Of a stretch of DNA of 64,000 bases, positions 1 to 64,000 are shown one piece after another. Numbering within the stretch: position 1 is the stretch's first letter; every line of letters starts with the position of its first letter. The notes below the pieces were generated by a model that was not told the origin of the DNA, searched no databases, and worked only from the letters and a program-made list of their open reading frames with translations. Both the position numbers and the translations under genes were made by a program. The stretch comes from Arthrobacter sp. StoSoilB19 (GTDB taxonomy: Bacteria > Actinomycetota > Actinomycetes > Actinomycetales > Micrococcaceae): NCBI RefSeq assembly GCF_019977275.1, contig NZ_AP024650.1, positions 744,001 through 808,000 on the forward strand, in the 5' to 3' direction.

Positions 1-115
1 TTGTCGGGGCGGCCCTGAAGGTAGCTGACCAGGTTCGGCGGCCGGTAGGGGACGCCGGAGCGCCCCCTTCACGTTCAATCCTGCGGACACCGGCTTGGCC
101 TCCGCGCCGCGCTCG

Positions 116-2092
116 TCAGCCGACGTGAATGCCTGGCCTTGCCGCCTGGTCGGGTTCAATCTCGCGGAGGATCTCCCGCACCAGCGGCGGGGTGTCACCC
201 TGCCCGAGGAAAAGATAACGCATCAGGTGCGCCACCGGGCTTCCCTCGGACCACTCGAAATAGCACTGCGGTTTCACGCCGGTGGAGTTCCGCATCGCCA
301 GCAGGACCGCCGCGATGGCATTTGGCACGGCCGGGGACTTCACCCTAAGCACCCGGTAGTCCTCGACTTCAAGACCTTCGACCCGGAGCGTGTGCGTGAA
401 GTCCGACGGGTCGGAGATCTCGACCTCGAGAAAGATAACGTCGGCTGGGCCCGGAACCGGGTTCAGCCCCCGCTGTTCGTACTCCTTCTCGGCGTACTCA
501 GCCTTGTCACCGCTTTGCTTCTTGTTGGCGATGATGTGCAGCTCGCCGTCGAAGGCAATCGAGTCTGTGATGAACTGGCGGGCGGCCTCATCGAATTCAA
601 TGGTGTCCACGCGCAGTTCGGTGGAGCGGGTGACCCGCGAGATGAGCGAGACCGCGATGATCCCGGCGATGAAGAACGCCGAGATGACGATCCCGTCCGG
701 TTTTTCGAGGACGTTGTCGCCCAGGGCGTACAGCAGGATCAGGGTCAGGATGCCGAAGCCGACGGCCCCGGCCCTGCTCCGGCGCCGGAGGGCCGAGACC
801 GTGACGGCGACCGCCCCGGAGACCATCATGGCCAGGATCCCGGTGGCGTACGCGCCGGCCTGAGCGTTCACGTCAGCGCGGAACGCGATGGTGATGCCGA
901 TGCTCAGGACGGTGTAGACCAACACCACGGGGCGGACCGCGCGGGCCCATTCCGGTGCCATTCCGTAGGCGGGCAGGTACCGCGGCACGATGTTGATCAG
1001 CCCTGCCATGGCGGACGCGCCGGCGAACCAGAGGATCAGGGCGCTGGAGATGTCGTAGACGGTACCGAACCCGGCTCCGAACAGGTCGTGGGCGAGGAAC
1101 GCGAGGGCGCGTCCGTTGGCCTGTCCACCCTCCTCGAATTCCTTGGCGGGGATCATGACCGTAGTGATGAAGCTGGTGGACATGAGGTAGACGCTCATGA
1201 TGAGGGCGGCCGTGGTGAGCAGCTTGCGGGTGTTTTTGACCCGGGAGGCCATCGCTTCCTCGGGTGTGCGTCCCGTGGCCTTGATCAGCGGCATCATGGA
1301 GACGCCGGTTTCGAAGCCGGACAGGCCCAGGACCAGCAGCGGGAAGGCGATGATGGCAGGGCTGACCAGCCCGATCGGGCCGCCGCCGCTGGAGAACAGC
1401 CGGTCGGTCCAGCCGCTGACCAGCGACGGATCCGCGGCCAGGTGGAGGAACCCAGCCACCACAACGGCGGCATTGAGGAGCAGGTAGATGGCCACCAGGG
1501 GGATCGCCACACCTACAGCTTCGTTGAAGCCGAGCAGGAACACCCCGCCGAGGATCAGAAGCAGAATCACGGTGATGATGACGGCGCTGCCCTTGAGGGC
1601 CTCGGGGATGAGCGGGTTCTCGAGCAGGTGGACGGTCGCGTCAGCGCCGGAGAGGGTGATCGTGATGATCCAGGAGGTTGCGACGAAGCCCAGGAGCAGC
1701 AGGACGAAGAACTTGCCGCGCCAGAACGGCAGCAGCTTCTCCAACATTGCCACCGATCCTTGCCCGTGGGGGCTTTCCTGCGCGACCCTGCGGTACATGG
1801 GAAGCATCCCCAGCAACGTCAGGGCCACAATCAGCAACGTGGCCAGTGGGGAGAGGGCGCCGGCAGCCAGGGCGGCGATGCCTGGCAGGTAGGACAAGGT
1901 GGAGAAGTAGTCGACTCCGGTCAGGCACATGACCTTCCACCAGGCGTTGGGTTTATGGTCTTCCTTGGCCTCCGGGCCGGCGGGGGCCACCTGGTTGGCG
2001 AGCAGCCAGCGGACCAGGGGAGCCTGGTCCAGGCTTGAGTCCTGCTTCAGGGAGACCTGGGCCGGAACCGGGTGGTCAGAAGGGGGTGTCAT
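116..2092 (-). CDS. APC superfamily permease with C-terminal cytoplasmic domain
   Basis: A 658-residue integral membrane protein, probably a cation-coupled amino-acid or ion importer. A short soluble N-terminus is followed at about residue 52 by [18 protein letters not shown], the unwound first-helix region typical of APC carriers, and then about a dozen hydrophobic segments to about residue 500. The last 150 residues are soluble and charged, an arrangement also known in KimA-type potassium importers, so the substrate could be K+ rather than an amino acid. It starts at ATG 2092 and stands alone on the minus strand. The class is clear; the substrate is not shown by the sequence. Confidence 0.85.
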
Positions 2093-2536
2093 TGAGGACT
2101 TTCTATTGATGACCAGGGTGGTCGGCGACGAATCGAAGCGCCCGAACGGGCCAATTCTAGTCCGGTTCCGTACGTGGAACTGGGGTTACGGGGCGTCCAT
2201 TGGGCCTGTCCCACAGCGGCGGCGGCTGGTCCGGGACGGGTTGCGCAGTGTCGGTGATTGGCCCGCCGACCATGAGCAGATGGTCAGGTGTGGAGTTCGC
2301 GCCAAAGTCGCTGCAGCAGTTTTCGGGGAACGCCCCCGGTTCGTGCGAAGTAGGCGTAGAACGGCGCGTTGTGGTGGTTTCAGCGGCAGCTCGCTCCCGT
2401 CAATAGCCCTGGCGGACTGACGTCGAGGGCCTGCTTGGCGCACGTTCCGGGCGGCCAGCACTGTCTTTGGATCGTGGCCGGGAGGGGTTCCCATCATGTG
2501 CCCTGCCCTCCGGCAGTACTACCCGCTTAACCAGCG
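2093..2536. other. Gene-free stretch upstream of the permease
   Basis: About 440 bases between the permease start and the terminator of the tRNA-Thr gene. Short open frames on both strands here have no recognisable product, no good ribosome-binding site and atypical composition. It presumably contains the permease promoter, but I cannot point to clear -35/-10 boxes. Confidence 0.5.
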
Positions 2537-2579
2537 AAAAACCCCGGAAACCCCTGAAAACAGGGGCTGTCCGGGGTTT
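2537..2579 (-). terminator. Rho-independent terminator of tRNA-Thr(CGT)
   Basis: AAACCCCGG (2539-2547) pairs with CCGGGGTTT (2571-2579), and an inner CCCCTG/CAGGGG pair extends the hairpin. On the minus strand the stem ends in a T run (A run at 2537-2541 on plus), directly downstream of the tRNA. Confidence 0.8.
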
Positions 2580-2585
2580 ATCCCG

Positions 2586-2658
2586 AGCTTCCTATCAGAA
2601 TCGAACTGATGACCTTTTCATTACGAGTGAAACGCTCTACCGACTGAGCTAAGGAAGC
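2586..2658 (-). tRNA. tRNA-Thr, anticodon CGT
   Basis: The minus strand folds as a full cloverleaf. The acceptor arm GCTTCCT (5' end at 2658) pairs with AGGAAGC (2587-2593). The D-arm has TTAGCTCAG..GGTAGAGC, the anticodon loop CTCGTAA gives anticodon CGT (reads ACG), and the T-arm contains GTTCGATTC. No CCA is encoded. A terminator follows immediately. Confidence 0.95.
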
Positions 2659-2763
2659 ACCGCACCAAATCCCCCGGACGAACCGGGCGCTTCATGCAAG
2701 AGTCAACTGTAATAGAGTCCCGCCGCCCCGGTCAAAATGGCCGGCGTGACGCTGCTGCGAACC

Positions 2764-4329
2764 TCAGCACACCGTATTGTCGGCCGGCAGCTTGCCGCTG
2801 ACCAGATAGTTGTCCACGGAATCCTCCAGGCAGCTGTTGGCCCGGCCGTACGCGGTGTGTCCTTCACCCTTCCAGGTCAGCAGGGAGGCGTTCCCCAGCT
2901 GCTTGCGCAGTGATGCTGCCCATTCAACGGGGGTTGCAGGGTCGCCGGTGGTGCCGATGACCACGATGGGGGAGTCGCCGCTGTACTCCACCGCCGCCGG
3001 CGTGCGGACGTTTTTGTACGGCCAGTCTGCGCAGATGGTTCCGCCGTAGGCAAAGAAGTAGCCCAAGGTGGGTGAATCCTGTTCCAGCCGCTTTTCCTCC
3101 GCCCGCATGCCCGCGGCGTCCGAAACCATGGGGTAGTCCAGGCAGTTGACCGCATTGAAAGCGAGCGCCGAATTGGACGTATAGGAGCCGTCGGGGGCCC
3201 GGTCGGCACCGATATCGGCAAGCCGGAGCATGAGGCTGACGTCCCCGGAAACGGCGGCCTCCAGCGCTTGGGTGAGGGCCGGCCAGCTTTGGTCGTTGTA
3301 AAGCGGGGTGATCAGGCCGCTGACGAACTGGGTTGCATTGACCAGCCGCCCGTCCTTGGCCGTGCGGGGTGTCTGCCGTATGGAGTCAATGAGGTCCCGG
3401 ATCTGCTGAACGCCGGAGTCGACATCACCGCCCAGGGGGCACTTGGTCTGCTTCTGGCAGCTGGCCACGTAGCTGTGGAGCGCCTTTTCGAAGGCCCGGG
3501 CCTGGCCGCTGGTCAGGTCCTCATTGCTGATTGACGGATCGAGGGCGCCATCGAGGACCATCCGGCCTACGTTGTCCGGGAAAAGCGAGGCGTAGGTGGA
3601 GCCCAGGAACGTGCCGTAGGAGTACCCCAGGTAGTTCAGCTTGGAGTCGTTCACAACCGCGCGGAGCACGTCCAGGTCCTTCGCGGCGCTGACGGTGTCA
3701 ATGTGGCCCAGGACGGGGCCTGTTTGTGACGCGCACTGGGTAGCGATTGCCTTGCTGTCAGCCAGTGCCGCCGCCAGCCCGGCATCGGTTTCGTACGCGT
3801 AGATCTTGGCCCGGGCGGCGTCGCGTTCGGCGTCCGTGGCACAGGTGACCGGAGCGGAGCGCTTCACGCCACGCGGATCGAAGCCCACGAGGTCGTAGGC
3901 GTTGCGGACAGCCGCTGAAAAGTGGGTTCCGGCAGCGTCTTTGACAAAGTCGTAACCGGAGGCGCCCGGGCCGCCGGGATTGACCAGGAGGCTGCCGGTC
4001 TTCTTACCGGTGCTGGGTGCCCGGAGCGCTGCGATCTGGATGGTGTCGCCGCCGGGATTGGCGTAATCCATGGGCACGTTCACCTTGGCGCACTGGAATT
4101 CCCCTTCGCAGGGCTCCCACACGATTTGCTGCGAGTAGAACTTTTCCAGCCCTGCGGGAGCAGACGCCACGATGGAGGGGTCAGCCTTGGCCGTGGCAGC
4201 TTCCGGCGGGTTCTTGTCGCCACCAAGGAGGCTGCAGGAGGCCAGGACAACGGCCACGGCCATTGCTGCGGCGGCGCGGACAGCGACCGTCAGGGACCTG
4301 TGGCGTGCGGGCAGGGGGCGGGCAGTCAT
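2764..4329 (-). CDS. Exported alpha/beta-hydrolase, tripeptidyl-aminopeptidase (S33) family lipoprotein
   Basis: A 521-residue serine hydrolase that probably removes N-terminal tripeptides outside the cell. The N-terminus has a basic start, a hydrophobic stretch and a lipobox-like VLASC near residue 32, so it is likely a lipoprotein. The oxyanion region LLVNPGGPGASG lies at about 115. The nucleophile is Ser237 in GYSYG. The C-terminal TAP-like region has GTTGDPATPVEWA and a catalytic-type GEGHTAYG. This matches the Streptomyces SlpD/Tap type in length and order. Its ATG overlaps the holB stop by 4 bases, so it is translated from the tmk-holB transcript. Physiological substrates are unknown. 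Confidence 0.88.
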   Translation of the reverse strand: MTARPLPARHRSLTVAVRAAAAMAVAVVLASCSLLGGDKNPPEAATAKADPSIVASAPAGLEKFYSQQIVWEPCEGEFQCAKVNVPMDYANPGGDTIQIAALRAPSTGKKTGSLLVNPGGPGASGYDFVKDAAGTHFSAAVRNAYDLVGFDPRGVKRSAPVTCATDAERDAARAKIYAYETDAGLAAALADSKAIATQCASQTGPVLGHIDTVSAAKDLDVLRAVVNDSKLNYLGYSYGTFLGSTYASLFPDNVGRMVLDGALDPSISNEDLTSGQARAFEKALHSYVASCQKQTKCPLGGDVDSGVQQIRDLIDSIRQTPRTAKDGRLVNATQFVSGLITPLYNDQSWPALTQALEAAVSGDVSLMLRLADIGADRAPDGSYTSNSALAFNAVNCLDYPMVSDAAGMRAEEKRLEQDSPTLGYFFAYGGTICADWPYKNVRTPAAVEYSGDSPIVVIGTTGDPATPVEWAASLRKQLGNASLLTWKGEGHTAYGRANSCLEDSVDNYLVSGKLPADNTVC

Positions 4330-5489
4330 CGGGTCTCCTTGGAGGGCTGTATCAGGCTGGCAGCCATGGACTCAATGGTCAGCAGCGGGGCAACGTTGGT
4401 GGTGGTGATGCGTTCACGGGCTTTGTTAATGGCGTCCATGCGGGCCAGCGTGGCTTCCGGCGTGGAGCGGGCTGCGAACTCTTCCAGCTCACTCCTCAGC
4501 TCAACGTTGACCAACTCCACGGCGTTCCCAAGCTGGATGATCAGGACGTCGCGGTAGAAGGACAATAAATCCGTCAGGGTCCGGTCCAGGGAGTCCGTGA
4601 TGGATCTCTTGGCCCGCCGCTTCTGGTCGTCTTCGAGCTGTTTCAGCTGGCTGCGCATGGCCGGGGGGAGGGCGCCGGTTTCCGGTGCTCCCAGCGTCGC
4701 CAGCAGTGCGGCCTTCTCTGCTGCATCGCGTTCCTCGTTGGAGCTGTTGGCCTCCGCAGTGGCGATCTTGACCAGCTTGTCCGCCATCATGACCGCCGCT
4801 GTTACGCCGCGCAGCCCCAGCGGGAAGCGGACAGTCTCCAGGCGGCGTTCCCTTGCCGCCGGATCCCTGGCCAGCCTCCGGGCGATGCCCACATGGCTTT
4901 GGGCAGCGCGGGCGGCCTGCTCCGCAAGGGCAGGGTCCACGCCGTCGCGCCGGACCAGCAGCGCTGCCACGTCCGACGCGGGCGGCAGCCGCAGGGCAAC
5001 GCTTCGGCAGCGGGACCGGATGGTCACCAGGACATCGGCCGGGGACGGCGCGCAGAGCATCCACACGGTCCGCGGCGTGGGTTCCTCGATGGCCTTGAGC
5101 AGCACGTTGGTGGTCCGCTCGGCCATGCGGTCGGCGTCCTCCACCACGATGATCCGCCACCGCCCGGACGACGGCCGGTTGCCGGCGGTTGCCACCAGTT
5201 CGCGGGCCTCGTCAATAGTGATGGTGACCTTCTCTGTGCGCACGAAGGTCACGTCCGAATGCGTTTCACCCAGGATCGTGTGGCAGGCCTGGCACTGTCC
5301 GCAGCCACGCTGGCCCACGTCCTCCTGGTCGCAGTTCAGTGCGGCCGCGAACGCCTTGGCGGCATTGGAGCGGCCGGACCCCGGCGGACCGGTGAACAGC
5401 CAGGCGTGCGTCAGGCTTTCGCCGCCGGCGGCTTGGCGCAGTTGTTCGACGACGGCGGGCTGGCCCTGGAGGTCATCCCAGACGGTCAT
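4326..5489 (-). CDS. holB: DNA polymerase III subunit delta'
   Basis: A 387-residue clamp-loader subunit. The N-terminal AAA+ domain has the degenerate P-loop GPPGSGRS (residues 34-41) in which the usual lysine is arginine, as expected for delta', which does not hydrolyse ATP. A zinc module follows with four cysteines spaced C-x9-C-x2-C-x2-C from about residue 54. IIVEDADRM and the sensor-1 stretch RTVWMLCAPSP are present. The C-terminal half is the collar domain. It overlaps tmk by 4 bases upstream and the hydrolase by 4 bases downstream, the usual actinobacterial tmk-holB pair. Confidence 0.93.
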   Translation of the reverse strand: MTVWDDLQGQPAVVEQLRQAAGGESLTHAWLFTGPPGSGRSNAAKAFAAALNCDQEDVGQRGCGQCQACHTILGETHSDVTFVRTEKVTITIDEARELVATAGNRPSSGRWRIIVVEDADRMAERTTNVLLKAIEEPTPRTVWMLCAPSPADVLVTIRSRCRSVALRLPPASDVAALLVRRDGVDPALAEQAARAAQSHVGIARRLARDPAARERRLETVRFPLGLRGVTAAVMMADKLVKIATAEANSSNEERDAAEKAALLATLGAPETGALPPAMRSQLKQLEDDQKRRAKRSITDSLDRTLTDLLSFYRDVLIIQLGNAVELVNVELRSELEEFAARSTPEATLARMDAINKARERITTTNVAPLLTIESMAASLIQPSKETR

Positions 5490-6160
5490 GAGTCACCGCC
5501 GTCCGTGGCTGCTGCGGCGGCAGGAACGGCAAGGAGGGTTTCCACCCGGGCGAGGATCTGAGCGGCAAGGTCTTCCACCGGGAGGTGGGCCGGGAGGACC
5601 AGGTACGACTCCGGGCGGTCCGCAGCAAGGCTAAGGAAGGCCTCCCGGATCCGGGTATGGAACTCGTCAGCCTCGGATTCCAGGCGGTCTTCCGCTGCCT
5701 GGCCGGCAGTTCGGCGGCGGCGGCCAAGTTGGGGGTCAACGTCCAAAAGGACTGTGAGGTGGGGCTGGAGGCCCGATGTGGCCCACTCATTGAGGGAACG
5801 CACCGCGTCCAGGCCCAGGTTGCGGCCGGCACCCTGGTAGGCCACCGAGGAGTCGATGTACCGGTCCGTCAGGACGATTTCACCGCGGCCAAGTGCCGGG
5901 CGGATTACTTGGGTGGCGTGCGCGGCCCGGGAAGCCGCAAATATGAGGGCCTCGGTGTGCGCGTCGATGTCGCCATTGCCGTGGTCCAGCACAAGCGACC
6001 GCAGCTTCTCGCCAACCGGGGTGCCGCCGGGCTCCCGGGTGCGCAGCACGGTGTAGCCCAGGGACTCCAATGCTGCCGCAAGCCGGCCGGCCTGGGTGGA
6101 CTTGCCTGCACCATCGCCACCCTCGAACGCGATGAATACGCCGGCCCTCTGTTTGTTCAC
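5486..6160 (-). CDS. tmk: Thymidylate kinase
   Basis: A 224-residue enzyme that phosphorylates dTMP to dTDP with ATP. The P-loop is FEGGDGAGKST (residues 12-22), the TMP-binding DRY motif lies in LTDRYIDSSVAYQGAGR near residue 100, and TREPGG near residue 40 is the other signature. The start is GTG 6160 (VNKQRAG), placing the P-loop at the usual distance from the N-terminus. It is first gene of a minus-strand operon with holB and the exported hydrolase, joined by 4-base overlaps. Confidence 0.94.
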   Translation of the reverse strand: MNKQRAGVFIAFEGGDGAGKSTQAGRLAAALESLGYTVLRTREPGGTPVGEKLRSLVLDHGNGDIDAHTEALIFAASRAAHATQVIRPALGRGEIVLTDRYIDSSVAYQGAGRNLGLDAVRSLNEWATSGLQPHLTVLLDVDPQLGRRRRTAGQAAEDRLESEADEFHTRIREAFLSLAADRPESYLVLPAHLPVEDLAAQILARVETLLAVPAAAAATDGGDS

Positions 6161-6295
6161 TTCTCAAGCCTACCGAGGGGTACCGACTTTTCCCGATCCG
6201 TAGCTACCTCGAAGGCGGCAGTCCGGTGAACGGCAGCCGTCCACAAAACGACACCGCTTTCCGGCGGATCCGGCAGGAACAGTACGCTTTTCACC

Positions 6296-7486
6296 ATGAG
6301 TCTTTCCGAGCACCAGGCCGCTTCCCTTTCACCCGAGACCGTGGTGGTGGCGGCCGGGCGTCCGCCGCGGGAAAGGGACCAGCCGGTCAATCCTCCCATC
6401 ACGCTTTCCTCCACCTACTTCGGTACCGGTCCGCTGGGTGACGGCGACCGGGGTTATGGCCGCTATTCCAACCCCACCTGGGATCCCTTTGAGGAGGCCC
6501 TCGGCCAGCTTGAAGGAGCTGCCCTTCCCGGACTGCTCTACGCGTCGGGGCTGGCGGCGGTCAGTTCCGCGCTGTCCCTGATCCCTGCCGGCGGCGTGCT
6601 GGTCATGCCCAACCACAGCTACTCCGGCTCCCTGGTGATGGCGACGGAACTTGCCCAAAAAGGATTCATCGAACTCCGGACCGTGGACATTGCCGACACG
6701 GACGCCGTCAAGGATGCCCTGGCACCGCAAGGCCCGTCGGCGAAAGCCGCGGCCATGCTGTGGCTGGAAAGCCCCACCAACCCCATGCTCGGAATAGCGG
6801 ACATGCCGGCCGTCGCTGAGGCCGCCCATGCAGCCGGGGCAATCGTCGTCACTGACAACACCTTTTCCACGCCACTGGTGCAGCAGCCCCTGCAGCTCGG
6901 ATCCGACGTCGTCCTCCACTCGGTGACCAAGTACCTCGCCGGGCACTCCGACGTCGTCCTTGGCGCCCTGGTTACTTCCAATCCGGACATCCGGTCGTCG
7001 CTGCTCCACCACCGCATCATCCACGGCGCCATCGCGGGTCCCTTCGAAGCGTGGCTCGCACTGCGGGGTCTGCGGACCCTCGCGCTGCGCGTGGAACGGT
7101 CGCAGGAGTCGGCAATGATCCTGGCGGAACGCCTCGCCGCCCACCCCGCCATTGATTCCATCCGGTTCCCCGGGCTCGATTCCGACCCCGGCCATGCCCG
7201 CGCCAAGGAACAAATGCAGGGCTTTGGCTCCATTATCTGTGTCCAGGTGGCACCCACGGCGGGCCTGGGCGGCGCCGACGCCGCGGACAAGCTGGTGCAG
7301 GCGTTGGAGCTTTGGCTGCCGGCCACCTCCCTGGGCGGGGTCGAATCCCTGATCGAACGGCGGCGCCGGCACTCGGCGGAACCCGCCAGCGTCCCCGAAA
7401 ACCTGGTTCGGCTGAGCGTCGGGGTGGAAAATGTTGAGGACCTGTGGGCTGACCTGAAGCAGGCGCTGGACACGCTGGAGGGCTAG
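6296..7486 (+). CDS. Cys/Met metabolism PLP-dependent enzyme (cystathionine gamma-synthase/lyase-like)
   Basis: A 396-residue fold-type I PLP enzyme for transsulfuration or homoserine sulfhydrylation chemistry. Features in order: the substrate-site RYSNPTWDPFEEAL (about 56-69), the PLP phosphate-binding ASGLAAVSSAL (about 83), ESPTNPMLG and VVTDNTFSTP (Asp that contacts the pyridine nitrogen), and the Schiff-base lysine K212 in SVTKYLAGHSD. The family is certain. Whether it acts as gamma-synthase, gamma-lyase or sulfhydrylase cannot be settled from sequence alone. It is divergent from tmk, with about 135 bp between them. Confidence 0.88.
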   Translation: MSLSEHQAASLSPETVVVAAGRPPRERDQPVNPPITLSSTYFGTGPLGDGDRGYGRYSNPTWDPFEEALGQLEGAALPGLLYASGLAAVSSALSLIPAGGVLVMPNHSYSGSLVMATELAQKGFIELRTVDIADTDAVKDALAPQGPSAKAAAMLWLESPTNPMLGIADMPAVAEAAHAAGAIVVTDNTFSTPLVQQPLQLGSDVVLHSVTKYLAGHSDVVLGALVTSNPDIRSSLLHHRIIHGAIAGPFEAWLALRGLRTLALRVERSQESAMILAERLAAHPAIDSIRFPGLDSDPGHARAKEQMQGFGSIICVQVAPTAGLGGADAADKLVQALELWLPATSLGGVESLIERRRRHSAEPASVPENLVRLSVGVENVEDLWADLKQALDTLEG

Positions 7487-7495
7487 GCTGGGCTT

Positions 7496-7849
7496 GTGGA
7501 CGGTCGAATAATTATCGCGTACGTAGAGCAGGCAGTGTTCTTTATCCTTGGCCTGGTGGCCCTGGGGCTTGAACTGTGGGCGTTCGTGGACTGTGCCAGG
7601 CACCGGGCCAACGCCTTCGAAGCCACGGGCAAGCGGACCAAGACGTTCTGGCTTGCCCTCACCGGCGGTGCGTTGCTGGTGGGCATCATTTCGCTGTTCG
7701 GCGCCGGTGGCGGCATTGTCAGCACCCTTGGCCTCTTCGGGCTCGCCGCCGTGGTGGCAGCCTCCGTCTACCTGGCCGACGTCCGTCCCGCAGTGAAGGA
7801 CGCAGGCCGCGGCGGCAGCCGCAACATGGGCCCCTACGGCCCCTGGTAA
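7496..7849 (+). CDS. DUF2516 family small membrane protein
   Basis: A 117-residue protein starting at GTG 7496, ten bases after the PLP enzyme stop, so probably cotranscribed. It has three predicted membrane segments (about residues 6-29, 47-65 and 70-88) and a short glycine/arginine-rich tail ending NMGPYGPW. The pattern matches DUF2516, common in actinobacteria and without known function. Its 3' end overlaps the convergent methyltransferase gene by 16 bases. Confidence 0.75.
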   Translation: MDGRIIIAYVEQAVFFILGLVALGLELWAFVDCARHRANAFEATGKRTKTFWLALTGGALLVGIISLFGAGGGIVSTLGLFGLAAVVAASVYLADVRPAVKDAGRGGSRNMGPYGPW

Positions 7850-8667
7850 CCAGGTTCCACGGCCGCCCAGTCCACCGTCAGCTCGCCCAGCCGCCACCTG
7901 GCCGGCCCGTCCTGCACCGGCCACCCGGCCTCGCGCAGGCCCCGGCACATGCCGACCCAGCGCTGCCTGTTGCCGAACGAGGCGAGCGGCGCGCTCCCAA
8001 GCCATGCGCGGTCCATCGCCTGCATGAAGGCATGAACAGGTTCGCCAGGGACGTTGCGGTGGATCAAGGCCTTGGGAAGCCGCTCGGCCACGTCCGAAGG
8101 CAGGTCGAAGCTCCCGAAACGGACCGAGATGCTCAGCGACAGCGGACGGACCCGGTCGAGGGTCACCCACGCCACGCGCCGCCCGATCTCGTCGCACGTG
8201 CCGTCCACGAATATGCCGCCCGGCGACAACCTGCCCTGCACCAGCTGCCAGATGCCCCGGACATCAGCTTCCTCGTACTGCCGCAGGACATTGAAGGCGC
8301 GGACCAGGACAGGATGGCCGGGAACGGGCAGCTCGAAGCCGCCCAGGTGGAAGGTCAGCCCGGGCCGCTGCAGCGGAAGCGCAGCGCGGACGCGCTCCGG
8401 TTCGATCTCGATCCCGCAGACCCGCACGTCCGGCCGGACAGCGGCGAGCCTTTCATGGAGTTCGACGGCGGTGGCTGGTGTTGCGCCGTAGCCCAGGTCA
8501 ATGACGAGCGGGTCAGCCGCCGACCGCAGGCGCCAGGCCTGAGGTCCGGCCAGCCAGCGGTCCACCCGGCGCATCCGGTTGGGGTTGGTGGTGCCGCGGG
8601 TGACGTTGCCCACCGGACGGCCCTGCCGGGCGGCCGATGTCCTGCCGGATAGTTGCGGGGAGTTCAC
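7834..8667 (-). CDS. Class I SAM-dependent methyltransferase-like protein
   Basis: About 277 residues. Motif I is [20 protein letters not shown], unusually with YGA rather than the common GxG, and motif II is [24 protein letters not shown] and [13 protein letters not shown] follow at the usual spacing. I chose GTG 8667 because AAAAGG lies 8 bases upstream; an in-frame GTG at 8688 would add 7 residues. The target is unknown. The gene is conserved in Arthrobacter relatives beside the phosphoglycerate mutase gene. It converges on, and overlaps, the DUF2516 gene. Confidence 0.7.
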
Positions 8668-8786
8668 CCGTTCAGCCTTTTGAACCACCGCACAACCCTA
8701 TCCCTGGCCCTGGCGGAAGCGGGCCCACCGCGGCCTGGCTTGTAACGCTGGGCGGGCGGCAACACTGCTCGGCTAGGATGAAAATC

Positions 8787-9533
8787 ATGACTTACAAGCT
8801 GATTCTGCTGCGCCACGGCCACAGCGAATGGAACGCAAAGAACCTGTTCACCGGCTGGGTGGACGTTGACCTGAACGACCAGGGCCGCGCGGAAGCAGCG
8901 CGCGGCGGTGAGCTGCTGGTGGAGAACAACATCCTTCCGGACGTGCTCTACACCTCCCTGCTGAAGCGGGCCATCAACACCGCGAACATCGCCCTGGACA
9001 AGGCCGACCGCGGCTGGATTCCGGTCAAGCGCGACTGGCGCCTGAACGAACGCCACTACGGCGCGCTGCAGGGCAAGGACAAGGCGCAGACCCTCGCCGA
9101 ATACGGCGAAGAGCAGTTCATGGAATGGCGCCGTTCCTACGACACCCCGCCGCCGCCCCTCGACGACAACTCCGAGTTCTCCCAGGCGCACGACCCCCGT
9201 TACGCGGGACTCGGCGATGCCCTGCCGCGCACCGAGTGCCTTAAGGATGTCCTGGTGCGGCTCCTGCCCTACTGGGAATCGGACATCAAGGAGGACCTCA
9301 AGGCAGGCAAGACGGTCCTGGTGACCGCACACGGCAACTCGCTGCGTGCCCTGGTCAAGCACCTCGACGGCATCAGCGACGAAGCCATCGCCGGCCTGAA
9401 CATCCCCACCGGCATCCCGCTGGTGTACGAACTGGACGAGGACTTCAAGCCGGTCAAGCCCGGCGGAACGTACCTGGACCCCGAAGCTGCCGAAGAAGCC
9501 ATCCTGGCAGTGGCAAACCAGGGCAAGAAATAG
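8787..9533 (+). CDS. gpmA: 2,3-bisphosphoglycerate-dependent phosphoglycerate mutase
   Basis: A 248-residue glycolytic enzyme interconverting 3- and 2-phosphoglycerate. The phospho-histidine motif [10 protein letters not shown] starts at residue 6, [10 protein letters not shown] is the family loop near residue 116, and the second catalytic histidine lies in [15 protein letters not shown] near residue 184. The ATG at 8787 gives the standard [11 protein letters not shown] start; the in-frame ATG at 8778 adds only three residues. The frame is open further upstream, but that part is not family-like. It ends at a strong bidirectional terminator shared with phoU. Confidence 0.95.
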
Positions 9534-9550
9534 GACATTAAACCCGTTCG

Positions 9551-9587
9551 ACGGCGGGCCGGTCACCTCAGGTGACCGGCCCGCCGT
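9551..9587. terminator. Bidirectional terminator between gpmA and phoU
   Basis: Perfect 17-bp inverted repeat: ACGGCGGGCCGGTCACC (9551-9567), a 3-base loop, and GGTGACCGGCCCGCCGT (9571-9587). It lies between two convergent genes, 18 bases after gpmA and 22 bases from the phoU stop. There is no long T run. Confidence 0.75.
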
Positions 9588-9608
9588 CGTCCTCCGGCAG
9601 CTTGGGTG

Positions 9609-10271
9609 TCAGCTGTGTTCTGTCCCGGTGGGCTGCCATGCGCCCGTGACCAGGTAGGTCACCTTCTGGGCGACGGAGACGCCGTGGTCGGCGAAGCGCT
9701 CGAAGTAGCGGCTGGCGAGGGCCACGTCCACGGTGGTGGCGGGGGACTCGTGCCACTCAGGCGCGGCGATGGCCTTGAAGACGCTCAGGTGCAGGTCATT
9801 GATCGCCGTGTTGGCTTTGAGGATGTCCCTGGCCACCTCGAGGTCGCGGCTTTCAAGCAGGACGGTCAGCTTGTCGGCGATCTCCTGGTCGAGCTCGGCC
9901 ATCCGGTTGAAGGTCTCCGTCATGGACTCCGGAATCACCGTGGAGGGGTAGCGGAGGCGGGCCAGCTGGGCGATGTGGCGGGCCAGGTCACCCATCCGCT
10001 CGAGGGACGCGCTCATCCGCAGGGAACCGACGATCATGCGCAGGTCGCTGGCGACAGGACCCTGCAGTGCCAGAATGTCGATGGCCCGCTCATCGAGGCT
10101 GTTCTGCAGGAAATCGATGCGCGCGTCCGCGGCGATGACATCCTGGGCGAGGTCCACGTCCGCTACCTGGAACGAGGTAGTGGCCTTGTTGATCGCTTCG
10201 CTGACCAGTCGGGAGATCTCCACCAGCTGGTCACCGACCTGGGTGAGCTCTTCCTGAAAAACCTTACGCAC
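9609..10271 (-). CDS. phoU: Phosphate transport/signalling regulator PhoU
   Basis: A 220-residue helical protein with two PhoU repeats, each with a metal-binding-type signature (SLERMGDLARHI near residue 90 and FERFADHGVSVAQ near residue 193). It links the Pst transporter to the phosphate two-component system and keeps the response off in phosphate excess. I place the start at GTG 10271 (VRKVFQEEL) because AAAGGA lies just upstream and VRKVF is the standard N-terminus; the longer open frame to 10334 is not family-like. It is divergent from senX3 with a candidate PHO box between them. Confidence 0.94.
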   Translation of the reverse strand: MRKVFQEELTQVGDQLVEISRLVSEAINKATTSFQVADVDLAQDVIAADARIDFLQNSLDERAIDILALQGPVASDLRMIVGSLRMSASLERMGDLARHIAQLARLRYPSTVIPESMTETFNRMAELDQEIADKLTVLLESRDLEVARDILKANTAINDLHLSVFKAIAAPEWHESPATTVDVALASRYFERFADHGVSVAQKVTYLVTGAWQPTGTEHS

Positions 10272-10389
10272 GTAGGCGTCCTTTCCTTGGAACTCCCGCC
10301 GGCCGCTGCAGGGCAGCAGGAATCGTGTCGCCATTAGGCGCTCTGACCACCAACTCTGTCATCGCCCGGTAAACGATTATGCCCACACA

Positions 10390-10407
10390 GATGAACGTTA
10401 GTTGAAC
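10390..10407 (-). promoter_or_regulatory. Candidate PHO box (RegX3/PhoP-type site)
   Basis: On the minus strand GTTCAAC (10407-10401) is followed, 11 bases on, by GTTCATC (10396-10390). Directly repeated GTTCAnC units at 11-base spacing are the hallmark of actinobacterial PHO boxes. It sits in the 196-bp gap between phoU and senX3-regX3, where autoregulation is expected. Confidence 0.6.
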
Positions 10408-10467
10408 CGTTGGCCGGATAGGCCGGAAGTCGGCAGGGGGCTTAGGGCAAGAGCATAAAGTGGAGCT

Positions 10468-11709
10468 GTGGATCCTATGCTCATTGGTCTGGTTGCCGGC
10501 CTTATCGGCCTGGCGCTTGGCACGTTCGGCGTGCTTGCCTACCGGGTCAGCGAGAAGCAGCGCGAGCTGCTGGAGATCGACGCCGGGGAGCTGGCACTGC
10601 CGCCCGGCGCAGCGGAGGTGCTCGCCGTCGTCGGACGGGCTTTTGTGGTGCTGGACGACGTGGACGGCGTGGTCCGGGCCAGCCCCGCAGCGTACGCGTA
10701 CGGCCTGGTCCGCGGGCACACCGTGGTCCACAGGGAACTCCTGGACATGACCGCGGGAGTCCGGCGGGACGGCGTCATCCTGGAAAAGCAGCTCGAACTC
10801 CCGAGGGGGCCGCTGGGCAAGGGAACCATCATCGTCCAGGTGCGGGCGGCCATGCTGGGTGAGGAATACATCCTGCTCCTCGCCGATGACCGGACGGAGA
10901 TCACGCGCACCGAAGAGATCCGCAACGATTTCGTCGCCAACGTATCCCACGAACTGAAAACCCCCGTGGGTGCCATTTCGCTGCTGGCCGAGGCGCTCGA
11001 ATCCTCCGCCGACGATCCTGACGCTGTCCGCCGCTTCGCCAAGCGCATGCACAAGGAATCCGCCCGCCTGGCCGCCCTGGTCCAGGACATCATCGAACTT
11101 TCCCGCCTGCAGGGCGCCAGCGTGACCCAGCAGGGCGGCCCGGTGGACATCAACGCCGTCATCGCCGAGGCCGTGGACCGGTCGCAGCTTCCCGCGGAAA
11201 GCAAGAACATCAGCATCGTGGTGGGCGGCCGCACCGAGGGCAAGGTCTTCGGTGACCAGGACCTGCTGGTGACGGCGCTGCGAAACCTTATCGACAACGC
11301 CATCCGCTATTCACCCGACAACACCCGGGTGGGGATCGGTGTACGTTCCAGGGAAGGCGTAGTCTCGATTTCCGTGACGGACCAGGGCGAGGGGCTGACC
11401 CCTGAGGACCAGGAACGCGTGTTCGAACGCTTCTACCGGGTGGACGCCGCCCGTTCCCGCCAGACGGGCGGTACCGGCCTGGGCCTGAGCATCGTGAAGC
11501 ACGTGGCGTCCAACCACGGCGGCGAAGTGACCCTCTGGTCCCAGCCCGGGCAAGGGTCAACCTTCACCCTCCGGCTGCCCGAAATGGAAGGCCAGGACGG
11601 CGAGGCCGCGCCGGCCGGGCCGGAAGCACCGGCACAGGCGCCGGAAAAACCCAGTCTTACCCACCTACCCCGCGCCGCCGGCGCAACAGATCGAGGAGCC
11701 AGCGCTTGA
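10468..11709 (+). CDS. senX3: Sensor histidine kinase, SenX3 family
   Basis: A 413-residue phosphate-sensing kinase. One clear membrane segment lies at about residues 5-25, then a PAS-like sensor region (about 45-140). The phospho-accepting box is FVANVSHELKTPVGAISLL near residue 155. The ATPase domain has LRNLIDNAIRYSP (N box), DQGEGL (G1) and GTGLGLSIVKH (G2). The last 45 residues are Ala/Pro/Glu-rich and unstructured. It starts at GTG 10468 and overlaps regX3 by 4 bases. Neighbouring phoU and gpmA give the same order as in mycobacteria. Confidence 0.92.
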   Translation: MDPMLIGLVAGLIGLALGTFGVLAYRVSEKQRELLEIDAGELALPPGAAEVLAVVGRAFVVLDDVDGVVRASPAAYAYGLVRGHTVVHRELLDMTAGVRRDGVILEKQLELPRGPLGKGTIIVQVRAAMLGEEYILLLADDRTEITRTEEIRNDFVANVSHELKTPVGAISLLAEALESSADDPDAVRRFAKRMHKESARLAALVQDIIELSRLQGASVTQQGGPVDINAVIAEAVDRSQLPAESKNISIVVGGRTEGKVFGDQDLLVTALRNLIDNAIRYSPDNTRVGIGVRSREGVVSISVTDQGEGLTPEDQERVFERFYRVDAARSRQTGGTGLGLSIVKHVASNHGGEVTLWSQPGQGSTFTLRLPEMEGQDGEAAPAGPEAPAQAPEKPSLTHLPRAAGATDRGASA

Positions 11710-12386
11710 GCAGGATTTTGATTGTCGAGGACGAGGAGTCGTTCAGCGATCCCTTGTCCTATTTGCTGGGCAAAGAAGGGTTCGAGGTGGAGGTGGTGGA
11801 CAACGGCCTTGATGCCATCACCGAATTCGACCGCAACGGCGCCGACCTGGTGTTGCTTGACCTGCAGCTCCCGGGCCTCTCCGGCACTGAGGTGTGCCGG
11901 CAGCTCCGCCAGCGCTCAAGCGTCCCCGTCATCATGCTGACCGCCAAGGACTCGGAAATCGACAAGGTGGTGGGCCTGGAACTCGGTGCTGACGATTACG
12001 TCACCAAGCCCTACTCCTCCCGCGAACTGGTGGCCCGCGTCCGGGCGGTATTGCGGCGCCAGGGGGAGCCTGAGGAGCTGATTTCCTCAACCGTCCAGGC
12101 CGGTCCGGTCCGCATGGACATCGAACGGCACGTGGTGAGCGTGGACGGCCAGCAGGTCCTGCTTCCCTTGAAGGAGTTCGAGCTCCTGGAGATGCTGCTG
12201 CGCAACTCGGGCAGGGTGCTGACCCGCGGCCAGCTCATCGACCGCGTCTGGGGCTCCGACTACGTGGGCGATACCAAGACCCTTGACGTCCACGTGAAGC
12301 GCCTCCGCGGCAAGATCGAACCCGATCCGTCCGCTCCCCGCTACCTGGTGACCGTCCGCGGCCTTGGGTACAAATTCGAGCCGTAG
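11706..12386 (+). CDS. regX3: Response regulator, RegX3 family (OmpR type)
   Basis: A 226-residue DNA-binding response regulator. The receiver domain (1-120) has acidic pocket residues E8/D9 and phospho-acceptor D52 in LVLLDLQLPG, with the conserved Thr and Lys in MLTAKD and DDYVTKPY. A winged-helix OmpR domain fills residues 130-226, with KEFELLEMLLRN and KTLDVHVKRLRGKIE. The start codon is TTG 11706, inside a TTGA overlap with the senX3 stop, with GAGGAG upstream. It is the partner of SenX3 for the phosphate-starvation response. Confidence 0.94.
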   Translation: MSRILIVEDEESFSDPLSYLLGKEGFEVEVVDNGLDAITEFDRNGADLVLLDLQLPGLSGTEVCRQLRQRSSVPVIMLTAKDSEIDKVVGLELGADDYVTKPYSSRELVARVRAVLRRQGEPEELISSTVQAGPVRMDIERHVVSVDGQQVLLPLKEFELLEMLLRNSGRVLTRGQLIDRVWGSDYVGDTKTLDVHVKRLRGKIEPDPSAPRYLVTVRGLGYKFEP

Positions 12387-12418
12387 GCCGTACCGGGACT
12401 CCGTCAGCAGGCATAACA

Positions 12419-12448
12419 AAAGGGAGGAGCCAGTGGGCTCCTCCCTTT
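12419..12448. terminator. Bidirectional terminator after regX3
   Basis: AAAGGGAGGAGCC (12419-12431) pairs perfectly with GGCTCCTCCCTTT (12436-12448), leaving a 4-base loop. It is flanked by A/T on both sides and lies between convergent regX3 and the lipoprotein gene. Confidence 0.85.
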
Positions 12449-12475
12449 CGTTGTGTCCGGGGTTCCGGCGCCTGC

Positions 12476-13090
12476 TTAGCGGCTCGTGGCGGTCGCGGTG
12501 GCAGTAGCCGGGGCGGAGGCGCTCGAAGTGGCGCTGGTGGTTGCGCCGGCAGAGGGGGTGGCGGATGAAGAAGCGGACGACGAGGACGTTGCCGAAGCGC
12601 TCGGCGTAGGTACGTAGTCCTTGTACTCCTCCAGCGTGGCGTCCAGGACGGGAACCTTGACGGTGTTGCTGACGTTGGTGCCGTTCTCGCTGATCTTGAC
12701 GTCCACCAGGGAGCCGGGCTGGCCACCAGTGGTGCTCAGGATGGCTTCGTCGGACTTCTCGTTGAGGAGCGTGTACGAGTTGGCCTTCACCGGTACCTCG
12801 GTCTGCGAGCCCTTGGCGCCGTTGACCGTGAGCTTCACGTCCTTGGAAGAGGAGTTGTAAACGGCGCCGATCAGGCGGCCGGGCTTGTCCTCGCCGGTGG
12901 AAACAATCAGGATGTTCCGCAACTGCAGGGGACCGAGGTCCGCGCGGATGCCGTCCGAGGCGGAGTACTGATGGCTGGTCTGCTGGGGCGTGATGTAACC
13001 GCAGCCCGCGGTCAGCAGGCTGGCGCCAAGGGCAGCAGCCGTCAGTGCCAGTTTGCCGCGCTGGGCCCGGTTCATCGCAGTGGAACGCAC
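12476..13090 (-). CDS. Cell-surface lipoprotein with low-complexity C-terminal tail
   Basis: Up to 204 residues; MNRAQRGKLAL at 13075 is the more likely start because it gives a compact signal peptide. A lipobox LLTAGC follows near residue 29, so the mature protein is lipid-anchored. The middle (about 45-160) is a beta-rich domain with YNSSSKDVKLTV resembling small copper/PCu-type or DUF4352-like lipoprotein folds. The last 45 residues are almost only Ala, Ser and Thr, with some Pro. Orthologues occur across Arthrobacter relatives, sometimes misnamed as DNA methylase. Function unknown. It lies between regX3 and carD. Confidence 0.7.
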   Translation of the reverse strand: MRSTAMNRAQRGKLALTAAALGASLLTAGCGYITPQQTSHQYSASDGIRADLGPLQLRNILIVSTGEDKPGRLIGAVYNSSSKDVKLTVNGAKGSQTEVPVKANSYTLLNEKSDEAILSTTGGQPGSLVDVKISENGTNVSNTVKVPVLDATLEEYKDYVPTPSASATSSSSASSSATPSAGATTSATSSASAPATATATATSR

Positions 13091-13347
13091 GTCACGTACT
13101 CCTCGAGAAATTTGAAGTCTTTTTCAGCCCATAGCCTATCCGCAATGAGGGGCAAACGAGGATTCGGCGGTGTCACATCCACTGTGGGAGCGCTCACCTG
13201 ATGCACTAATCCTCCCATCCGTCAAGGGGGTGAAGGGGGTTGATTGGGCCCATTTTCCGCGTATTTTCGCGGTTGGAGGCCCTTTCTCCGGCCGGTCATA
13301 TGCCTGAATCGTGATAAACTGGTCTGCGGGAAAGGGGAAATGTCCAC

Positions 13348-13830
13348 ATGGTATTTGAGGTCGGCGAGACAGTAGTTTACCCTCACCACGGTGCTGCGAA
13401 GATTGAAGAAATCAAGATGCGCACCATCAAGGGCGAAGAGAAGATGTATCTCAAGCTCAAGGTGGCTCAGGGTGATCTGACCATTGAAGTTCCAGCAGAG
13501 AACGTTGACCTTGTTGGGGTCCGGGACGTAGTGGGCAAGGAAGGCCTGGAGCACGTGTTTGATGTGCTCCGCGCCGAGTTCACCGAGGAACCCACCAACT
13601 GGTCACGCAGGTACAAGGCAAATCTGGAGAAGCTTGCTTCCGGTGACGTCATCAAGGTGGCAGAGGTCGTTCGCGACCTGTGGCGCCGGGATCACGACCG
13701 GGGCCTTTCCGCAGGCGAGAAGCGTATGCTGGCCAAAGCCCGTCAGATTCTGATTTCAGAACTGGCGCTGGCTGAAAAGACCGACGAGGAGAAGGCTGCA
13801 AGCGTTCTCGACGAGGTCCTGGCTTCCTAA
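13348..13830 (+). CDS. carD: CarD family RNA polymerase-binding regulator
   Basis: A 160-residue protein that binds the RNA polymerase beta subunit and stabilises open complexes, notably at rRNA promoters. The N-terminal Tudor-like RNAP-interaction domain runs from [20 protein letters not shown] to about residue 58. The helical DNA-binding domain follows and includes [17 protein letters not shown], with the tryptophan that wedges at the upstream fork of the -10. Length matches the mycobacterial protein. The ATG at 13348 has AAAGGGGAAA upstream. A strong terminator follows. Confidence 0.95.
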
Positions 13831-13837
13831 GAATTTA

Positions 13838-13877
13838 GCCCCGGCGGCACGCAAGTGCCGCCGGGGCTTCTTTTTTT
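13838..13877 (+). terminator. Rho-independent terminator of carD
   Basis: GCCCCGGCGGCAC (13838-13850) and GTGCCGCCGGGGC (13855-13867) form a perfect 13-bp stem with a 4-base loop, followed by TTCTTTTTTT. Confidence 0.95.
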
Positions 13878-13938
13878 GGCATCACCCGCCGGTGTCCAAG
13901 CCGCCTGACCGCAGTGGCGGCGTCGTAGGCTAGTCCGC

Positions 13939-14721
13939 ATGAGTGAATCACCCACGCGCCTGGTCACGGCCGTCATCCTCGTGGCCGCCGGTTCCGGGCA
14001 GCGCCTCGGCTACGGCATGCCCAAGGCCGCTGTTCCGCTCGGCGGCGAGCCCATCCTGATACATGCCCTGCGGGGCATTGTCGCGTCAGGAGTGGCGAGC
14101 CAGGTGTGCGTGGCGCTGCCTGCCGATGACCGGGGCCTGCGGGAGTTGTGTGACGACTTCCGTGGCGAGCTTGCCGATGGTGGTCCACTCCTGACGATTG
14201 TCGACGGCGGAGCCACCCGGGCCGACTCCGTCCGCGCAGGCATCTCGGCACTGATGGACGGCATCGAGGCGGTCCTGGTCCACGACGCCGCCCGCGCGCT
14301 CACGCCCGAATCCGTTTTCCACCGCGTCTCCGATGCCCTTGCCGCCGGCGCTGCCGCCGTCATTCCGGCGCTGCCCGTGGTAGACACCGTCAAAACGGTG
14401 GCCGCCACTACCGGGGAGGACGCGGCCTTTGCACCCGAAGTTGTCACGGGGACAGCCCGCCGCCAGGAGCTCCGGGCCGTGCAGACGCCCCAGGGTTTCC
14501 GGATCGGCGCGCTGCTGCAGGCGCACCAGGCCGCACAGTCCCTGGACCAGCAGCAGTCCGCGGCCGTCACCGACGACGCCATGCTGGTGGAGATGCTCGG
14601 CACCCCCGTCCATGCCGTCCGCGGATCAACGCAGTCCCTTAAGATCACAACGCCCCTTGACCTGATCTTCGCGGAAGGGCTCCTGGAAGGCCCGCTCGGC
14701 GCCCGGTGGGTGGAAGGATGA
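13939..14721 (+). CDS. ispD: 2-C-methyl-D-erythritol 4-phosphate cytidylyltransferase
   Basis: A 260-residue enzyme of the non-mevalonate isoprenoid pathway, joining CTP and MEP to CDP-ME. The CTP-binding loop is [18 protein letters not shown] (about 16-33) and [12 protein letters not shown] (about 114) supplies the conserved Asp/Arg. The C-terminal [13 protein letters not shown] is typical. An Ala-rich insert near residues 160-175 is common in actinobacterial IspD. Its stop overlaps the ispF ATG. Confidence 0.93.
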
Positions 14722-15230
14722 GCGCGGAGATGGTTCTGCCGCGCACCGGGGTGGGAATCGACGTCCATGCCTACGCGCCGGAAGACTCGCCCCGGCCCCT
14801 CTGGCTCGGTGGACTCCTATGGCCCGGCGAACGGGGCCTCGCCGGGCACTCAGATGGTGACGCCGTCGCCCATGCGGCCGCGGACGCCCTGTTCTCGGCC
14901 GCCGGTATCGGCGACCTTGGCACCCACTTCGGCACCGACCGCCCGGAGTTCGCCGGCGCATCCGGCGCCACCCTCCTGGCCGAAGCCGCCCGGATTGTCC
15001 GGGCAGCCGGGTTCGAAATTGGCAACGTTGCGGTGCAGTTCGTGGCCAACCGGCCCAAGTTCGGGCCGCGCAGGGAAGAATCCCAAAAGGTCCTCAGCGA
15101 AGCCGCAGGCGCCTCTGTGGGCGTCACGGCAACCACCAGCGACGGCCTGGGATTCACCGGACGCGGGGAAGGCATTTCGGCGGTGGCCACCGCGCTGGTG
15201 TACCCCCAGCAGCCCCAGCCCATCAGTTAG
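14718..15230 (+). CDS. ispF: 2-C-methyl-D-erythritol 2,4-cyclodiphosphate synthase
   Basis: A 170-residue trimeric zinc enzyme, the step two after IspD in the MEP pathway. Metal ligands are visible in GIDVHAY (DxH, near residue 13) and in [19 protein letters not shown] (near residue 46). FGPRREE and [16 protein letters not shown] form the substrate and C-terminal signatures. I chose ATG 14718 in an ATGA overlap with ispD; a GTG at 14706 or ATG at 14730 are alternatives. IspE, the intervening step, is not in this window. Confidence 0.92.
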
Positions 15231-15239
15231 TCTGGAGCG

Positions 15240-16697
15240 GTGACCCTGCGCTTCTATGACACCGCCTCCGCCGAAGTCCGGAACTTCGTCCCCATCGTCG
15301 ACGGCAAGGTCAGCCTCTACTACTGCGGCGCCACCGTCCAGGGCATGCCGCACGTGGGGCACATCCGCTCCGCCATCGCCTTTGACCAGCTCACCCGCTG
15401 GCTTGAGTACCGGGGCCTGCGCGTCACGGTCGTCCGCAACGTGACGGACATCGACGACAAGATCCTGGCCAAGTCCGAGGCTTCGTTCGCGCCGGACTTC
15501 AGCCCGGAGGTGGGCGAAGTGCCTCAGGAGGAATGGTGGGCGCTGGCGTACCGCTACGAGCAGGAATTCCTGAAGGCCTACGACACCCTTGGCGTCTCCC
15601 GGCCCACGTACGAACCCCGGGCCACCGGGCACATCCCCGAGATGCATGCCCTGATCCAGCAGCTCATTGACCGCGGCCATGCCTATCCTGCCCTGGATGA
15701 TTCAGGGGACGTGTACTTCGACGTCCGTTCGTGGGACACTTACGGCGCACTGACCCGGCAGAACATCGATGACATGCAGGCAGCGCCCGACGCCGACCCC
15801 CGCGGCAAGAAGGACCCCCGCGACTTTGCGCTGTGGAAGGGCTCCAAAGAAGGGGAGCCGGCCACCGCCAGCTGGGCTTCGCCCTGGGGGGCAGGACGGC
15901 CCGGCTGGCACCTTGAGTGCTCGGCCATGGTCACCAAGTACCTGGGTACCGCATTCGATATCCATGGCGGCGGCCTGGACCTGCGCTTCCCGCACCACGA
16001 AAACGAGATGGCGCAGTCACAGGCGGCAGGACACCCGTTCGCCAACTTCTGGATGCACAACGGCATGGTGACCTACCAGGGCGAAAAGATGTCCAAGTCC
16101 ATCGGCAACACCATCAGCCCCGCGGAGATGCTGGAACTCGCGTCGCCGCGGGTGGTGCGCTACTACCTCGGCCAGGCGCACTACCGCTCCATCCTGGACT
16201 ACCGGCCCACCTCCCTGCAGGAGGCCTCGGCCGCCGTCGAACGCATTGACGGCTTCATCAGCCGGGCCGTGCGTGCACTTTCCTCTGACGGAACCTACAC
16301 CCTTGCCACGGACGGGCTTGTTCCCGAGGCGTTCGAACGCGCCATGGATGACGACCTGAACGTCCCCCAGGCGCTGGCAGTACTCCATGACACCGTCCGC
16401 TCCGGAAACACCGCCCTCACTGAGGACCGGCTGGAGGACGCCCGGCAGGCGCTGCACCATGTCCACGACATGCTCGGGGTCCTGGGGCTGAACGCAGTCG
16501 AAGGCTCCGCTGCCGCGGCAACCCGGGAGGCCGAGGCCCTTGGCGTGCTGGTCGAAGCGCAGCTGGCCGCCCGCGCGGCTGCCCGGGCCCAAAAGGACTG
16601 GGCCGCCTCCGACGCCATCCGGGACACGCTCAACCAGGCCGGCGTCGTGGTGGAAGACGGCCCGGACGGCGCCACGTGGAGCCTCAAGCGGGACTGA
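15240..16697 (+). CDS. cysS: Cysteinyl-tRNA synthetase
   Basis: A 485-residue class I aminoacyl-tRNA synthetase. The zinc-site cysteine is in LYYCGATV (near 29), the HIGH-type motif is MPHVGHIRS (near 36), WHLECSAM and HHENEMAQS complete the zinc and active site, and KMSKSIGN (near 282) is the KMSKS loop. A DALR-type helical C-terminal domain follows. It starts at GTG 15240, ten bases after ispF, consistent with one operon. It is the protein-synthesis enzyme and not MshC, which is shorter. Confidence 0.95.
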
Positions 16698-16802
16698 TCC
16701 CCACCCGCCCCAGGGGACGGATCGCTTGCCGGCGCTGCCGATTTTTCTTCGGTCAGTAGACTGGTAGGCAGATTCAGTCAACACAATCAAGGGTGGAACA
16801 TC

Positions 16803-17792
16803 ATGGCCAACAATGGTCGCCGATCGGTTAAAGCGAAGAAGGGCCCAACCATCGGAACCGGTGGCCATGGCCGCAAGGCCCTCGAGGGCAAGGGCCCCAC
16901 GCCCAAGGCCGAGGACCGTCCGTACCACAAGGCACACAAAGCCAAGCAGCTGGCCGAGCGCTCCGCTGCCAAGCGCGGAACCGGTGCCCGCAGTGCCGGT
17001 GCCGCCAAGTCCGGACCCAAGGGCCGTGCCACCGAGGAAGTGGTGACCGGACGCAATTCGGTCGTAGAAGCGCTCCGCGCCGGCATCCCTGCCAAAGCCC
17101 TGCACGTTGCCATCCGCATCGAGATGGACGACCGGGTCAAGGAATCCCTGAAGCTCGCCGCCGAACGCGGCATCCCGCTGATGGAAACCGGCAAGGCGGA
17201 ACTGGACCGGATGACGGACGACGCCGTCCACCAGGGCCTGGTGCTGCAGATCCCGCCTTACGATTACCAGGACGCCTACGAACTGGCCGAGGAAACCGTG
17301 GAGAAGTGGAAGAAGGGGCACGTCGCCAACGCGCCGCTCTTCGTTGCACTGGACGGCATCACGGACCCCCGGAACCTGGGTGCCATTATCCGCTCCGTCT
17401 CCGCCTTCAGCGGCCACGGCGTGATCGTGCCCGAGCGCCGCTCGGTGGGCGTCACCGCCTCGGCCTGGAAAACCAGCGCCGGCGCGGCGGTCCGCGTGCC
17501 CGTGGCCCGCGCCTCCAACCTGAACAACGCCCTGAAGCAGTTCAAGAACATGGGCATCTTCGTCCTGGGGCTCGACGGCGACGGCGACGTTTCGCTGCCT
17601 GACCTCACCCTGGCCAAAGAACCGGTGTGCATCGTTGTGGGCTCCGAGGGCAAGGGCCTGAGCCGCCTGGTCCGTGAGAACTGCGACCAGATCGTCTCCA
17701 TCCCCATCGATTCCGCCATGGAGTCACTCAACGCGTCGATGGCAGTGGGCATCTCGCTGTACGAGGTCTCCCGCCAGCGCGCGGCGGGGTAA
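16803..17792 (+). CDS. rlmB: 23S rRNA (guanosine-2'-O)-methyltransferase, TrmH/SpoU family
   Basis: A 329-residue SPOUT methyltransferase expected to methylate 23S G2251. The first 80 residues are a basic Gly/Lys/Ala-rich extension, absent from E. coli RlmB but common in actinobacteria. A substrate-binding domain starts at VTGRNSVVEALRAG. SPOUT motifs are TDPRNLGAIIRSV (motif 1), CIVVGSEGKGLSRLV (motif 2) and IPIDSAMESLNASMAVGISLYE (motif 3), which ties the trefoil knot. It follows cysS after about 105 bp with its own GTGGAAC leader. Confidence 0.93.
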   Translation: MANNGRRSVKAKKGPTIGTGGHGRKALEGKGPTPKAEDRPYHKAHKAKQLAERSAAKRGTGARSAGAAKSGPKGRATEEVVTGRNSVVEALRAGIPAKALHVAIRIEMDDRVKESLKLAAERGIPLMETGKAELDRMTDDAVHQGLVLQIPPYDYQDAYELAEETVEKWKKGHVANAPLFVALDGITDPRNLGAIIRSVSAFSGHGVIVPERRSVGVTASAWKTSAGAAVRVPVARASNLNNALKQFKNMGIFVLGLDGDGDVSLPDLTLAKEPVCIVVGSEGKGLSRLVRENCDQIVSIPIDSAMESLNASMAVGISLYEVSRQRAAG

Positions 17793-17888
17793 GTACTTCC
17801 AGCCCGGTATCCCGGGATGGTTACCCGGCGCCGCTGTGGCGTACGGGCAGGTCAGGTGCCGCTGGCGGCTACTATTTAGGTGATGGTC

Positions 17889-19988
17889 ATGCCGCTCTTC
17901 GACACTGCTTCCGCCATGGATGCCTCCTCGGCTGTTCCCCTCGGTGTCAGCGTTCCGCGCGCTGATTCCGGCGGTACCCGCCACCACGCCGGCGCGCGCG
18001 CCAACGTCGCCTGCCTTGCCCCCGGGGTGTCCAGCCTGGACATCGTGTACTGCCCTCCGGGCGGCCAGTGGCGGGTCCAGACGCTGCCCAACGTTACGCG
18101 CGGCGTCCATCACGGCATTGTCGAGGACCTGCCCTACGGATCGCACTACGGCTTCTGTCCCACGCCGGACCGTCAAATCCTGCCCTCCGGGCTTCCTGCA
18201 GGCAATGGGAACGGTTCCGGCAGCCAGCCCCTGCTCCTGGACCCCTATGGCCGGGGAGTGGACCAGCGCGACGGCGTCCTCACCAGCGTCCGGACCGCAA
18301 CCGACTTCGACTGGGGGTCGGACGAACGCCTGCGCCTTCCCTGGCGCAACACGATCGTGTACGAAGCCCATGTCCGTGGCCAGAGCATGCTCCATCCCGA
18401 CGTGCCGGAAGAGCTGAGGGGCACCTATGCCGGCCTGGCCCACCCAGCCGTGGTGGAGCACCTGACCAGCCTGGGCGTTACCTCCGTCCAGCTCCTGCCC
18501 GTGCACTTCCACGTCGATGAGCCGCACCTGCAGGACCTGGGACTGACCAACTACTGGGGGTACAACACCGCTGCGTTCTTCGCCTTGCACCCCGGGTACG
18601 CCACCCGGGCCGCCCGGGAGGAAGGCCCGCAGGCTGTCCAGGATGAGTTCAAGGCCATGGTCAAGGCACTCCACGAGGCCGGGCTGGAGGTCATCCTCGA
18701 CGTCGTCTACAACCACACCGCCGAGGCCGGACCGGGCGGGCCGGTCCTGAGCTTCCGCGGACTGGGGGAGGACACCTACTACCGCGTGGACGGTCACGGC
18801 AGGTACATCGACACGACGGGCTGCGGCAACACGCTGAACTTCGCGGACCAGCGCGTGGTCCAGCTGGTGACCGATTCCCTCCGGTACTGGGTGGACGAAT
18901 ACCACATTGACGGATTCCGGTTCGACCTGGCCGTCACGCTCTGCCGGGACGCCGCGAACGAATTCGACCCCGAACATCCCTTCCTCACCGCTGTCGCCGC
19001 CGACCCCGTGCTGTCCGAGGTCAAGCTGATTGCCGAGCCCTGGGACATTGGCTACGGAGGCTGGCAGACAGGCCGCTTCCCGCCCGGATGGGTGGACTGG
19101 AACGACCACTTCCGGGACGCCGTCCGTACCTTTTGGCTGGCAGACCGTGCCGCCATCGACACTGGCGGGCACGGCGGGACCATGGCCAAACTCGCCGACG
19201 CCCTGTCCGGTTCCGCCAGCCTCTTCCAAGCGTCCGGCCGGTCACGCCTGGCATCGGTCAACTTCGTCACCGCCCACGACGGCTTCACCATGAACGACCT
19301 CGTGTCCTACGACCGCAAGCACAACGAGGCCAACGGCGAAGAGAACAGGGACGGGCACGGGGACAACCGCAGCTACAACCACGGCGTGGAGGGCCCCACC
19401 GAGAACGGTGTGATCCTCGCCCGGCGGGCGCAGTCGCGGCGGAACCTGATGGCATCACTGATGGTTTCGCTGGGGGTTCCTATGATCACCGCCGGGGACG
19501 AGCTCGCCCGGACGCAGCAGGGGAACAACAACGCCTATTGCCAGGACAATGCCATCACCTGGCTTGACTGGACCATGACGCCGGAAGCGCACGAAATGCT
19601 GCGCAGCACCAAACGGTACATCCGCCTGCGCAAGGAGTTCCTGGCTGCCCAGCCGCATGATTTCCCGGTGCGGGACGAGCAGTCCTACCTCTACTGGTTC
19701 GACCAGCACGGCCAGCCCATGTCCGCTGAACGCTGGAACGATCCGCACCACCGCGTCATGCAGCTCCTGCTGGGTGACGACGGCGGCGAACTGGCCGGCC
19801 TGGTGGTAGTGAACGGCAGTGCCTCGGACGTCACGGTCACCCTGCCGGACGCCGGGAGGAAGAATCCAAGCCTGTTCGAGCTTCGGCTGACCACCTCGCC
19901 CCGCCACAAGCAGCGGCAAGGCATCCAGGTGGCTTCGGGGGAAACCGACCTGGCCGAGGCCAACTCCATCAGCATCTACCGCACGTAG
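17889..19988 (+). CDS. glgX: Glycogen debranching enzyme GlgX (GH13)
   Basis: A 699-residue isoamylase-type enzyme that hydrolyses alpha-1,6 branches left by phosphorylase. An N-terminal CBM48-like domain is followed by the catalytic barrel: VVYNHTAEAG (region I), IDGFRFDLAVTL with the nucleophile Asp (II), KLIAEPWDIG with the acid Glu (III) and VTAHDGFTMNDLVSYDRKHNEANGEEN (IV and the GlgX loop). I chose ATG 17889 with AGGTGA upstream; GTG 17880 and ATG 17883 are alternatives. Five bases separate it from the RNase gene downstream. Confidence 0.92.
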   Translation: MPLFDTASAMDASSAVPLGVSVPRADSGGTRHHAGARANVACLAPGVSSLDIVYCPPGGQWRVQTLPNVTRGVHHGIVEDLPYGSHYGFCPTPDRQILPSGLPAGNGNGSGSQPLLLDPYGRGVDQRDGVLTSVRTATDFDWGSDERLRLPWRNTIVYEAHVRGQSMLHPDVPEELRGTYAGLAHPAVVEHLTSLGVTSVQLLPVHFHVDEPHLQDLGLTNYWGYNTAAFFALHPGYATRAAREEGPQAVQDEFKAMVKALHEAGLEVILDVVYNHTAEAGPGGPVLSFRGLGEDTYYRVDGHGRYIDTTGCGNTLNFADQRVVQLVTDSLRYWVDEYHIDGFRFDLAVTLCRDAANEFDPEHPFLTAVAADPVLSEVKLIAEPWDIGYGGWQTGRFPPGWVDWNDHFRDAVRTFWLADRAAIDTGGHGGTMAKLADALSGSASLFQASGRSRLASVNFVTAHDGFTMNDLVSYDRKHNEANGEENRDGHGDNRSYNHGVEGPTENGVILARRAQSRRNLMASLMVSLGVPMITAGDELARTQQGNNNAYCQDNAITWLDWTMTPEAHEMLRSTKRYIRLRKEFLAAQPHDFPVRDEQSYLYWFDQHGQPMSAERWNDPHHRVMQLLLGDDGGELAGLVVVNGSASDVTVTLPDAGRKNPSLFELRLTTSPRHKQRQGIQVASGETDLAEANSISIYRT

Positions 19989-19993
19989 CTCAC

Positions 19994-20482
19994 ATGCGGA
20001 ACCGCTCCATCCTCCCCCTGCTCCTGGCCGTGCTGGTAGTGCTGGCCATCGTGGCGTTCGGCGGTGCCGGGCTGCTGGGCCGGCAGACGGAAGGCACGAC
20101 GCCGGAAACTGCTTCCAGCCGCACCCCCACACCGGGCGGAGCGGCAACGTCCCCGGCAGCGAAGCAGTCCCCGCCGCAGCGGGGCGCGAACCCGTCCAGC
20201 CTGCCGGAGATCAGGGAGTCCGCCCTTCCCGTGGAGGGCCGCCGGGTGCTGGGGCTGATCCGGGCGGGCGGTCCGTTCCAGTACAGCCAGGACCAGCAGG
20301 TGTTCGGCAACTTCGAGCGGGTCCTGCCGGTCCGGAACCGTGGCTACTACCGCGAGTACACCGTCCCCACCCCCGGCGAACCGGACCGGGGCGCACGGCG
20401 CATCGTCGCCGGTGACGGCGGGGAGAAGTATTACACCAGTGACCACTACGCAACGTTCAAGTACATAGCGGAAGGCAGCTAG
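19994..20482 (+). CDS. Secreted guanyl-specific ribonuclease, RNase Sa/barnase (N1/T1) family
   Basis: A 162-residue exported ribonuclease. Residues 8-28 are a signal or anchor helix and 30-70 a Pro/Ser/Thr-rich linker. The mature domain from about residue 75 closely follows Streptomyces RNase Sa. Catalytic residues are all present: Glu121 in YYREYTVPTPG, Arg in RGARRI (135-136) and His151 in SDHYATF. QYSQDQQVFGNFERVLP is the guanine-recognition loop. It lies 5 bases after glgX and 7 bases before a barstar gene, so the three are likely cotranscribed. Cysteines of RNase Sa are absent. An intercellular toxin or scavenging role is inference. Confidence 0.9.
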   Translation: MRNRSILPLLLAVLVVLAIVAFGGAGLLGRQTEGTTPETASSRTPTPGGAATSPAAKQSPPQRGANPSSLPEIRESALPVEGRRVLGLIRAGGPFQYSQDQQVFGNFERVLPVRNRGYYREYTVPTPGEPDRGARRIVAGDGGEKYYTSDHYATFKYIAEGS

Positions 20483-20489
20483 CGCAACC

Positions 20490-20846
20490 ATGAGAATCTT
20501 CTCCGGCGACACCTGGACCCTGGAAGAACTGCAGGAACAGGTGGCGGATGCCGGCCGGCGCAGCGTGGTGGTCCCACCCGCGGACAGCAAACGCGCCGTC
20601 CTGGAAACCTTCGGTGAGGTCCTGGATTTTCCCGAACACTATGGCGTTAACCTGGACGCGCTGAACGACTCGCTCCACGACTTCGCGGACAGCATCACCG
20701 ACAATGGCAACCCGCCCGTCACGGTCCTGTGGCAGGTGGCTGCCCCGTTCCGCAGCGACAGGTCGTTCGGGATCATCTGCGAAATCCTGCAGGACGCCGA
20801 ACGGTACGCGGGCAATGACCTTGCCGTCACCGCCGTCATGCTCTGA
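20490..20846 (+). CDS. Barstar family ribonuclease inhibitor
   Basis: A 118-residue cytoplasmic protein without signal peptide. The barstar signature is DFPEHYGVNLDALNDSLHDF (about residues 50-69); the two Asp residues that plug the barnase active site (equivalent to barstar D35 and D39) are both kept. It is about 30 residues longer than Bacillus barstar. Directly behind the RNase gene, it is the expected immunity protein, protecting the producer before export. ATG 20490 is preceded by a weak ribosome-binding site. Confidence 0.9.
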   Translation: MRIFSGDTWTLEELQEQVADAGRRSVVVPPADSKRAVLETFGEVLDFPEHYGVNLDALNDSLHDFADSITDNGNPPVTVLWQVAAPFRSDRSFGIICEILQDAERYAGNDLAVTAVML

Positions 20847-20900
20847 CCCGGCTCCCGTCCTGAAAGTCCCGTTCCTCCCCAAGGGACCGGGCACACGCGG

Positions 20901-22687
20901 CTAGCCCTCCGGTCGCTCCTCGTGCGCGGCATAGGTGTCCAGCAGCGCAGAGGCCCGGCCGCCGTCGTCCTCCGCTGACAGCCCTTTCCGCATGTTCTCC
21001 GCCTTCTGGCGCCCGGCCGGGAACGGCGGAAGCAACGGGACCTCGGGGTCGGCCAGTACCTCGATCACCACGGGGCAGTCCGCGGCGAAGGCCTGGTCCC
21101 AGGCGTCTGCGATTTGCTCCGGGGCCTCCACCCGGATGCCCCTCAAACCCAGCAGTTCCGCGTAGCCGGCGAACGGAAAATCGGGAAGCTCCTGGCTTGC
21201 GGCAAACCTCGGCTCGGCCTCCGACTCACGCTGCTCCCACGTGACCTCGGTAAGTTCCCGGTTGTTGAAGACGCACACCACGAACCGTGGGTCCTGCCAC
21301 TGGCGCCACCTGTGCGCCACCGTGACCAGCTCGGCCACGCCCAGCATCTGCATGGCACCGTCCCCGGCCAGGGCCACGAGCGGGCGGTCCGGATGCGCCA
21401 GCTTGGCGGCAATCCCGTAAGGGATGGCGCAGCCCATGCTGGCCAGCGTCCCGGACAGGTGCGCCGGGACGTTCAGGGGCAGCACCAGTTGACGGGCATA
21501 CCAGTAAACACAACTTCCGACGTCGACACTCAGCTGGGCGTTCTCCGGCAGCCTGCCGTTAAGCTCACGCACCACACGTTCAGGATTAATGGGGCTCGCC
21601 GCAACTGCAGCCCGGTCTGCCGAGAGGATGCGCCACCGGCTGACGGCCTCCTCCACATCTGAACGCCATTGGGTGCGTGGGCGGTGTTCCAGCCGTTGGT
21701 TCAAGGCTTCCAGGGCGGACGCGGCGTCTCCCGCCAGGCCCACCTCCACGGGGTAGCGGTTGCCGATCTTCTTCTCGTCAATGTCGATCTGCACGGCGCG
21801 CGCGGCCCCGGGCGGCGGGTAGAACTCGGTCCAGGGGTCGTTGGAACCCACTATGAGGAGGGCGTCGCAATTGCCCAGAAGGTGGGCACTGGCCGTGGTG
21901 CCCAGATGCCCCATGGTTCCCACCGCGAAGGGCAGGTTCTCATCCACGTAGGGCTTGCCCAGGAGGCTGGTGGCGATGCCGGCCCCAAGCTTTTCCGCCA
22001 CGGCAACCACTTCCTTGCCGGCGTGCCTGGCACCCTGGCCCACCAGGAGGGCACCCTCTCTGCGGAATTGAGGAGGGCAGCTGCGGCGGCCAGGTCTTCC
22101 CCGCGGGGGCTCTTGGCCGCAGCACTCCAGGAGGGGGCTGTGACAACGATGCCGTGCAGCTGCTCCAGCTCCGGGGCAGGCGCGGACTGCACGTCATGCG
22201 GAATGATGACCACGCAGGGGGAGGAGGTTGCCTTCGCCGTCCGGAAGGCACGGTCCAGCACCATGGGCACCTGCTCGGGCGCGCTCACCAGCTGCACGAA
22301 CTGGGAGGCGACGTCCTTGAACAAGGCGTTGAGGTCGATTTCCTGCATGTAGGCCGAACCCAGCACGGTGCGGCTCTGCTGCCCCACGATGGCCACCACC
22401 GGCACGCCGTCCAGCTTCGCGTCGTACAGCCCGTTGAGCAGATGGACGGCGCCGGGGCCTTGGGTGGAGGTCACCACGCCCACTCCGCCCGTGTACTTGG
22501 CATGGCCCACGGCCATAAAGGGCGCCGACTCCTCATGCCGGGCCTGGACGAACTCAACCCGTCCATCGGTGCGGCGCAGGGCACCCATGAATCCGTTGAT
22601 GCCGTCCCCGCTGTAGCCGAAGACCCGCCCCACACCCCACGTGGTGAGGCGCTCCACGATCACATCCGCTAACGTACGTTCGGTCAT
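20901..22687 (-). pseudogene. Frameshifted thiamine-pyrophosphate enzyme, pyruvate oxidase/PoxB-like
   Basis: Two overlapping frames together give about 595 residues of a ThDP enzyme. The first frame starts at ATG 22687 (GGAGGG upstream) with the PYR domain: GYSGDGINGFM and the catalytic-type Glu in ARHEESAPFMAVGHAKYTG. After LLNSAERV near 22052 homology moves to the other frame (GQGARHAGKEVVAVAEKL), continues through the central domain, and ends with the ThDP motif GDGAMQML...NN. One missing G in the coding strand (C on plus) near 22050-22053 explains it. Either a real null mutation or a sequencing error; all else looks intact. Family enzymes decarboxylate pyruvate to acetate or acetyl-phosphate. 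Confidence 0.8.
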
Positions 22688-22750
22688 TGCGCCCTCCTGC
22701 GTCGGGTTGGTCCCTGCCTGCCCAGGAGCCGTACCCATCGGAGCGGCGGG

Positions 22751-25369
22751 CTAAGCGTTGACGATCAGCCCCAGCTCCGCCTTGGAGGCCAGTGCTTCAT
22801 GCCGGGGCAGTACGCGGACGGTGTATCCGAACGGTCCGGAGCGGTCGATCACCAGCGAACCGCTGAACAGGTGCCGTCCGTTGCCAAGGTCCTCCTTCAC
22901 CTGCAGCTCCATCATGGTGATGTCTGCCAGGGCGTCGTTCTCTTCGGCCCGGCCATAAGCCACTTCCACGCAGACATCCTCGGGGGTGAGGGCATTCAGC
23001 GCTATGTAGGCGTTGACCTGCAGTGTGTCGCCGATCTGCGGATCCTCGGACACACCCACGGAATCCACGTGCTCCACGTGCACCTGGGGCCAGGCCAAGC
23101 GGACCTTGGCCGACCACGACGCCAGGGCACGGGCCTGGGCATAGGAGTTGGCGGTGGCGCTGCGGCCGGCTTCGGCGGCGGGGCGGTACAGGATGTTCAC
23201 GTAGTCGCGGAGCATGCGCTCCGCGGAAACGGCCGGACCCAGGTGGGACAGGGTGTGCTTGATCATGGACACCCAGTGCGTGGGGACCTTCTCGCTCCTG
23301 GTGGTCGAAGGCCCGGCAGCTCCTGCCCCCTCGGATACCGTGCTCCCGTAGAAGCGCGGTGCCACCTGTGTTTCAAGCAGCTCGTACAGCGCCGCCGCCT
23401 CGATGTCGTCGCGTTCCTCGGGGGAGGCGTCGTTGTTGGCGGTGGGAATCGCCCAGCCGTTCTCGCCGTCGTACATCTCATCCCACCAGCCGTCCAGGAC
23501 GGACAGGTTCAGCGAGCCGTTCAGCGCCGCCTTCATGCCGGAGGTCCCGCAGGCCTCCAGCGGCCGCAGCGGGTTGTTCAGCCAGACGTCACAGCCCGGG
23601 AACAAGGTCCTGGCCATGGCGATGTCGTAGTTGGGCAGGAACGCGATACGGTGCCGCACCTCGGGATCGTCCGTGAAGCGCACCAGGTCCTGGATCATTT
23701 TCTTCCCGGCATCATCGGCAGGGTGCGACTTTCCAGCGATGACCAGCTGGATGGGGTGCTCCTTGTGCAGCAGCAGCGCCTTGAGCCGGGCAGGTTCGCG
23801 CAGCATCAGGGTGAGCCGCTTGTAAGTGGGCACCCGGCGGGCAAAACCGATGGTCAGCACATCCGGGTCCAGGACGCTGTCCGTCCAGCCCAGCTCGGCG
23901 TCGGCCGCGCCGCGCTTCTTCCAGGCAGCGCGCAGCCTGCGGCGGACGTCCTCCACCAGCGCAGCCCGCATCTCCCGGCGGAGCGCCCAGACATCGGCGT
24001 CGCTGACGTTGTAGGCCAGGTCCCATTTGCCCAGCGCTTCCGCCTCGCTGCCGAACTGGTCGCGGGCCAGTTTGGAGATGCGGCTGTCCACCCAGGTGGG
24101 TACGTGCACGCCGTTGGTAACCGAGGTGATGGGCACCTCGGAGTGGTCGAAGCCCGGCCACAGGGCGGAGAACATGCCGCGGGACACTTCGCCGTGCAGT
24201 TTGGCCACGCCGTTGGCGCGCTGGGCAAGGCGCAGGCCCATCACCGCCATGTTGAAGACGGACGGGTTGCCGTCCGCATAGTTTTCCCTGCCCAGTTCCA
24301 GGATCCGGTCCAGCGGCACCGCGGGAGCCAGGCCGGCCTGGAAGAAGTGGCTGATCTGGTTGATTTCGAACCTGTCAATGCCTGCCGGGACGGGCGTGTG
24401 CGTTGTGAACACCGTGGAGGCACGCCCCGCGGCCAGTGCTTCGTCGAAGCTCAGGGCCTGTTCACCGGACATCAGCTCCTGGATGCGTTCGATCCCAAGG
24501 AACCCGGCGTGCCCTTCATTGGTGTGGAACACCTCCGGTGCGGCGCAGCCTGTCAGCTTCTGGAAAGCGCGCAGGGCCTTGACGCCGCCCATGCCGAGCA
24601 GGAGTTCCTGCTGCAGCCGGTGGTCGCCGCCGCCCCCGTACAGCCGGTCCGTGATGCTGCGGGCGGCATCGTCGTTGCCCGGCACGTTGGAGTCCAGCAG
24701 GAGCAGGGGAACGCGTCCGACGTCGGCACGCCAGATGTGTGCCAGCAGCCGCCTTCCGTTGGGGAGGGGGAGTGAGATCTGCAGGGCCTTGCCGTTGCCG
24801 TCGGGGGACGGCTCGCGGAGCAAGGTCAGGGGCAGCCCGTCCGGATCCAGGACCGGGTAGGTCTCCTGCTGCCAGGCATCGCGCGAGAGTGATTGCTTGA
24901 AATAACCCGCCTGGTACAGCAGGCCCACCCCGATCAGGGGAACACCCAGGTCCGAGGCAGCCTTCAAGTGGTCACCGGCCAGGATGCCCAGGCCGCCCGA
25001 ATACTGGGGGAGGACCTCGGTAATGCCGAACTCGGGGGAGAAGTAGGCGATGGAGGCGGGGGCGTCCGGGCCCAGGCCCTGGTACCAGCGGGGTTCCTCA
25101 AGGTACCGGTCGAGGTCCTCTTCGGCAGCCCGCACCCGGTCCACCACTGACTGGTCCGCGGCGAGCCGCTGGAATTCCTCGCGGCTGACCATTCCCAGGA
25201 AGCCGATGGGATCCTGCCCGCTTTCCTCCCAGAGGCGCGGGTTCAGTGCCGCGAAAAGCTCCCGCGTGGGCCGGTGCCAGGACCACCGCAAGTTGCTGGC
25301 CAGCCTGGCCAGGGGCCGGATGGGCTCGGGGAGGACTGTACGGACCGTAAACCTGCGGATTGCCTTCAC
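22751..25369 (-). CDS. glgP: Alpha-glucan (glycogen) phosphorylase
   Basis: About 872 residues; releases glucose-1-phosphate from alpha-1,4-glucan. The N-terminal domain has LASNLRWSWHRPTRELF, typical of the actinobacterial alpha-glucan phosphorylase group. IAYFSPEFGITEVLPQYSGGLGILAGDHLKAASDLG is family-diagnostic, and the PLP lysine lies in EACGTSGMKAALNGSLN. I use GTG 25369 (VKAIRRFTVRTV); in-frame GTG 25378 and ATG 25393 are possible, and the frame stays open to 25492 without family-like sequence. It is divergent from glgE across about 150 bp and fits a shared control region. Confidence 0.92.
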   Translation of the reverse strand: MKAIRRFTVRTVLPEPIRPLARLASNLRWSWHRPTRELFAALNPRLWEESGQDPIGFLGMVSREEFQRLAADQSVVDRVRAAEEDLDRYLEEPRWYQGLGPDAPASIAYFSPEFGITEVLPQYSGGLGILAGDHLKAASDLGVPLIGVGLLYQAGYFKQSLSRDAWQQETYPVLDPDGLPLTLLREPSPDGNGKALQISLPLPNGRRLLAHIWRADVGRVPLLLLDSNVPGNDDAARSITDRLYGGGGDHRLQQELLLGMGGVKALRAFQKLTGCAAPEVFHTNEGHAGFLGIERIQELMSGEQALSFDEALAAGRASTVFTTHTPVPAGIDRFEINQISHFFQAGLAPAVPLDRILELGRENYADGNPSVFNMAVMGLRLAQRANGVAKLHGEVSRGMFSALWPGFDHSEVPITSVTNGVHVPTWVDSRISKLARDQFGSEAEALGKWDLAYNVSDADVWALRREMRAALVEDVRRRLRAAWKKRGAADAELGWTDSVLDPDVLTIGFARRVPTYKRLTLMLREPARLKALLLHKEHPIQLVIAGKSHPADDAGKKMIQDLVRFTDDPEVRHRIAFLPNYDIAMARTLFPGCDVWLNNPLRPLEACGTSGMKAALNGSLNLSVLDGWWDEMYDGENGWAIPTANNDASPEERDDIEAAALYELLETQVAPRFYGSTVSEGAGAAGPSTTRSEKVPTHWVSMIKHTLSHLGPAVSAERMLRDYVNILYRPAAEAGRSATANSYAQARALASWSAKVRLAWPQVHVEHVDSVGVSEDPQIGDTLQVNAYIALNALTPEDVCVEVAYGRAEENDALADITMMELQVKEDLGNGRHLFSGSLVIDRSGPFGYTVRVLPRHEALASKAELGLIVNA

Positions 25370-25522
25370 CTGCGTCACACTAATCGACAACATGCGCGGC
25401 TGGAACCAGCTTTCGGTTTCTTTTGGGTAAATGACAGGGGCGTGAAGAAATTGGGCCGCGGCGCGAGGAATTTTAGTGAGCACGCTTAGCAATCCTGGCC
25501 ATTTCTCGCTAACGTCGAGCCT

Positions 25523-27604
25523 GTGACGACTAACTCAGGAACCAGTGCCGCATCCACCAAAATGCCCCAGCGCCGTATCACGGAGGGCCTTCGGTTCGGG
25601 CGTTTTCCCATTACCGCAGTGCAGCCCGTCGTCGAGGGCGGCAAGTTTCCGGCCAAAGCCCTGCCCGGCGAAGCCATCGTGGTGGGCGCCACCGCCTTCC
25701 GCGAAGGGCATGACCAGCTCGGTGTGAGCGCCGTGCTCCTGGACCCCTCCGGCGCGGAGCGCCAGCGTGTGCGGCTCGCGCCGCCCCGCGGGGAACGCGG
25801 CATGGGAACGGACCGCTGGGAAGGCGTGCTCACGCCGTCGGAAACCGGGAACTGGTCCTTTGTGATCGAAGCCTGGCACGACCGCTACGGCACCTGGCAC
25901 CACAACGCCGAGGTGAAGATCGACGCCGGGATCGACGTCGAACTCATGCTTACCGAAGGTGCCAAACTGCTGGGCGAAGCGTCCACCGAGGACTTCCGGG
26001 ACGAGGTGGACCGGGCAGCGCTGCGGCACGCCTCCGACGTCCTGGCCGACCAGTCCCGCAGCACCGAGGAACGGCTCGGGGCAGGGTTCAGCCAGGAAAT
26101 CGCTGACATCGTGGCCCGGCAGCCCATCCGGGAACTGGTGACGGTTTCCGAGAAGTTCCCCCTCCTGGTGGAGCGGGACCGCGCCGGCCGCGGCGCCTGG
26201 TACGAGTTCTTCCCCCGCTCTGAAGGCGCGGTCAAGGACCACAACACGGGCGCTTGGACGTCAGGAAACTTCCGGACCGCGGCAAGGCGGCTCGACGCCG
26301 TGGCCGCCATGGGCTTCGACGTCCTGTACATGCCGCCCATCCATCCCATCGGCGTGCAGCACCGCAAGGGACCCAACAACACCCTGGTTGCCGGCCCCAA
26401 TGATCCCGGCTCGCCCTGGGCCATTGGAGCCAAGGAGGGCGGCCATGACGCCATCCACCCCGACCTCGGTTCCTTCGGGGACTTCGACGCCTTCGTGGCG
26501 CGGGCCAACGAACTGGGCCTGGAAGTTGCCCTGGACCTTGCGCTTCAGGCAGCCCCGGACCACCCTTGGGTGGAGTCCCATCCGGAATGGTTCACCACCC
26601 GGGTGGACGGCAGCATTGCCTACGCCGAAAACCCGCCGAAGAAGTACCAGGACATATATCCGCTCAATTTCGATAATGATCCTGAAGGGCTTTCCCGGGA
26701 AATTCTGCGGATTGTCCTGTTGTGGGTCAGCCACGGCGTAAAGATTTTCCGGGTGGATAACCCGCATACCAAACCGGTGTGGTTCTGGGAATGGCTTATT
26801 GCCGAAGTGAATAAAACGGTCCCGGGCGTGGTGTTCCTCGCCGAAGCGTTCACCCGCCCCGCCATGATGCACGCACTGGGCAGGGCCGGCTTCCAGCAGT
26901 CCTACACCTACTTCACCTGGCGCAACACCAAGAAGGAGATCGAGGCGTACTTCGACGAAGTCAGCCACGAATCCCCGGCCTTCTTCCGCCCCAACTTCTT
27001 CGTCAACACCCCGGACATCCTGACCGAATACCTGCAGTACGGCGGCCCCGCCGCGTTCCGGATCCGGGCGGTCCTTGCCTCCACCGGAAGCCCGCTCTGG
27101 GGCGTCTACGCCGGCTACGAACTGTACGAGCATGTGGCCCGGCCCGGCGCCGAGGAGTACATCGACAACGAGAAGTTCGAGTACAAGGCCCGCGACTGGG
27201 ACGCCGCAGCCGAGTCCGGGCGCTCGCTGGCACCGTACATCACACGGCTGAACCACATCCGCCGTGACCACCCGGCGCTGCTGGACCTTCAGAACCTGAC
27301 GGTCCACCAGAGCACGGACGAATCCACGGTGGTGTACTCCAAGCACAAGACCCTTCCCGACGGGACCAAGGACACCATCATCGTGGTGGTCAACGTGGAC
27401 CCGCATGTCACCAAGGAAAGCAGCGTGGTGCTGGACCTGGCAGCCCTGGAGCTCGATCCGCAGGACCGCACCCCGGGCGGCGGCTTCTACGTTGACGACC
27501 TGATCTCCGGCCAAAGCTGGGAGTGGGGCGAGTACAACTATGTGCGGCTCGACCCGCACGTGGAACCGGCCCACATCCTGAGCGTGAGGAGAATGCATTC
27601 GTGA
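25523..27604 (+). CDS. glgE: Alpha-1,4-glucan:maltose-1-phosphate maltosyltransferase GlgE (GH13_3)
   Basis: A 693-residue enzyme transferring maltose from alpha-maltose-1-phosphate to glucan chains. An N-terminal beta domain (25-115), the GlgE-specific helical insert, and a GH13 barrel follow. MPPIHPIGVQHRKGPNN is family-typical, FRVDNPHTKPVWFWEWLI holds the nucleophile Asp, and VVFLAEAFTRP the acid Glu. GTG 25523 is the start. Its stop overlaps the treS start (GTGA). Gene order glgE-treS-mak/glgB is the classical GlgE pathway operon. Confidence 0.95.
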   Translation: MTTNSGTSAASTKMPQRRITEGLRFGRFPITAVQPVVEGGKFPAKALPGEAIVVGATAFREGHDQLGVSAVLLDPSGAERQRVRLAPPRGERGMGTDRWEGVLTPSETGNWSFVIEAWHDRYGTWHHNAEVKIDAGIDVELMLTEGAKLLGEASTEDFRDEVDRAALRHASDVLADQSRSTEERLGAGFSQEIADIVARQPIRELVTVSEKFPLLVERDRAGRGAWYEFFPRSEGAVKDHNTGAWTSGNFRTAARRLDAVAAMGFDVLYMPPIHPIGVQHRKGPNNTLVAGPNDPGSPWAIGAKEGGHDAIHPDLGSFGDFDAFVARANELGLEVALDLALQAAPDHPWVESHPEWFTTRVDGSIAYAENPPKKYQDIYPLNFDNDPEGLSREILRIVLLWVSHGVKIFRVDNPHTKPVWFWEWLIAEVNKTVPGVVFLAEAFTRPAMMHALGRAGFQQSYTYFTWRNTKKEIEAYFDEVSHESPAFFRPNFFVNTPDILTEYLQYGGPAAFRIRAVLASTGSPLWGVYAGYELYEHVARPGAEEYIDNEKFEYKARDWDAAAESGRSLAPYITRLNHIRRDHPALLDLQNLTVHQSTDESTVVYSKHKTLPDGTKDTIIVVVNVDPHVTKESSVVLDLAALELDPQDRTPGGGFYVDDLISGQSWEWGEYNYVRLDPHVEPAHILSVRRMHS

Positions 27605-29394
27605 GTTTTAATCCGCAAAGTTCCGGCCACTTCACCCCAAAGAGCACGTTCGAGCTAAATGCCCCTGGCCTCCAGCATGACCCGCTGTGGTACCGCAAGG
27701 CCGTGTTCTATGAAGTACTTGTCAGGGCCTTTGCGGATGCCAACGGCGATGGGTCCGGGGATTTCTCCGGGCTCATCGACCGGTTGGATTACCTGCAGTG
27801 GCTGGGCGTTGACTGCCTCTGGCTGCCCCCGTTCTTCCAGTCACCGCTGCGCGACGGCGGCTACGACATCTCCGACTACAACTCCGTCCTGGACGAATTC
27901 GGCACCATCAGCGATTTCAAGCGCCTCGTGGCAGAAGCCCATGCCCGCGGCGTCCGGGTGATCATCGACCTGCCCCTGAACCACACTTCCGACCAGCACC
28001 CGTGGTTCCAGGAATCGCGGAAGGACCCGGACGGCCCTTTCGGGGACTTCTACGTCTGGAGCGACACGGACGAGAAGTACCAGGACGCGCGCATCATCTT
28101 CGTCGACACCGAGGAATCGAACTGGACGTTCGATCCCATCCGCCGGCAGTTCTTCTGGCACCGGTTCTTCAGCCACCAGCCTGACCTGAACTTCGAAAAC
28201 CCGAAGGTGATCGACGCCGTCTTCGACGTTGTCCGGTTCTGGCTGGACCAGGGGATCGACGGTTTCCGGGCAGACGCCATCCCCTACCTCTTTGAGGAAG
28301 AGGGCACCAACTGCGAGAACCTCCCGGCCACCCACGAGTTCCTCCGCCGGCTGCGGGCCATGGTGGACGAAAGCTATCCCGGCCGCGTCATCATTGCCGA
28401 GGCAAACCAGCCGCCCACCGAAGTGGTGGAGTATTTCGGCACCGTTGAGGAACCCGAATGCCACATGGCGTTCCACTTCCCCATCATGCCCCGCCTCTAT
28501 TACGCGCTGCGGGACCAGAAGGCCGCTCCCATCATCGAAACCATGCGCGACACCCCCGACATCCCCGAGGGCGCGCAGTGGGGAACATTCCTCCGGAACC
28601 ACGACGAGCTGACCCTGGAGATGGTCACCGCCGATGAGCGCGCGGCGATGCTGGGCTGGTACGCCCCCGACCCCCGGATGCGGGCCAACATCGGCATCCG
28701 GCGCAGGCTGGCACCGCTGCTTGATAATTCCCGCGCCGAGATCGAGTTGATCAATGCCCTCCTGCTCTCGCTTCCGGGCAGCCCCTTCCTGTACTACGGG
28801 GACGAGATCGGCATGGGGGACAACATCTGGCTTGAGGACCGCGACGCCGTCCGCACCCCCATGCAGTGGAACCCGGACCGGAATGCCGGCTTCTCCCATG
28901 CGGATCCCGGCAAGCTGTACCTGCCGCCCATCCAGTCGCTGGTCTACAACTACGGCATGGCCAATGTCGAAGCGGAGGCTGCCCACTCCGGGTCCCTGCT
29001 GCGCTGGACCCGGCAGATCCTCAGCGTCCGCAAGAACCACCCGGCTTTCGGACTGGGCGGGTTCAAGCACGTGGAGGCGGACCACGACGCCGTCCTGGCC
29101 TACCTTCGTGAACTGCCGGACAGCAACCCTGCGGGCGTCGATGGAGAAATCATTTTGTGCGCCTTCAACCTCTCCCAGCACCCCGTCGCCGCCACGCTGC
29201 GCATTCCGGAATATGCCGGGCGCGGGTTGCGCGACGTCTTCGGTGGACAGATCTTCCCCGGCATCGGCGATGACGGCACCCTCACCCTGACCCTCGGAAG
29301 CCATGACTTCTTCTGGCTCCGCATGCGGTCGGCGGGGTCCAATCCGTCGTCGCCCTTCACCCAGGCCATGCCCATCCTGTCGATAGAGAACTGA
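27601..29394 (+). CDS. treS: Trehalose synthase (maltose alpha-D-glucosyltransferase)
   Basis: A 597-residue GH13 isomerase interconverting maltose and trehalose. LWYRKAVFYEVLVRAFADANGDGSGDF opens the barrel. VIIDLPLNHTSDQHPWF (region I), GFRADAIPYLFEEEGTNCENLP (II, with the TreS-typical loop), VIIAEANQPPTEVVEYFG (III) and FLRNHDELTLEM (IV) are all present. Unlike some actinobacteria it is not fused to the maltokinase. The GTG at 27601 overlaps the glgE stop by 4 bases; the open frame upstream from 27523 is within glgE. Confidence 0.95.
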   Translation: MSFNPQSSGHFTPKSTFELNAPGLQHDPLWYRKAVFYEVLVRAFADANGDGSGDFSGLIDRLDYLQWLGVDCLWLPPFFQSPLRDGGYDISDYNSVLDEFGTISDFKRLVAEAHARGVRVIIDLPLNHTSDQHPWFQESRKDPDGPFGDFYVWSDTDEKYQDARIIFVDTEESNWTFDPIRRQFFWHRFFSHQPDLNFENPKVIDAVFDVVRFWLDQGIDGFRADAIPYLFEEEGTNCENLPATHEFLRRLRAMVDESYPGRVIIAEANQPPTEVVEYFGTVEEPECHMAFHFPIMPRLYYALRDQKAAPIIETMRDTPDIPEGAQWGTFLRNHDELTLEMVTADERAAMLGWYAPDPRMRANIGIRRRLAPLLDNSRAEIELINALLLSLPGSPFLYYGDEIGMGDNIWLEDRDAVRTPMQWNPDRNAGFSHADPGKLYLPPIQSLVYNYGMANVEAEAAHSGSLLRWTRQILSVRKNHPAFGLGGFKHVEADHDAVLAYLRELPDSNPAGVDGEIILCAFNLSQHPVAATLRIPEYAGRGLRDVFGGQIFPGIGDDGTLTLTLGSHDFFWLRMRSAGSNPSSPFTQAMPILSIEN

Positions 29395-29395
29395 G

Positions 29396-32300
29396 ATGAA
29401 CCAGCCAATCCTCACTCCCGCCCTGACCGCGCTGCTCAAGGAATGGCTGCCGCAGCAGCGATGGTTCCCCGTCAAGACACCCGATTTCGCCATTTCCCAG
29501 GCCGGCAGCCTGGGCCTGGAGGATCCCACCGGGCACGCCGCGCTGGCCGTATTCCTCCTCAACGTCACCATGGAGGGGCCCGACGGCGGCCCGCGCAGCG
29601 CCGTGGTCCAGGTCCCCTTGAGCTTCCGCCCGGCACCGGCCGGCGGCATGGAACGGGCGCTGGTAGGCGAAGCCGCAGGAATGGATCCAACCCGTCCCTG
29701 GGTCTACGACGCTGTCCACGACCCCGACTTCGTAGGCGCCTGGCTCGACCTCATCCGGGACGGGTCGAAGGCCGCAAGCGGCAGTGCCACCGGCTTCCGG
29801 GTGGAAGGGCCGCACCGCCTGCCCACTGCCAAGGGCGTGGTGAAGGTGCTCTCGGGGGAGCAGTCCAACAGTTCAGTCATCGTGGACGACGGCGAATCTG
29901 CCGCCATGGTGAAATTCTTCCGCGTCCTGTCGGACGGGACCAACCCGGAGATTGAAGTCGGTGCTGCCTTGACCAGGGCCGGCACAGCGGAAGTCCCCGC
30001 CACCCTGGGCTGGGTCCGCGGGGAGTGGCTCGGAAAATCCGGTAACGCCGGACAAAGCAGCCGCTACGTCCAAGGTGAGCTTGCGGTGGCCCACGAGTTC
30101 CTCGCCGGCGGCCGCGACGCCTGGCGGCTGGCGGTTGACGCCGCCCGCTCCGGCACCGACTTCACGGCAGAAGCCCGAGCCCTGGGCGCGGCCACCGCAA
30201 CGGTGCACAAGCGGTTGGCGGAGGCACTGGGGCAGTCAGCCGAGCCCGAACCCGGAAAGGCGCCAGGAGCTGCTGTTGCCCAGCGTGTCCGCGCTGCTTG
30301 GGCGGAAGCCCGTGCCGCCGTCGGGCCTTACGACGACGCCCTGGACGCCCTGCTGGCTGACCTGGACAAGGTTCCCGCCGGGCCGCTGCAGCGCATCCAC
30401 GGCGACCTCCACCTGGGCCAGATCCTCCTCGTGACCGGACAATCCGGCGACCAGTCGCGCTGGGCCATCCTGGATTTCGAGGGCGAGCCCCTGCGGCCCA
30501 TCTCCGAACGGAACGTCCCGGACGTACCACTCCGGGACGTGGTGGGAATGCTGCGCTCCTTCGACTACGCGGCCGGTGCGGCGCAGCGCGAGCAGGAAGG
30601 TGCGCAGGTCCCGGACAGCTGGGTCGACGATTGCGCTGATGCCTTCCTTGCCGGGTACGCGGGGGTCATTCCCGGCACGGTGGACCGGACCTCGCCCCTG
30701 TTTGTGGCATTGTGGCTGGACAAGGCGCTGTACGAAGTTGTTTATGAAATGCGTAACAGGCCCGACTGGGTGGCGATTCCAGTAAACGCCTCCAGGCGGC
30801 TCCTAAGCGGTAACGGTGCCGGCGATCAGGCCGGTGCAGCATCGGAAGGTAACAAAATGACAGGCTCAGCACGAACTGACCAGCCGGGGGTGCCGCTGCA
30901 CGTGGATGAAGGCACCCTGGGCAGGATCGCGAACGGTGAACACCACGCCCCCCACTCCGTCCTGGGCGCGCACCTGGACGACTACGGGCATGTCACCATC
31001 CGCACCGTGAAGCATCTTGCCGAAGCGATCACCGTGGTCACCCAAGCCGGTGAAGTGCCAATGCAGCACGAGGCACACGGCGTTTGGGTTGCGGTCCTGG
31101 ATCCGCAGGACCAGGGCCACGTTCCCGACTACCGGCTCTCGGTCACCTACCCGGGCAAGGACCCGGTGACCATTGATGAGCCCTACCGCTACCTGCCCAC
31201 CGTAGGCGAAGTGGACCTGCACCTCATTGGTGAAGGCCGGCACGAAAAACTGTGGCAGGTTCTCGGTGCCCACGTGCGGCACTACAAATCATCGCTTGGG
31301 GACGTCAACGGTGTGTCGTTCGCTGTCTGGGCCCCCAACGCGCAGGCCGTCCGGGTCAAGGGCGATTTCAACGCCTGGGACGGACGGGAAAACTCCATGC
31401 GGTCGCTGGGTTCCTCCGGTGTCTGGGAAGTGTTCATTCCCGGCGTCCCGGCAGGTGCCTGCTACAAGTACGAGATCCTGACACGGGGCGGCTACTGGGT
31501 GGAAAAGGCCGATCCGCTGGCCTTCGGCACGGAGGTGCCCCCACTGACGGCGTCCCGGGTGGTGGAACCTTCCTACGCCTTCAAGGACGACGAATGGATG
31601 GAAGCGCGGGCCAAACGGGACCCGCACAACTCGGCCATGAGCGTCTACGAAGTGCACCTCGGGTCCTGGCGGCTGGGCCTTGGCTACCGTGAACTCGCCG
31701 ACGAACTGGTGGAGTACGTCAAGTGGCTCGGGTTCACGCACGTGGAATTCATGCCCGTCGCGGAGCATCCGTTCGGCGGTTCCTGGGGTTACCAGGTCAC
31801 CTCCTATTTCGCACCCACGTCCAGGTTCGGACATCCCGACGAGTTCCGCTACCTGGTGGACGCCCTCCACCAGGCGGGCATCGGCGTGCTCCTGGACTGG
31901 GTGCCTGCACACTTCCCAAAGGATTCCTGGGCATTGGCCCAGTTCGACGGCGAGCCTCTTTACGAGCACGCGGATCCGGCGCTGGGGGAACATCCGGACT
32001 GGGGCACCCTGATCTTCGACTTCGGCCGCACCGAGGTCCGGAACTTCCTGGTGGCCAACGCGCTGTACTGGCTGGATGAGTTCCATATCGACGGCCTGCG
32101 CGTGGACGCGGTGGCCTCCATGCTCTACCTCGATTACTCCCGCCAGGAAGGCCAGTGGCGGCCCAACCGCTTCGGCGGAAGGGAAAACCTGGAAGCCATC
32201 TCCTTCCTGCAGGAAGTCAACGCCACCGTCTACAAGACACACCCCGGCGCCGTCATGATCGCGGAAGAGTCGACGGCCTTCCCGGGCGTCACCGCTCCCA

Positions 32301-33100
32301 CCAGCCACGGTGGCCTGGGCTTCGGCCTGAAGTGGAACATGGGCTGGATGCACGACTCCCTCAAGTACATCTCCGAGGATCCCTTCAACCGCAAGTGGCA
32401 CCACGGAACGGTCACCTTCTCCCTGGTCTACGCCTTCACGGAGAACTTCCTGCTGCCCATCAGCCACGATGAAGTTGTCCACGGCAAGGGCTCCATGCTC
32501 CGCAAGATGCCGGGCGACCGCTGGCAGCAGCTGGCCAACCTCCGCGCCTTCTTTGCCTACCAATGGGCGCACCCCGGCAAGCAGCTCATCTTCATGGGAA
32601 CCGAGTTTGGCCAGGAAGCGGAGTGGTCTGAGCAGCACGGACTGGACTGGTGGCTCGCGGACATCCCCGCGCACCGCGGACTGCAGCTGCTGACCAAGGA
32701 CCTGAACGAGCTGTACGCTGCCACACCCGCCCTCTACACCCAGGACAACGTTCCTGCGGGTTTCCAGTGGATCAACGGGGGAGACGCCGACCGTAACGTC
32801 CTGTCCTTCATCCGATGGGACGCCGACGGCAACCCGGTCGTCTGCGCCATCAACTTCTCCGGTACGCCGCACGTCGGCTACACCCTTGGAGTTCCCACGG
32901 CCGGCGCATGGACCGAGGTCCTTAATACGGACCACACCACCTACGGCGGATCGGGTGTGCTGAACAGTGGAGAGCTGAAGGCCACCAACGAGGGACAGGA
33001 TGGCCAGCCGGCCACCCTTACTGTCACGCTTCCCCCGCTGGGAGCGTCCTACTTCAAGCCCGGGGCCGCATCGGCTGACCAGGCCGACGGGAAGAAATAA
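29396..33100 (+). CDS. glgB: Maltokinase - 1,4-alpha-glucan branching enzyme fusion (Mak/Pep2-GlgB)
   Basis: A 1234-residue two-enzyme fusion. Residues 1-465 are maltokinase: N-cap WLPQQRWFPVK, then an APH-like kinase with HGDLHLGQILL (catalytic loop) and AILDFEGEPLRP (metal-binding). It makes maltose-1-phosphate for GlgE. A Gly/Ala linker (about 466-487) leads to GlgB: GEHHAPHSVLGAH, CBM48 SFAVWAPNAQAVRVKGDFN, then the barrel with GLRVDAVASMLYLDYSR, VMIAEESTAFPG and ISHDEVVHGKGS. Met488 (ATG 30857) at the junction has GGAAGG 7 bases upstream, so a free GlgB of 747 residues may also be made. ATG 29396 follows the treS stop by one base. Confidence 0.93.
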   Translation: MNQPILTPALTALLKEWLPQQRWFPVKTPDFAISQAGSLGLEDPTGHAALAVFLLNVTMEGPDGGPRSAVVQVPLSFRPAPAGGMERALVGEAAGMDPTRPWVYDAVHDPDFVGAWLDLIRDGSKAASGSATGFRVEGPHRLPTAKGVVKVLSGEQSNSSVIVDDGESAAMVKFFRVLSDGTNPEIEVGAALTRAGTAEVPATLGWVRGEWLGKSGNAGQSSRYVQGELAVAHEFLAGGRDAWRLAVDAARSGTDFTAEARALGAATATVHKRLAEALGQSAEPEPGKAPGAAVAQRVRAAWAEARAAVGPYDDALDALLADLDKVPAGPLQRIHGDLHLGQILLVTGQSGDQSRWAILDFEGEPLRPISERNVPDVPLRDVVGMLRSFDYAAGAAQREQEGAQVPDSWVDDCADAFLAGYAGVIPGTVDRTSPLFVALWLDKALYEVVYEMRNRPDWVAIPVNASRRLLSGNGAGDQAGAASEGNKMTGSARTDQPGVPLHVDEGTLGRIANGEHHAPHSVLGAHLDDYGHVTIRTVKHLAEAITVVTQAGEVPMQHEAHGVWVAVLDPQDQGHVPDYRLSVTYPGKDPVTIDEPYRYLPTVGEVDLHLIGEGRHEKLWQVLGAHVRHYKSSLGDVNGVSFAVWAPNAQAVRVKGDFNAWDGRENSMRSLGSSGVWEVFIPGVPAGACYKYEILTRGGYWVEKADPLAFGTEVPPLTASRVVEPSYAFKDDEWMEARAKRDPHNSAMSVYEVHLGSWRLGLGYRELADELVEYVKWLGFTHVEFMPVAEHPFGGSWGYQVTSYFAPTSRFGHPDEFRYLVDALHQAGIGVLLDWVPAHFPKDSWALAQFDGEPLYEHADPALGEHPDWGTLIFDFGRTEVRNFLVANALYWLDEFHIDGLRVDAVASMLYLDYSRQEGQWRPNRFGGRENLEAISFLQEVNATVYKTHPGAVMIAEESTAFPGVTAPTSHGGLGFGLKWNMGWMHDSLKYISEDPFNRKWHHGTVTFSLVYAFTENFLLPISHDEVVHGKGSMLRKMPGDRWQQLANLRAFFAYQWAHPGKQLIFMGTEFGQEAEWSEQHGLDWWLADIPAHRGLQLLTKDLNELYAATPALYTQDNVPAGFQWINGGDADRNVLSFIRWDADGNPVVCAINFSGTPHVGYTLGVPTAGAWTEVLNTDHTTYGGSGVLNSGELKATNEGQDGQPATLTVTLPPLGASYFKPGAASADQADGKK
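30844..30859 (+). promoter_or_regulatory. Internal Shine-Dalgarno and ATG at the maltokinase/GlgB junction
   Basis: GGAAGG at 30844-30849, 7 bases before in-frame ATG 30857-30859. The position coincides with the interdomain linker and the ATG begins a sequence matching stand-alone actinobacterial GlgB in length (747 residues). Internal translation initiation is inferred from spacing and position only. Confidence 0.5.
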
Positions 33101-33118
33101 CGGCAGATGCAGTAAGCG

Positions 33119-33152
33119 AAAGGCCCGGAATCCGCGTGGTTCCGGGCCTTTT
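33119..33152 (+). terminator. Terminator of the glgE-treS-mak/glgB operon
   Basis: AAAGGCCCGGAA (33119-33130) pairs with TTCCGGGCCTTT (33140-33151), a 12-bp perfect stem with a 9-base loop, ending in a short T run. Confidence 0.85.
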
Positions 33153-33293
33153 GGCTGCCCGCAGGACGCCCTCCGGCAGCGGACTGGCGATCCGTAATTA
33201 GTGGTGGTAGAGTTTATTTCCGCGCTGCTCCACGGAGTCAGACGGAAAACCGAACCCCCCAAGCTAACGCTGAGGATGGTCGCGGACGCCGGT

Positions 33294-33322
33294 TTGACAC
33301 GAGAGAGATCAGCCGGTAAGTT
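33294..33322 (+). promoter_or_regulatory. Candidate rRNA operon promoter
   Basis: A perfect -35 TTGACA (33294-33299), a 17-base spacer and -10 TAAGTT (33317-33322), about 60 bases before the conserved leader box. The weak TAGAGT at 33208-33213 could be the -10 of a second, upstream promoter. Confidence 0.65.
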
Positions 33323-33390
33323 TGGAAAGTTGCTCCGGAGCGAGCCTGGACGTTGGTTTGGGTGGTGCCGGGTGTGTCTGTTGTTTGAGA

Positions 33391-33407
33391 ACTCAATAGT
33401 GTGCCAA
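33391..33407 (+). other. Pre-16S processing stem, 5' arm
   Basis: These 17 bases can pair in RNA along their full length with 35288-35304 downstream of 16S (15 Watson-Crick and 2 G-U pairs), bringing both ends of 16S together for RNase III-type cleavage. Confidence 0.75.
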
Positions 33408-33558
33408 GTTTGTTGATACCGATTATGTATGTAATTGGTTGATTGTGCTGTGCCGCCACCCCGTGGTGTGCATGGTGTTTTTAGCTGGTTTCAAATTTTG
33501 TGCAGCTGTTTCTGCCGTTATTTCCGGTGGTTGTGGTTGTGTCTGTTTTTGTTTTACT

Positions 33559-35087
<1,529 letters not shown>

Positions 35088-35287
35088 AGCACCTCCAACT
35101 CTTCTGTGCTGGTGAATGCCGGTGTGGGGGGTTGTCAGGAAGCAAGCCCGCAGCATGGACGATTGTTCCGTGGCGGGTGCTCATGGGTGGAATATCAGCA
35201 AATAGCGGCTGCGTGTTTTTTTGTCTTGTCTAGTACGAGCCAGTGATGGTTCTGGAACGGTGGGCGCGGGGATGCGTGGTTTTGTGT

Positions 35288-35304
35288 TTGGCACACTGTT
35301 GGGT
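35288..35304 (+). other. Pre-16S processing stem, 3' arm
   Basis: TTGGCACACTGTTGGGT pairs with 33391-33407 in the leader. Two positions are G-U wobbles, the rest are Watson-Crick. Confidence 0.75.
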
Positions 35305-35451
35305 CCTGAGGCAACAGGGCCGGGGAGGGGTTGCTGCGGCTTTGGTCGTGGTGGTTCCTTGTCGGGTTTGTTTGTTTCTGGTTTCCCTGCCGTGACGTTC
35401 CGTGCGCCTGTTTGGGTGTGTGGGGTGTGTGGTGTGGGGTTGTTGTTTGAG

Positions 35452-35472
35452 AACTACATAGTGGACGCGAGC
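35452..35472 (+). other. Pre-23S processing stem, 5' arm
   Basis: Twenty-one bases containing ACATAGTGGACGC pair with 38746-38766 after 23S; only two G-U wobbles interrupt. The same element, GAACTxCATAGTGGACGCGAGCAT, is known in mycobacterial spacers. Confidence 0.85.
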
Positions 35473-35596
35473 ATCTTGTATAAGAAGCAATTTCCAAGAT
35501 TAATGAACCTGGATCTGGCTGCGCTGTTGATGCCCTTTGGGTGTTGGGGTGTGGTTGGTTTCTGTGGTTCTCTCGAGAAATGTTTTTGATCTTTGT

Positions 35597-38723
<3,127 letters not shown>

Positions 38724-38745
38724 CACACAGATACATACAAACTCT

Positions 38746-38766
38746 GCTTGCGTCCACTATGTGGTT
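38746..38766 (+). other. Pre-23S processing stem, 3' arm
   Basis: GCTTGCGTCCACTATGTGGTT, the complement of 35452-35472, located about 25 bases after 23S. Confidence 0.85.
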
Positions 38767-38897
38767 CCCAACCAACAACCCCCCAACACACGGGTTGTCA
38801 CGGCACGGAACCACCACAACTGAATAACAACACCACAATGTTGTAACCACCAGACTTCCCACCCCCGAACAAAACACCGGGCGGGCGGGTACAAGGG

Positions 38898-39014
38898 TTA
38901 CGGCGGTCATAGCGTGGGGGAAACGCCCGGTCCCATTCCGAACCCGGAAGCTAAGACCCACAGCGCCGATGGTACTGCACCCGGGAGGGTGTGGGAGAGT
39001 AGGTCACCGCCGGA
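38898..39014 (+). rRNA. 5S ribosomal RNA
   Basis: About 117 nucleotides. TTACGGCGGTCATAGCG opens and GGTCACCGCCGGA closes the molecule, forming the terminal helix. The loop CCCATTCCGAACCCGGAAGCTAAG is diagnostic for 5S rRNA. It lies about 175 bases after 23S and before a strong terminator. Confidence 0.95.
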
Positions 39015-39023
39015 CACACATTA

Positions 39024-39058
39024 AGCAGGGCCCTGACAACGAATGTCAGGGCCCTGCT
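39024..39058 (+). terminator. rRNA operon terminator
   Basis: AGCAGGGCCCTGACA (39024-39038) pairs perfectly with TGTCAGGGCCCTGCT (39044-39058), a 15-bp stem with a 5-base loop; GCTTT follows. Confidence 0.9.
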
Positions 39059-39102
39059 GCTTTAACCGAACAGCACAAAGAGGATGCCCTGCCTCCGGGC
39101 GG

Positions 39103-39137
39103 ACTCTACCCCCGGGCACCGTGCCCGGGGGTAGAGT
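39103..39137. repeat. Perfect 17-bp inverted repeat before the SRPBCC gene
   Basis: ACTCTACCCCCGGGCAC (39103-39119) and its exact complement (39121-39137) are separated by a single base. It ends 8 bases before the ATG at 39146, so in mRNA the hairpin would cover the ribosome-binding region. It lacks a T run on either strand and follows a separate complete terminator, so it is more likely an operator or translational control element. Confidence 0.7.
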
Positions 39138-39145
39138 AGTCCCTC

Positions 39146-39673
39146 ATGAGCAGCATCTTCAGCCACCCGCAGGACCCTTTCGAAGAAGCCGGACAGCGGG
39201 CAATTGAGCCGCTGGAACCGGTGGTCCACACCGTAGTCGTGCCCGGTCCCGTGGCCCGGGCTTTCGTTGGTTTCACGGAGCACACCCACCTCTGGTGGCC
39301 CCTTGAGCAGCACAGTGTCTATGGTGCCGGCTCCTACGTGGAGTTTGAAGAGAACCTCATCCTCGAAACAGCCGATGACGGCCGCACCAGTATCTGGGGA
39401 ACCCTTGATGACTGGCAGCCGCCCCTGTCCTTCCATGCCACCTGGCATCCCGGCACTACGGCGCTGTGGTCCACCGAGCTCCTGGTGGCGTTCCGCGCCC
39501 TCGGCGGCGGAACTGAAGTCCGGGTCTTCCATGAAGGGTGGGAAGGCGCCGAGGATCCTGCCGCCGCGCGTCAAGAGTACGCGGAGGCGTGGCCCCGGAT
39601 CCTGGACAGGTATGCGCGGTTCATGGGCGCCGGGGACGCCGCAGAGGACAGCGCGACTGGAGGCGTGGCCTAG
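39146..39673 (+). CDS. SRPBCC / AHSA1-like domain protein
   Basis: A 175-residue single-domain protein of the START/Bet v1-like fold. HTVVVPGPVARAFVGFTEHTHLWWPLEQHSV is the usual AHSA1 N-terminus, and SFHATWHPG...TELLVAFRALGGGTEVRVFHEGWEG the strand-rich centre that ends in the long helix EYAEAWPRILDRYARFM. Such proteins bind small hydrophobic ligands; no partner is suggested here. There is no good Shine-Dalgarno upstream because a perfect hairpin occupies that place. It converges with the LacI regulator. Confidence 0.78.
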   Translation: MSSIFSHPQDPFEEAGQRAIEPLEPVVHTVVVPGPVARAFVGFTEHTHLWWPLEQHSVYGAGSYVEFEENLILETADDGRTSIWGTLDDWQPPLSFHATWHPGTTALWSTELLVAFRALGGGTEVRVFHEGWEGAEDPAAARQEYAEAWPRILDRYARFMGAGDAAEDSATGGVA

Positions 39674-40755
39674 CCCCGCCCCGCGGCCTTGTCCGGCGGC
39701 ACGGCGGTGCTGTTCCGGATCACAAACTCCGTAGGGTATTCCTGGTCCCGCGCTCCATCCGCCGCTAGGCCGCCGTCGGAACCTGCGCCCTCGGAACTTG
39801 CGCCCTCGGAACTTCCACCCGCATTGTCCAGCAGGGCCAAAGCAGTGGCAGCCGCGAGCCTTCCCTGTCCGCGTGGATCCTGGCTGATGGTGGTCAGCCC
39901 AAAGGTCTCTGCAAGTTCGTGCCCGTCAATCCCCACGACGGAAAGGTCCTGTGGGACCTGAAGGCCGAAGTCCCGGGCGGCGAGCATGATGCCCACGGCC
40001 ATCTCGTCGGACGCGGCGAAGACTGCGGTGGGGCGGTCAGCGGAGGTGCCCAGGAGCCGGCGGCCCGCCGCGTACGCGCCCTGGATGGTGAAGTCGGCCG
40101 TGGCCTGCCACTCTTGCCGCACCGTCAGCCCGGCTGCTGCCATAGCCGCTGCAAAGCCCTTCTGGCGCAGCTGCGGAAGGTTGAAGTCCCGGTTCAAGGC
40201 CGCATCCCCGGTAACATGCGCGATCCGGGTATGGCCCAGCCCGATCAGGTGCCGGGTGGCCATCATGGCCAGGCCTTCGTCGTCGATCCTTATGGTCGAG
40301 GCGCCCCGCAGCGCCCCGCCGATGCCCACAATCGGACGGTGCACGGCGAGCAGCTGGCCGATCTCTTCCTCGCTGAGTACCAGCGCCACCGCAATGACGG
40401 CGTCCAGGCGTTTCCGCAGCAGGAAGTCGTTCAAAATGCTGCTGCGGTGCTCCGGCTGCTCTCCCACGTTGTACAGCGTCAGGTCGTAGCCGGCGTCCAG
40501 GAGGGCTTCCGAAACGCCCTCCAGGACCGAAGAGAAATACCAGCGCTGGACGTTGGGCACCACCAGGCCGATGTTGTGGTTCCGCCCGGAGGCGAGGCTG
40601 GAGGCGTGGTAAGAGGGGACGAACCCGAGTTCCCGTGCCGCCTCCTGCGCAAGGCGGCGGCTCCTGGAGGAGACGTTGGACTTGCCGCTCAGCGCCCTGG
40701 AGACGGTGGCCACGGACAGGCCGGCCCGGCTGGCAACTTCTTTGATGCCCGCCAT
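39670..40755 (-). CDS. LacI family transcriptional regulator
   Basis: A 361-residue repressor. The HTH is IKEVASRAGLSVATVSRALSG (residues 4-24), followed by the hinge helix SYHASSLASGRNHNIGLVVP and a periplasmic-binding-protein-like sensor domain ending with FVIRNSTAV. Start ATG 40755 puts the HTH at the N-terminus; the frame stays open upstream inside the glucosidase gene. A linker near the C-terminus contains EGASSEGAGSDGG, encoded by three 15-bp tandem repeats (39776-39820). It lies 2 bases after the alpha-glucosidase stop, so it probably regulates that gene through the paired operators at 42512 and 42579. Confidence 0.92.
   Translation of the reverse strand: MAGIKEVASRAGLSVATVSRALSGKSNVSSRSRRLAQEAARELGFVPSYHASSLASGRNHNIGLVVPNVQRWYFSSVLEGVSEALLDAGYDLTLYNVGEQPEHRSSILNDFLLRKRLDAVIAVALVLSEEEIGQLLAVHRPIVGIGGALRGASTIRIDDEGLAMMATRHLIGLGHTRIAHVTGDAALNRDFNLPQLRQKGFAAAMAAAGLTVRQEWQATADFTIQGAYAAGRRLLGTSADRPTAVFAASDEMAVGIMLAARDFGLQVPQDLSVVGIDGHELAETFGLTTISQDPRGQGRLAAATALALLDNAGGSSEGASSEGAGSDGGLAADGARDQEYPTEFVIRNSTAVPPDKAAGRG
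39776..39820. repeat. Three 15-bp tandem repeats within the LacI gene
   Basis: Units TCGGAACCTGCGCCC, TCGGAACTTGCGCCC and TCGGAACTTCCACCC follow without gaps. They keep the frame and encode a Ser/Glu/Gly/Ala linker. Copy number may vary between strains. Confidence 0.85.
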
Positions 40756-40757
40756 GG

Positions 40758-42479
40758 TCAGCCTGCTGCTGTGATGCGGATCCAGGCGGTTTCGCCCGAA
40801 GCCAGCAGTCCTTCCGTGCCGGACCTCGTACTGCGGATAAGGACGCGGCCCGCAGGTATCTCCAGCGGCTCGTGGTTCAGGTTCATAACCACCAGCGTAG
40901 TGCCGTTGAGGTAGCCCAGCGATGACCCGGTGCACCAGTCCTCGGCCCAGGACAGGGATCCCCGGCCCAGGTCCAGGTCGCGGCGGCGTGCCAGGGCGTC
41001 GCGGTAGAGGGACAGGTGCGACGACGGCGATTCCGCCTGCAGGTCCCTCGCCAACCCGCCAAAGGAAGCGGGAATGGGCAGCCATGGTTCATTTCCCGAA
41101 CCGAAGCCCAGGTGTTGTTCTCCGGCACGCCAGGGCAGCGGCACCCGGCAGCCGTCACGGCCAAGCCGCTGCCCGCCGGTCCGGGCGAACGTGGGGTCCT
41201 GGCGCAGGTGGCCGGGGATGTCGATGCCGTCCGGCAGCCCCAGCTCCTCGCCCTGGTAGAGGTAGGCGGCACCGGGCAGTCCCAGCATGAACAGCGAGGC
41301 AGCAGCTGCGCGCTGCCGGCCGAGTTCCTCATCCGGCTGGGGATCGGCCGCCCCGATGCCGTCGCCGTCCCGTGGGCCATGGCCGTTGTAGCCAAACCGG
41401 CTGGCATGGCGGACCACATCGTGGTTGGACAGCACCCATGTGCTCGGGGCGCCGACGCCGTCAAGGACGGTCAGGGAATCGGTGATGACCGAGCGCAGCC
41501 GGTAGACGTCCAGGCCCGCATGGAGGTAGGGGAAATTGAACGCCTGGTGCATCTCGTCGGGCCTGACCCAGTGGGCCAGCCGGTGAAGGTCCACGCTTGC
41601 CTCGGCGCAGAGGATCCGGTCCGGGCCGTACTCGTCCAGGATCAGCCGCCAGTTGCGGTAGATGTCGTGGACGCCGGGTTGCCCGAACATGGGTGCCTCG
41701 TGGCCGGGGTACCCGTCGCTGTTGCCGCCATCGGCCCGGCCGCCCCAGGCGGGCAGGCCCGGGGCCTTGACCAGGGCATGGGCTACGTCCACCCGGAAAC
41801 CGGACACGCCGCGGTCCAACCAGAAACGCAGCACGCGCTCGAACTCGGCGTGGACGGCGGGGTTGTCCCAGTTGAAGTCCGGCTGGGAGGAGTCAAAGAG
41901 GTGCAGGTACCACTGGCCCGGCCGGCCGTCGGCGTCTGTTACCCGTGTCCAGGCAGGTCCGCCAAAGTGTGACTGCCAGTTGTTCGGTGGCTCCTCTCCG
42001 TCAGGCCCGGTGCCGTCACGGAAGATGAACATGTCCCGTTCGGGGCTACCGGCCGGTGCCGCAAGGGCTGCCTGGAACGCCGGATGCTGGTCCGAACAGT
42101 GGTTGGGCACCAGGTCCACGATGACCCGCAGGCCCAGGCGGTGGGATTCGGCCATCATGACGTCGAAGTCGGCGAGTGTGCCAAAGATCGGGTCAACGTC
42201 GCAGTAGTCGCTGACGTCGTATCCGGCGTCACGCTGGGGGGAACGGTAAAAGGGTGACAGCCAAACAGCGTCGACACCCAGGTCCGCCAGATGCGGCAGT
42301 TCCTCGGTAATTCCCGCGAGGTCTCCCACGCCGTCACCGTTCAGGTCCCGGAATGACCGGGGGTAGACCTGATAGATCACGGCAGAGCGCCACCAGCCGG
42401 GAGCGGTATCGGCAGCGTGGATGAGCGTCAGGGGGCCAGTGGCAGCTGAGGTGTCCTGGGTCACAGTATCGACAGACAT
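40758..42479 (-). CDS. Alpha-glucosidase / oligo-1,6-glucosidase (GH13)
   Basis: A 573-residue cytoplasmic GH13 enzyme. WWRSAVIYQVYPRSFRDLNGDGVGDL opens the barrel. VIVDLVPNHCSDQHPAF (region I), GFRVDVAHALVKAPGLP (II, nucleophile Asp), ILCAEASVDLH (III, acid Glu) and WVLSNHDVVRHASRFGY (IV) are present. VPNH with the Val after region I is commonly seen in alpha-1,4-specific members, so maltose or maltodextrin hydrolysis is likely. I chose ATG 42479 (MSVDTVTQ). It leads an operon with a LacI regulator. Two LacI operators lie 33 and 100 bases upstream. Confidence 0.9.
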   Translation of the reverse strand: MSVDTVTQDTSAATGPLTLIHAADTAPGWWRSAVIYQVYPRSFRDLNGDGVGDLAGITEELPHLADLGVDAVWLSPFYRSPQRDAGYDVSDYCDVDPIFGTLADFDVMMAESHRLGLRVIVDLVPNHCSDQHPAFQAALAAPAGSPERDMFIFRDGTGPDGEEPPNNWQSHFGGPAWTRVTDADGRPGQWYLHLFDSSQPDFNWDNPAVHAEFERVLRFWLDRGVSGFRVDVAHALVKAPGLPAWGGRADGGNSDGYPGHEAPMFGQPGVHDIYRNWRLILDEYGPDRILCAEASVDLHRLAHWVRPDEMHQAFNFPYLHAGLDVYRLRSVITDSLTVLDGVGAPSTWVLSNHDVVRHASRFGYNGHGPRDGDGIGAADPQPDEELGRQRAAAASLFMLGLPGAAYLYQGEELGLPDGIDIPGHLRQDPTFARTGGQRLGRDGCRVPLPWRAGEQHLGFGSGNEPWLPIPASFGGLARDLQAESPSSHLSLYRDALARRRDLDLGRGSLSWAEDWCTGSSLGYLNGTTLVVMNLNHEPLEIPAGRVLIRSTRSGTEGLLASGETAWIRITAAG

Positions 42480-42511
42480 GAAAGCCAGCATAGCGGCGGA
42501 CGGGCGATAAA

Positions 42512-42525
42512 TGAAAACGCTTCCA
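42512..42525. promoter_or_regulatory. LacI-family operator O1
   Basis: TGAAAACGCTTCCA fits the LacI/GalR consensus TGnAAnCGnTTnCA with central CG. It lies 33 bases before the alpha-glucosidase ATG, a typical repression site. Confidence 0.75.
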
Positions 42526-42578
42526 TACATGTTTCGCCTAATTTTACACGAACTTTCGAGGCTCTGCAGTCCAACAAC

Positions 42579-42592
42579 TGGAAGCGATTGCA
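42579..42592. promoter_or_regulatory. LacI-family operator O2
   Basis: TGGAAGCGATTGCA fits the same consensus in full. It is 67 bp from O1, in the shared divergent region with the FAD oxidase gene; a TAAAAT (-10 like, minus strand) lies between the operators. Confidence 0.7.
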
Positions 42593-42668
42593 CGCCGGCA
42601 AATCCAGAAGACCGGAGCGTCGCACGCCCTAGACTGGGTAGACATGTCCGACGACGGGTGGAGGCTTT

Positions 42669-44039
42669 GTGGGAAGCATCGTTGACGAGCTGGAGGCCAT
42701 CCTGGCGCCAGGGCAGCTGGATGTCAGCGAGGTCTCGCTCCGGCGGTACGCCATCGACCAGGCCCCCGTCATCGATTTCCAGCTTCCCCTGGCGGTGGTG
42801 TTCGCCGAATCAGTGGCCGACGTGCAGGCGGTGATGAAAACCTGCGCCGGCAGCGGAGTGGCCATTGTCCCCCGGGGTGCGGGTACAGGCGTTTCCGGTG
42901 GTGCCCATGCCACCAGGAACTGCATCATCCTTTCGCTGGAGCGGATGAACCGGATCCTCGCCCTGAACCCAGACGATGAGACAGCCATGGTGGAGCCCGG
43001 CGTGGTGAACGCGGTCCTCAACGAAGCCGCAGCAGCGCACGGCCTCATGTATGCCCCCGATCCGGCCAGTTTCCGAAGCTCCACCATCGGCGGGAACGTG
43101 GCCACCAATGCCGGCGGCCTGCGCTGCGCCAAGTACGGGGTCACCAGGGATTCGGTCCTGGCACTGGATGTGGTCCTGGCCGACGGGTCCCTCATCCACA
43201 CAGGCCACCAAACCTTCAAAGGCGTGGCGGGCTATGACCTGACGGGCCTCTTCGTGGGATCCGAAGGAACCCTGGGCGTCGTCGTCGGAATCACCGTGCG
43301 CCTGAAGTACCTGCCACGGGAAGTCCACACCGTGGCCGCCTTCTACCCGGACTTCAGGATGGCTGCCGCAGGGGTCCTGGCCGTAGGCAAGGCACGCGTC
43401 CAGCCGGCGATCACGGAACTGCTCGACGGCGGTACCCTGGCCCAGCTCGACGACATCCACGGCTCCGACCTCACCGCCCGCGGAAAATCACTCCTGCTGG
43501 TCCAGACCGACGGGTTTGGCGCCGCCGCGGAAGCGGAGGTTGTGCGCCAGGTCCTCCGCGCCGGCGGGGCAACGGTGACTACTGAGGCAAGCGCCGAGGC
43601 GGAGCGCCTGGTGGAACTCCGCCGGCACAGCAGGGGGACGGAGGTGGACGACGAGTACCGTGTAGGCGAGGACGTGGCCGTTCCCCGCTCCCGGTTGGTG
43701 GACTACGTCGCGGAACTCGAAGCCATGGCCGCCAGGCAGCAGGTACACCTCAAGGTGGTGGCCCACGCGGGTGACGGCAACCTGCACCCCACATTTTGGA
43801 TCGACCGGCAGGGGGCAAGCGTGGACTCCGCAGCCATGCAGCGGCTGCAGGCGGCACTGGACGAGTCCATCACCGCGGCGCTGGCGATGGGCGGCACCAT
43901 CACCGGTGAGCACGGAGTAGGGCAGTACAAGCTCCGGTGGCTGGGACAGGAGCAGCCGGAACCGGTGCGGGAGCTCCAGCGCAGGATCAAGGACCTGTTC
44001 GATCCCGCGGGGATCCTCAACCCCGGTAAGGCGATCTAG
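42669..44039 (+). CDS. FAD-binding oxidase, glycolate oxidase GlcD / D-lactate dehydrogenase type
   Basis: A 456-residue flavoprotein of the VAO/GlcD family. The FAD site is IVPRGAGTGVSGGA (about residues 59-72) plus APDPASFRSSTIGGNVATNAGGLRCAKYG. The C-terminal lobe has VVAHAGDGNLHPTF (His ligands of the active site) and GEHGVGQYK, ending LFDPAGILNPGKAI. It likely oxidises glycolate or D-lactate. GTG 42669 has GGAGG 4 bases upstream. It is divergent from the alpha-glucosidase, so the LacI operators might affect it too. Confidence 0.88.
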   Translation: MGSIVDELEAILAPGQLDVSEVSLRRYAIDQAPVIDFQLPLAVVFAESVADVQAVMKTCAGSGVAIVPRGAGTGVSGGAHATRNCIILSLERMNRILALNPDDETAMVEPGVVNAVLNEAAAAHGLMYAPDPASFRSSTIGGNVATNAGGLRCAKYGVTRDSVLALDVVLADGSLIHTGHQTFKGVAGYDLTGLFVGSEGTLGVVVGITVRLKYLPREVHTVAAFYPDFRMAAAGVLAVGKARVQPAITELLDGGTLAQLDDIHGSDLTARGKSLLLVQTDGFGAAAEAEVVRQVLRAGGATVTTEASAEAERLVELRRHSRGTEVDDEYRVGEDVAVPRSRLVDYVAELEAMAARQQVHLKVVAHAGDGNLHPTFWIDRQGASVDSAAMQRLQAALDESITAALAMGGTITGEHGVGQYKLRWLGQEQPEPVRELQRRIKDLFDPAGILNPGKAI

Positions 44040-44042
44040 GAC

Positions 44043-45461
44043 TCAGTCGTCCGAATCCGGGTATTCGTCCACCGATTCGTCTTCGCCGTAACGGGACTCC
44101 TCGGTCTCCACCTCAAGGATTTTCAGCAGCTCGGTATCAGGGTTCAGCATGATCGCGGCCTCGTCCCGGCGGTGCCGGAGGATCGAGTCGATGTAGGACT
44201 GGACAGCTTCCGCCAGCGGAATGTGGCGCTCCTGCTTCTCGGACATGTACCACCGGTGCTCCAGGACCTCGTGGACCACTTCGGCGTGCTCCAGTTTGCC
44301 GGACAGGTCCCGGGGAATGGCGCGCACGATCGGTTCGAAGATCTGGCTGACCCACAGGTGGGCGCTGTATTCCTCATCCATGTCCGGGTTGTTGTCCGCC
44401 CGGAAGGAGTCCATGTCATTGAGGAGGCGGCGGGCCTGGTTCTCCTGGGCGTCCAGGCCGGTAAGCCGCAGCAGCCGCCGCTGGTGGTGCCCCGCGTCCA
44501 CCACCTTGGGCTGGAGCTGGATGGTGGAGCCGTTCTGGGTGGTCTTTATGGCGTATTCCTCGACGTCGAAGCCGAGTTCGTTCAGGCGCCGGATGCGGGC
44601 GCTCACCCGCCAGCGTTCGCCCAGCTCAAAGGATTCCTTCTCCGTCAGCTCGGCCCACAGCCGCCGGTAGCTGTCCATGATCAGCTCACTGGTGGCCACG
44701 GGGTCCACCTTTTCCTCGATGAGACCGCCATCCAGGAGGTCCATCAGCTCGCCGGCGATGTTCACCCTGGCGATCTCAAGGTCGTATTCGCGCTGGCCGG
44801 TGGAGAGGTCGGGGTAGAGCTCACCGGTTTCGGCGTCCACCAGGTAGGCGGCAAACGCGCCGGCGTCGCGGCGGAACAGGGTGTTGGACAGCGAGACGTC
44901 GCCCCAGTAGAACCCGATCAGGTGCAGCCGCACCATGAGCAGCGCCTGGGCGTCGATGAGGCGGGTCAGGGTGTCCTTGCGCAGCATCTGCGAAAACAGT
45001 GCGCGGTACGGCATGGAGAATTTCAGGTGCCGGGTCACCAGGACGGGGTTCAGCGGGCGTCCGTCAGGGGTGGTGCGGCCGGTGATCACGGCCACGGGTT
45101 CCACGCAGGGGACGTCCAGCCGGGCCAGCTTGCGCAGCATGTGGTACTCGTGCCGGGCCACATGCTCGGAGGTTTCCTTGATGGCAATCACCGAGCCGCC
45201 AAGGTGGGCGAAGCGCACGATGTGCCGGGAGATGCCCCGGGGGAGTGCGGCCAGGTACTGCGCCGGCCACTCCTCGAGGGCGATGTGCCAGGGCAGGTCC
45301 AGCAGCTCCGGATCCGCCGCTGCGGCGGTGATGCTCAGCGAGGAGGCTACCGAAGCGGCCTTGTTCTCGTCGGCGCTGGCGGCCACGAACCGCGGGAGCT
45401 TACCCACCTGGGCATAGTCTGTGGGTTCGTCATGCCACTGGGCGCTGTGTTCCTCGGTCAT
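44043..45461 (-). CDS. DUF4032 domain protein with lipopolysaccharide-kinase-like N-terminus
   Basis: A 472-residue actinobacterial protein. Residues 90-235 look like an atypical small-molecule kinase: VIAIKETSEHVARHEYHML contains the Lys and Glu of a kinase N-lobe, and LHLIGFYWGDVSLSNTLF and YLVDAETGELYPD resemble the catalytic and metal-binding loops. The DUF4032 part follows (about 240-400) and the tail is acidic. It converges with the oxidase, 3 bases apart. The substrate is unknown; kinase activity is inferred only from the motif pattern. Confidence 0.8.
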   Translation of the reverse strand: MTEEHSAQWHDEPTDYAQVGKLPRFVAASADENKAASVASSLSITAAAADPELLDLPWHIALEEWPAQYLAALPRGISRHIVRFAHLGGSVIAIKETSEHVARHEYHMLRKLARLDVPCVEPVAVITGRTTPDGRPLNPVLVTRHLKFSMPYRALFSQMLRKDTLTRLIDAQALLMVRLHLIGFYWGDVSLSNTLFRRDAGAFAAYLVDAETGELYPDLSTGQREYDLEIARVNIAGELMDLLDGGLIEEKVDPVATSELIMDSYRRLWAELTEKESFELGERWRVSARIRRLNELGFDVEEYAIKTTQNGSTIQLQPKVVDAGHHQRRLLRLTGLDAQENQARRLLNDMDSFRADNNPDMDEEYSAHLWVSQIFEPIVRAIPRDLSGKLEHAEVVHEVLEHRWYMSEKQERHIPLAEAVQSYIDSILRHRRDEAAIMLNPDTELLKILEVETEESRYGEDESVDEYPDSDD

Positions 45462-45524
45462 GGGCTCAATTCTTCCGTACTCAGGGCAGGGACGGTAAAT
45501 CCTGTGCGGCCATGGTTAAAGGCC

Positions 45525-45566
45525 GACGGCGGCCCGCACCGTTGCGAAAAGGTGCGGACCGCCGTC
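45525..45566 (-). terminator. Terminator of the ABC ATPase gene
   Basis: GACGGCGGCCCGCACC (45525-45540) pairs with GGTGCGGACCGCCGTC (45551-45566) with one mismatch and a 10-base loop. It lies downstream of the ATPase stop, with TTT on the minus strand a few bases after the stem. Confidence 0.65.
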
Positions 45567-45614
45567 AGTTACGCGCGTGGGTGGGCCCACGCCGTTAGGG
45601 TGCCGGTGGGGAGT

Positions 45615-46697
45615 TTAGTCGCCCAGGCGCAGGCCGGTCTTCGTGTCGAAGAGGTGCACGTGGCCGGACTGCGGACGGACGTAAATGACCTCGCCCTTCA
45701 TCGGGGGGCGGCGGCCATCGACACGGGCCACGATGTCGTGGTCCTTGCCGTCCAGCGTGGTGTGGCCGTAGACGTAGGCGTCGGCGCCGAGCTCTTCAAC
45801 GACATCTACCTCAACCTTCAGGCCTTCGCCGTGCGGAGCGGTTTCCAGGTCCTCGGGACGGCTGCCCAGCGTAACCGTGGAGCCGTGTGCCTCTTCGAGG
45901 ACGTCGCGCGGCACGGGGTAGACGGTGCCGCCGAACTGGACGCCGCCGTCGACGACGGGAAGTTCCAGCAGGTTCATGGCGGGGGAGCCGATGAAGCCGG
46001 CAACGAAGACGTTCTTGGGGCGGTCGTAGAGGTTGCGGGGGGTGTCCACCTGCTGCAGCAGGCCGTCCTTCAGCACGGCGACGCGGTCGCCCATGGTCAT
46101 GGCCTCGACCTGGTCGTGCGTGACGTAGACGGTGGTGACGCCCAGGCGGCGGGTCAGAGATGCGATCTGGGTGCGGGTCTGGACACGGAGCTTGGCGTCC
46201 AGGTTGGACAGCGGCTCATCCATGAGGAAGACCTGGGGGTTACGGACGATTGCGCGGCCCATGGCAACACGCTGGCGCTGGCCGCCGGAGAGTGCCTTCG
46301 GCTTGCGGTCCAGGTACTGCTCAAGGTCAAGGAGCTTTGCGGCTTCGCGGACGCGCTCGGCGCGCTCTTCCTTGGAGACGCCGGCGATCTTCAGGGCGAA
46401 GCCCATGTTGTCGGCCACAGTCATGTGCGGGTACAACGCGTAGTTCTGGAAAACCATCGCGATGTCGCGGTCCTTCGGCGGAACATCGGTGACGTCACGG
46501 TCACCGATCAGGATGCGGCCTGCGTTGACGTCCTCCAGGCCGGCGAGCATGCGCAGGGAGGTGGACTTGCCGCAGCCGGAGGGTCCAACGAGGACCAGGA
46601 ATTCGCCATCGGCGATGTCGATGTTGAGCTTATCGACGGCGGGCTTATCTGTGCCCGGGTACAGACGCGTAGCGTTATCAAAAGTAACTGTAGCCAC
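45615..46697 (-). CDS. ugpC: Sugar ABC transporter ATPase, UgpC/MsmK/MsiK type
   Basis: A 360-residue ATPase of the CUT1 carbohydrate importers. Walker A is GPSGCGKST (about 37), the Q-loop VFQNYALYPHMTV, the signature LSGGQRQRVAMGRAI, Walker B VFLMDEPLSNLDAKLR, and H-loop VYVTHDQVEAMTMG. A C-terminal MalK-like TOBE domain follows. I chose GTG 46697 (VATVTFDN) with AAGGGA upstream. No permease or binding protein lies nearby, so it probably serves several distant importers, as MsiK does in Streptomyces. Confidence 0.93.
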   Translation of the reverse strand: MATVTFDNATRLYPGTDKPAVDKLNIDIADGEFLVLVGPSGCGKSTSLRMLAGLEDVNAGRILIGDRDVTDVPPKDRDIAMVFQNYALYPHMTVADNMGFALKIAGVSKEERAERVREAAKLLDLEQYLDRKPKALSGGQRQRVAMGRAIVRNPQVFLMDEPLSNLDAKLRVQTRTQIASLTRRLGVTTVYVTHDQVEAMTMGDRVAVLKDGLLQQVDTPRNLYDRPKNVFVAGFIGSPAMNLLELPVVDGGVQFGGTVYPVPRDVLEEAHGSTVTLGSRPEDLETAPHGEGLKVEVDVVEELGADAYVYGHTTLDGKDHDIVARVDGRRPPMKGEVIYVRPQSGHVHLFDTKTGLRLGD

Positions 46698-46915
46698 AGT
46701 TATCAATCCCTTCACCGGCAGGTACGTGCCGGACGATCCGTTGTGAATGGTTCATGTTTATTCAGTTGTGTTCCCACAAAATGCTCCGCGGCTTTGCGCG
46801 GAGCACCACGTGACGCCGCACGGTTGTTGTGCGCCACATCACACCCAAGAGTATGCCAGAAGTTGCTTCTTTTACCGCAAATGTTACGGATGTCACATGT
46901 GCTTCCGGCCGCGGG

Positions 46916-47749
46916 CTATCCGGAAGCGGCCTGGGGGTCTTCCTCGGCGACGGCGATGCTCCGCTCCTGGAGCAGGGCTTCCAGCAGCTCCGCGATATGG
47001 ACAGGCGCCTCCACCCGGTATTGGGCCTGGGTGAAATCGAGGCCAACCTTGACCCCTACGTCGCCTGGTTCAAGCCGGCCGAAAGCGTCCTCGTCCGTCA
47101 CGTCATCACCGGCGAACAGCACGGCAGTGGCCCCGGTGGCCTGCCGCAGGAAGCTGACGCCTTCGCCCTTGGAGGCATTGACCACGGAGGTCTCCAGGAC
47201 GCGCTTGCCCTCCTTGAGGAAGATGCCCTTTCGCTCCTGGAGCACCGACCGGGCTGCTGACACCGCGTCCTCGGCCACGTCATCCGCAGCCAGTCGGGTG
47301 TGCAGGACGACGCCGGCGGGCTTGTATTCCAGGGACGTGCCAGGCGCCTCCGCGACGATAGCCGCCAACTCGGCGCGCACCTCTTCAAGGAGGGTCTTCT
47401 GGCCGTCGTCCAGCGTCAGTTCCGTGGAGCCCGGCCCAAGCCAGGCTTCGGCCCCATGGCTGCCAATCAGCAGGGTGTCCACGGGCGGGGACGCCACCTC
47501 GCGCAGGCTGGCGAGGGCGCGCCCGGAGATGAGTGCCGTCGTCGTGCGTGGAAGCACGGCGAGCCCCGCGAGCGCCGCGGCTGAGCGTGGAAGCGGCCGC
47601 GCATCCTGGGCGCGGCCCACGATGGGGGCGATGGTCCCGTCAAAGTCCATGGCCACCAGCAGGTGCTCCGTACCGGCAATGCGGTGCAGCGCTTCCCGCA
47701 GTTCGGGGGTGAGCGCCAGCGCTGCCTTGGTGTGGCCGTCAGGAGTCAT
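46916..47749 (-). CDS. otsB: Trehalose-6-phosphate phosphatase
   Basis: A 277-residue HAD-superfamily phosphatase. AMDFDGTIAPI (residues 33-43) holds the two catalytic Asp, ALISGRALASLRE and IGSHGAE give motif II and the cap, and LFAGDDVTDEDAF the Mg-binding acidic residues. It converts trehalose-6-phosphate to trehalose. Its ATG overlaps the otsA stop by 11 bases, so otsA is translated first on the same mRNA. Confidence 0.94.
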   Translation of the reverse strand: MTPDGHTKAALALTPELREALHRIAGTEHLLVAMDFDGTIAPIVGRAQDARPLPRSAAALAGLAVLPRTTTALISGRALASLREVASPPVDTLLIGSHGAEAWLGPGSTELTLDDGQKTLLEEVRAELAAIVAEAPGTSLEYKPAGVVLHTRLAADDVAEDAVSAARSVLQERKGIFLKEGKRVLETSVVNASKGEGVSFLRQATGATAVLFAGDDVTDEDAFGRLEPGDVGVKVGLDFTQAQYRVEAPVHIAELLEALLQERSIAVAEEDPQAASG

Positions 47750-49241
47750 CGCGGACCACCTTCTCGTTCAGTGCGTTCAGGAAGTCGGCGGACCAGTGGT
47801 CCACGTCGTGTTCGAGGATTTGCTTCCGCATGGCCCGCATCCTGCGGCCGGACTCCCGCGGCTGCATCTCCACGGCACGCATGATGGCGCTCTTGAGGCC
47901 GTCGATGTCGTGCGGGTTCATCAGCAGTGCCTGCTTGAGCTGGTCGGCTGCGCCGGCGAACTCACTGAGGACCAGCGCGCCGTCGTTGTTGGTGCGCGCC
48001 GTGACGTATTCCTTGGCGACCAGGTTCATGCCGTCCCGAAGGGCCGTGACCAGCATGACGTCGGCGGCAAGGTACAGCGCCACCATCTCCTCCACGGGGT
48101 AGCTGTGGTGCAGGTAGCGGACGGCGGTGTTCTCGATGGTGTCGTAGGTGCCGTTGATGTGGCCCACCGTGCCCTCCACCTCCTCACGCAGGAGCCGGTA
48201 CTGCTCGACGCGCTCGCGGCTGGGGCTGGCCACCTGGATCAGGGTGGCGTCTCCAACCGAGAGCTTGCCGTCTGCCAGGAGCTCCTCGAAGGCTTTAAGC
48301 CGGTGCCTGATGCCCTTGGTGTAATCCAGTCGGTCGACGCCGAGCAGGATGGTCTTCGGGTTCCCCAGATCCTGGCGGATCTGGCGGGCGCGCTCAATGA
48401 TGTCCGGCCTGGCGGCTAGCTCGCTGATGTGCTTGACGTCGATGGAGATGGGGAAGGCCTGTGCCCGGGCAATGTGTGTGACCTGCCCGTCCTGGCCCTT
48501 TACGTGGACCTGCTGCTGCTTAACGCTGGCACCGAGGAAACGGCGAGCGGAGCGCATGAAGTTTCCGGCATCGCTGGGCCGCTGGAAACCCACCAGGTCT
48601 GCGCCGAGGAGTCCGTCGATGATGGCCTGGCGCCACGGCAGCTGGGCAAAGATCTCCGGCGGAGGAAACGGGATGTGGTTGAAGAATCCGATGCGCAGGT
48701 CCGGCCGCGCCTCGCGCAGCATGCGGGGCACCAGTTGGAGCTGGTAATCCTGCACCCACACGGTGGCGCCTTGGTCCGCATGCTGTACGACGGCGTCGGC
48801 GAACCTGCGGTTGACCCTTCGGTAGGCGTCCCACCAGGTGCGGTGGAACTCCGGCGGGGCAATGACGTCATGGTAGAGCGGCCAGAGGGTGGCGTTGGAA
48901 AACCCCTCGTAGTACAGCTCCACGTCGTCGTTGCTGAGCTGGACCGGGACGAGGTCCATGCCGCCGTGGCTGAAGGGTTTGACAGTCTCGTCCGGCGCGC
49001 CGTGCCATCCGACCCAGGCGCCGTCTGTCTTGGTCATCATGGGGGCCAGGGCGGTCACCAGTCCCCCGGGGGAGCGGCGCCAGCCAGACTCGTCATCACC
49101 GGCATCCCCTGCCGCGACCCGGTCAACAGGCAGCCTGTTGGAGACCACCATGAAGTCGTACTTCGTATGGCCGGCATGGCTGGGACCGGAGCTGCCGGCC
49201 GTTGCTTTGCCGGCGGGTTTTTCCTGGACGGGTGTTTGCAT
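47739..49241 (-). CDS. otsA: Trehalose-6-phosphate synthase (GT20)
   Basis: A 500-residue retaining glycosyltransferase making trehalose-6-phosphate. MVVSNRLPVDR, GWHGAPDE, YYEGFSNATLWPLYHD and VWVQDYQLQLVPRMLRE are the N-domain signatures; ILLGVDRLDYTKGIRHRLKAFEELL binds the phosphates and sugar nucleotide. The Gly/Ser-rich first 30 residues are not conserved. I favour ATG 49241 with GGGGGC upstream over GTG 49277. With otsB it feeds the TreS-Mak-GlgE route 15-20 kb upstream in this window. Confidence 0.94.
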   Translation of the reverse strand: MQTPVQEKPAGKATAGSSGPSHAGHTKYDFMVVSNRLPVDRVAAGDAGDDESGWRRSPGGLVTALAPMMTKTDGAWVGWHGAPDETVKPFSHGGMDLVPVQLSNDDVELYYEGFSNATLWPLYHDVIAPPEFHRTWWDAYRRVNRRFADAVVQHADQGATVWVQDYQLQLVPRMLREARPDLRIGFFNHIPFPPPEIFAQLPWRQAIIDGLLGADLVGFQRPSDAGNFMRSARRFLGASVKQQQVHVKGQDGQVTHIARAQAFPISIDVKHISELAARPDIIERARQIRQDLGNPKTILLGVDRLDYTKGIRHRLKAFEELLADGKLSVGDATLIQVASPSRERVEQYRLLREEVEGTVGHINGTYDTIENTAVRYLHHSYPVEEMVALYLAADVMLVTALRDGMNLVAKEYVTARTNNDGALVLSEFAGAADQLKQALLMNPHDIDGLKSAIMRAVEMQPRESGRRMRAMRKQILEHDVDHWSADFLNALNEKVVRDDS

Positions 49242-49419
49242 TGCTGCCCCCTGGGGTTGCTTGTGCCTCTTAGCCACCCTAGCCGGACGGAATCATCGGG
49301 GCTATTCGTCCGTTGGTCAAGCCGGTGGAATGGTTGAAACCGCAAGCGCTCAGCTTTCTCCCCTAAAATGTTGGAGTGCCACGAAGTGGTCCCCCTACGT
49401 CGACCGACCCAAGGAACTC

Positions 49420-50307
49420 ATGAGCCCCGCAAACGAAGTACGTAAGTCCAAGGCTGAGCGAACCGCGGAGGCGCGGGAAAAGGCGCGCCTGATCAGGGAA
49501 GAGCAGCTGAAGAAGGACAAGCGCAACAAGCTGCTGATCGGCTGGGGCATCGTGGCGGCAGTGGTGGCCATCCTGGTGGTGGTGGCGCTGGTGGTGACGA
49601 ACAGCCTCAAGCAGAACGCCCCCATAGCGGACCAGGGCCCCACGCCTGCCAACGCCAACGTGCATGGCGGCGTCACTTTGCTGGCCAATACGGATGTGGC
49701 CAAGTCGGAACCGGCCACGGTTGACGCCGCCTCCCTGGGGGACGCGCCGAAGACGGCGCCCGCCGAGGTAGTGGCTCCCGGCGCCGAAGCGGAGGCCGGC
49801 AAGCCGGTCAAGGTGGTCCTCTACATCGACTTCATCTGCCCCATCTGCAAGAACTTCGAGACCCAGTACAACGACCAGCTCACGTCGCTGCGCAACGAAG
49901 GCAAGATCACCGTTGAGTACCGGGCCCTCGGATTCCTGGACAGCCGGTCCACCACCAACTACTCATCCCGGGCCGCCAACGCAGCAGCGTGCGTGGTCAA
50001 CGAATCCCCGGAGAAGTACTCCGATTTCGTCAACGCATTGTTCGCCAAGCAGCCGGCGGAAGGCAGCGCAGGCCTTTCCGACAGTGATTTGAAGAAGATG
50101 GCGTCCGACATGGGCGTCAACATCGGTTCCTGCGTCGATGACAAGACCTACCGCCCGTTCGTGAAGTTCACCACGAAGGAGGCCGCGGCCATCGGCGTCA
50201 CCGGTACGCCCACCGTGTTCGTGGACGGCAAGCAGTGGGGCAAGGGCGACAGCGCGCAGACGCCGTTCCCGGACTTCCTGCAGGCAGCCATCGCCGCCAA
50301 GGGCTAA
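49420..50307 (+). CDS. Membrane-anchored DsbA-like thioredoxin-fold protein
   Basis: A 295-residue protein. Residues 1-45 are charged and cytoplasmic, one membrane helix spans about 46-67, and the remainder is outside. The thioredoxin domain has the active site CPIC in VVLYIDFICPICKNFETQYN (about residue 139) and the cis-proline loop VTGTPTVFVDG near residue 265. DSB-type helical insertion lies between. It probably introduces or repairs disulfides in exported proteins. ATG 49420 has AAGGAA close upstream; the frame open from 48931 overlaps otsA and is ignored. Confidence 0.88.
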   Translation: MSPANEVRKSKAERTAEAREKARLIREEQLKKDKRNKLLIGWGIVAAVVAILVVVALVVTNSLKQNAPIADQGPTPANANVHGGVTLLANTDVAKSEPATVDAASLGDAPKTAPAEVVAPGAEAEAGKPVKVVLYIDFICPICKNFETQYNDQLTSLRNEGKITVEYRALGFLDSRSTTNYSSRAANAAACVVNESPEKYSDFVNALFAKQPAEGSAGLSDSDLKKMASDMGVNIGSCVDDKTYRPFVKFTTKEAAAIGVTGTPTVFVDGKQWGKGDSAQTPFPDFLQAAIAAKG

Positions 50308-50323
50308 GGATTCCCAGTCAGGG

Positions 50324-50362
50324 CAGGGGCCCGCTCCGGACCGTTTCCGGGGCGGGCCCCTG
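50324..50362 (+). terminator. Hairpin downstream of the DsbA-like gene
   Basis: CAGGGGCCCGC (50324-50334) pairs perfectly with GCGGGCCCCTG (50352-50362), and the inner TCCGGA/TTCCGG strengthens it. No T run follows, so termination is likely but not certain. Confidence 0.55.
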
Positions 50363-50456
50363 GCGCATTCACCGCCAGTAGTCCGGCGTTTTTACGCCCG
50401 GCGGGAGTTGGGCTAACCTTATCTAGCGCCTTCACGGTGCACGCCCGCAGGGGCGC

Positions 50457-50533
50457 GCCTCCTTAGCTCAGTTGGCCAGAGCACCGCTCTTGTAAAGCGG
50501 GGGTCGTCGGTTCGAATCCGACAGGGGGCTCCA
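50457..50533 (+). tRNA. tRNA-Thr, anticodon TGT
   Basis: Acceptor arm GCCTCCT (50457-50463) pairs with AGGGGGC (50523-50529). The D-arm has TTAGCTCAGTTGG..AGAGC. Anticodon stem CCGCT/AGCGG surrounds loop CTTGTAA, anticodon TGT (reads ACA). The T-arm contains GTTCGAATC. Unlike the other tRNA-Thr in the window, CCA (50531-50533) is encoded. Confidence 0.95.
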
Positions 50534-50601
50534 TTCAACCTCCGGGTTTAAGCTGGATCCATCCACATAATCAGCGTGCTGACTAAAGGAGGATGGGTGC
50601 C

Positions 50602-51027
50602 ATGCCCAAGACCGGCAAGAACGATCATGCCCGCAAGGAAGAACTTCCTTCCACCCTGCAGCGTTCTGAGCAAAAGGCGCAGGACACATTCGCCAAGACC
50701 TATGATTCCGCCCTTGAGTCGTACGACCAGGATGAGCAGCGGGCGGCCCGGGCAGCATACGCATCCCTGAAGCACAGCTACGAGAAAGTGGGCGACCACT
50801 GGGAGCCCAAGGAAAAAAGGGGCCCGTCGGACAAGCGCGCAGAACAGGGCATCAGCTCCTCCGAACCCACCGCGGGCGGAGTCAACGCCAATGCGTCCAA
50901 GGACCACCTCTACAAACTGGCCAGGGAACTGGACGTCAAAGGCCGCTCGAAGATGGACAAGGGTGAATTGGTCAAGGCCATCCAGAAGGCCAACGACGCC
51001 GCCACCCGCAAAGCCCGCAGCAAATAG
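50602..51027 (+). CDS. ChaB family protein with Rho N-terminal-like domain
   Basis: A 141-residue soluble protein. Residues 14-70 match ChaB (LPSTLQRSEQKAQDTFAKTYDSALESY..), a small domain once tied to cation transport. Residues 100-132 (HLYKLARELDVKGRSKMDKGELVKAIQKAN) match the Rho N-terminal SAP-like fold that binds nucleic acid. The tail is basic. I chose ATG 50602 because AAAGGAGG lies 9 bases upstream; the ATG at 50593 is fused to that ribosome-binding site. Function is uncertain. Confidence 0.8.
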   Translation: MPKTGKNDHARKEELPSTLQRSEQKAQDTFAKTYDSALESYDQDEQRAARAAYASLKHSYEKVGDHWEPKEKRGPSDKRAEQGISSSEPTAGGVNANASKDHLYKLARELDVKGRSKMDKGELVKAIQKANDAATRKARSK

Positions 51028-51112
51028 CCTGTGCTCTTGCCGTCCTGCCGTCCAAGGTGTCGAATCAGAGGGACACGTCAGGTCGGGTCGGCGATGATGC
51101 CAGGAGGTTCCA

Positions 51113-53293
51113 ATGTCGGTGAAGAGCACCAAGGAGTCAGCGCGGGCGGGAGGCGGCAGGAACGGGCCTGAGTCAAAGCGCGCCGACCAAGCCACCGGCA
51201 TCGCGGCCCAGGACCCGGCGCGGATCCGGAACGTGGCCCTGGTGGGTCACTCGGGCGCCGGGAAAACAATGCTGATCGAGGCGCTGCTGGCAGCCAACGG
51301 CATGATCACGCGCAAAGGCTCCATCGCCGACGGATCCACGGTCAGCGACTCGGACCCCGCCGCGGTTCACCAGCAGCGCTCCGTCACCCTGTCCCTGGTG
51401 CCCCTGATGGTGGACGAGACAAAAGTGAACCTCCTGGATACACCGGGCTACCCCGACTTCATTGGTGAGCTGCGGGCGGGGCTGCGCGCCTCCGATGCTG
51501 CCCTCTTCATAGTGTCGGCCGTGGACGGAATCGACGCCACCACCACCGCCCTGTGGGGCGAGTGCGCGCACATGCTGCTGCCACGCGCCGTCGTGATCAC
51601 CCGGCTGGACCACCCGCGGGCAGATTACGACGGCGCCGTGGCCGCCTGCCGCAAAGCGTTCGGCGACGGCGTGCTGCCGCTGTGTGTCCCGTTGCCTTCA
51701 GCAGAGGAGGCCCCCGGGCCGCTGTCCCTGCTGGGCCTGCTGTCCCGGGAGGTAACGGACTACTCCTCCGGCGAGGCAACCCCTGAAGTCCGGGCTGCCA
51801 CGCCGGATGAACTCGCGGCTGCCGGGCCTGCCCGGGGCGCACTCATCGAGGGCATCATCGCCGAAAGCGAAGACGAAACGCTGATGGACCGCTACCTGGA
51901 AGGCGAGGACATCGACACCGGAGTGCTCGCAGCAGACCTGGAAACCGCCGTCGCACGTGGCTCGTTCTTTCCCGTGCTGCCCACGTCCGCCGTCACCGGG
52001 CTGGGGACCGCCGAACTGCTGGACCTGCTGGTCCGCGCCTTTCCGCCGCCAGGGGAGCGCAGCCTGCCGGACACCACCGACCTCGCGGGGGAACCGGCCG
52101 GGAGCCTGTCCTGCGATCCGTCCGGCCCCCTCGCAGCCGAGGTGGTGCGCACCTCCAACGATCCCTTCCTGGGCCGCATCTGCCTGGTGCGGGTGTTCAG
52201 CGGAACGCTCCGGGAAGACTCGCCGGTCCACGTGGGCGGTCACGGCCTGGCCGACCGGGGTCACCAGGACCATGACACCGATGAACGGGTGACCCATATC
52301 TACTCACCGCTGGGTGCCACCCTTCGCCCCGTCCCCTTTTGCGTGGCGGGGGACATGTGTGCCCTGGCGAAGCTGGGCAGCGCCGAAACCGGCGACACCA
52401 TTTCCGCCCGGGAAAGCCCGCTGTTGCTCGCCACGTGGGAAATGCCTGAGCCGCTGCTGCCGGTTGCCGTGGAAGCCGATTCCCGCAGCGACGAGGACGC
52501 GCTGGCCCGCAGCCTGGGCCGGATAGCGGCGGGAGACCCCACCTTGCGGGTGGACCGGAACGCCGAAACGCATCAGCTGGTCCTCTGGTGCATGGGCGAA
52601 GCGCACGCGGAGGTGGTCCTGGACAGGCTGCGCGAACAGGGAGTGAAACTGCACACCGTGGACGTGGTGACGCCGCTGCGGGAAACCTTTGCCACAGGCG
52701 CCTCCGGCCACGGCCGCCATGTTAAACAGTCCGGCGGACACGGCCAGTACGCCGTGTGCGACATCGAGGTGGAACCGCTGGAGCGCGGCGCGGGGTTCGA
52801 GTTCGTGGACAAGACGGTGGGCGGCGTGATCCCGGGAACGTTCATCCCGTCCATTGAGAAGGGCGTCCGGGCCCAAATGGACAAGGGCGTCGCCGCGGGC
52901 TTTCCCGTAGTTGACCTGCGGGTCACCCTGGTGGGCGGCAAGGCCCACAGCGTGGATTCGTCGGATGCGGCGTTCCAGGCGGCCGGGGCGCTGGCGCTCC
53001 GGGAGGCCGCGGCAGCAGGAAGGATCCAGCTGCTGGAGCCGGTATCATCCGTCTCCATCACGGTCGCCGATGAACATGTGGGCACAGTGATGAGTGATTT
53101 GTCCGGCCGGCGGGGACGCCTCACCGGCACCACCTCTTCCGGTGAGGGCCTCACGGAGATCAGCGCCGAAGTCCCGGACCAGGAACTCCTGCGGTATGCG
53201 GTGGAACTGCGGGCGCTGACCGCCGGCACCGGGCGCTTCCGCCGCCAGTACCTGCGCCATGACCCCGTACCCCCGAATTACAGCCCATCCTGA
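51113..53293 (+). CDS. Elongation factor G-like GTPase (EF-G2 type)
   Basis: A 726-residue translational GTPase paralogue. G1 is GHSGAGKT (about residues 44-51), G3 DTPGYPDFIGE, while G4 is TRLD instead of the canonical NKxD. EF-G domains II to V follow (for example SGGHGQYAVCDIEVEPLERGAGFEF). The first 35 residues are a polar extension. Mycobacterial EF-G2 has the same deviation and lacks ribosome-dependent GTPase, so this is unlikely to be the main EF-G, which normally sits in the rpsL-rpsG-fusA-tuf cluster. AGGAGG lies before ATG 51113. Confidence 0.88.
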   Translation: MSVKSTKESARAGGGRNGPESKRADQATGIAAQDPARIRNVALVGHSGAGKTMLIEALLAANGMITRKGSIADGSTVSDSDPAAVHQQRSVTLSLVPLMVDETKVNLLDTPGYPDFIGELRAGLRASDAALFIVSAVDGIDATTTALWGECAHMLLPRAVVITRLDHPRADYDGAVAACRKAFGDGVLPLCVPLPSAEEAPGPLSLLGLLSREVTDYSSGEATPEVRAATPDELAAAGPARGALIEGIIAESEDETLMDRYLEGEDIDTGVLAADLETAVARGSFFPVLPTSAVTGLGTAELLDLLVRAFPPPGERSLPDTTDLAGEPAGSLSCDPSGPLAAEVVRTSNDPFLGRICLVRVFSGTLREDSPVHVGGHGLADRGHQDHDTDERVTHIYSPLGATLRPVPFCVAGDMCALAKLGSAETGDTISARESPLLLATWEMPEPLLPVAVEADSRSDEDALARSLGRIAAGDPTLRVDRNAETHQLVLWCMGEAHAEVVLDRLREQGVKLHTVDVVTPLRETFATGASGHGRHVKQSGGHGQYAVCDIEVEPLERGAGFEFVDKTVGGVIPGTFIPSIEKGVRAQMDKGVAAGFPVVDLRVTLVGGKAHSVDSSDAAFQAAGALALREAAAAGRIQLLEPVSSVSITVADEHVGTVMSDLSGRRGRLTGTTSSGEGLTEISAEVPDQELLRYAVELRALTAGTGRFRRQYLRHDPVPPNYSPS

Positions 53294-53332
53294 GCCCGCC
53301 ATGGCAGGAACAGATACAGGGAACGGCCGCCG

Positions 53333-54586
53333 GTGAACGCCGCAGCACGAAAGATCCAGACCGTATACCTGACGCTGACGTTGGGCAACACCCTTGCGGC
53401 GTCGTTCATTTGGGGCATCAATACGCTGTTCCTGCTCGACGCCGGGCTGACCAACCTGGAAGCCTTCGCTGCAAACGCCTTCTTCACTGCCGGGATGGTG
53501 CTTTTCGAGGTTCCCACCGGGGTAGTCGCGGACAGCTGGGGGCGCCGGACCTCCTTCCTGCTGGGCACCGTAACCCTGGCAGGATCCACCTACCTCTATT
53601 ACCTGCTGTGGCAGTTGTCCGCACCGTTCTGGTGGTGGGCCGGGGTGTCGGCGCTGCTGGGGCTTGGCTTCACCTTCTTTTCGGGGGCAGTGGAAGCCTG
53701 GCTGGTGGACGCCCTGCACTTCTCCGGTTACGACGGCGGCCTGGAAGCGGTCCTGGGCCGCGGCCAGATGGTTTCCGGGGTCGCCATGCTGGCAGGGTCA
53801 GTGGCCGGCGGCGTCATCGCGCAGGCAACGAACCTGGGCGTGCCGTTCCTGCTGCGCGTCGCGGTGCTGGTGGCAATGTTCGCGGTGGCCTTCCTGCTCA
53901 TGCACGACGTCGGCTTCACCCCGGAGCGTTCGGCCCACCCGGTGCAGGCCACGCGGGCTGTCCTGCGCGCCTCGCTGGACGGCGGCCTGCGGAACCCGCC
54001 GGTGAGGTACATGATGCTGGCTGCGCCGTTCACCGAGGGCGTGGGATTCTATGTCTTCTATGCCCTCCAGCCTTACCTGCTGCAGCTCTTCGGAGATCCC
54101 AGGGCCTACGCCATCGCAGGCCTGGCAGCGGCCATTGTTGCCGGCGCGGACATCCTGGGCGGCTGGCTGGCTCCGCTGGTCCGGAAACTGGTCCGCCGGC
54201 GCACCACCGTTCTGATCATTTCTACCATCACCAGCTCGGTGGTCCTGGTGGTGCTCCTGGCCACCAGCATCTTCTGGCTGGCACTGGTGCTCCTGGCACT
54301 CTGGGCCGTGGTGGCCTCCGCCGGAACCCCCGTGCGCCAGGCCTACCTGAACGACATGATCGGCTCGAAACAGCGGGCAACCGTCCTGAGCTTCGCCTCG
54401 CTCATGGGGTCCAGTGGGGGAGTGGTGGTGCAGCCGGCGCTCGGCAGGGCCGCAGACCTCTACGGCTACCCGGCATCGCTCGCATTGGGCGGCGCGGTGC
54501 AGCTGCTGGCGGCACCCTTCATCCTCCTCAGCCGCCGCCGGCGCTCGCCGGCAGATGTTGCTACCGGGCTCGCGGCAGCGCCCTGA
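53333..54586 (+). CDS. Major facilitator superfamily transporter
   Basis: A 417-residue carrier with about 12 hydrophobic segments. The MFS loop-2 signature is visible as EVPTGVVADSWGRRTSFLLG (about residues 61-80). The second half starts near residue 225. No substrate motif is recognised; drug or sugar export are both possible. It starts at GTG 53333, 40 bases after the EF-G-like gene, so cotranscription is likely. Confidence 0.85.
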   Translation: MNAAARKIQTVYLTLTLGNTLAASFIWGINTLFLLDAGLTNLEAFAANAFFTAGMVLFEVPTGVVADSWGRRTSFLLGTVTLAGSTYLYYLLWQLSAPFWWWAGVSALLGLGFTFFSGAVEAWLVDALHFSGYDGGLEAVLGRGQMVSGVAMLAGSVAGGVIAQATNLGVPFLLRVAVLVAMFAVAFLLMHDVGFTPERSAHPVQATRAVLRASLDGGLRNPPVRYMMLAAPFTEGVGFYVFYALQPYLLQLFGDPRAYAIAGLAAAIVAGADILGGWLAPLVRKLVRRRTTVLIISTITSSVVLVVLLATSIFWLALVLLALWAVVASAGTPVRQAYLNDMIGSKQRATVLSFASLMGSSGGVVVQPALGRAADLYGYPASLALGGAVQLLAAPFILLSRRRRSPADVATGLAAAP

Positions 54587-54593
54587 GCCGCAA

Positions 54594-54632
54594 AGACCCG
54601 GGCCCCGGACGCGTCGTCCAAGGCCCGGGTCT
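54594..54632. terminator. Bidirectional terminator between the MFS gene and the arabinose importer
   Basis: AGACCCGGGCC (54594-54604) pairs perfectly with GGCCCGGGTCT (54622-54632). It separates two convergent operons. Confidence 0.75.
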
Positions 54633-54663
54633 GCACGAAGCAGCGCCGCGGCCGCGGTAGCCG

Positions 54664-55938
54664 CTACTTGACGCCCACGGTTTCGCTGGCCGCCGGCGTC
54701 GGCTTTTCCTCGGCGGGCGGGGGCGTAGTCTTCAGCTTGAACCGCTTGCCGAGGTCACCACCGCCGCCGCTGCGGTTCTTGTTGAAGATGTCGAAGCCGA
54801 CGGCGACAAGGAGTACCAGGCCCTTGATGAGCTGCTGGTAATCGGTGCCCAGGCCCAGGATGGACATGCCGTTGTTGAGCACGCCCATGATCAGGCCACC
54901 GATCATGGCTCCCGCGACTGTTCCGATGCCACCGGTAACGGCGGCGCCACCGATGAAGGCCGCGGCGATGGAGTCCAGTTCGAAGCCTGTTCCACCGGCG
55001 GGCTGTGCCGAGTTGAGCCGCGCAGTGAAGACCAGGCCTGCCAGTGCGGCGAGCACGCCCATGTTCACGAAGAGCCGGAACGTGACGGCCTTGGTCTTGA
55101 TGCCTGACAGTTCAGCTGCATGGAGGTTGCCGCCGATGGCGTACGTGTGCCGCCCGAAGACACTGTTGCTCATCAGGGCGGTGTAGGCGATCACCAGGAC
55201 GGCCAGGACCACCAGGACGATCGGGGTGCCGCGGTAGGAGGCCAGCAGGAAGGTGATGATGAGCATGAGCAGCGCCGTGAAGGCGGTTTTGATGACGAAC
55301 CAGACCAGGGGTTCGCTTTCGAGATCGAACTTCCTGCGGATCCTGCGCTCTTTGAGGGCCTGGATCAGCAGTGCCACCGTAGCGCCGACACCCAGGATGA
55401 CGGTGAGCCATTCCAGGACGGAGGTGCCGCCGGAGATGTCCGGAAGGAAACCGCCGCCCAGGGCCCGCAGTTCGGCGGGGAAGGGGGTGATCTGCTGGTT
55501 CTTGAGGGTGATGAGCGTGAGTCCGCGGAAGATCAGCATGCCCGCCAGCGTGACGATGAAGGCCGGGATCCCCACATAGGCGATCCAGTAGCCCTGCCAG
55601 GCGCCCACAAGGGCACCCACCACCAGGCAGGCAGGGATTGCGGCCCACCACGGCCAGCCCCAGTGCACGATCATGACGCCGGCCACCGCACCGATGAACC
55701 CGGCAACGGATCCGACGGAAAGATCAATGTGCCCGGCGATGATCACCATCACCATGCCGATGGCCAGGATGAGGATGTAGCTGTTCTGGACCACCAGGTT
55801 GGTGACGTTTTGCGGTTCCAGCAGGATCCCGCCGGTCAGCCCCTGGAACAGCAGGACGATCAGGATCAGGGCAACGAAGATGCCAACCTGGCGGAGGCGG
55901 CTGGTGAGGAATCCGAGCGATTCTCGTAAGGCGGACAT
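54664..55938 (-). CDS. mmsB: Monosaccharide ABC transporter permease, MmsB/GguB (XylH-like)
   Basis: A 424-residue CUT2-family permease with about ten membrane segments. ILILAIGMVMVIIAGHIDLSVGSVAGF is diagnostic, as are GIPAFIVTLAGMLIFRGL and RHTYAIGGNLHAAELSGI. A 40-residue insertion near 175-235 with RRIRRKFDLESEP is typical of the MmsB group. The C-terminus is Pro/Ala-rich. It is the third gene of the chvE-mmsA-mmsB operon, starting 4 bases after mmsA. Next to ara genes, the likely cargo is L-arabinose. Confidence 0.92.
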   Translation of the reverse strand: MSALRESLGFLTSRLRQVGIFVALILIVLLFQGLTGGILLEPQNVTNLVVQNSYILILAIGMVMVIIAGHIDLSVGSVAGFIGAVAGVMIVHWGWPWWAAIPACLVVGALVGAWQGYWIAYVGIPAFIVTLAGMLIFRGLTLITLKNQQITPFPAELRALGGGFLPDISGGTSVLEWLTVILGVGATVALLIQALKERRIRRKFDLESEPLVWFVIKTAFTALLMLIITFLLASYRGTPIVLVVLAVLVIAYTALMSNSVFGRHTYAIGGNLHAAELSGIKTKAVTFRLFVNMGVLAALAGLVFTARLNSAQPAGGTGFELDSIAAAFIGGAAVTGGIGTVAGAMIGGLIMGVLNNGMSILGLGTDYQQLIKGLVLLVAVGFDIFNKNRSGGGGDLGKRFKLKTTPPPAEEKPTPAASETVGVK

Positions 55939-55942
55939 TTCG

Positions 55943-57472
<1,530 letters not shown>

Positions 57473-57532
57473 CGTCAATTCCCACTGACTGGTCGAAGCT
57501 TGGCCGTCCTGCTGCTGCAGGAGGTTGCGGGC

Positions 57533-57568
57533 GGGGCTGCGGCCGGATGGAGGTCCGGCCACAGCCCC
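57533..57568 (-). terminator. Intercistronic hairpin between chvE and mmsA
   Basis: GGGGCTGCGGCCGGA (57533-57547) pairs with TCCGGCCACAGCCCC (57554-57568) with one mismatch and a 6-base loop, only 11 bases after the chvE stop. Such hairpins in binding-protein operons often act as partial terminators and mRNA stabilisers, giving more binding protein than ATPase. Confidence 0.6.
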
Positions 57569-57578
57569 CGGACGCTGA

Positions 57579-58706
57579 CTACTTGACGTCGGCGTCGGTG
57601 TAGTAACCCGAGTCGATCAGTTCCTTCTTGTAGTTGTCCTTGGTGATGATCACGGACTTCAGCAGGAAGGCCGGAACAACCTTGACCTTGTTGTTGTAGG
57701 TCTTGGTGTCGTTGGTTTCAGGTTCCTGGCCCTTGAGGACGGCGTCGACCATCTTGACGGCCTGTGCGCCGAGCTGGCGGGTGTCCTTAAAGATGGTGGA
57801 GTACTGCTCGCCCGCGACGATGGACTTCACGGAGCCCTTTTCGGCGTCCTGGCCGGTGACCACCGGAAGGCTTCCCTTGGCGTAGCCGCCGGTGCTGGTG
57901 AGGGCGGAGATGATGCCGATGGACAGGCCGTCGTACGGGGAAAGGACGCCGTTCAGCTTGGTGCCCGAGCTGTAGGCGGAGGTGATGATGTCCTCCATGC
58001 GCTTCTGCGCCACGGGTGCCTGCCAGCGAAGGATGGCGGCCTGCTCAAACTTGGTCTGGCCGCTGGGGACCTTCAGGGTGCCGGCATCCATGTAGGGCTT
58101 GAGGGTGTCCATGGCGCCGGTCCAGAAGAAGTTGGCGTTGTTGTCGTCCGGGCTTCCGGCGAAAAGTTCGATGTTGAAGGGGCCCTTGCCGTCCACCTTC
58201 TTGCCGCTCGCGTCGACCAGGCCCAGGCCGGTCAGCAGCGAGGTGGCCTGCTGGACGCCCACGGTGTAGTTGTCGAACGTGGTGTAGTAGTCCACGTTCG
58301 GAGTGCCGTTGATAAGGCGGTCGTAGGCGATGACCTTGACGTTCTGCTCCTTGGCCTTGGCCAGGACGTCGGTCAGGGTGGTGCCGTCGATGGCAGCGAT
58401 GATCAGGGCCTTGGCGCCCTTGGTCAGCATGTTTTCGATCTGCGAGACCTGCGTGGGGATGTCGTCGTTGGCGAACTGGAGGTCCGTCTTGTAGCCGAGG
58501 TCTTTCAGGGACTTCTCAACATTTGCGCCGTCGGCGATCCACCGTTCAGATGTCTGGGTTGGCATCGAGATGCCAACCAGCGAGTCGCTGGGCTTCGCTG
58601 CGCCGCTGGATTCGCTGGTTCCGCCACGGGAGCCGCAACCGGTGGCTCCCACGGTCAGGGCGAGGACAAGGGCCACCGCGCCCATGAGTTTTCTGATTCT
58701 CACCAT
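57579..58706 (-). CDS. chvE: Sugar-binding lipoprotein of the ABC importer, ChvE family
   Basis: A 375-residue CUT2 binding protein. The N-terminus is a lipoprotein signal: [24 protein letters not shown], cysteine near residue 24. The mature protein begins with a Gly/Ser linker and [19 protein letters not shown], the ChvE/MglB-like first strand; [17 protein letters not shown] and [22 protein letters not shown] are family regions that line the pocket. ATG 58706 with GGAAGGAG upstream is far better than the open frame to 58892, which runs through the promoter and an operator. Confidence 0.92.
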
Positions 58707-58799
58707 AATCTCCTTCCGCGGCAGCATTGCCGCGAAGTGTTGTTGGGCCGGGAAGCAACGGTGCTCCCGGTCCTGGCCACATGGTTGATGTGTCGGTTC

Positions 58800-58828
58800 A
58801 ATATAGACTGATTTGTGAACGCTAACAA
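58800..58828 (-). promoter_or_regulatory. Promoter of the chvE-mmsA-mmsB operon
   Basis: On the minus strand: -35 TTGTTA (58828-58823), 17-base spacer, -10 TATATT (58805-58800), about 94 bases before chvE. The operator at 58814-58828 covers the -35 and part of the spacer, a clear repression geometry. Confidence 0.75.
58814..58828. promoter_or_regulatory. LacI-type (AraR) operator A
   Basis: TGTGAACGCTAACAA, a pseudo-palindrome with central CG typical of LacI-family sites. It overlaps the chvE promoter -35. An exact inverted copy lies 65 bp away. Confidence 0.85.
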
Positions 58829-58878
58829 GAGCCTGCTCCCGGAAACTCCGAAATCTTTCGATGTCATTGACTTCTTCT

Positions 58879-58893
58879 TTGTTAGCGTTCACA
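58879..58893. promoter_or_regulatory. LacI-type (AraR) operator B
   Basis: TTGTTAGCGTTCACA, the exact reverse complement of operator A. It supplies a TTGTTA -35-like hexamer facing araB, mirroring operator A, although no strong -10 is seen on that side. Centre-to-centre distance is 65 bp, about six helical turns, suitable for looping. Confidence 0.85.
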
Positions 58894-58972
58894 CTTGCTG
58901 CAGCACTTAGCTCGACCCTGACCCTACAAAACCGGTAATGAGGCCGCTTGCCTCCCGGATGGAGGCAACCCC

Positions 58973-60727
58973 ATGCCAGATGCGCTGTTCACTTCCAGCT
59001 CCGACCCCCGCCACGACCACTGCGTGGTCGGCGTGGACTTCGGGACCCTGTCCGGCCGCGCCGTGGTGGTGCGGGTCCGCGACGGCAAGGAGCTTGGGAG
59101 CGCCGTCCATGAATATCCCCATGCGGTGGTGACCGGCTCCCTGCCCGGTGACGTGGCGGGCGACGACGGCACGCGGCTTCCCGGCGAATGGGCGCTTCAG
59201 GTGCCCAACGACTACCGGGACGTCCTGCGCACCGCCGTTCCTGCCGCGGTGGCTGACGCGGGGATCGACCCGGCCGCCGTCGTCGGCATTGCCACCGACT
59301 TCACCGCCTGCACCATGGTGCCCGTGAAGGCCGATGGCACGCCGCTGAACGAATTGCCGGGCTATGCCAACCGCCCGCATGCCTACGTGAAGCTCTGGCG
59401 CCACCACGCCGCCCAGGGGCAGGCCGACCGGATCAACCGGCTGGCGGCCGAACGCGGCGAAGACTGGCTTCCCCGCTACGGCGGCCTGATCTCGTCCGAG
59501 TGGGAATTCGCCAAAGGCCTGCAGCTGCTGGAAGAGGACCCGGAGGCCTACGCCGAAATGGACCACTGGGTGGAGGCGGCCGACTGGATCGTCTGGCAGC
59601 TGTGCGGCCGCTACGTCCGCAACGCCTGCACCGCCGGCTACAAGGGCATCTACCAGGACGGGCGGTACCCCTCGGAGGATTTCCTGGCCGCCCTGAATCC
59701 GGACTTCAAGGACTTTGTCAGTTCCAAGCTGGAGCACACGATCGGGCGGCTGGGGGACGCCGCAGGGACCCTGACGGCGGAGGCTGCAGCCTGGACCGGG
59801 CTGCCGGAGGGCATCGCCGTGGCCGTGGGAAACGTTGACGCCCACGTCACTGCCCCTGCTGCCAAGGCCGTGGAATCCGGCCAGCTGGTGGCCATCATGG
59901 GCACCTCCACCTGCCATGTGATGAACGGCAGCGAACTGCGTGAAGTGCCGGGAATGTGCGGGGCAGTGGACGGCGGCATCGTGCCCGGCCTGTGGGGCTA
60001 CGAGGCCGGTCAGTCCGGTGTGGGGGACATCTTCGGCTGGTTCACCAAGTACGGCGTCCCCCCCGAATACCATGAGGCTGCCGGGGACGCGGGGCTGGGA
60101 ATCCACGAGTACCTCACCGGACTGGCGTCGCGGCAGGCCATCGGGGAGCACGGCCTGATCGCGCTCGACTGGCACTCGGGCAACCGCTCGGTCCTGGTGG
60201 ACCACGAGCTGTCCGGCATCGTGGTGGGCCAGACCCTTGCCACCCGGCCCGAGGACACCTACCGTGCCCTGCTGGAAGCCACGGCCTTCGGAACCCGCAC
60301 CATCGTGGACGCCTTCCGCGACGCCGGGGTTCCGGTCAGGGAATTCATCGTCGCGGGCGGCCTGCTCAAGAACAGGCTGCTGATGCAGATCTACGCGGAC
60401 GCCACCGGCCTGCAGCTGTCCACTATCGGCTCGGAGCAGGGCCCGGCCCTGGGATCGGCCATCCACGCCGCCGTGGCCGCGGGTGAATACGCGGACATCC
60501 GGGAAGCCGCCGCCGCCATGGGCGCCGAACCCGGCGAGGTCTACACGCCGATCCCGGAAAACGTTGCCGCGTACGAGGAACTGTTCCAGGAATACAGGGC
60601 ACTGCACGACTACTTTGGCCGCGGCGGCAATGACGTGATGCACCGGCTCAAGGCCATCCAGCGCAAAGCCGCCCGGGCCAGCCTGCCCGGCTCCGCCGCC
60701 GAACCTGCCGTGGGGGTCTCCGCATGA
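58973..60727 (+). CDS. araB: L-ribulokinase
   Basis: A 584-residue FGGY sugar kinase phosphorylating L-ribulose. [19 protein letters not shown] (about residues 17-35) is the ATP-phosphate 1 motif, [15 protein letters not shown] is AraB-specific, and [32 protein letters not shown] and [23 protein letters not shown] are family regions. ATG 58973 has GGAGG about ten bases upstream. It leads araB-araD-araA and overlaps araD by 4 bases. Confidence 0.95.
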
Positions 60728-61440
60728 GCACCGACACCGGGATCCTGGAAACCATCGCCCGGGTCCGTGAGGAAGTGTGTGCGCTGCATGCCGAGCTGAC
60801 CCGCTACGAACTGGTGGTGTGGACCGCAGGCAACGTTTCCGCCCGGGTGCCGGGCACCGACCTCATGGTTATCAAGCCCTCCGGGGTCGCCTACCAGGAC
60901 CTGACCCCGGAACAGATGATCGTGACGGACCTGCACGGCATGCCCGTCAGGGGCACCAACGTCGGTGGCGGCGGGACCGTGGACTGGGGCAACCCGCCGC
61001 TGTCGCCGTCGTCGGACACCGCAGCGCACGCCTACGTGTACCGGCACATGCCGGAGGTGGGGGGCGTGGTGCACACCCACTCCACCTACGCCACTGCCTG
61101 GGCTGCCCGGGGGGAGGCCATTCCGTGCGTGCTGACCATGATGGGCGATGAGTTCGGCGGCTCCATCCCGGTGGGCCCATTCGCGCTGATCGGGGACGAC
61201 TCGATCGGCCACGGGATCGTGGAGACGCTGAAGAACTCCAATTCACCGGCGGTCCTGATGCAGAACCACGGCCCCTTCACCATCGGCAAGGACGCCCGCT
61301 CCGCGGTGAAGGCCGCCGTGATGTGCGAGGAAGTGGCCCGCACCGTCCACATCTCCCGCCAGCTGGGCGAACCGCTGCCCATCGACCAGGGCTCCATCGA
61401 CTCCCTCTATGCCCGCTACCAGAACGTCTACGGCCAATAA
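60724..61440 (+). CDS. araD: L-ribulose-5-phosphate 4-epimerase
   Basis: A 238-residue class II aldolase-family epimerase producing D-xylulose-5-phosphate. VVWTAGNVSARVPG and MVIKPSGVAYQDLTPEQMIV bind the phosphate and substrate. HTHSTYATAWAARG (about residue 118) carries two zinc-binding His; the third is in AVLMQNHGPFTIG. The ATG lies in a 4-base overlap with araB. Confidence 0.95.
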   Translation: MSTDTGILETIARVREEVCALHAELTRYELVVWTAGNVSARVPGTDLMVIKPSGVAYQDLTPEQMIVTDLHGMPVRGTNVGGGGTVDWGNPPLSPSSDTAAHAYVYRHMPEVGGVVHTHSTYATAWAARGEAIPCVLTMMGDEFGGSIPVGPFALIGDDSIGHGIVETLKNSNSPAVLMQNHGPFTIGKDARSAVKAAVMCEEVARTVHISRQLGEPLPIDQGSIDSLYARYQNVYGQ

Positions 61441-61496
61441 ACAACACAGGCCAGTAATCCACGGCGCCGTCATTACACAACTTCCCAGGAGAATCC

Positions 61497-63017
61497 ATGA
61501 GCACCGCAGCAAGCACCTCCCTCGACGGCTACGAGGTCTGGTTCCTCACCGGCAGCCAGCACCTGTACGGGGAGGAGGTCCTCAAGCAGGTGGCCGCCCA
61601 GTCGCAGGAGATCGCCAACCAGCTCAACGCCAATTCCGCCGTCCCGGTCAAGATCGTCTGGAAGCCGGTCCTCACCGATTCGGATGCCATCCGGCGCACC
61701 GCCCTGGAGGCGAACGCCGATGATTCCGTGATCGGTGTGACCGCCTGGATGCACACGTTCAGCCCGGCCAAGATGTGGATCCAGGGCCTGGACCTGCTGC
61801 GTAAGCCCCTGCTGCACCTGCACACCCAGGCCATCCGGGACCTGCCGTGGGCGGACATCGACTTCGACTTCATGAACCTGAACCAGGCCGCGCACGGCGA
61901 CCGCGAGTTCGGGTACATCCAGTCCCGGCTGGGCATCGCCCGGAAGACCGTCGTCGGGCATGTCTCCAACCCCGAGGTGGCACGCCAGGTGGGCTCCTGG
62001 CAGCGCGCCGCCGCCGGCTGGGCCGCCGTCCGCACCCTTAAGCTGACACGCTTCGGGGACAACATGCGCAACGTCGCCGTCACCGAAGGCGACAAGACCG
62101 AGGCGGAGCTGCGCTTCGGCGTCGCCGTGAACACCTGGTCCGTCAATGAGCTCGCGGACGCCGTGCACGGCGCGGCGGAGGCCGACGTCGACGCACTGGT
62201 GGCGGAATATACGGACCTTTACGACGTGGTGCCGGAGCTCCGCGCAGGCGCGGCCAGGCATGAATCGCTGCGGTACGGCGCCCGGATCGAGCTGGGCCTG
62301 CGCAGCTTCCTCGAAGCCAATGGCTCCGCCGCGTTCACCACCTCCTTCGAGGACCTGGGCGCGCTGCGGCAGCTTCCCGGCCTCGCCGTGCAGCGGCTCA
62401 TGGCCGCCGGGTACGGGTTCGGCGCCGAAGGCGACTGGAAGACCGCCATCCTGGTGCGCGCCGCGAAGGTGATGGGTGCCGGCCTGCCCGGCGGTGCGTC
62501 CCTGATGGAGGACTACACGTACCACCTGGAGCCCGGGTCCGAGAAGATCCTGGGCGCCCACATGCTGGAAGTTTGCCCCTCCCTCACGGCGTCGAAGCCG
62601 CGCCTGGAAATCCACCCGCTGGGCATCGGCGGCAAGGAGGACCCGGTCCGCCTGGTGTTCGACGCCGATGCCTCCCCGGGCGTCGTCGTCGCCCTGTCCG
62701 ACATGCGGGACCGTTTCCGCCTGGTGGCCAACGCCGTCGACGTGGTTCCCCTGGACCAGCCGCTGCCAAACCTGCCCGTGGCCCGCGCCCTGTGGCAGCC
62801 GAAGCCGGACTTCGCAACCTCCGCCGCCGCCTGGCTCACAGCCGGCGCAGCCCACCACACCGTGCTCTCCACCCAGGTGGGCATGGACGTGTTCGAAGAC
62901 TTCGCCGAGATCGCCAAAACCGAACTGCTGACCATTGACCACGACACCACCATCCGGCAGTTCAAGAAGGACCTGAACTGGAACGCCGCCTACTACAAGC
63001 TGGCAGGCGGGATCTGA
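61497..63017 (+). CDS. araA: L-arabinose isomerase
   Basis: A 506-residue isomerase converting L-arabinose to L-ribulose with Mn2+. [23 protein letters not shown] opens the protein; [25 protein letters not shown] and [17 protein letters not shown] are characteristic. The metal site includes [21 protein letters not shown] and the later HMLEVCPSL and HHTVLS histidines. ATG 61497 has CAGGAGAATCC upstream, 56 bases after araD. Confidence 0.95.
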
Positions 63018-63065
63018 TCCAATGGCACGGCTGAGCTCCCGGCGCCCGCCACGGACAACAACCCC

Positions 63066-64000
63066 GTGACGCACGGCAAACCACGCCGGCTGCCGAGGCT
63101 TGAGGACGTGGCGGAGCTGGCCGGGGTCTCACACCAGACCGTGTCACGGGTGGTCAACAACCACCCCAACGTGAGCCCGGGGACGCGGGAAAAAGTGGAA
63201 GCGGTGATAGCCCGGCTCGGCTACCGCCGCAACACCGCAGCCCGGAGCCTGGTCACCCGGCGCTCGCAGACCATAGGCGTCCTGGGCAGCGAGCTCTCCC
63301 AGTACGGTCCTGCCAATACATTGCTGGGCGTGGAACGCGCTGCGAGGGACGCCGGATATTTCGTCAGCGTCGCCGCGTTGCGGGAGGTCAGCCGGGACGC
63401 GATCCTGGACGCCGTCAGGCACTTCCTGGACCAGTCGGTGGACGGCATCGTGGTGATCGTTCCGCACCTTGAGACGCTGGCCGCCCTGGCGGAACTTCCC
63501 ATCGGGGTCCCGGTGGTGGCCGTTGGACCCGAGGGGAATGACACTGTTGGCGGCGTCAGGGTGGACCAGCGCCGCGGGGCCGAACTCGCCGTGCGGCACC
63601 TCATTGGGCAGGGGCACGTCAGGATCGGGCACGTCGCGGGCCCGCAGGACTGGATCGATGCCGTGGCGCGTGCCGACGGCTGGCGGTCCACCCTTGCCTC
63701 CGCAGGACTCGAGGCGGACCTGATCATCGAAGGTGACTGGAGCGCCGGCAGCGGCTACGCCATCGGCCGACGGATCGCGGCCACCCGCCGGGCCACCGCC
63801 CTCTTCGTGGGCAACGACCAGATGGCCCTGGGAGTCCTGCGCGCCCTGACCGAGGCCGGCATCAAAGTGCCGCAGGACGTGTCCGTGGTGGGCTTCGACG
63901 ACCAGCCCGAGGCCGGCTATTTCAGTCCGCCGCTGACGGTGGTCCGGCAGGACTTCGAGGAACTGGGCCGGCGGTGCATGCAGATGATGTTGACGGCGTT
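63066..64000 (+). CDS. araR: LacI family regulator, probable AraR (3' end beyond window)
   Basis: At least 311 residues, truncated by the window end. It begins at GTG 63066 (VTHGKPRRLPRLEDVAELAG), 48 bases after araA. The HTH is LEDVAELAGVSHQTVSRVVN, the hinge YRRNTAARSLVTRRSQTIGVL, and the sensor domain runs to the end, with LFVGNDQMALGVLRAL and VSVVGFDDQPEAGYFSPPLT. A LacI-type AraR controls arabinose genes in Corynebacterium glutamicum; location and the operators at 58814 and 58879 suggest the same role. The symbol is an inference from context. Confidence 0.88.
   Translation, partial: MTHGKPRRLPRLEDVAELAGVSHQTVSRVVNNHPNVSPGTREKVEAVIARLGYRRNTAARSLVTRRSQTIGVLGSELSQYGPANTLLGVERAARDAGYFVSVAALREVSRDAILDAVRHFLDQSVDGIVVIVPHLETLAALAELPIGVPVVAVGPEGNDTVGGVRVDQRRGAELAVRHLIGQGHVRIGHVAGPQDWIDAVARADGWRSTLASAGLEADLIIEGDWSAGSGYAIGRRIAATRRATALFVGNDQMALGVLRALTEAGIKVPQDVSVVGFDDQPEAGYFSPPLTVVRQDFEELGRRCMQMMLTA

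Follow-up and report, generated by a model that had tools for sequence, protein, structure and literature searches.

In the window, by which the whole 64,000-nt stretch of the Arthrobacter sp. StoSoilB19 genome analysed here is meant, the forward strand carries glgE, treS and a fused gene joining maltokinase (Mak) to the branching enzyme GlgB (Table 1). The TreS model matches from residue 56 onwards, so that treS probably has its true start further inside the ORF given here. The initial annotation had proposed one 1234-residue frame for both enzymes, and this was borne out by ORF calling, by Pfam matches (Mak_N_cap at residues 17-109, GlgB_N at 506-597, CBM_48 at 623-709 and Alpha-amylase_C at 1125-1222) and by structure alignments, in which residues 12-471 align with solved maltokinases and residues 506-1222 with the M. 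tuberculosis GlgB (3k1d). Each half can thus be aligned along its length with relatives of solved structure. The fusion itself is already known (NCBIfam PRK14705): the protein scores 2565.3 bits against the NF011293/PRK14705 model (cut-off 2376), a full-length match to a model that is named as one product. The entry for the branching-enzyme gene of Arthrobacter sp. PAMC25564 in PMC8171050 (4148869_4145174, that is 3696 nt) likewise has the length of a fusion. A structure model of residues 355-663 places neither helix nor strand in the linker, at low confidence (mean pLDDT 50), and hints weakly that this segment may be disordered. The genome contains one glgB, with glgC and glgA located elsewhere.

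Table 1. Features of the glgE-treS-mak-glgB region (positions within the window).
Feature	Position	Strand	Remarks
glgE ORF	25523..27604	+	PF11896, PF21702
treS ORF	27523..29394	+	directly upstream of the fusion ORF; stop abuts the mak start (TGAGATG)
Mak-GlgB fusion ORF	29396..33100	+	1234 aa, 134 kDa; NCBIfam NF011293/PRK14705 matches residues 1-1223
Maltokinase (Mak/Pep2) part	29396..30805	+	residues ~1-470; 4u94, 5jy7 and 4o7o align within 12-471
Gly/Ala-rich linker, variable	30806..30856	+	residues 471-487; alignment of relatives
C-GGC-N6-GCC-G element, possible mini-hairpin	30820..30833	+	directly 5' of the SD; RNAalifold, wobble conservation
Internal Shine-Dalgarno (SD) GGAAGG	30844..30849	+	sequence; conserved among relatives
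Internal ORF, free GlgB (predicted)	30857..33100	+	747 aa, 82.8 kDa; its start is homologous to that of glgB in split relatives
GlgB N-terminal domain (PF22019)	30911..31186	+	residues 506-597; fully contained in the short product

At the junction, GGAAGG is followed by the seven nucleotides TAACAAA and by the ATG of Met488, an arrangement that had been pointed out in the initial annotation and is confirmed by the sequence. This ATG is in frame, has its own SD and shares its stop codon with the fusion. Since GlgB_N and the other GlgB domains found all lie downstream of Met488, a protein started there would have the complete domain set of an ordinary GlgB, as had been suggested. Its computed mass of 82.8 kDa agrees with the earlier estimate of about 83 kDa, whereas the fusion comes to 134.1 kDa and not to about 132 kDa.

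An SD of this quality is by itself not rare: among the internal in-frame ATGs of 271 ORFs predicted in 464 kb of this genome, 39 of 1503 (the site included) have an equal or better one, as scored against an anti-SD string. When the SD is combined with the predicted openness of the mRNA, just 2 of the other 1502 internal ATGs match the score of 30857, which is reached by only 9 of 256 ORF starts when the best start codon within the first 40 codons of each ORF is taken. For openness, the site ranks 4th of the 1195 codons in its own ORF, and it is unusually open in 81/81 aligned genes, at a mean percentile of 0.02. GTG 30902 (Val503) was considered as another start; with a longer anti-SD string its nominal SD match is stronger, but the GTG is not kept (GTG in 70 of the 81 genes, another Val codon in 10, Leu in one), and in the relative L208 the equivalent codon sits within structured mRNA (percentile 0.76). 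An internal promoter was rejected, because a scan of 30500-30950 revealed no sigma-70-type site at the junction and the -10-like stretch varies among relatives (TAACAA, TAACGA, TAAGAA, TATCAA, TATAAA).

It had been asked earlier whether conservation of the GGAAGG-ATG goes further than the protein sequence demands, and an alignment of 81 Arthrobacter/Pseudarthrobacter genes (group g1; the window gene and 80 relatives) answers this positively, with third positions that are nearly frozen. Met488 is ATG and Glu484 is GAA in 81/81, the latter heading the 44 conserved Glu columns; Gly485 is GGT in 80/81 and narrowly leads the 94 Gly columns (0.988, with a GGC column at 0.987); Thr489 is ACA in 80/81, first of 28 Thr columns (the next at 0.81); and Ala492 is GCA in 79 of the 80 genes with Ala. 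One codon reaches a frequency of at least 0.97 in 59 of 734 columns, and the only A- or T-ending cases are 484, 485, 489 and 492. By tree parsimony the 360 four-fold sites changed a median of 18.5 times; seven changed at most once, and codons 475, 479, 483, 485, 489 and 492 make up six of these seven slowest sites. When third positions are taken in windows of ten codons, the one with the least change in the ORF begins at codon 482 (3.9; median 14.6). A search for the exact site pattern found it in 151 of 198 sampled g1 genomes, and the reversed control pattern gave none among the matches listed. In the 47 genomes that the pattern missed, one incomplete genome gave no gene and the other 46 carry the fused gene, all 46 keeping GGAAGG and a start codon (45 ATG, one GTG), which brings GGAAGG with ATG or GTG to 197/198. 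This comparative evidence is the new point of the present analysis, and it argues that the internal start is under selection.

Upstream of the SD, the wobble bases of codons 475 and 479, within the hairpin-like element, show no change on the tree of 81 sequences; the inner three pairs of this element are possible in 81/81 and the outer pair in 76/81.

Outside g1, the related genus g24 has both arrangements of the two genes, 18 genomes being fused and 5 split, and all 23 have ATG or GTG at the site (GTG in two). In four of the five split genomes the site is the in-frame glgB start, and in two of the loci (L094, L099) the scanned stretch ahead of the GlgB domain has no in-frame start codon other than the ATG of the site; the site is thus homologous to a glgB start in split relatives and is kept in the 18 fused ones. 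The split L094 differs from the fused L128 by a single base, between SD and ATG. The fifth split genome (G270; L096/L305) has a further 1-nt frame difference, and its site is not clearly the glgB start. Another genus, g32, keeps the homologous start in 29/29, as GTG in 28 and ATG in one, on a background where GTG accounts for 42% of Val codons. The unfused genus g19, whose mak/glgB junction overlaps (ATGA), adjoins Arthrobacter (tree support 85, not starred); this tree took 7 of the 81 g1 genes and left out L093, L095, L096 and L141 (broken frame or runs of N) as well as 11 loci without an adjacent mak.

The junctions outside g1 are a chosen subset (60 of the 212 genomes with a match, then 40 of 215). 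In this subset an in-frame ATG or GTG with good SD and open mRNA is found in 38/61 fused linkers versus 3/244 control segments, and 23 of the 61 linkers fail this combination. Against a synonymous-codon null the excess is modest, with an SD in 46/61 where 24.8 are expected; 8/61 linkers singly pass 0.05 under this null and 17/61 under codon-order shuffling. It had also been proposed that fused relatives lacking the internal SD/ATG would refute the two-product reading. Such relatives do exist outside g1 (L114, L115, L142, L121 and L135, for example), whereas none was seen within g1. Because some distant fused relatives are without the site, it is not universally required. Fused genomes without a credible site (G105, G085, G062, G025, G171) gave one match each at E <= 1e-150, in a search that scored only two candidates per genome, so that free GlgB is not required everywhere.

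Taken together, the conservation, the openness and the start in split relatives support what had been proposed for this gene, namely that from one mRNA it very probably gives both the fusion of 134 kDa and a free GlgB of 83 kDa. As had been suggested, the gene may in this way set the ratio of the two products, and the fusion may allow channelling between Mak and GlgB. Ribosomes starting at 29396 would produce the full Mak-GlgB, and others, starting at GGAAGG-N7-ATG, would produce the free and complete GlgB; the internal site is probably a glgB start that outlived the fusion of mak and glgB. From the sequence comparisons we infer that initiation at 30857 would occur in the cell and that free GlgB would be made in substantial amount, which would matter because the GlgC-GlgA route to glycogen must rely on this single glgB as well. 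Against this two-product view counts that translation of mak could mask the internal site.

Other explanations for the conserved stretch were also weighed. It has been suggested that SD-like sequences inside genes slow down ribosomes, and the stretch sits exactly between the two domains, where a pause without initiation would let Mak fold before GlgB is synthesized. A pause, however, needs no start codon, open mRNA or A-ending codons after the ATG, while here a correctly spaced start codon is as conserved as the SD, the non-ATG starts are GTG (1/46 g1 pattern misses, 28/29 in g32, 2/23 in g24) and glgB starts at this position in 4/5 split g24 genomes; pausing is therefore regarded as quite improbable. 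A still smaller probability is given to proteolysis of the linker as the source of free GlgB, if it is present, with the DNA conserved for another cause such as a regulator or RNA-binding site. The variable and weakly predicted unstructured linker and the small conserved hairpin-like element upstream are compatible with it, but it leaves unexplained the synonymous conservation of the SD, the start codon and the downstream A-ending codons, as well as the exchange of ATG for GTG. Least probable, and already disfavoured, is a neutral relic, an old glgB start from a recent fusion that is now unused. The overlapping junction of the unfused g19 near Arthrobacter is in its favour, as a relic would be expected just after fusion from such an arrangement; yet codons 483, 485, 489 and 492 show 0-1 changes versus the four-fold median of 18.5, and the site is kept in 197/198 sampled g1 genomes.

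Literature searches, in specific or general wording, found no report of an internal start in a Mak-GlgB fusion. A close likeness to the two-product reading comes from phage endolysin genes encoding two polypeptides, for which PMC9430671 describes in-frame overlapping ORFs with a common stop and an internal start that has its own RBS; Mak-GlgB likewise has a long and a short in-frame ORF, a common stop and an internal RBS. The endolysins, however, are lysis enzymes for which two products have been shown, while Mak-GlgB joins two metabolic enzymes and its products are predicted from sequence; in contrast to the endolysins, its short product would be one whole enzyme. In M. tuberculosis, internal in-frame isoform starts have been mapped by Ribo-RET, as outlined in PMC9094748, and N-terminal proteoforms such as ClpB are covered in PMC11005335; in these cases too, alternative starts share the stop of the annotated gene and give N-terminally different proteins. 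The M. tuberculosis study states that many isoform ORFs are expected to reflect pervasive translation (PMC9094748), whereas the Mak-GlgB start shows the mark of strong purifying selection and corresponds to the position at which a separate gene begins in relatives. TreS-Mak fusions, as presented for the GlgE pathway in PMC4306142 and PMC11046441, likewise join an enzyme of this pathway to its neighbour; there Mak is fused to TreS, and here to GlgB with the start of the second enzyme retained.

A fusion is generally taken to fix its two enzymes at a 1:1 ratio, and annotation lists a single product; a retained GlgB start would break this ratio, and the second glycogen route could be supplied with free GlgB although the genome has a single glgB. 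On a broader scale, we somewhat favour the idea that Mak-GlgB is a hidden operon within a fused gene, in which repeated switching between fused and split states across the order (through a single-base change of frame at the join in at least one genus) would have left the glgB ribosome site under selection, tethered and free GlgB would occur together, and the choice of glycogen route would be tuned by start-site strength; other fused metabolic genes may commonly be arranged in this way, unnoticed by annotation. Genera that have the junction in both fused and split form would allow the interchange between gene fusion and operon coupling to be tested in nature.

The frame downstream of treS begins with a maltokinase part (residues about 1-470), followed by a complete GlgB whose residues 506-1222 align with the M. 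tuberculosis GlgB 3k1d; these domain and structure-homologue alignments bear out the initial annotation, which had described one 1234-residue frame joining maltokinase and GlgB. The GGAAGG that it had placed 7 bases 5' of ATG 30857 (Met488) is likewise there in the sequence. Translation from Met488 would give 747 aa and 82.8 kDa, in keeping with the short form of about 83 kDa expected earlier, while the whole fusion has a computed mass of 134.1 kDa and not about 132 kDa. The NCBIfam model PRK14705 (1224 positions) matches residues 1-1223, so the Mak-GlgB fusion is already known to annotators, although this fusion-length model is named for the branching enzyme only. The branching-enzyme gene of Arthrobacter sp. 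PAMC25564 is listed as 4148869_4145174, that is 3696 nt (PMC8171050). TreS-Mak fusions have been described, and in Actinoplanes glgB adjoins mak as a separate gene (PMC11046441, PMC4306142 and PMC2885305, as a group); the available parts of these three papers contain no Mak-GlgB fusion, and mak-glgB, pep2-glgB and PRK14705 found no mention in the literature searched, whose coverage leaves out most subscription papers.

Features of the glgE-treS-mak-glgB locus (positions in the window)
Feature	Position	Strand	Remark
glgE	25523-27604		ORF
treS	27523-29394		ORF
treS stop abutting mak start	29392-29401		TGAGATG
mak-glgB fusion frame	29396-33100	+	1234 residues
C-GGC-N6-GCC-G element	30820-30833		codons 475-480, just 5' of the internal SD
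Internal Shine-Dalgarno (SD)	30844-30849	+	GGAAGG, then TAACAAA
Internal start	30857	+	ATG, Met488

The mak start has an SD much weaker than that of the internal start, which together with its abutment on the treS stop suggests translational coupling. As an isolated motif GGAAGG-ATG is unremarkable: in 271 ORFs called here from 464 kb of the same genome, 39 of 1503 internal in-frame ATGs, ATG 30857 included, have an SD as good. Once the predicted unfolding cost of the mRNA is counted in, just two of the remaining 1502 internal ATGs match its score, as do no more than 9 of 256 ORF starts (for each ORF, the best start codon among codons 1-40). The mRNA around 30857 ranks fourth most open of the 1195 codons tested in the ORF, and over 81 genes (the window gene and 80 relatives, codon-aligned) openness at the internal start has a mean percentile of 0.02, with all 81 at 0.25 or below.

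These relatives, the best 80 of 131 found by scanning genome contigs, are all fused in frame, and in their junction DNA GGAAGG, the spacer and ATGAC stand out from a variable linker. The codons are GAA for Glu484 and ATG for Met488 in 81/81, GGT for Gly485 and ACA for Thr489 in 80/81, and GCA in 79 of the 80 genes with Ala at 492. Compared with the gene's other columns of their own amino acid (Glu 44, Gly 94, Thr 28 in all), codons 484, 485 and 489 each rank first in codon conservation, the lead of Gly485 over the next Gly column, a GGC column, being narrow (0.988 vs 0.987). A single codon reaches at least 0.97 in 59 of 734 conserved columns, among which only 484, 485, 489 and 492 end in A or T. 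On a tree built without junction codons 470-505, the 360 four-fold third positions have a median of 18.5 changes; at most one change is seen at only seven, six of them in codons 475, 479, 483, 485, 489 and 492. In the treS end carrying the mak ribosome site, used as a control, the drop is less marked: the final six codons have 4-9 changes, against a treS median of 12. The site is thus kept beyond amino-acid need, as had been proposed for checking, its synonymous third positions being near-invariant. The C-GGC-N6-GCC-G element is also almost unchanged in the 81 genes, codons 475 and 479 having no third-position change on the tree; its inner three pairs are possible in 81/81 (G-U counted) and its outer pair in 76/81, and it may form a small hairpin isolating the SD.

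Across the genus, GGAAGGTA-N5-8-ATGACAGG was present in 151 of 198 sampled genomes, a sample that may overlap the 80 aligned loci; these are genome-level matches, not each assigned singly to the mak-glgB gene, and the reversed pattern had none among the rows listed. One of the 47 misses, a genome 63% complete, gave no match, and the other 46 have a fused gene (open frame at least 1221). Fused relatives without the site, which the initial annotation had counted against an internal start, do occur outside the genus (among them L114, L115 and L142 of genus g8, L121 and L135), whereas 46/46 fused pattern misses within it keep GGAAGG followed at its customary distance by a start codon; one pattern recognises 45 of them, and L214 was recognised by eye. 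GTG replaces ATG, with the SD unchanged, only in L212 (G538) among these 46.

Fused and unfused genes are intermixed across the family (295 genomes, 212 with a match) and order (248, 215) searches. Among 100 junctions picked for spread, non-randomly (60 from the family, 40 from the order), 61 are fused, 28 unfused with adjacent mak and 11 without adjacent mak. Of the 61 fused linkers, 38, representing 20 of 28 genera, contain an in-frame ATG or GTG with SD energy of -6 or below and open mRNA; among segments of equal length taken from other parts of these genes the figure is 3/244. The SD alone reaches -6 in 46/61, against 14.6 expected from codon-order shuffling and 24.8 from synonymous reshuffling (17/61 and 8/61 single linkers pass 0.05, respectively), so the encoded residues carry part of the signal outside the genus. 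The fused lineages without a credible site indicate that not every lineage requires free GlgB; the three g8 loci, with no recognisable internal start, would be natural fusion-only controls.

Genus g24 holds 18 fused and 5 split genomes. Its fused L128 reads AGGGAAAGTGGTGTGGACATGG and its split L094 AGGGAAAGTGGTGTGACATGG, one base shorter, so that the mak stop falls just after the glgB ATG; in L094 and L099 no in-frame start codon besides this ATG occurs in the stretch scanned 5' of the GlgB domain. ATG or, in two genomes, GTG stands at the site in 23/23. Two loci, L095 (G031) and L096/L305 (G270), have mak and glgB 1 nt out of frame, in the linker or just past the glgB ATG, with no clear replacement start, by a true frame change or a sequence error; in L096/L305, one of the five split g24 genomes, the frame differs by another 1 nt further downstream, and there is no clear glgB start. 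In genus g32 the homologous start is kept in 29/29, as GTG in 28 and ATG in one, in contrast to a GTG share of only 42% among Val codons, and the SD position reads GGAAG in 26 and AGGAAA in three. In the unfused genus g19, which the tree places beside Arthrobacter (support 85, not starred), mak and glgB overlap at their junction as ATGA. Counted without direction, the fused/split label requires 13 changes on a rapidly built tree of 92 GlgB sequences, and strongly supported branches force 9 of these.

Endolysins are an established case of a single gene with two in-frame products (PMC9430671), and M. tuberculosis isoform starts provide a further one (PMC9094748); the predicted internal start in mak-glgB is comparable. 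From the directly observed sequence, conservation and split homologues of the internal site, we infer that initiation would take place there in the cell. Ribosomes from the mak start would then produce the Mak-GlgB fusion and those binding GGAAGG free GlgB, and the weak mak SD beside the stronger internal one suggests that free GlgB may be in excess over the fusion. The genome, a single 4.37-Mb contig, has one close GlgB match, the fusion gene, the second-best (E 5.6e-20) covering only part of the amylase domain. Since the genome also carries glgC and glgA away from this locus, and GlgE-route genes adjoin the fusion, a plausible reason for free GlgB is that one glgB would serve two routes, GlgC/GlgA and GlgE.
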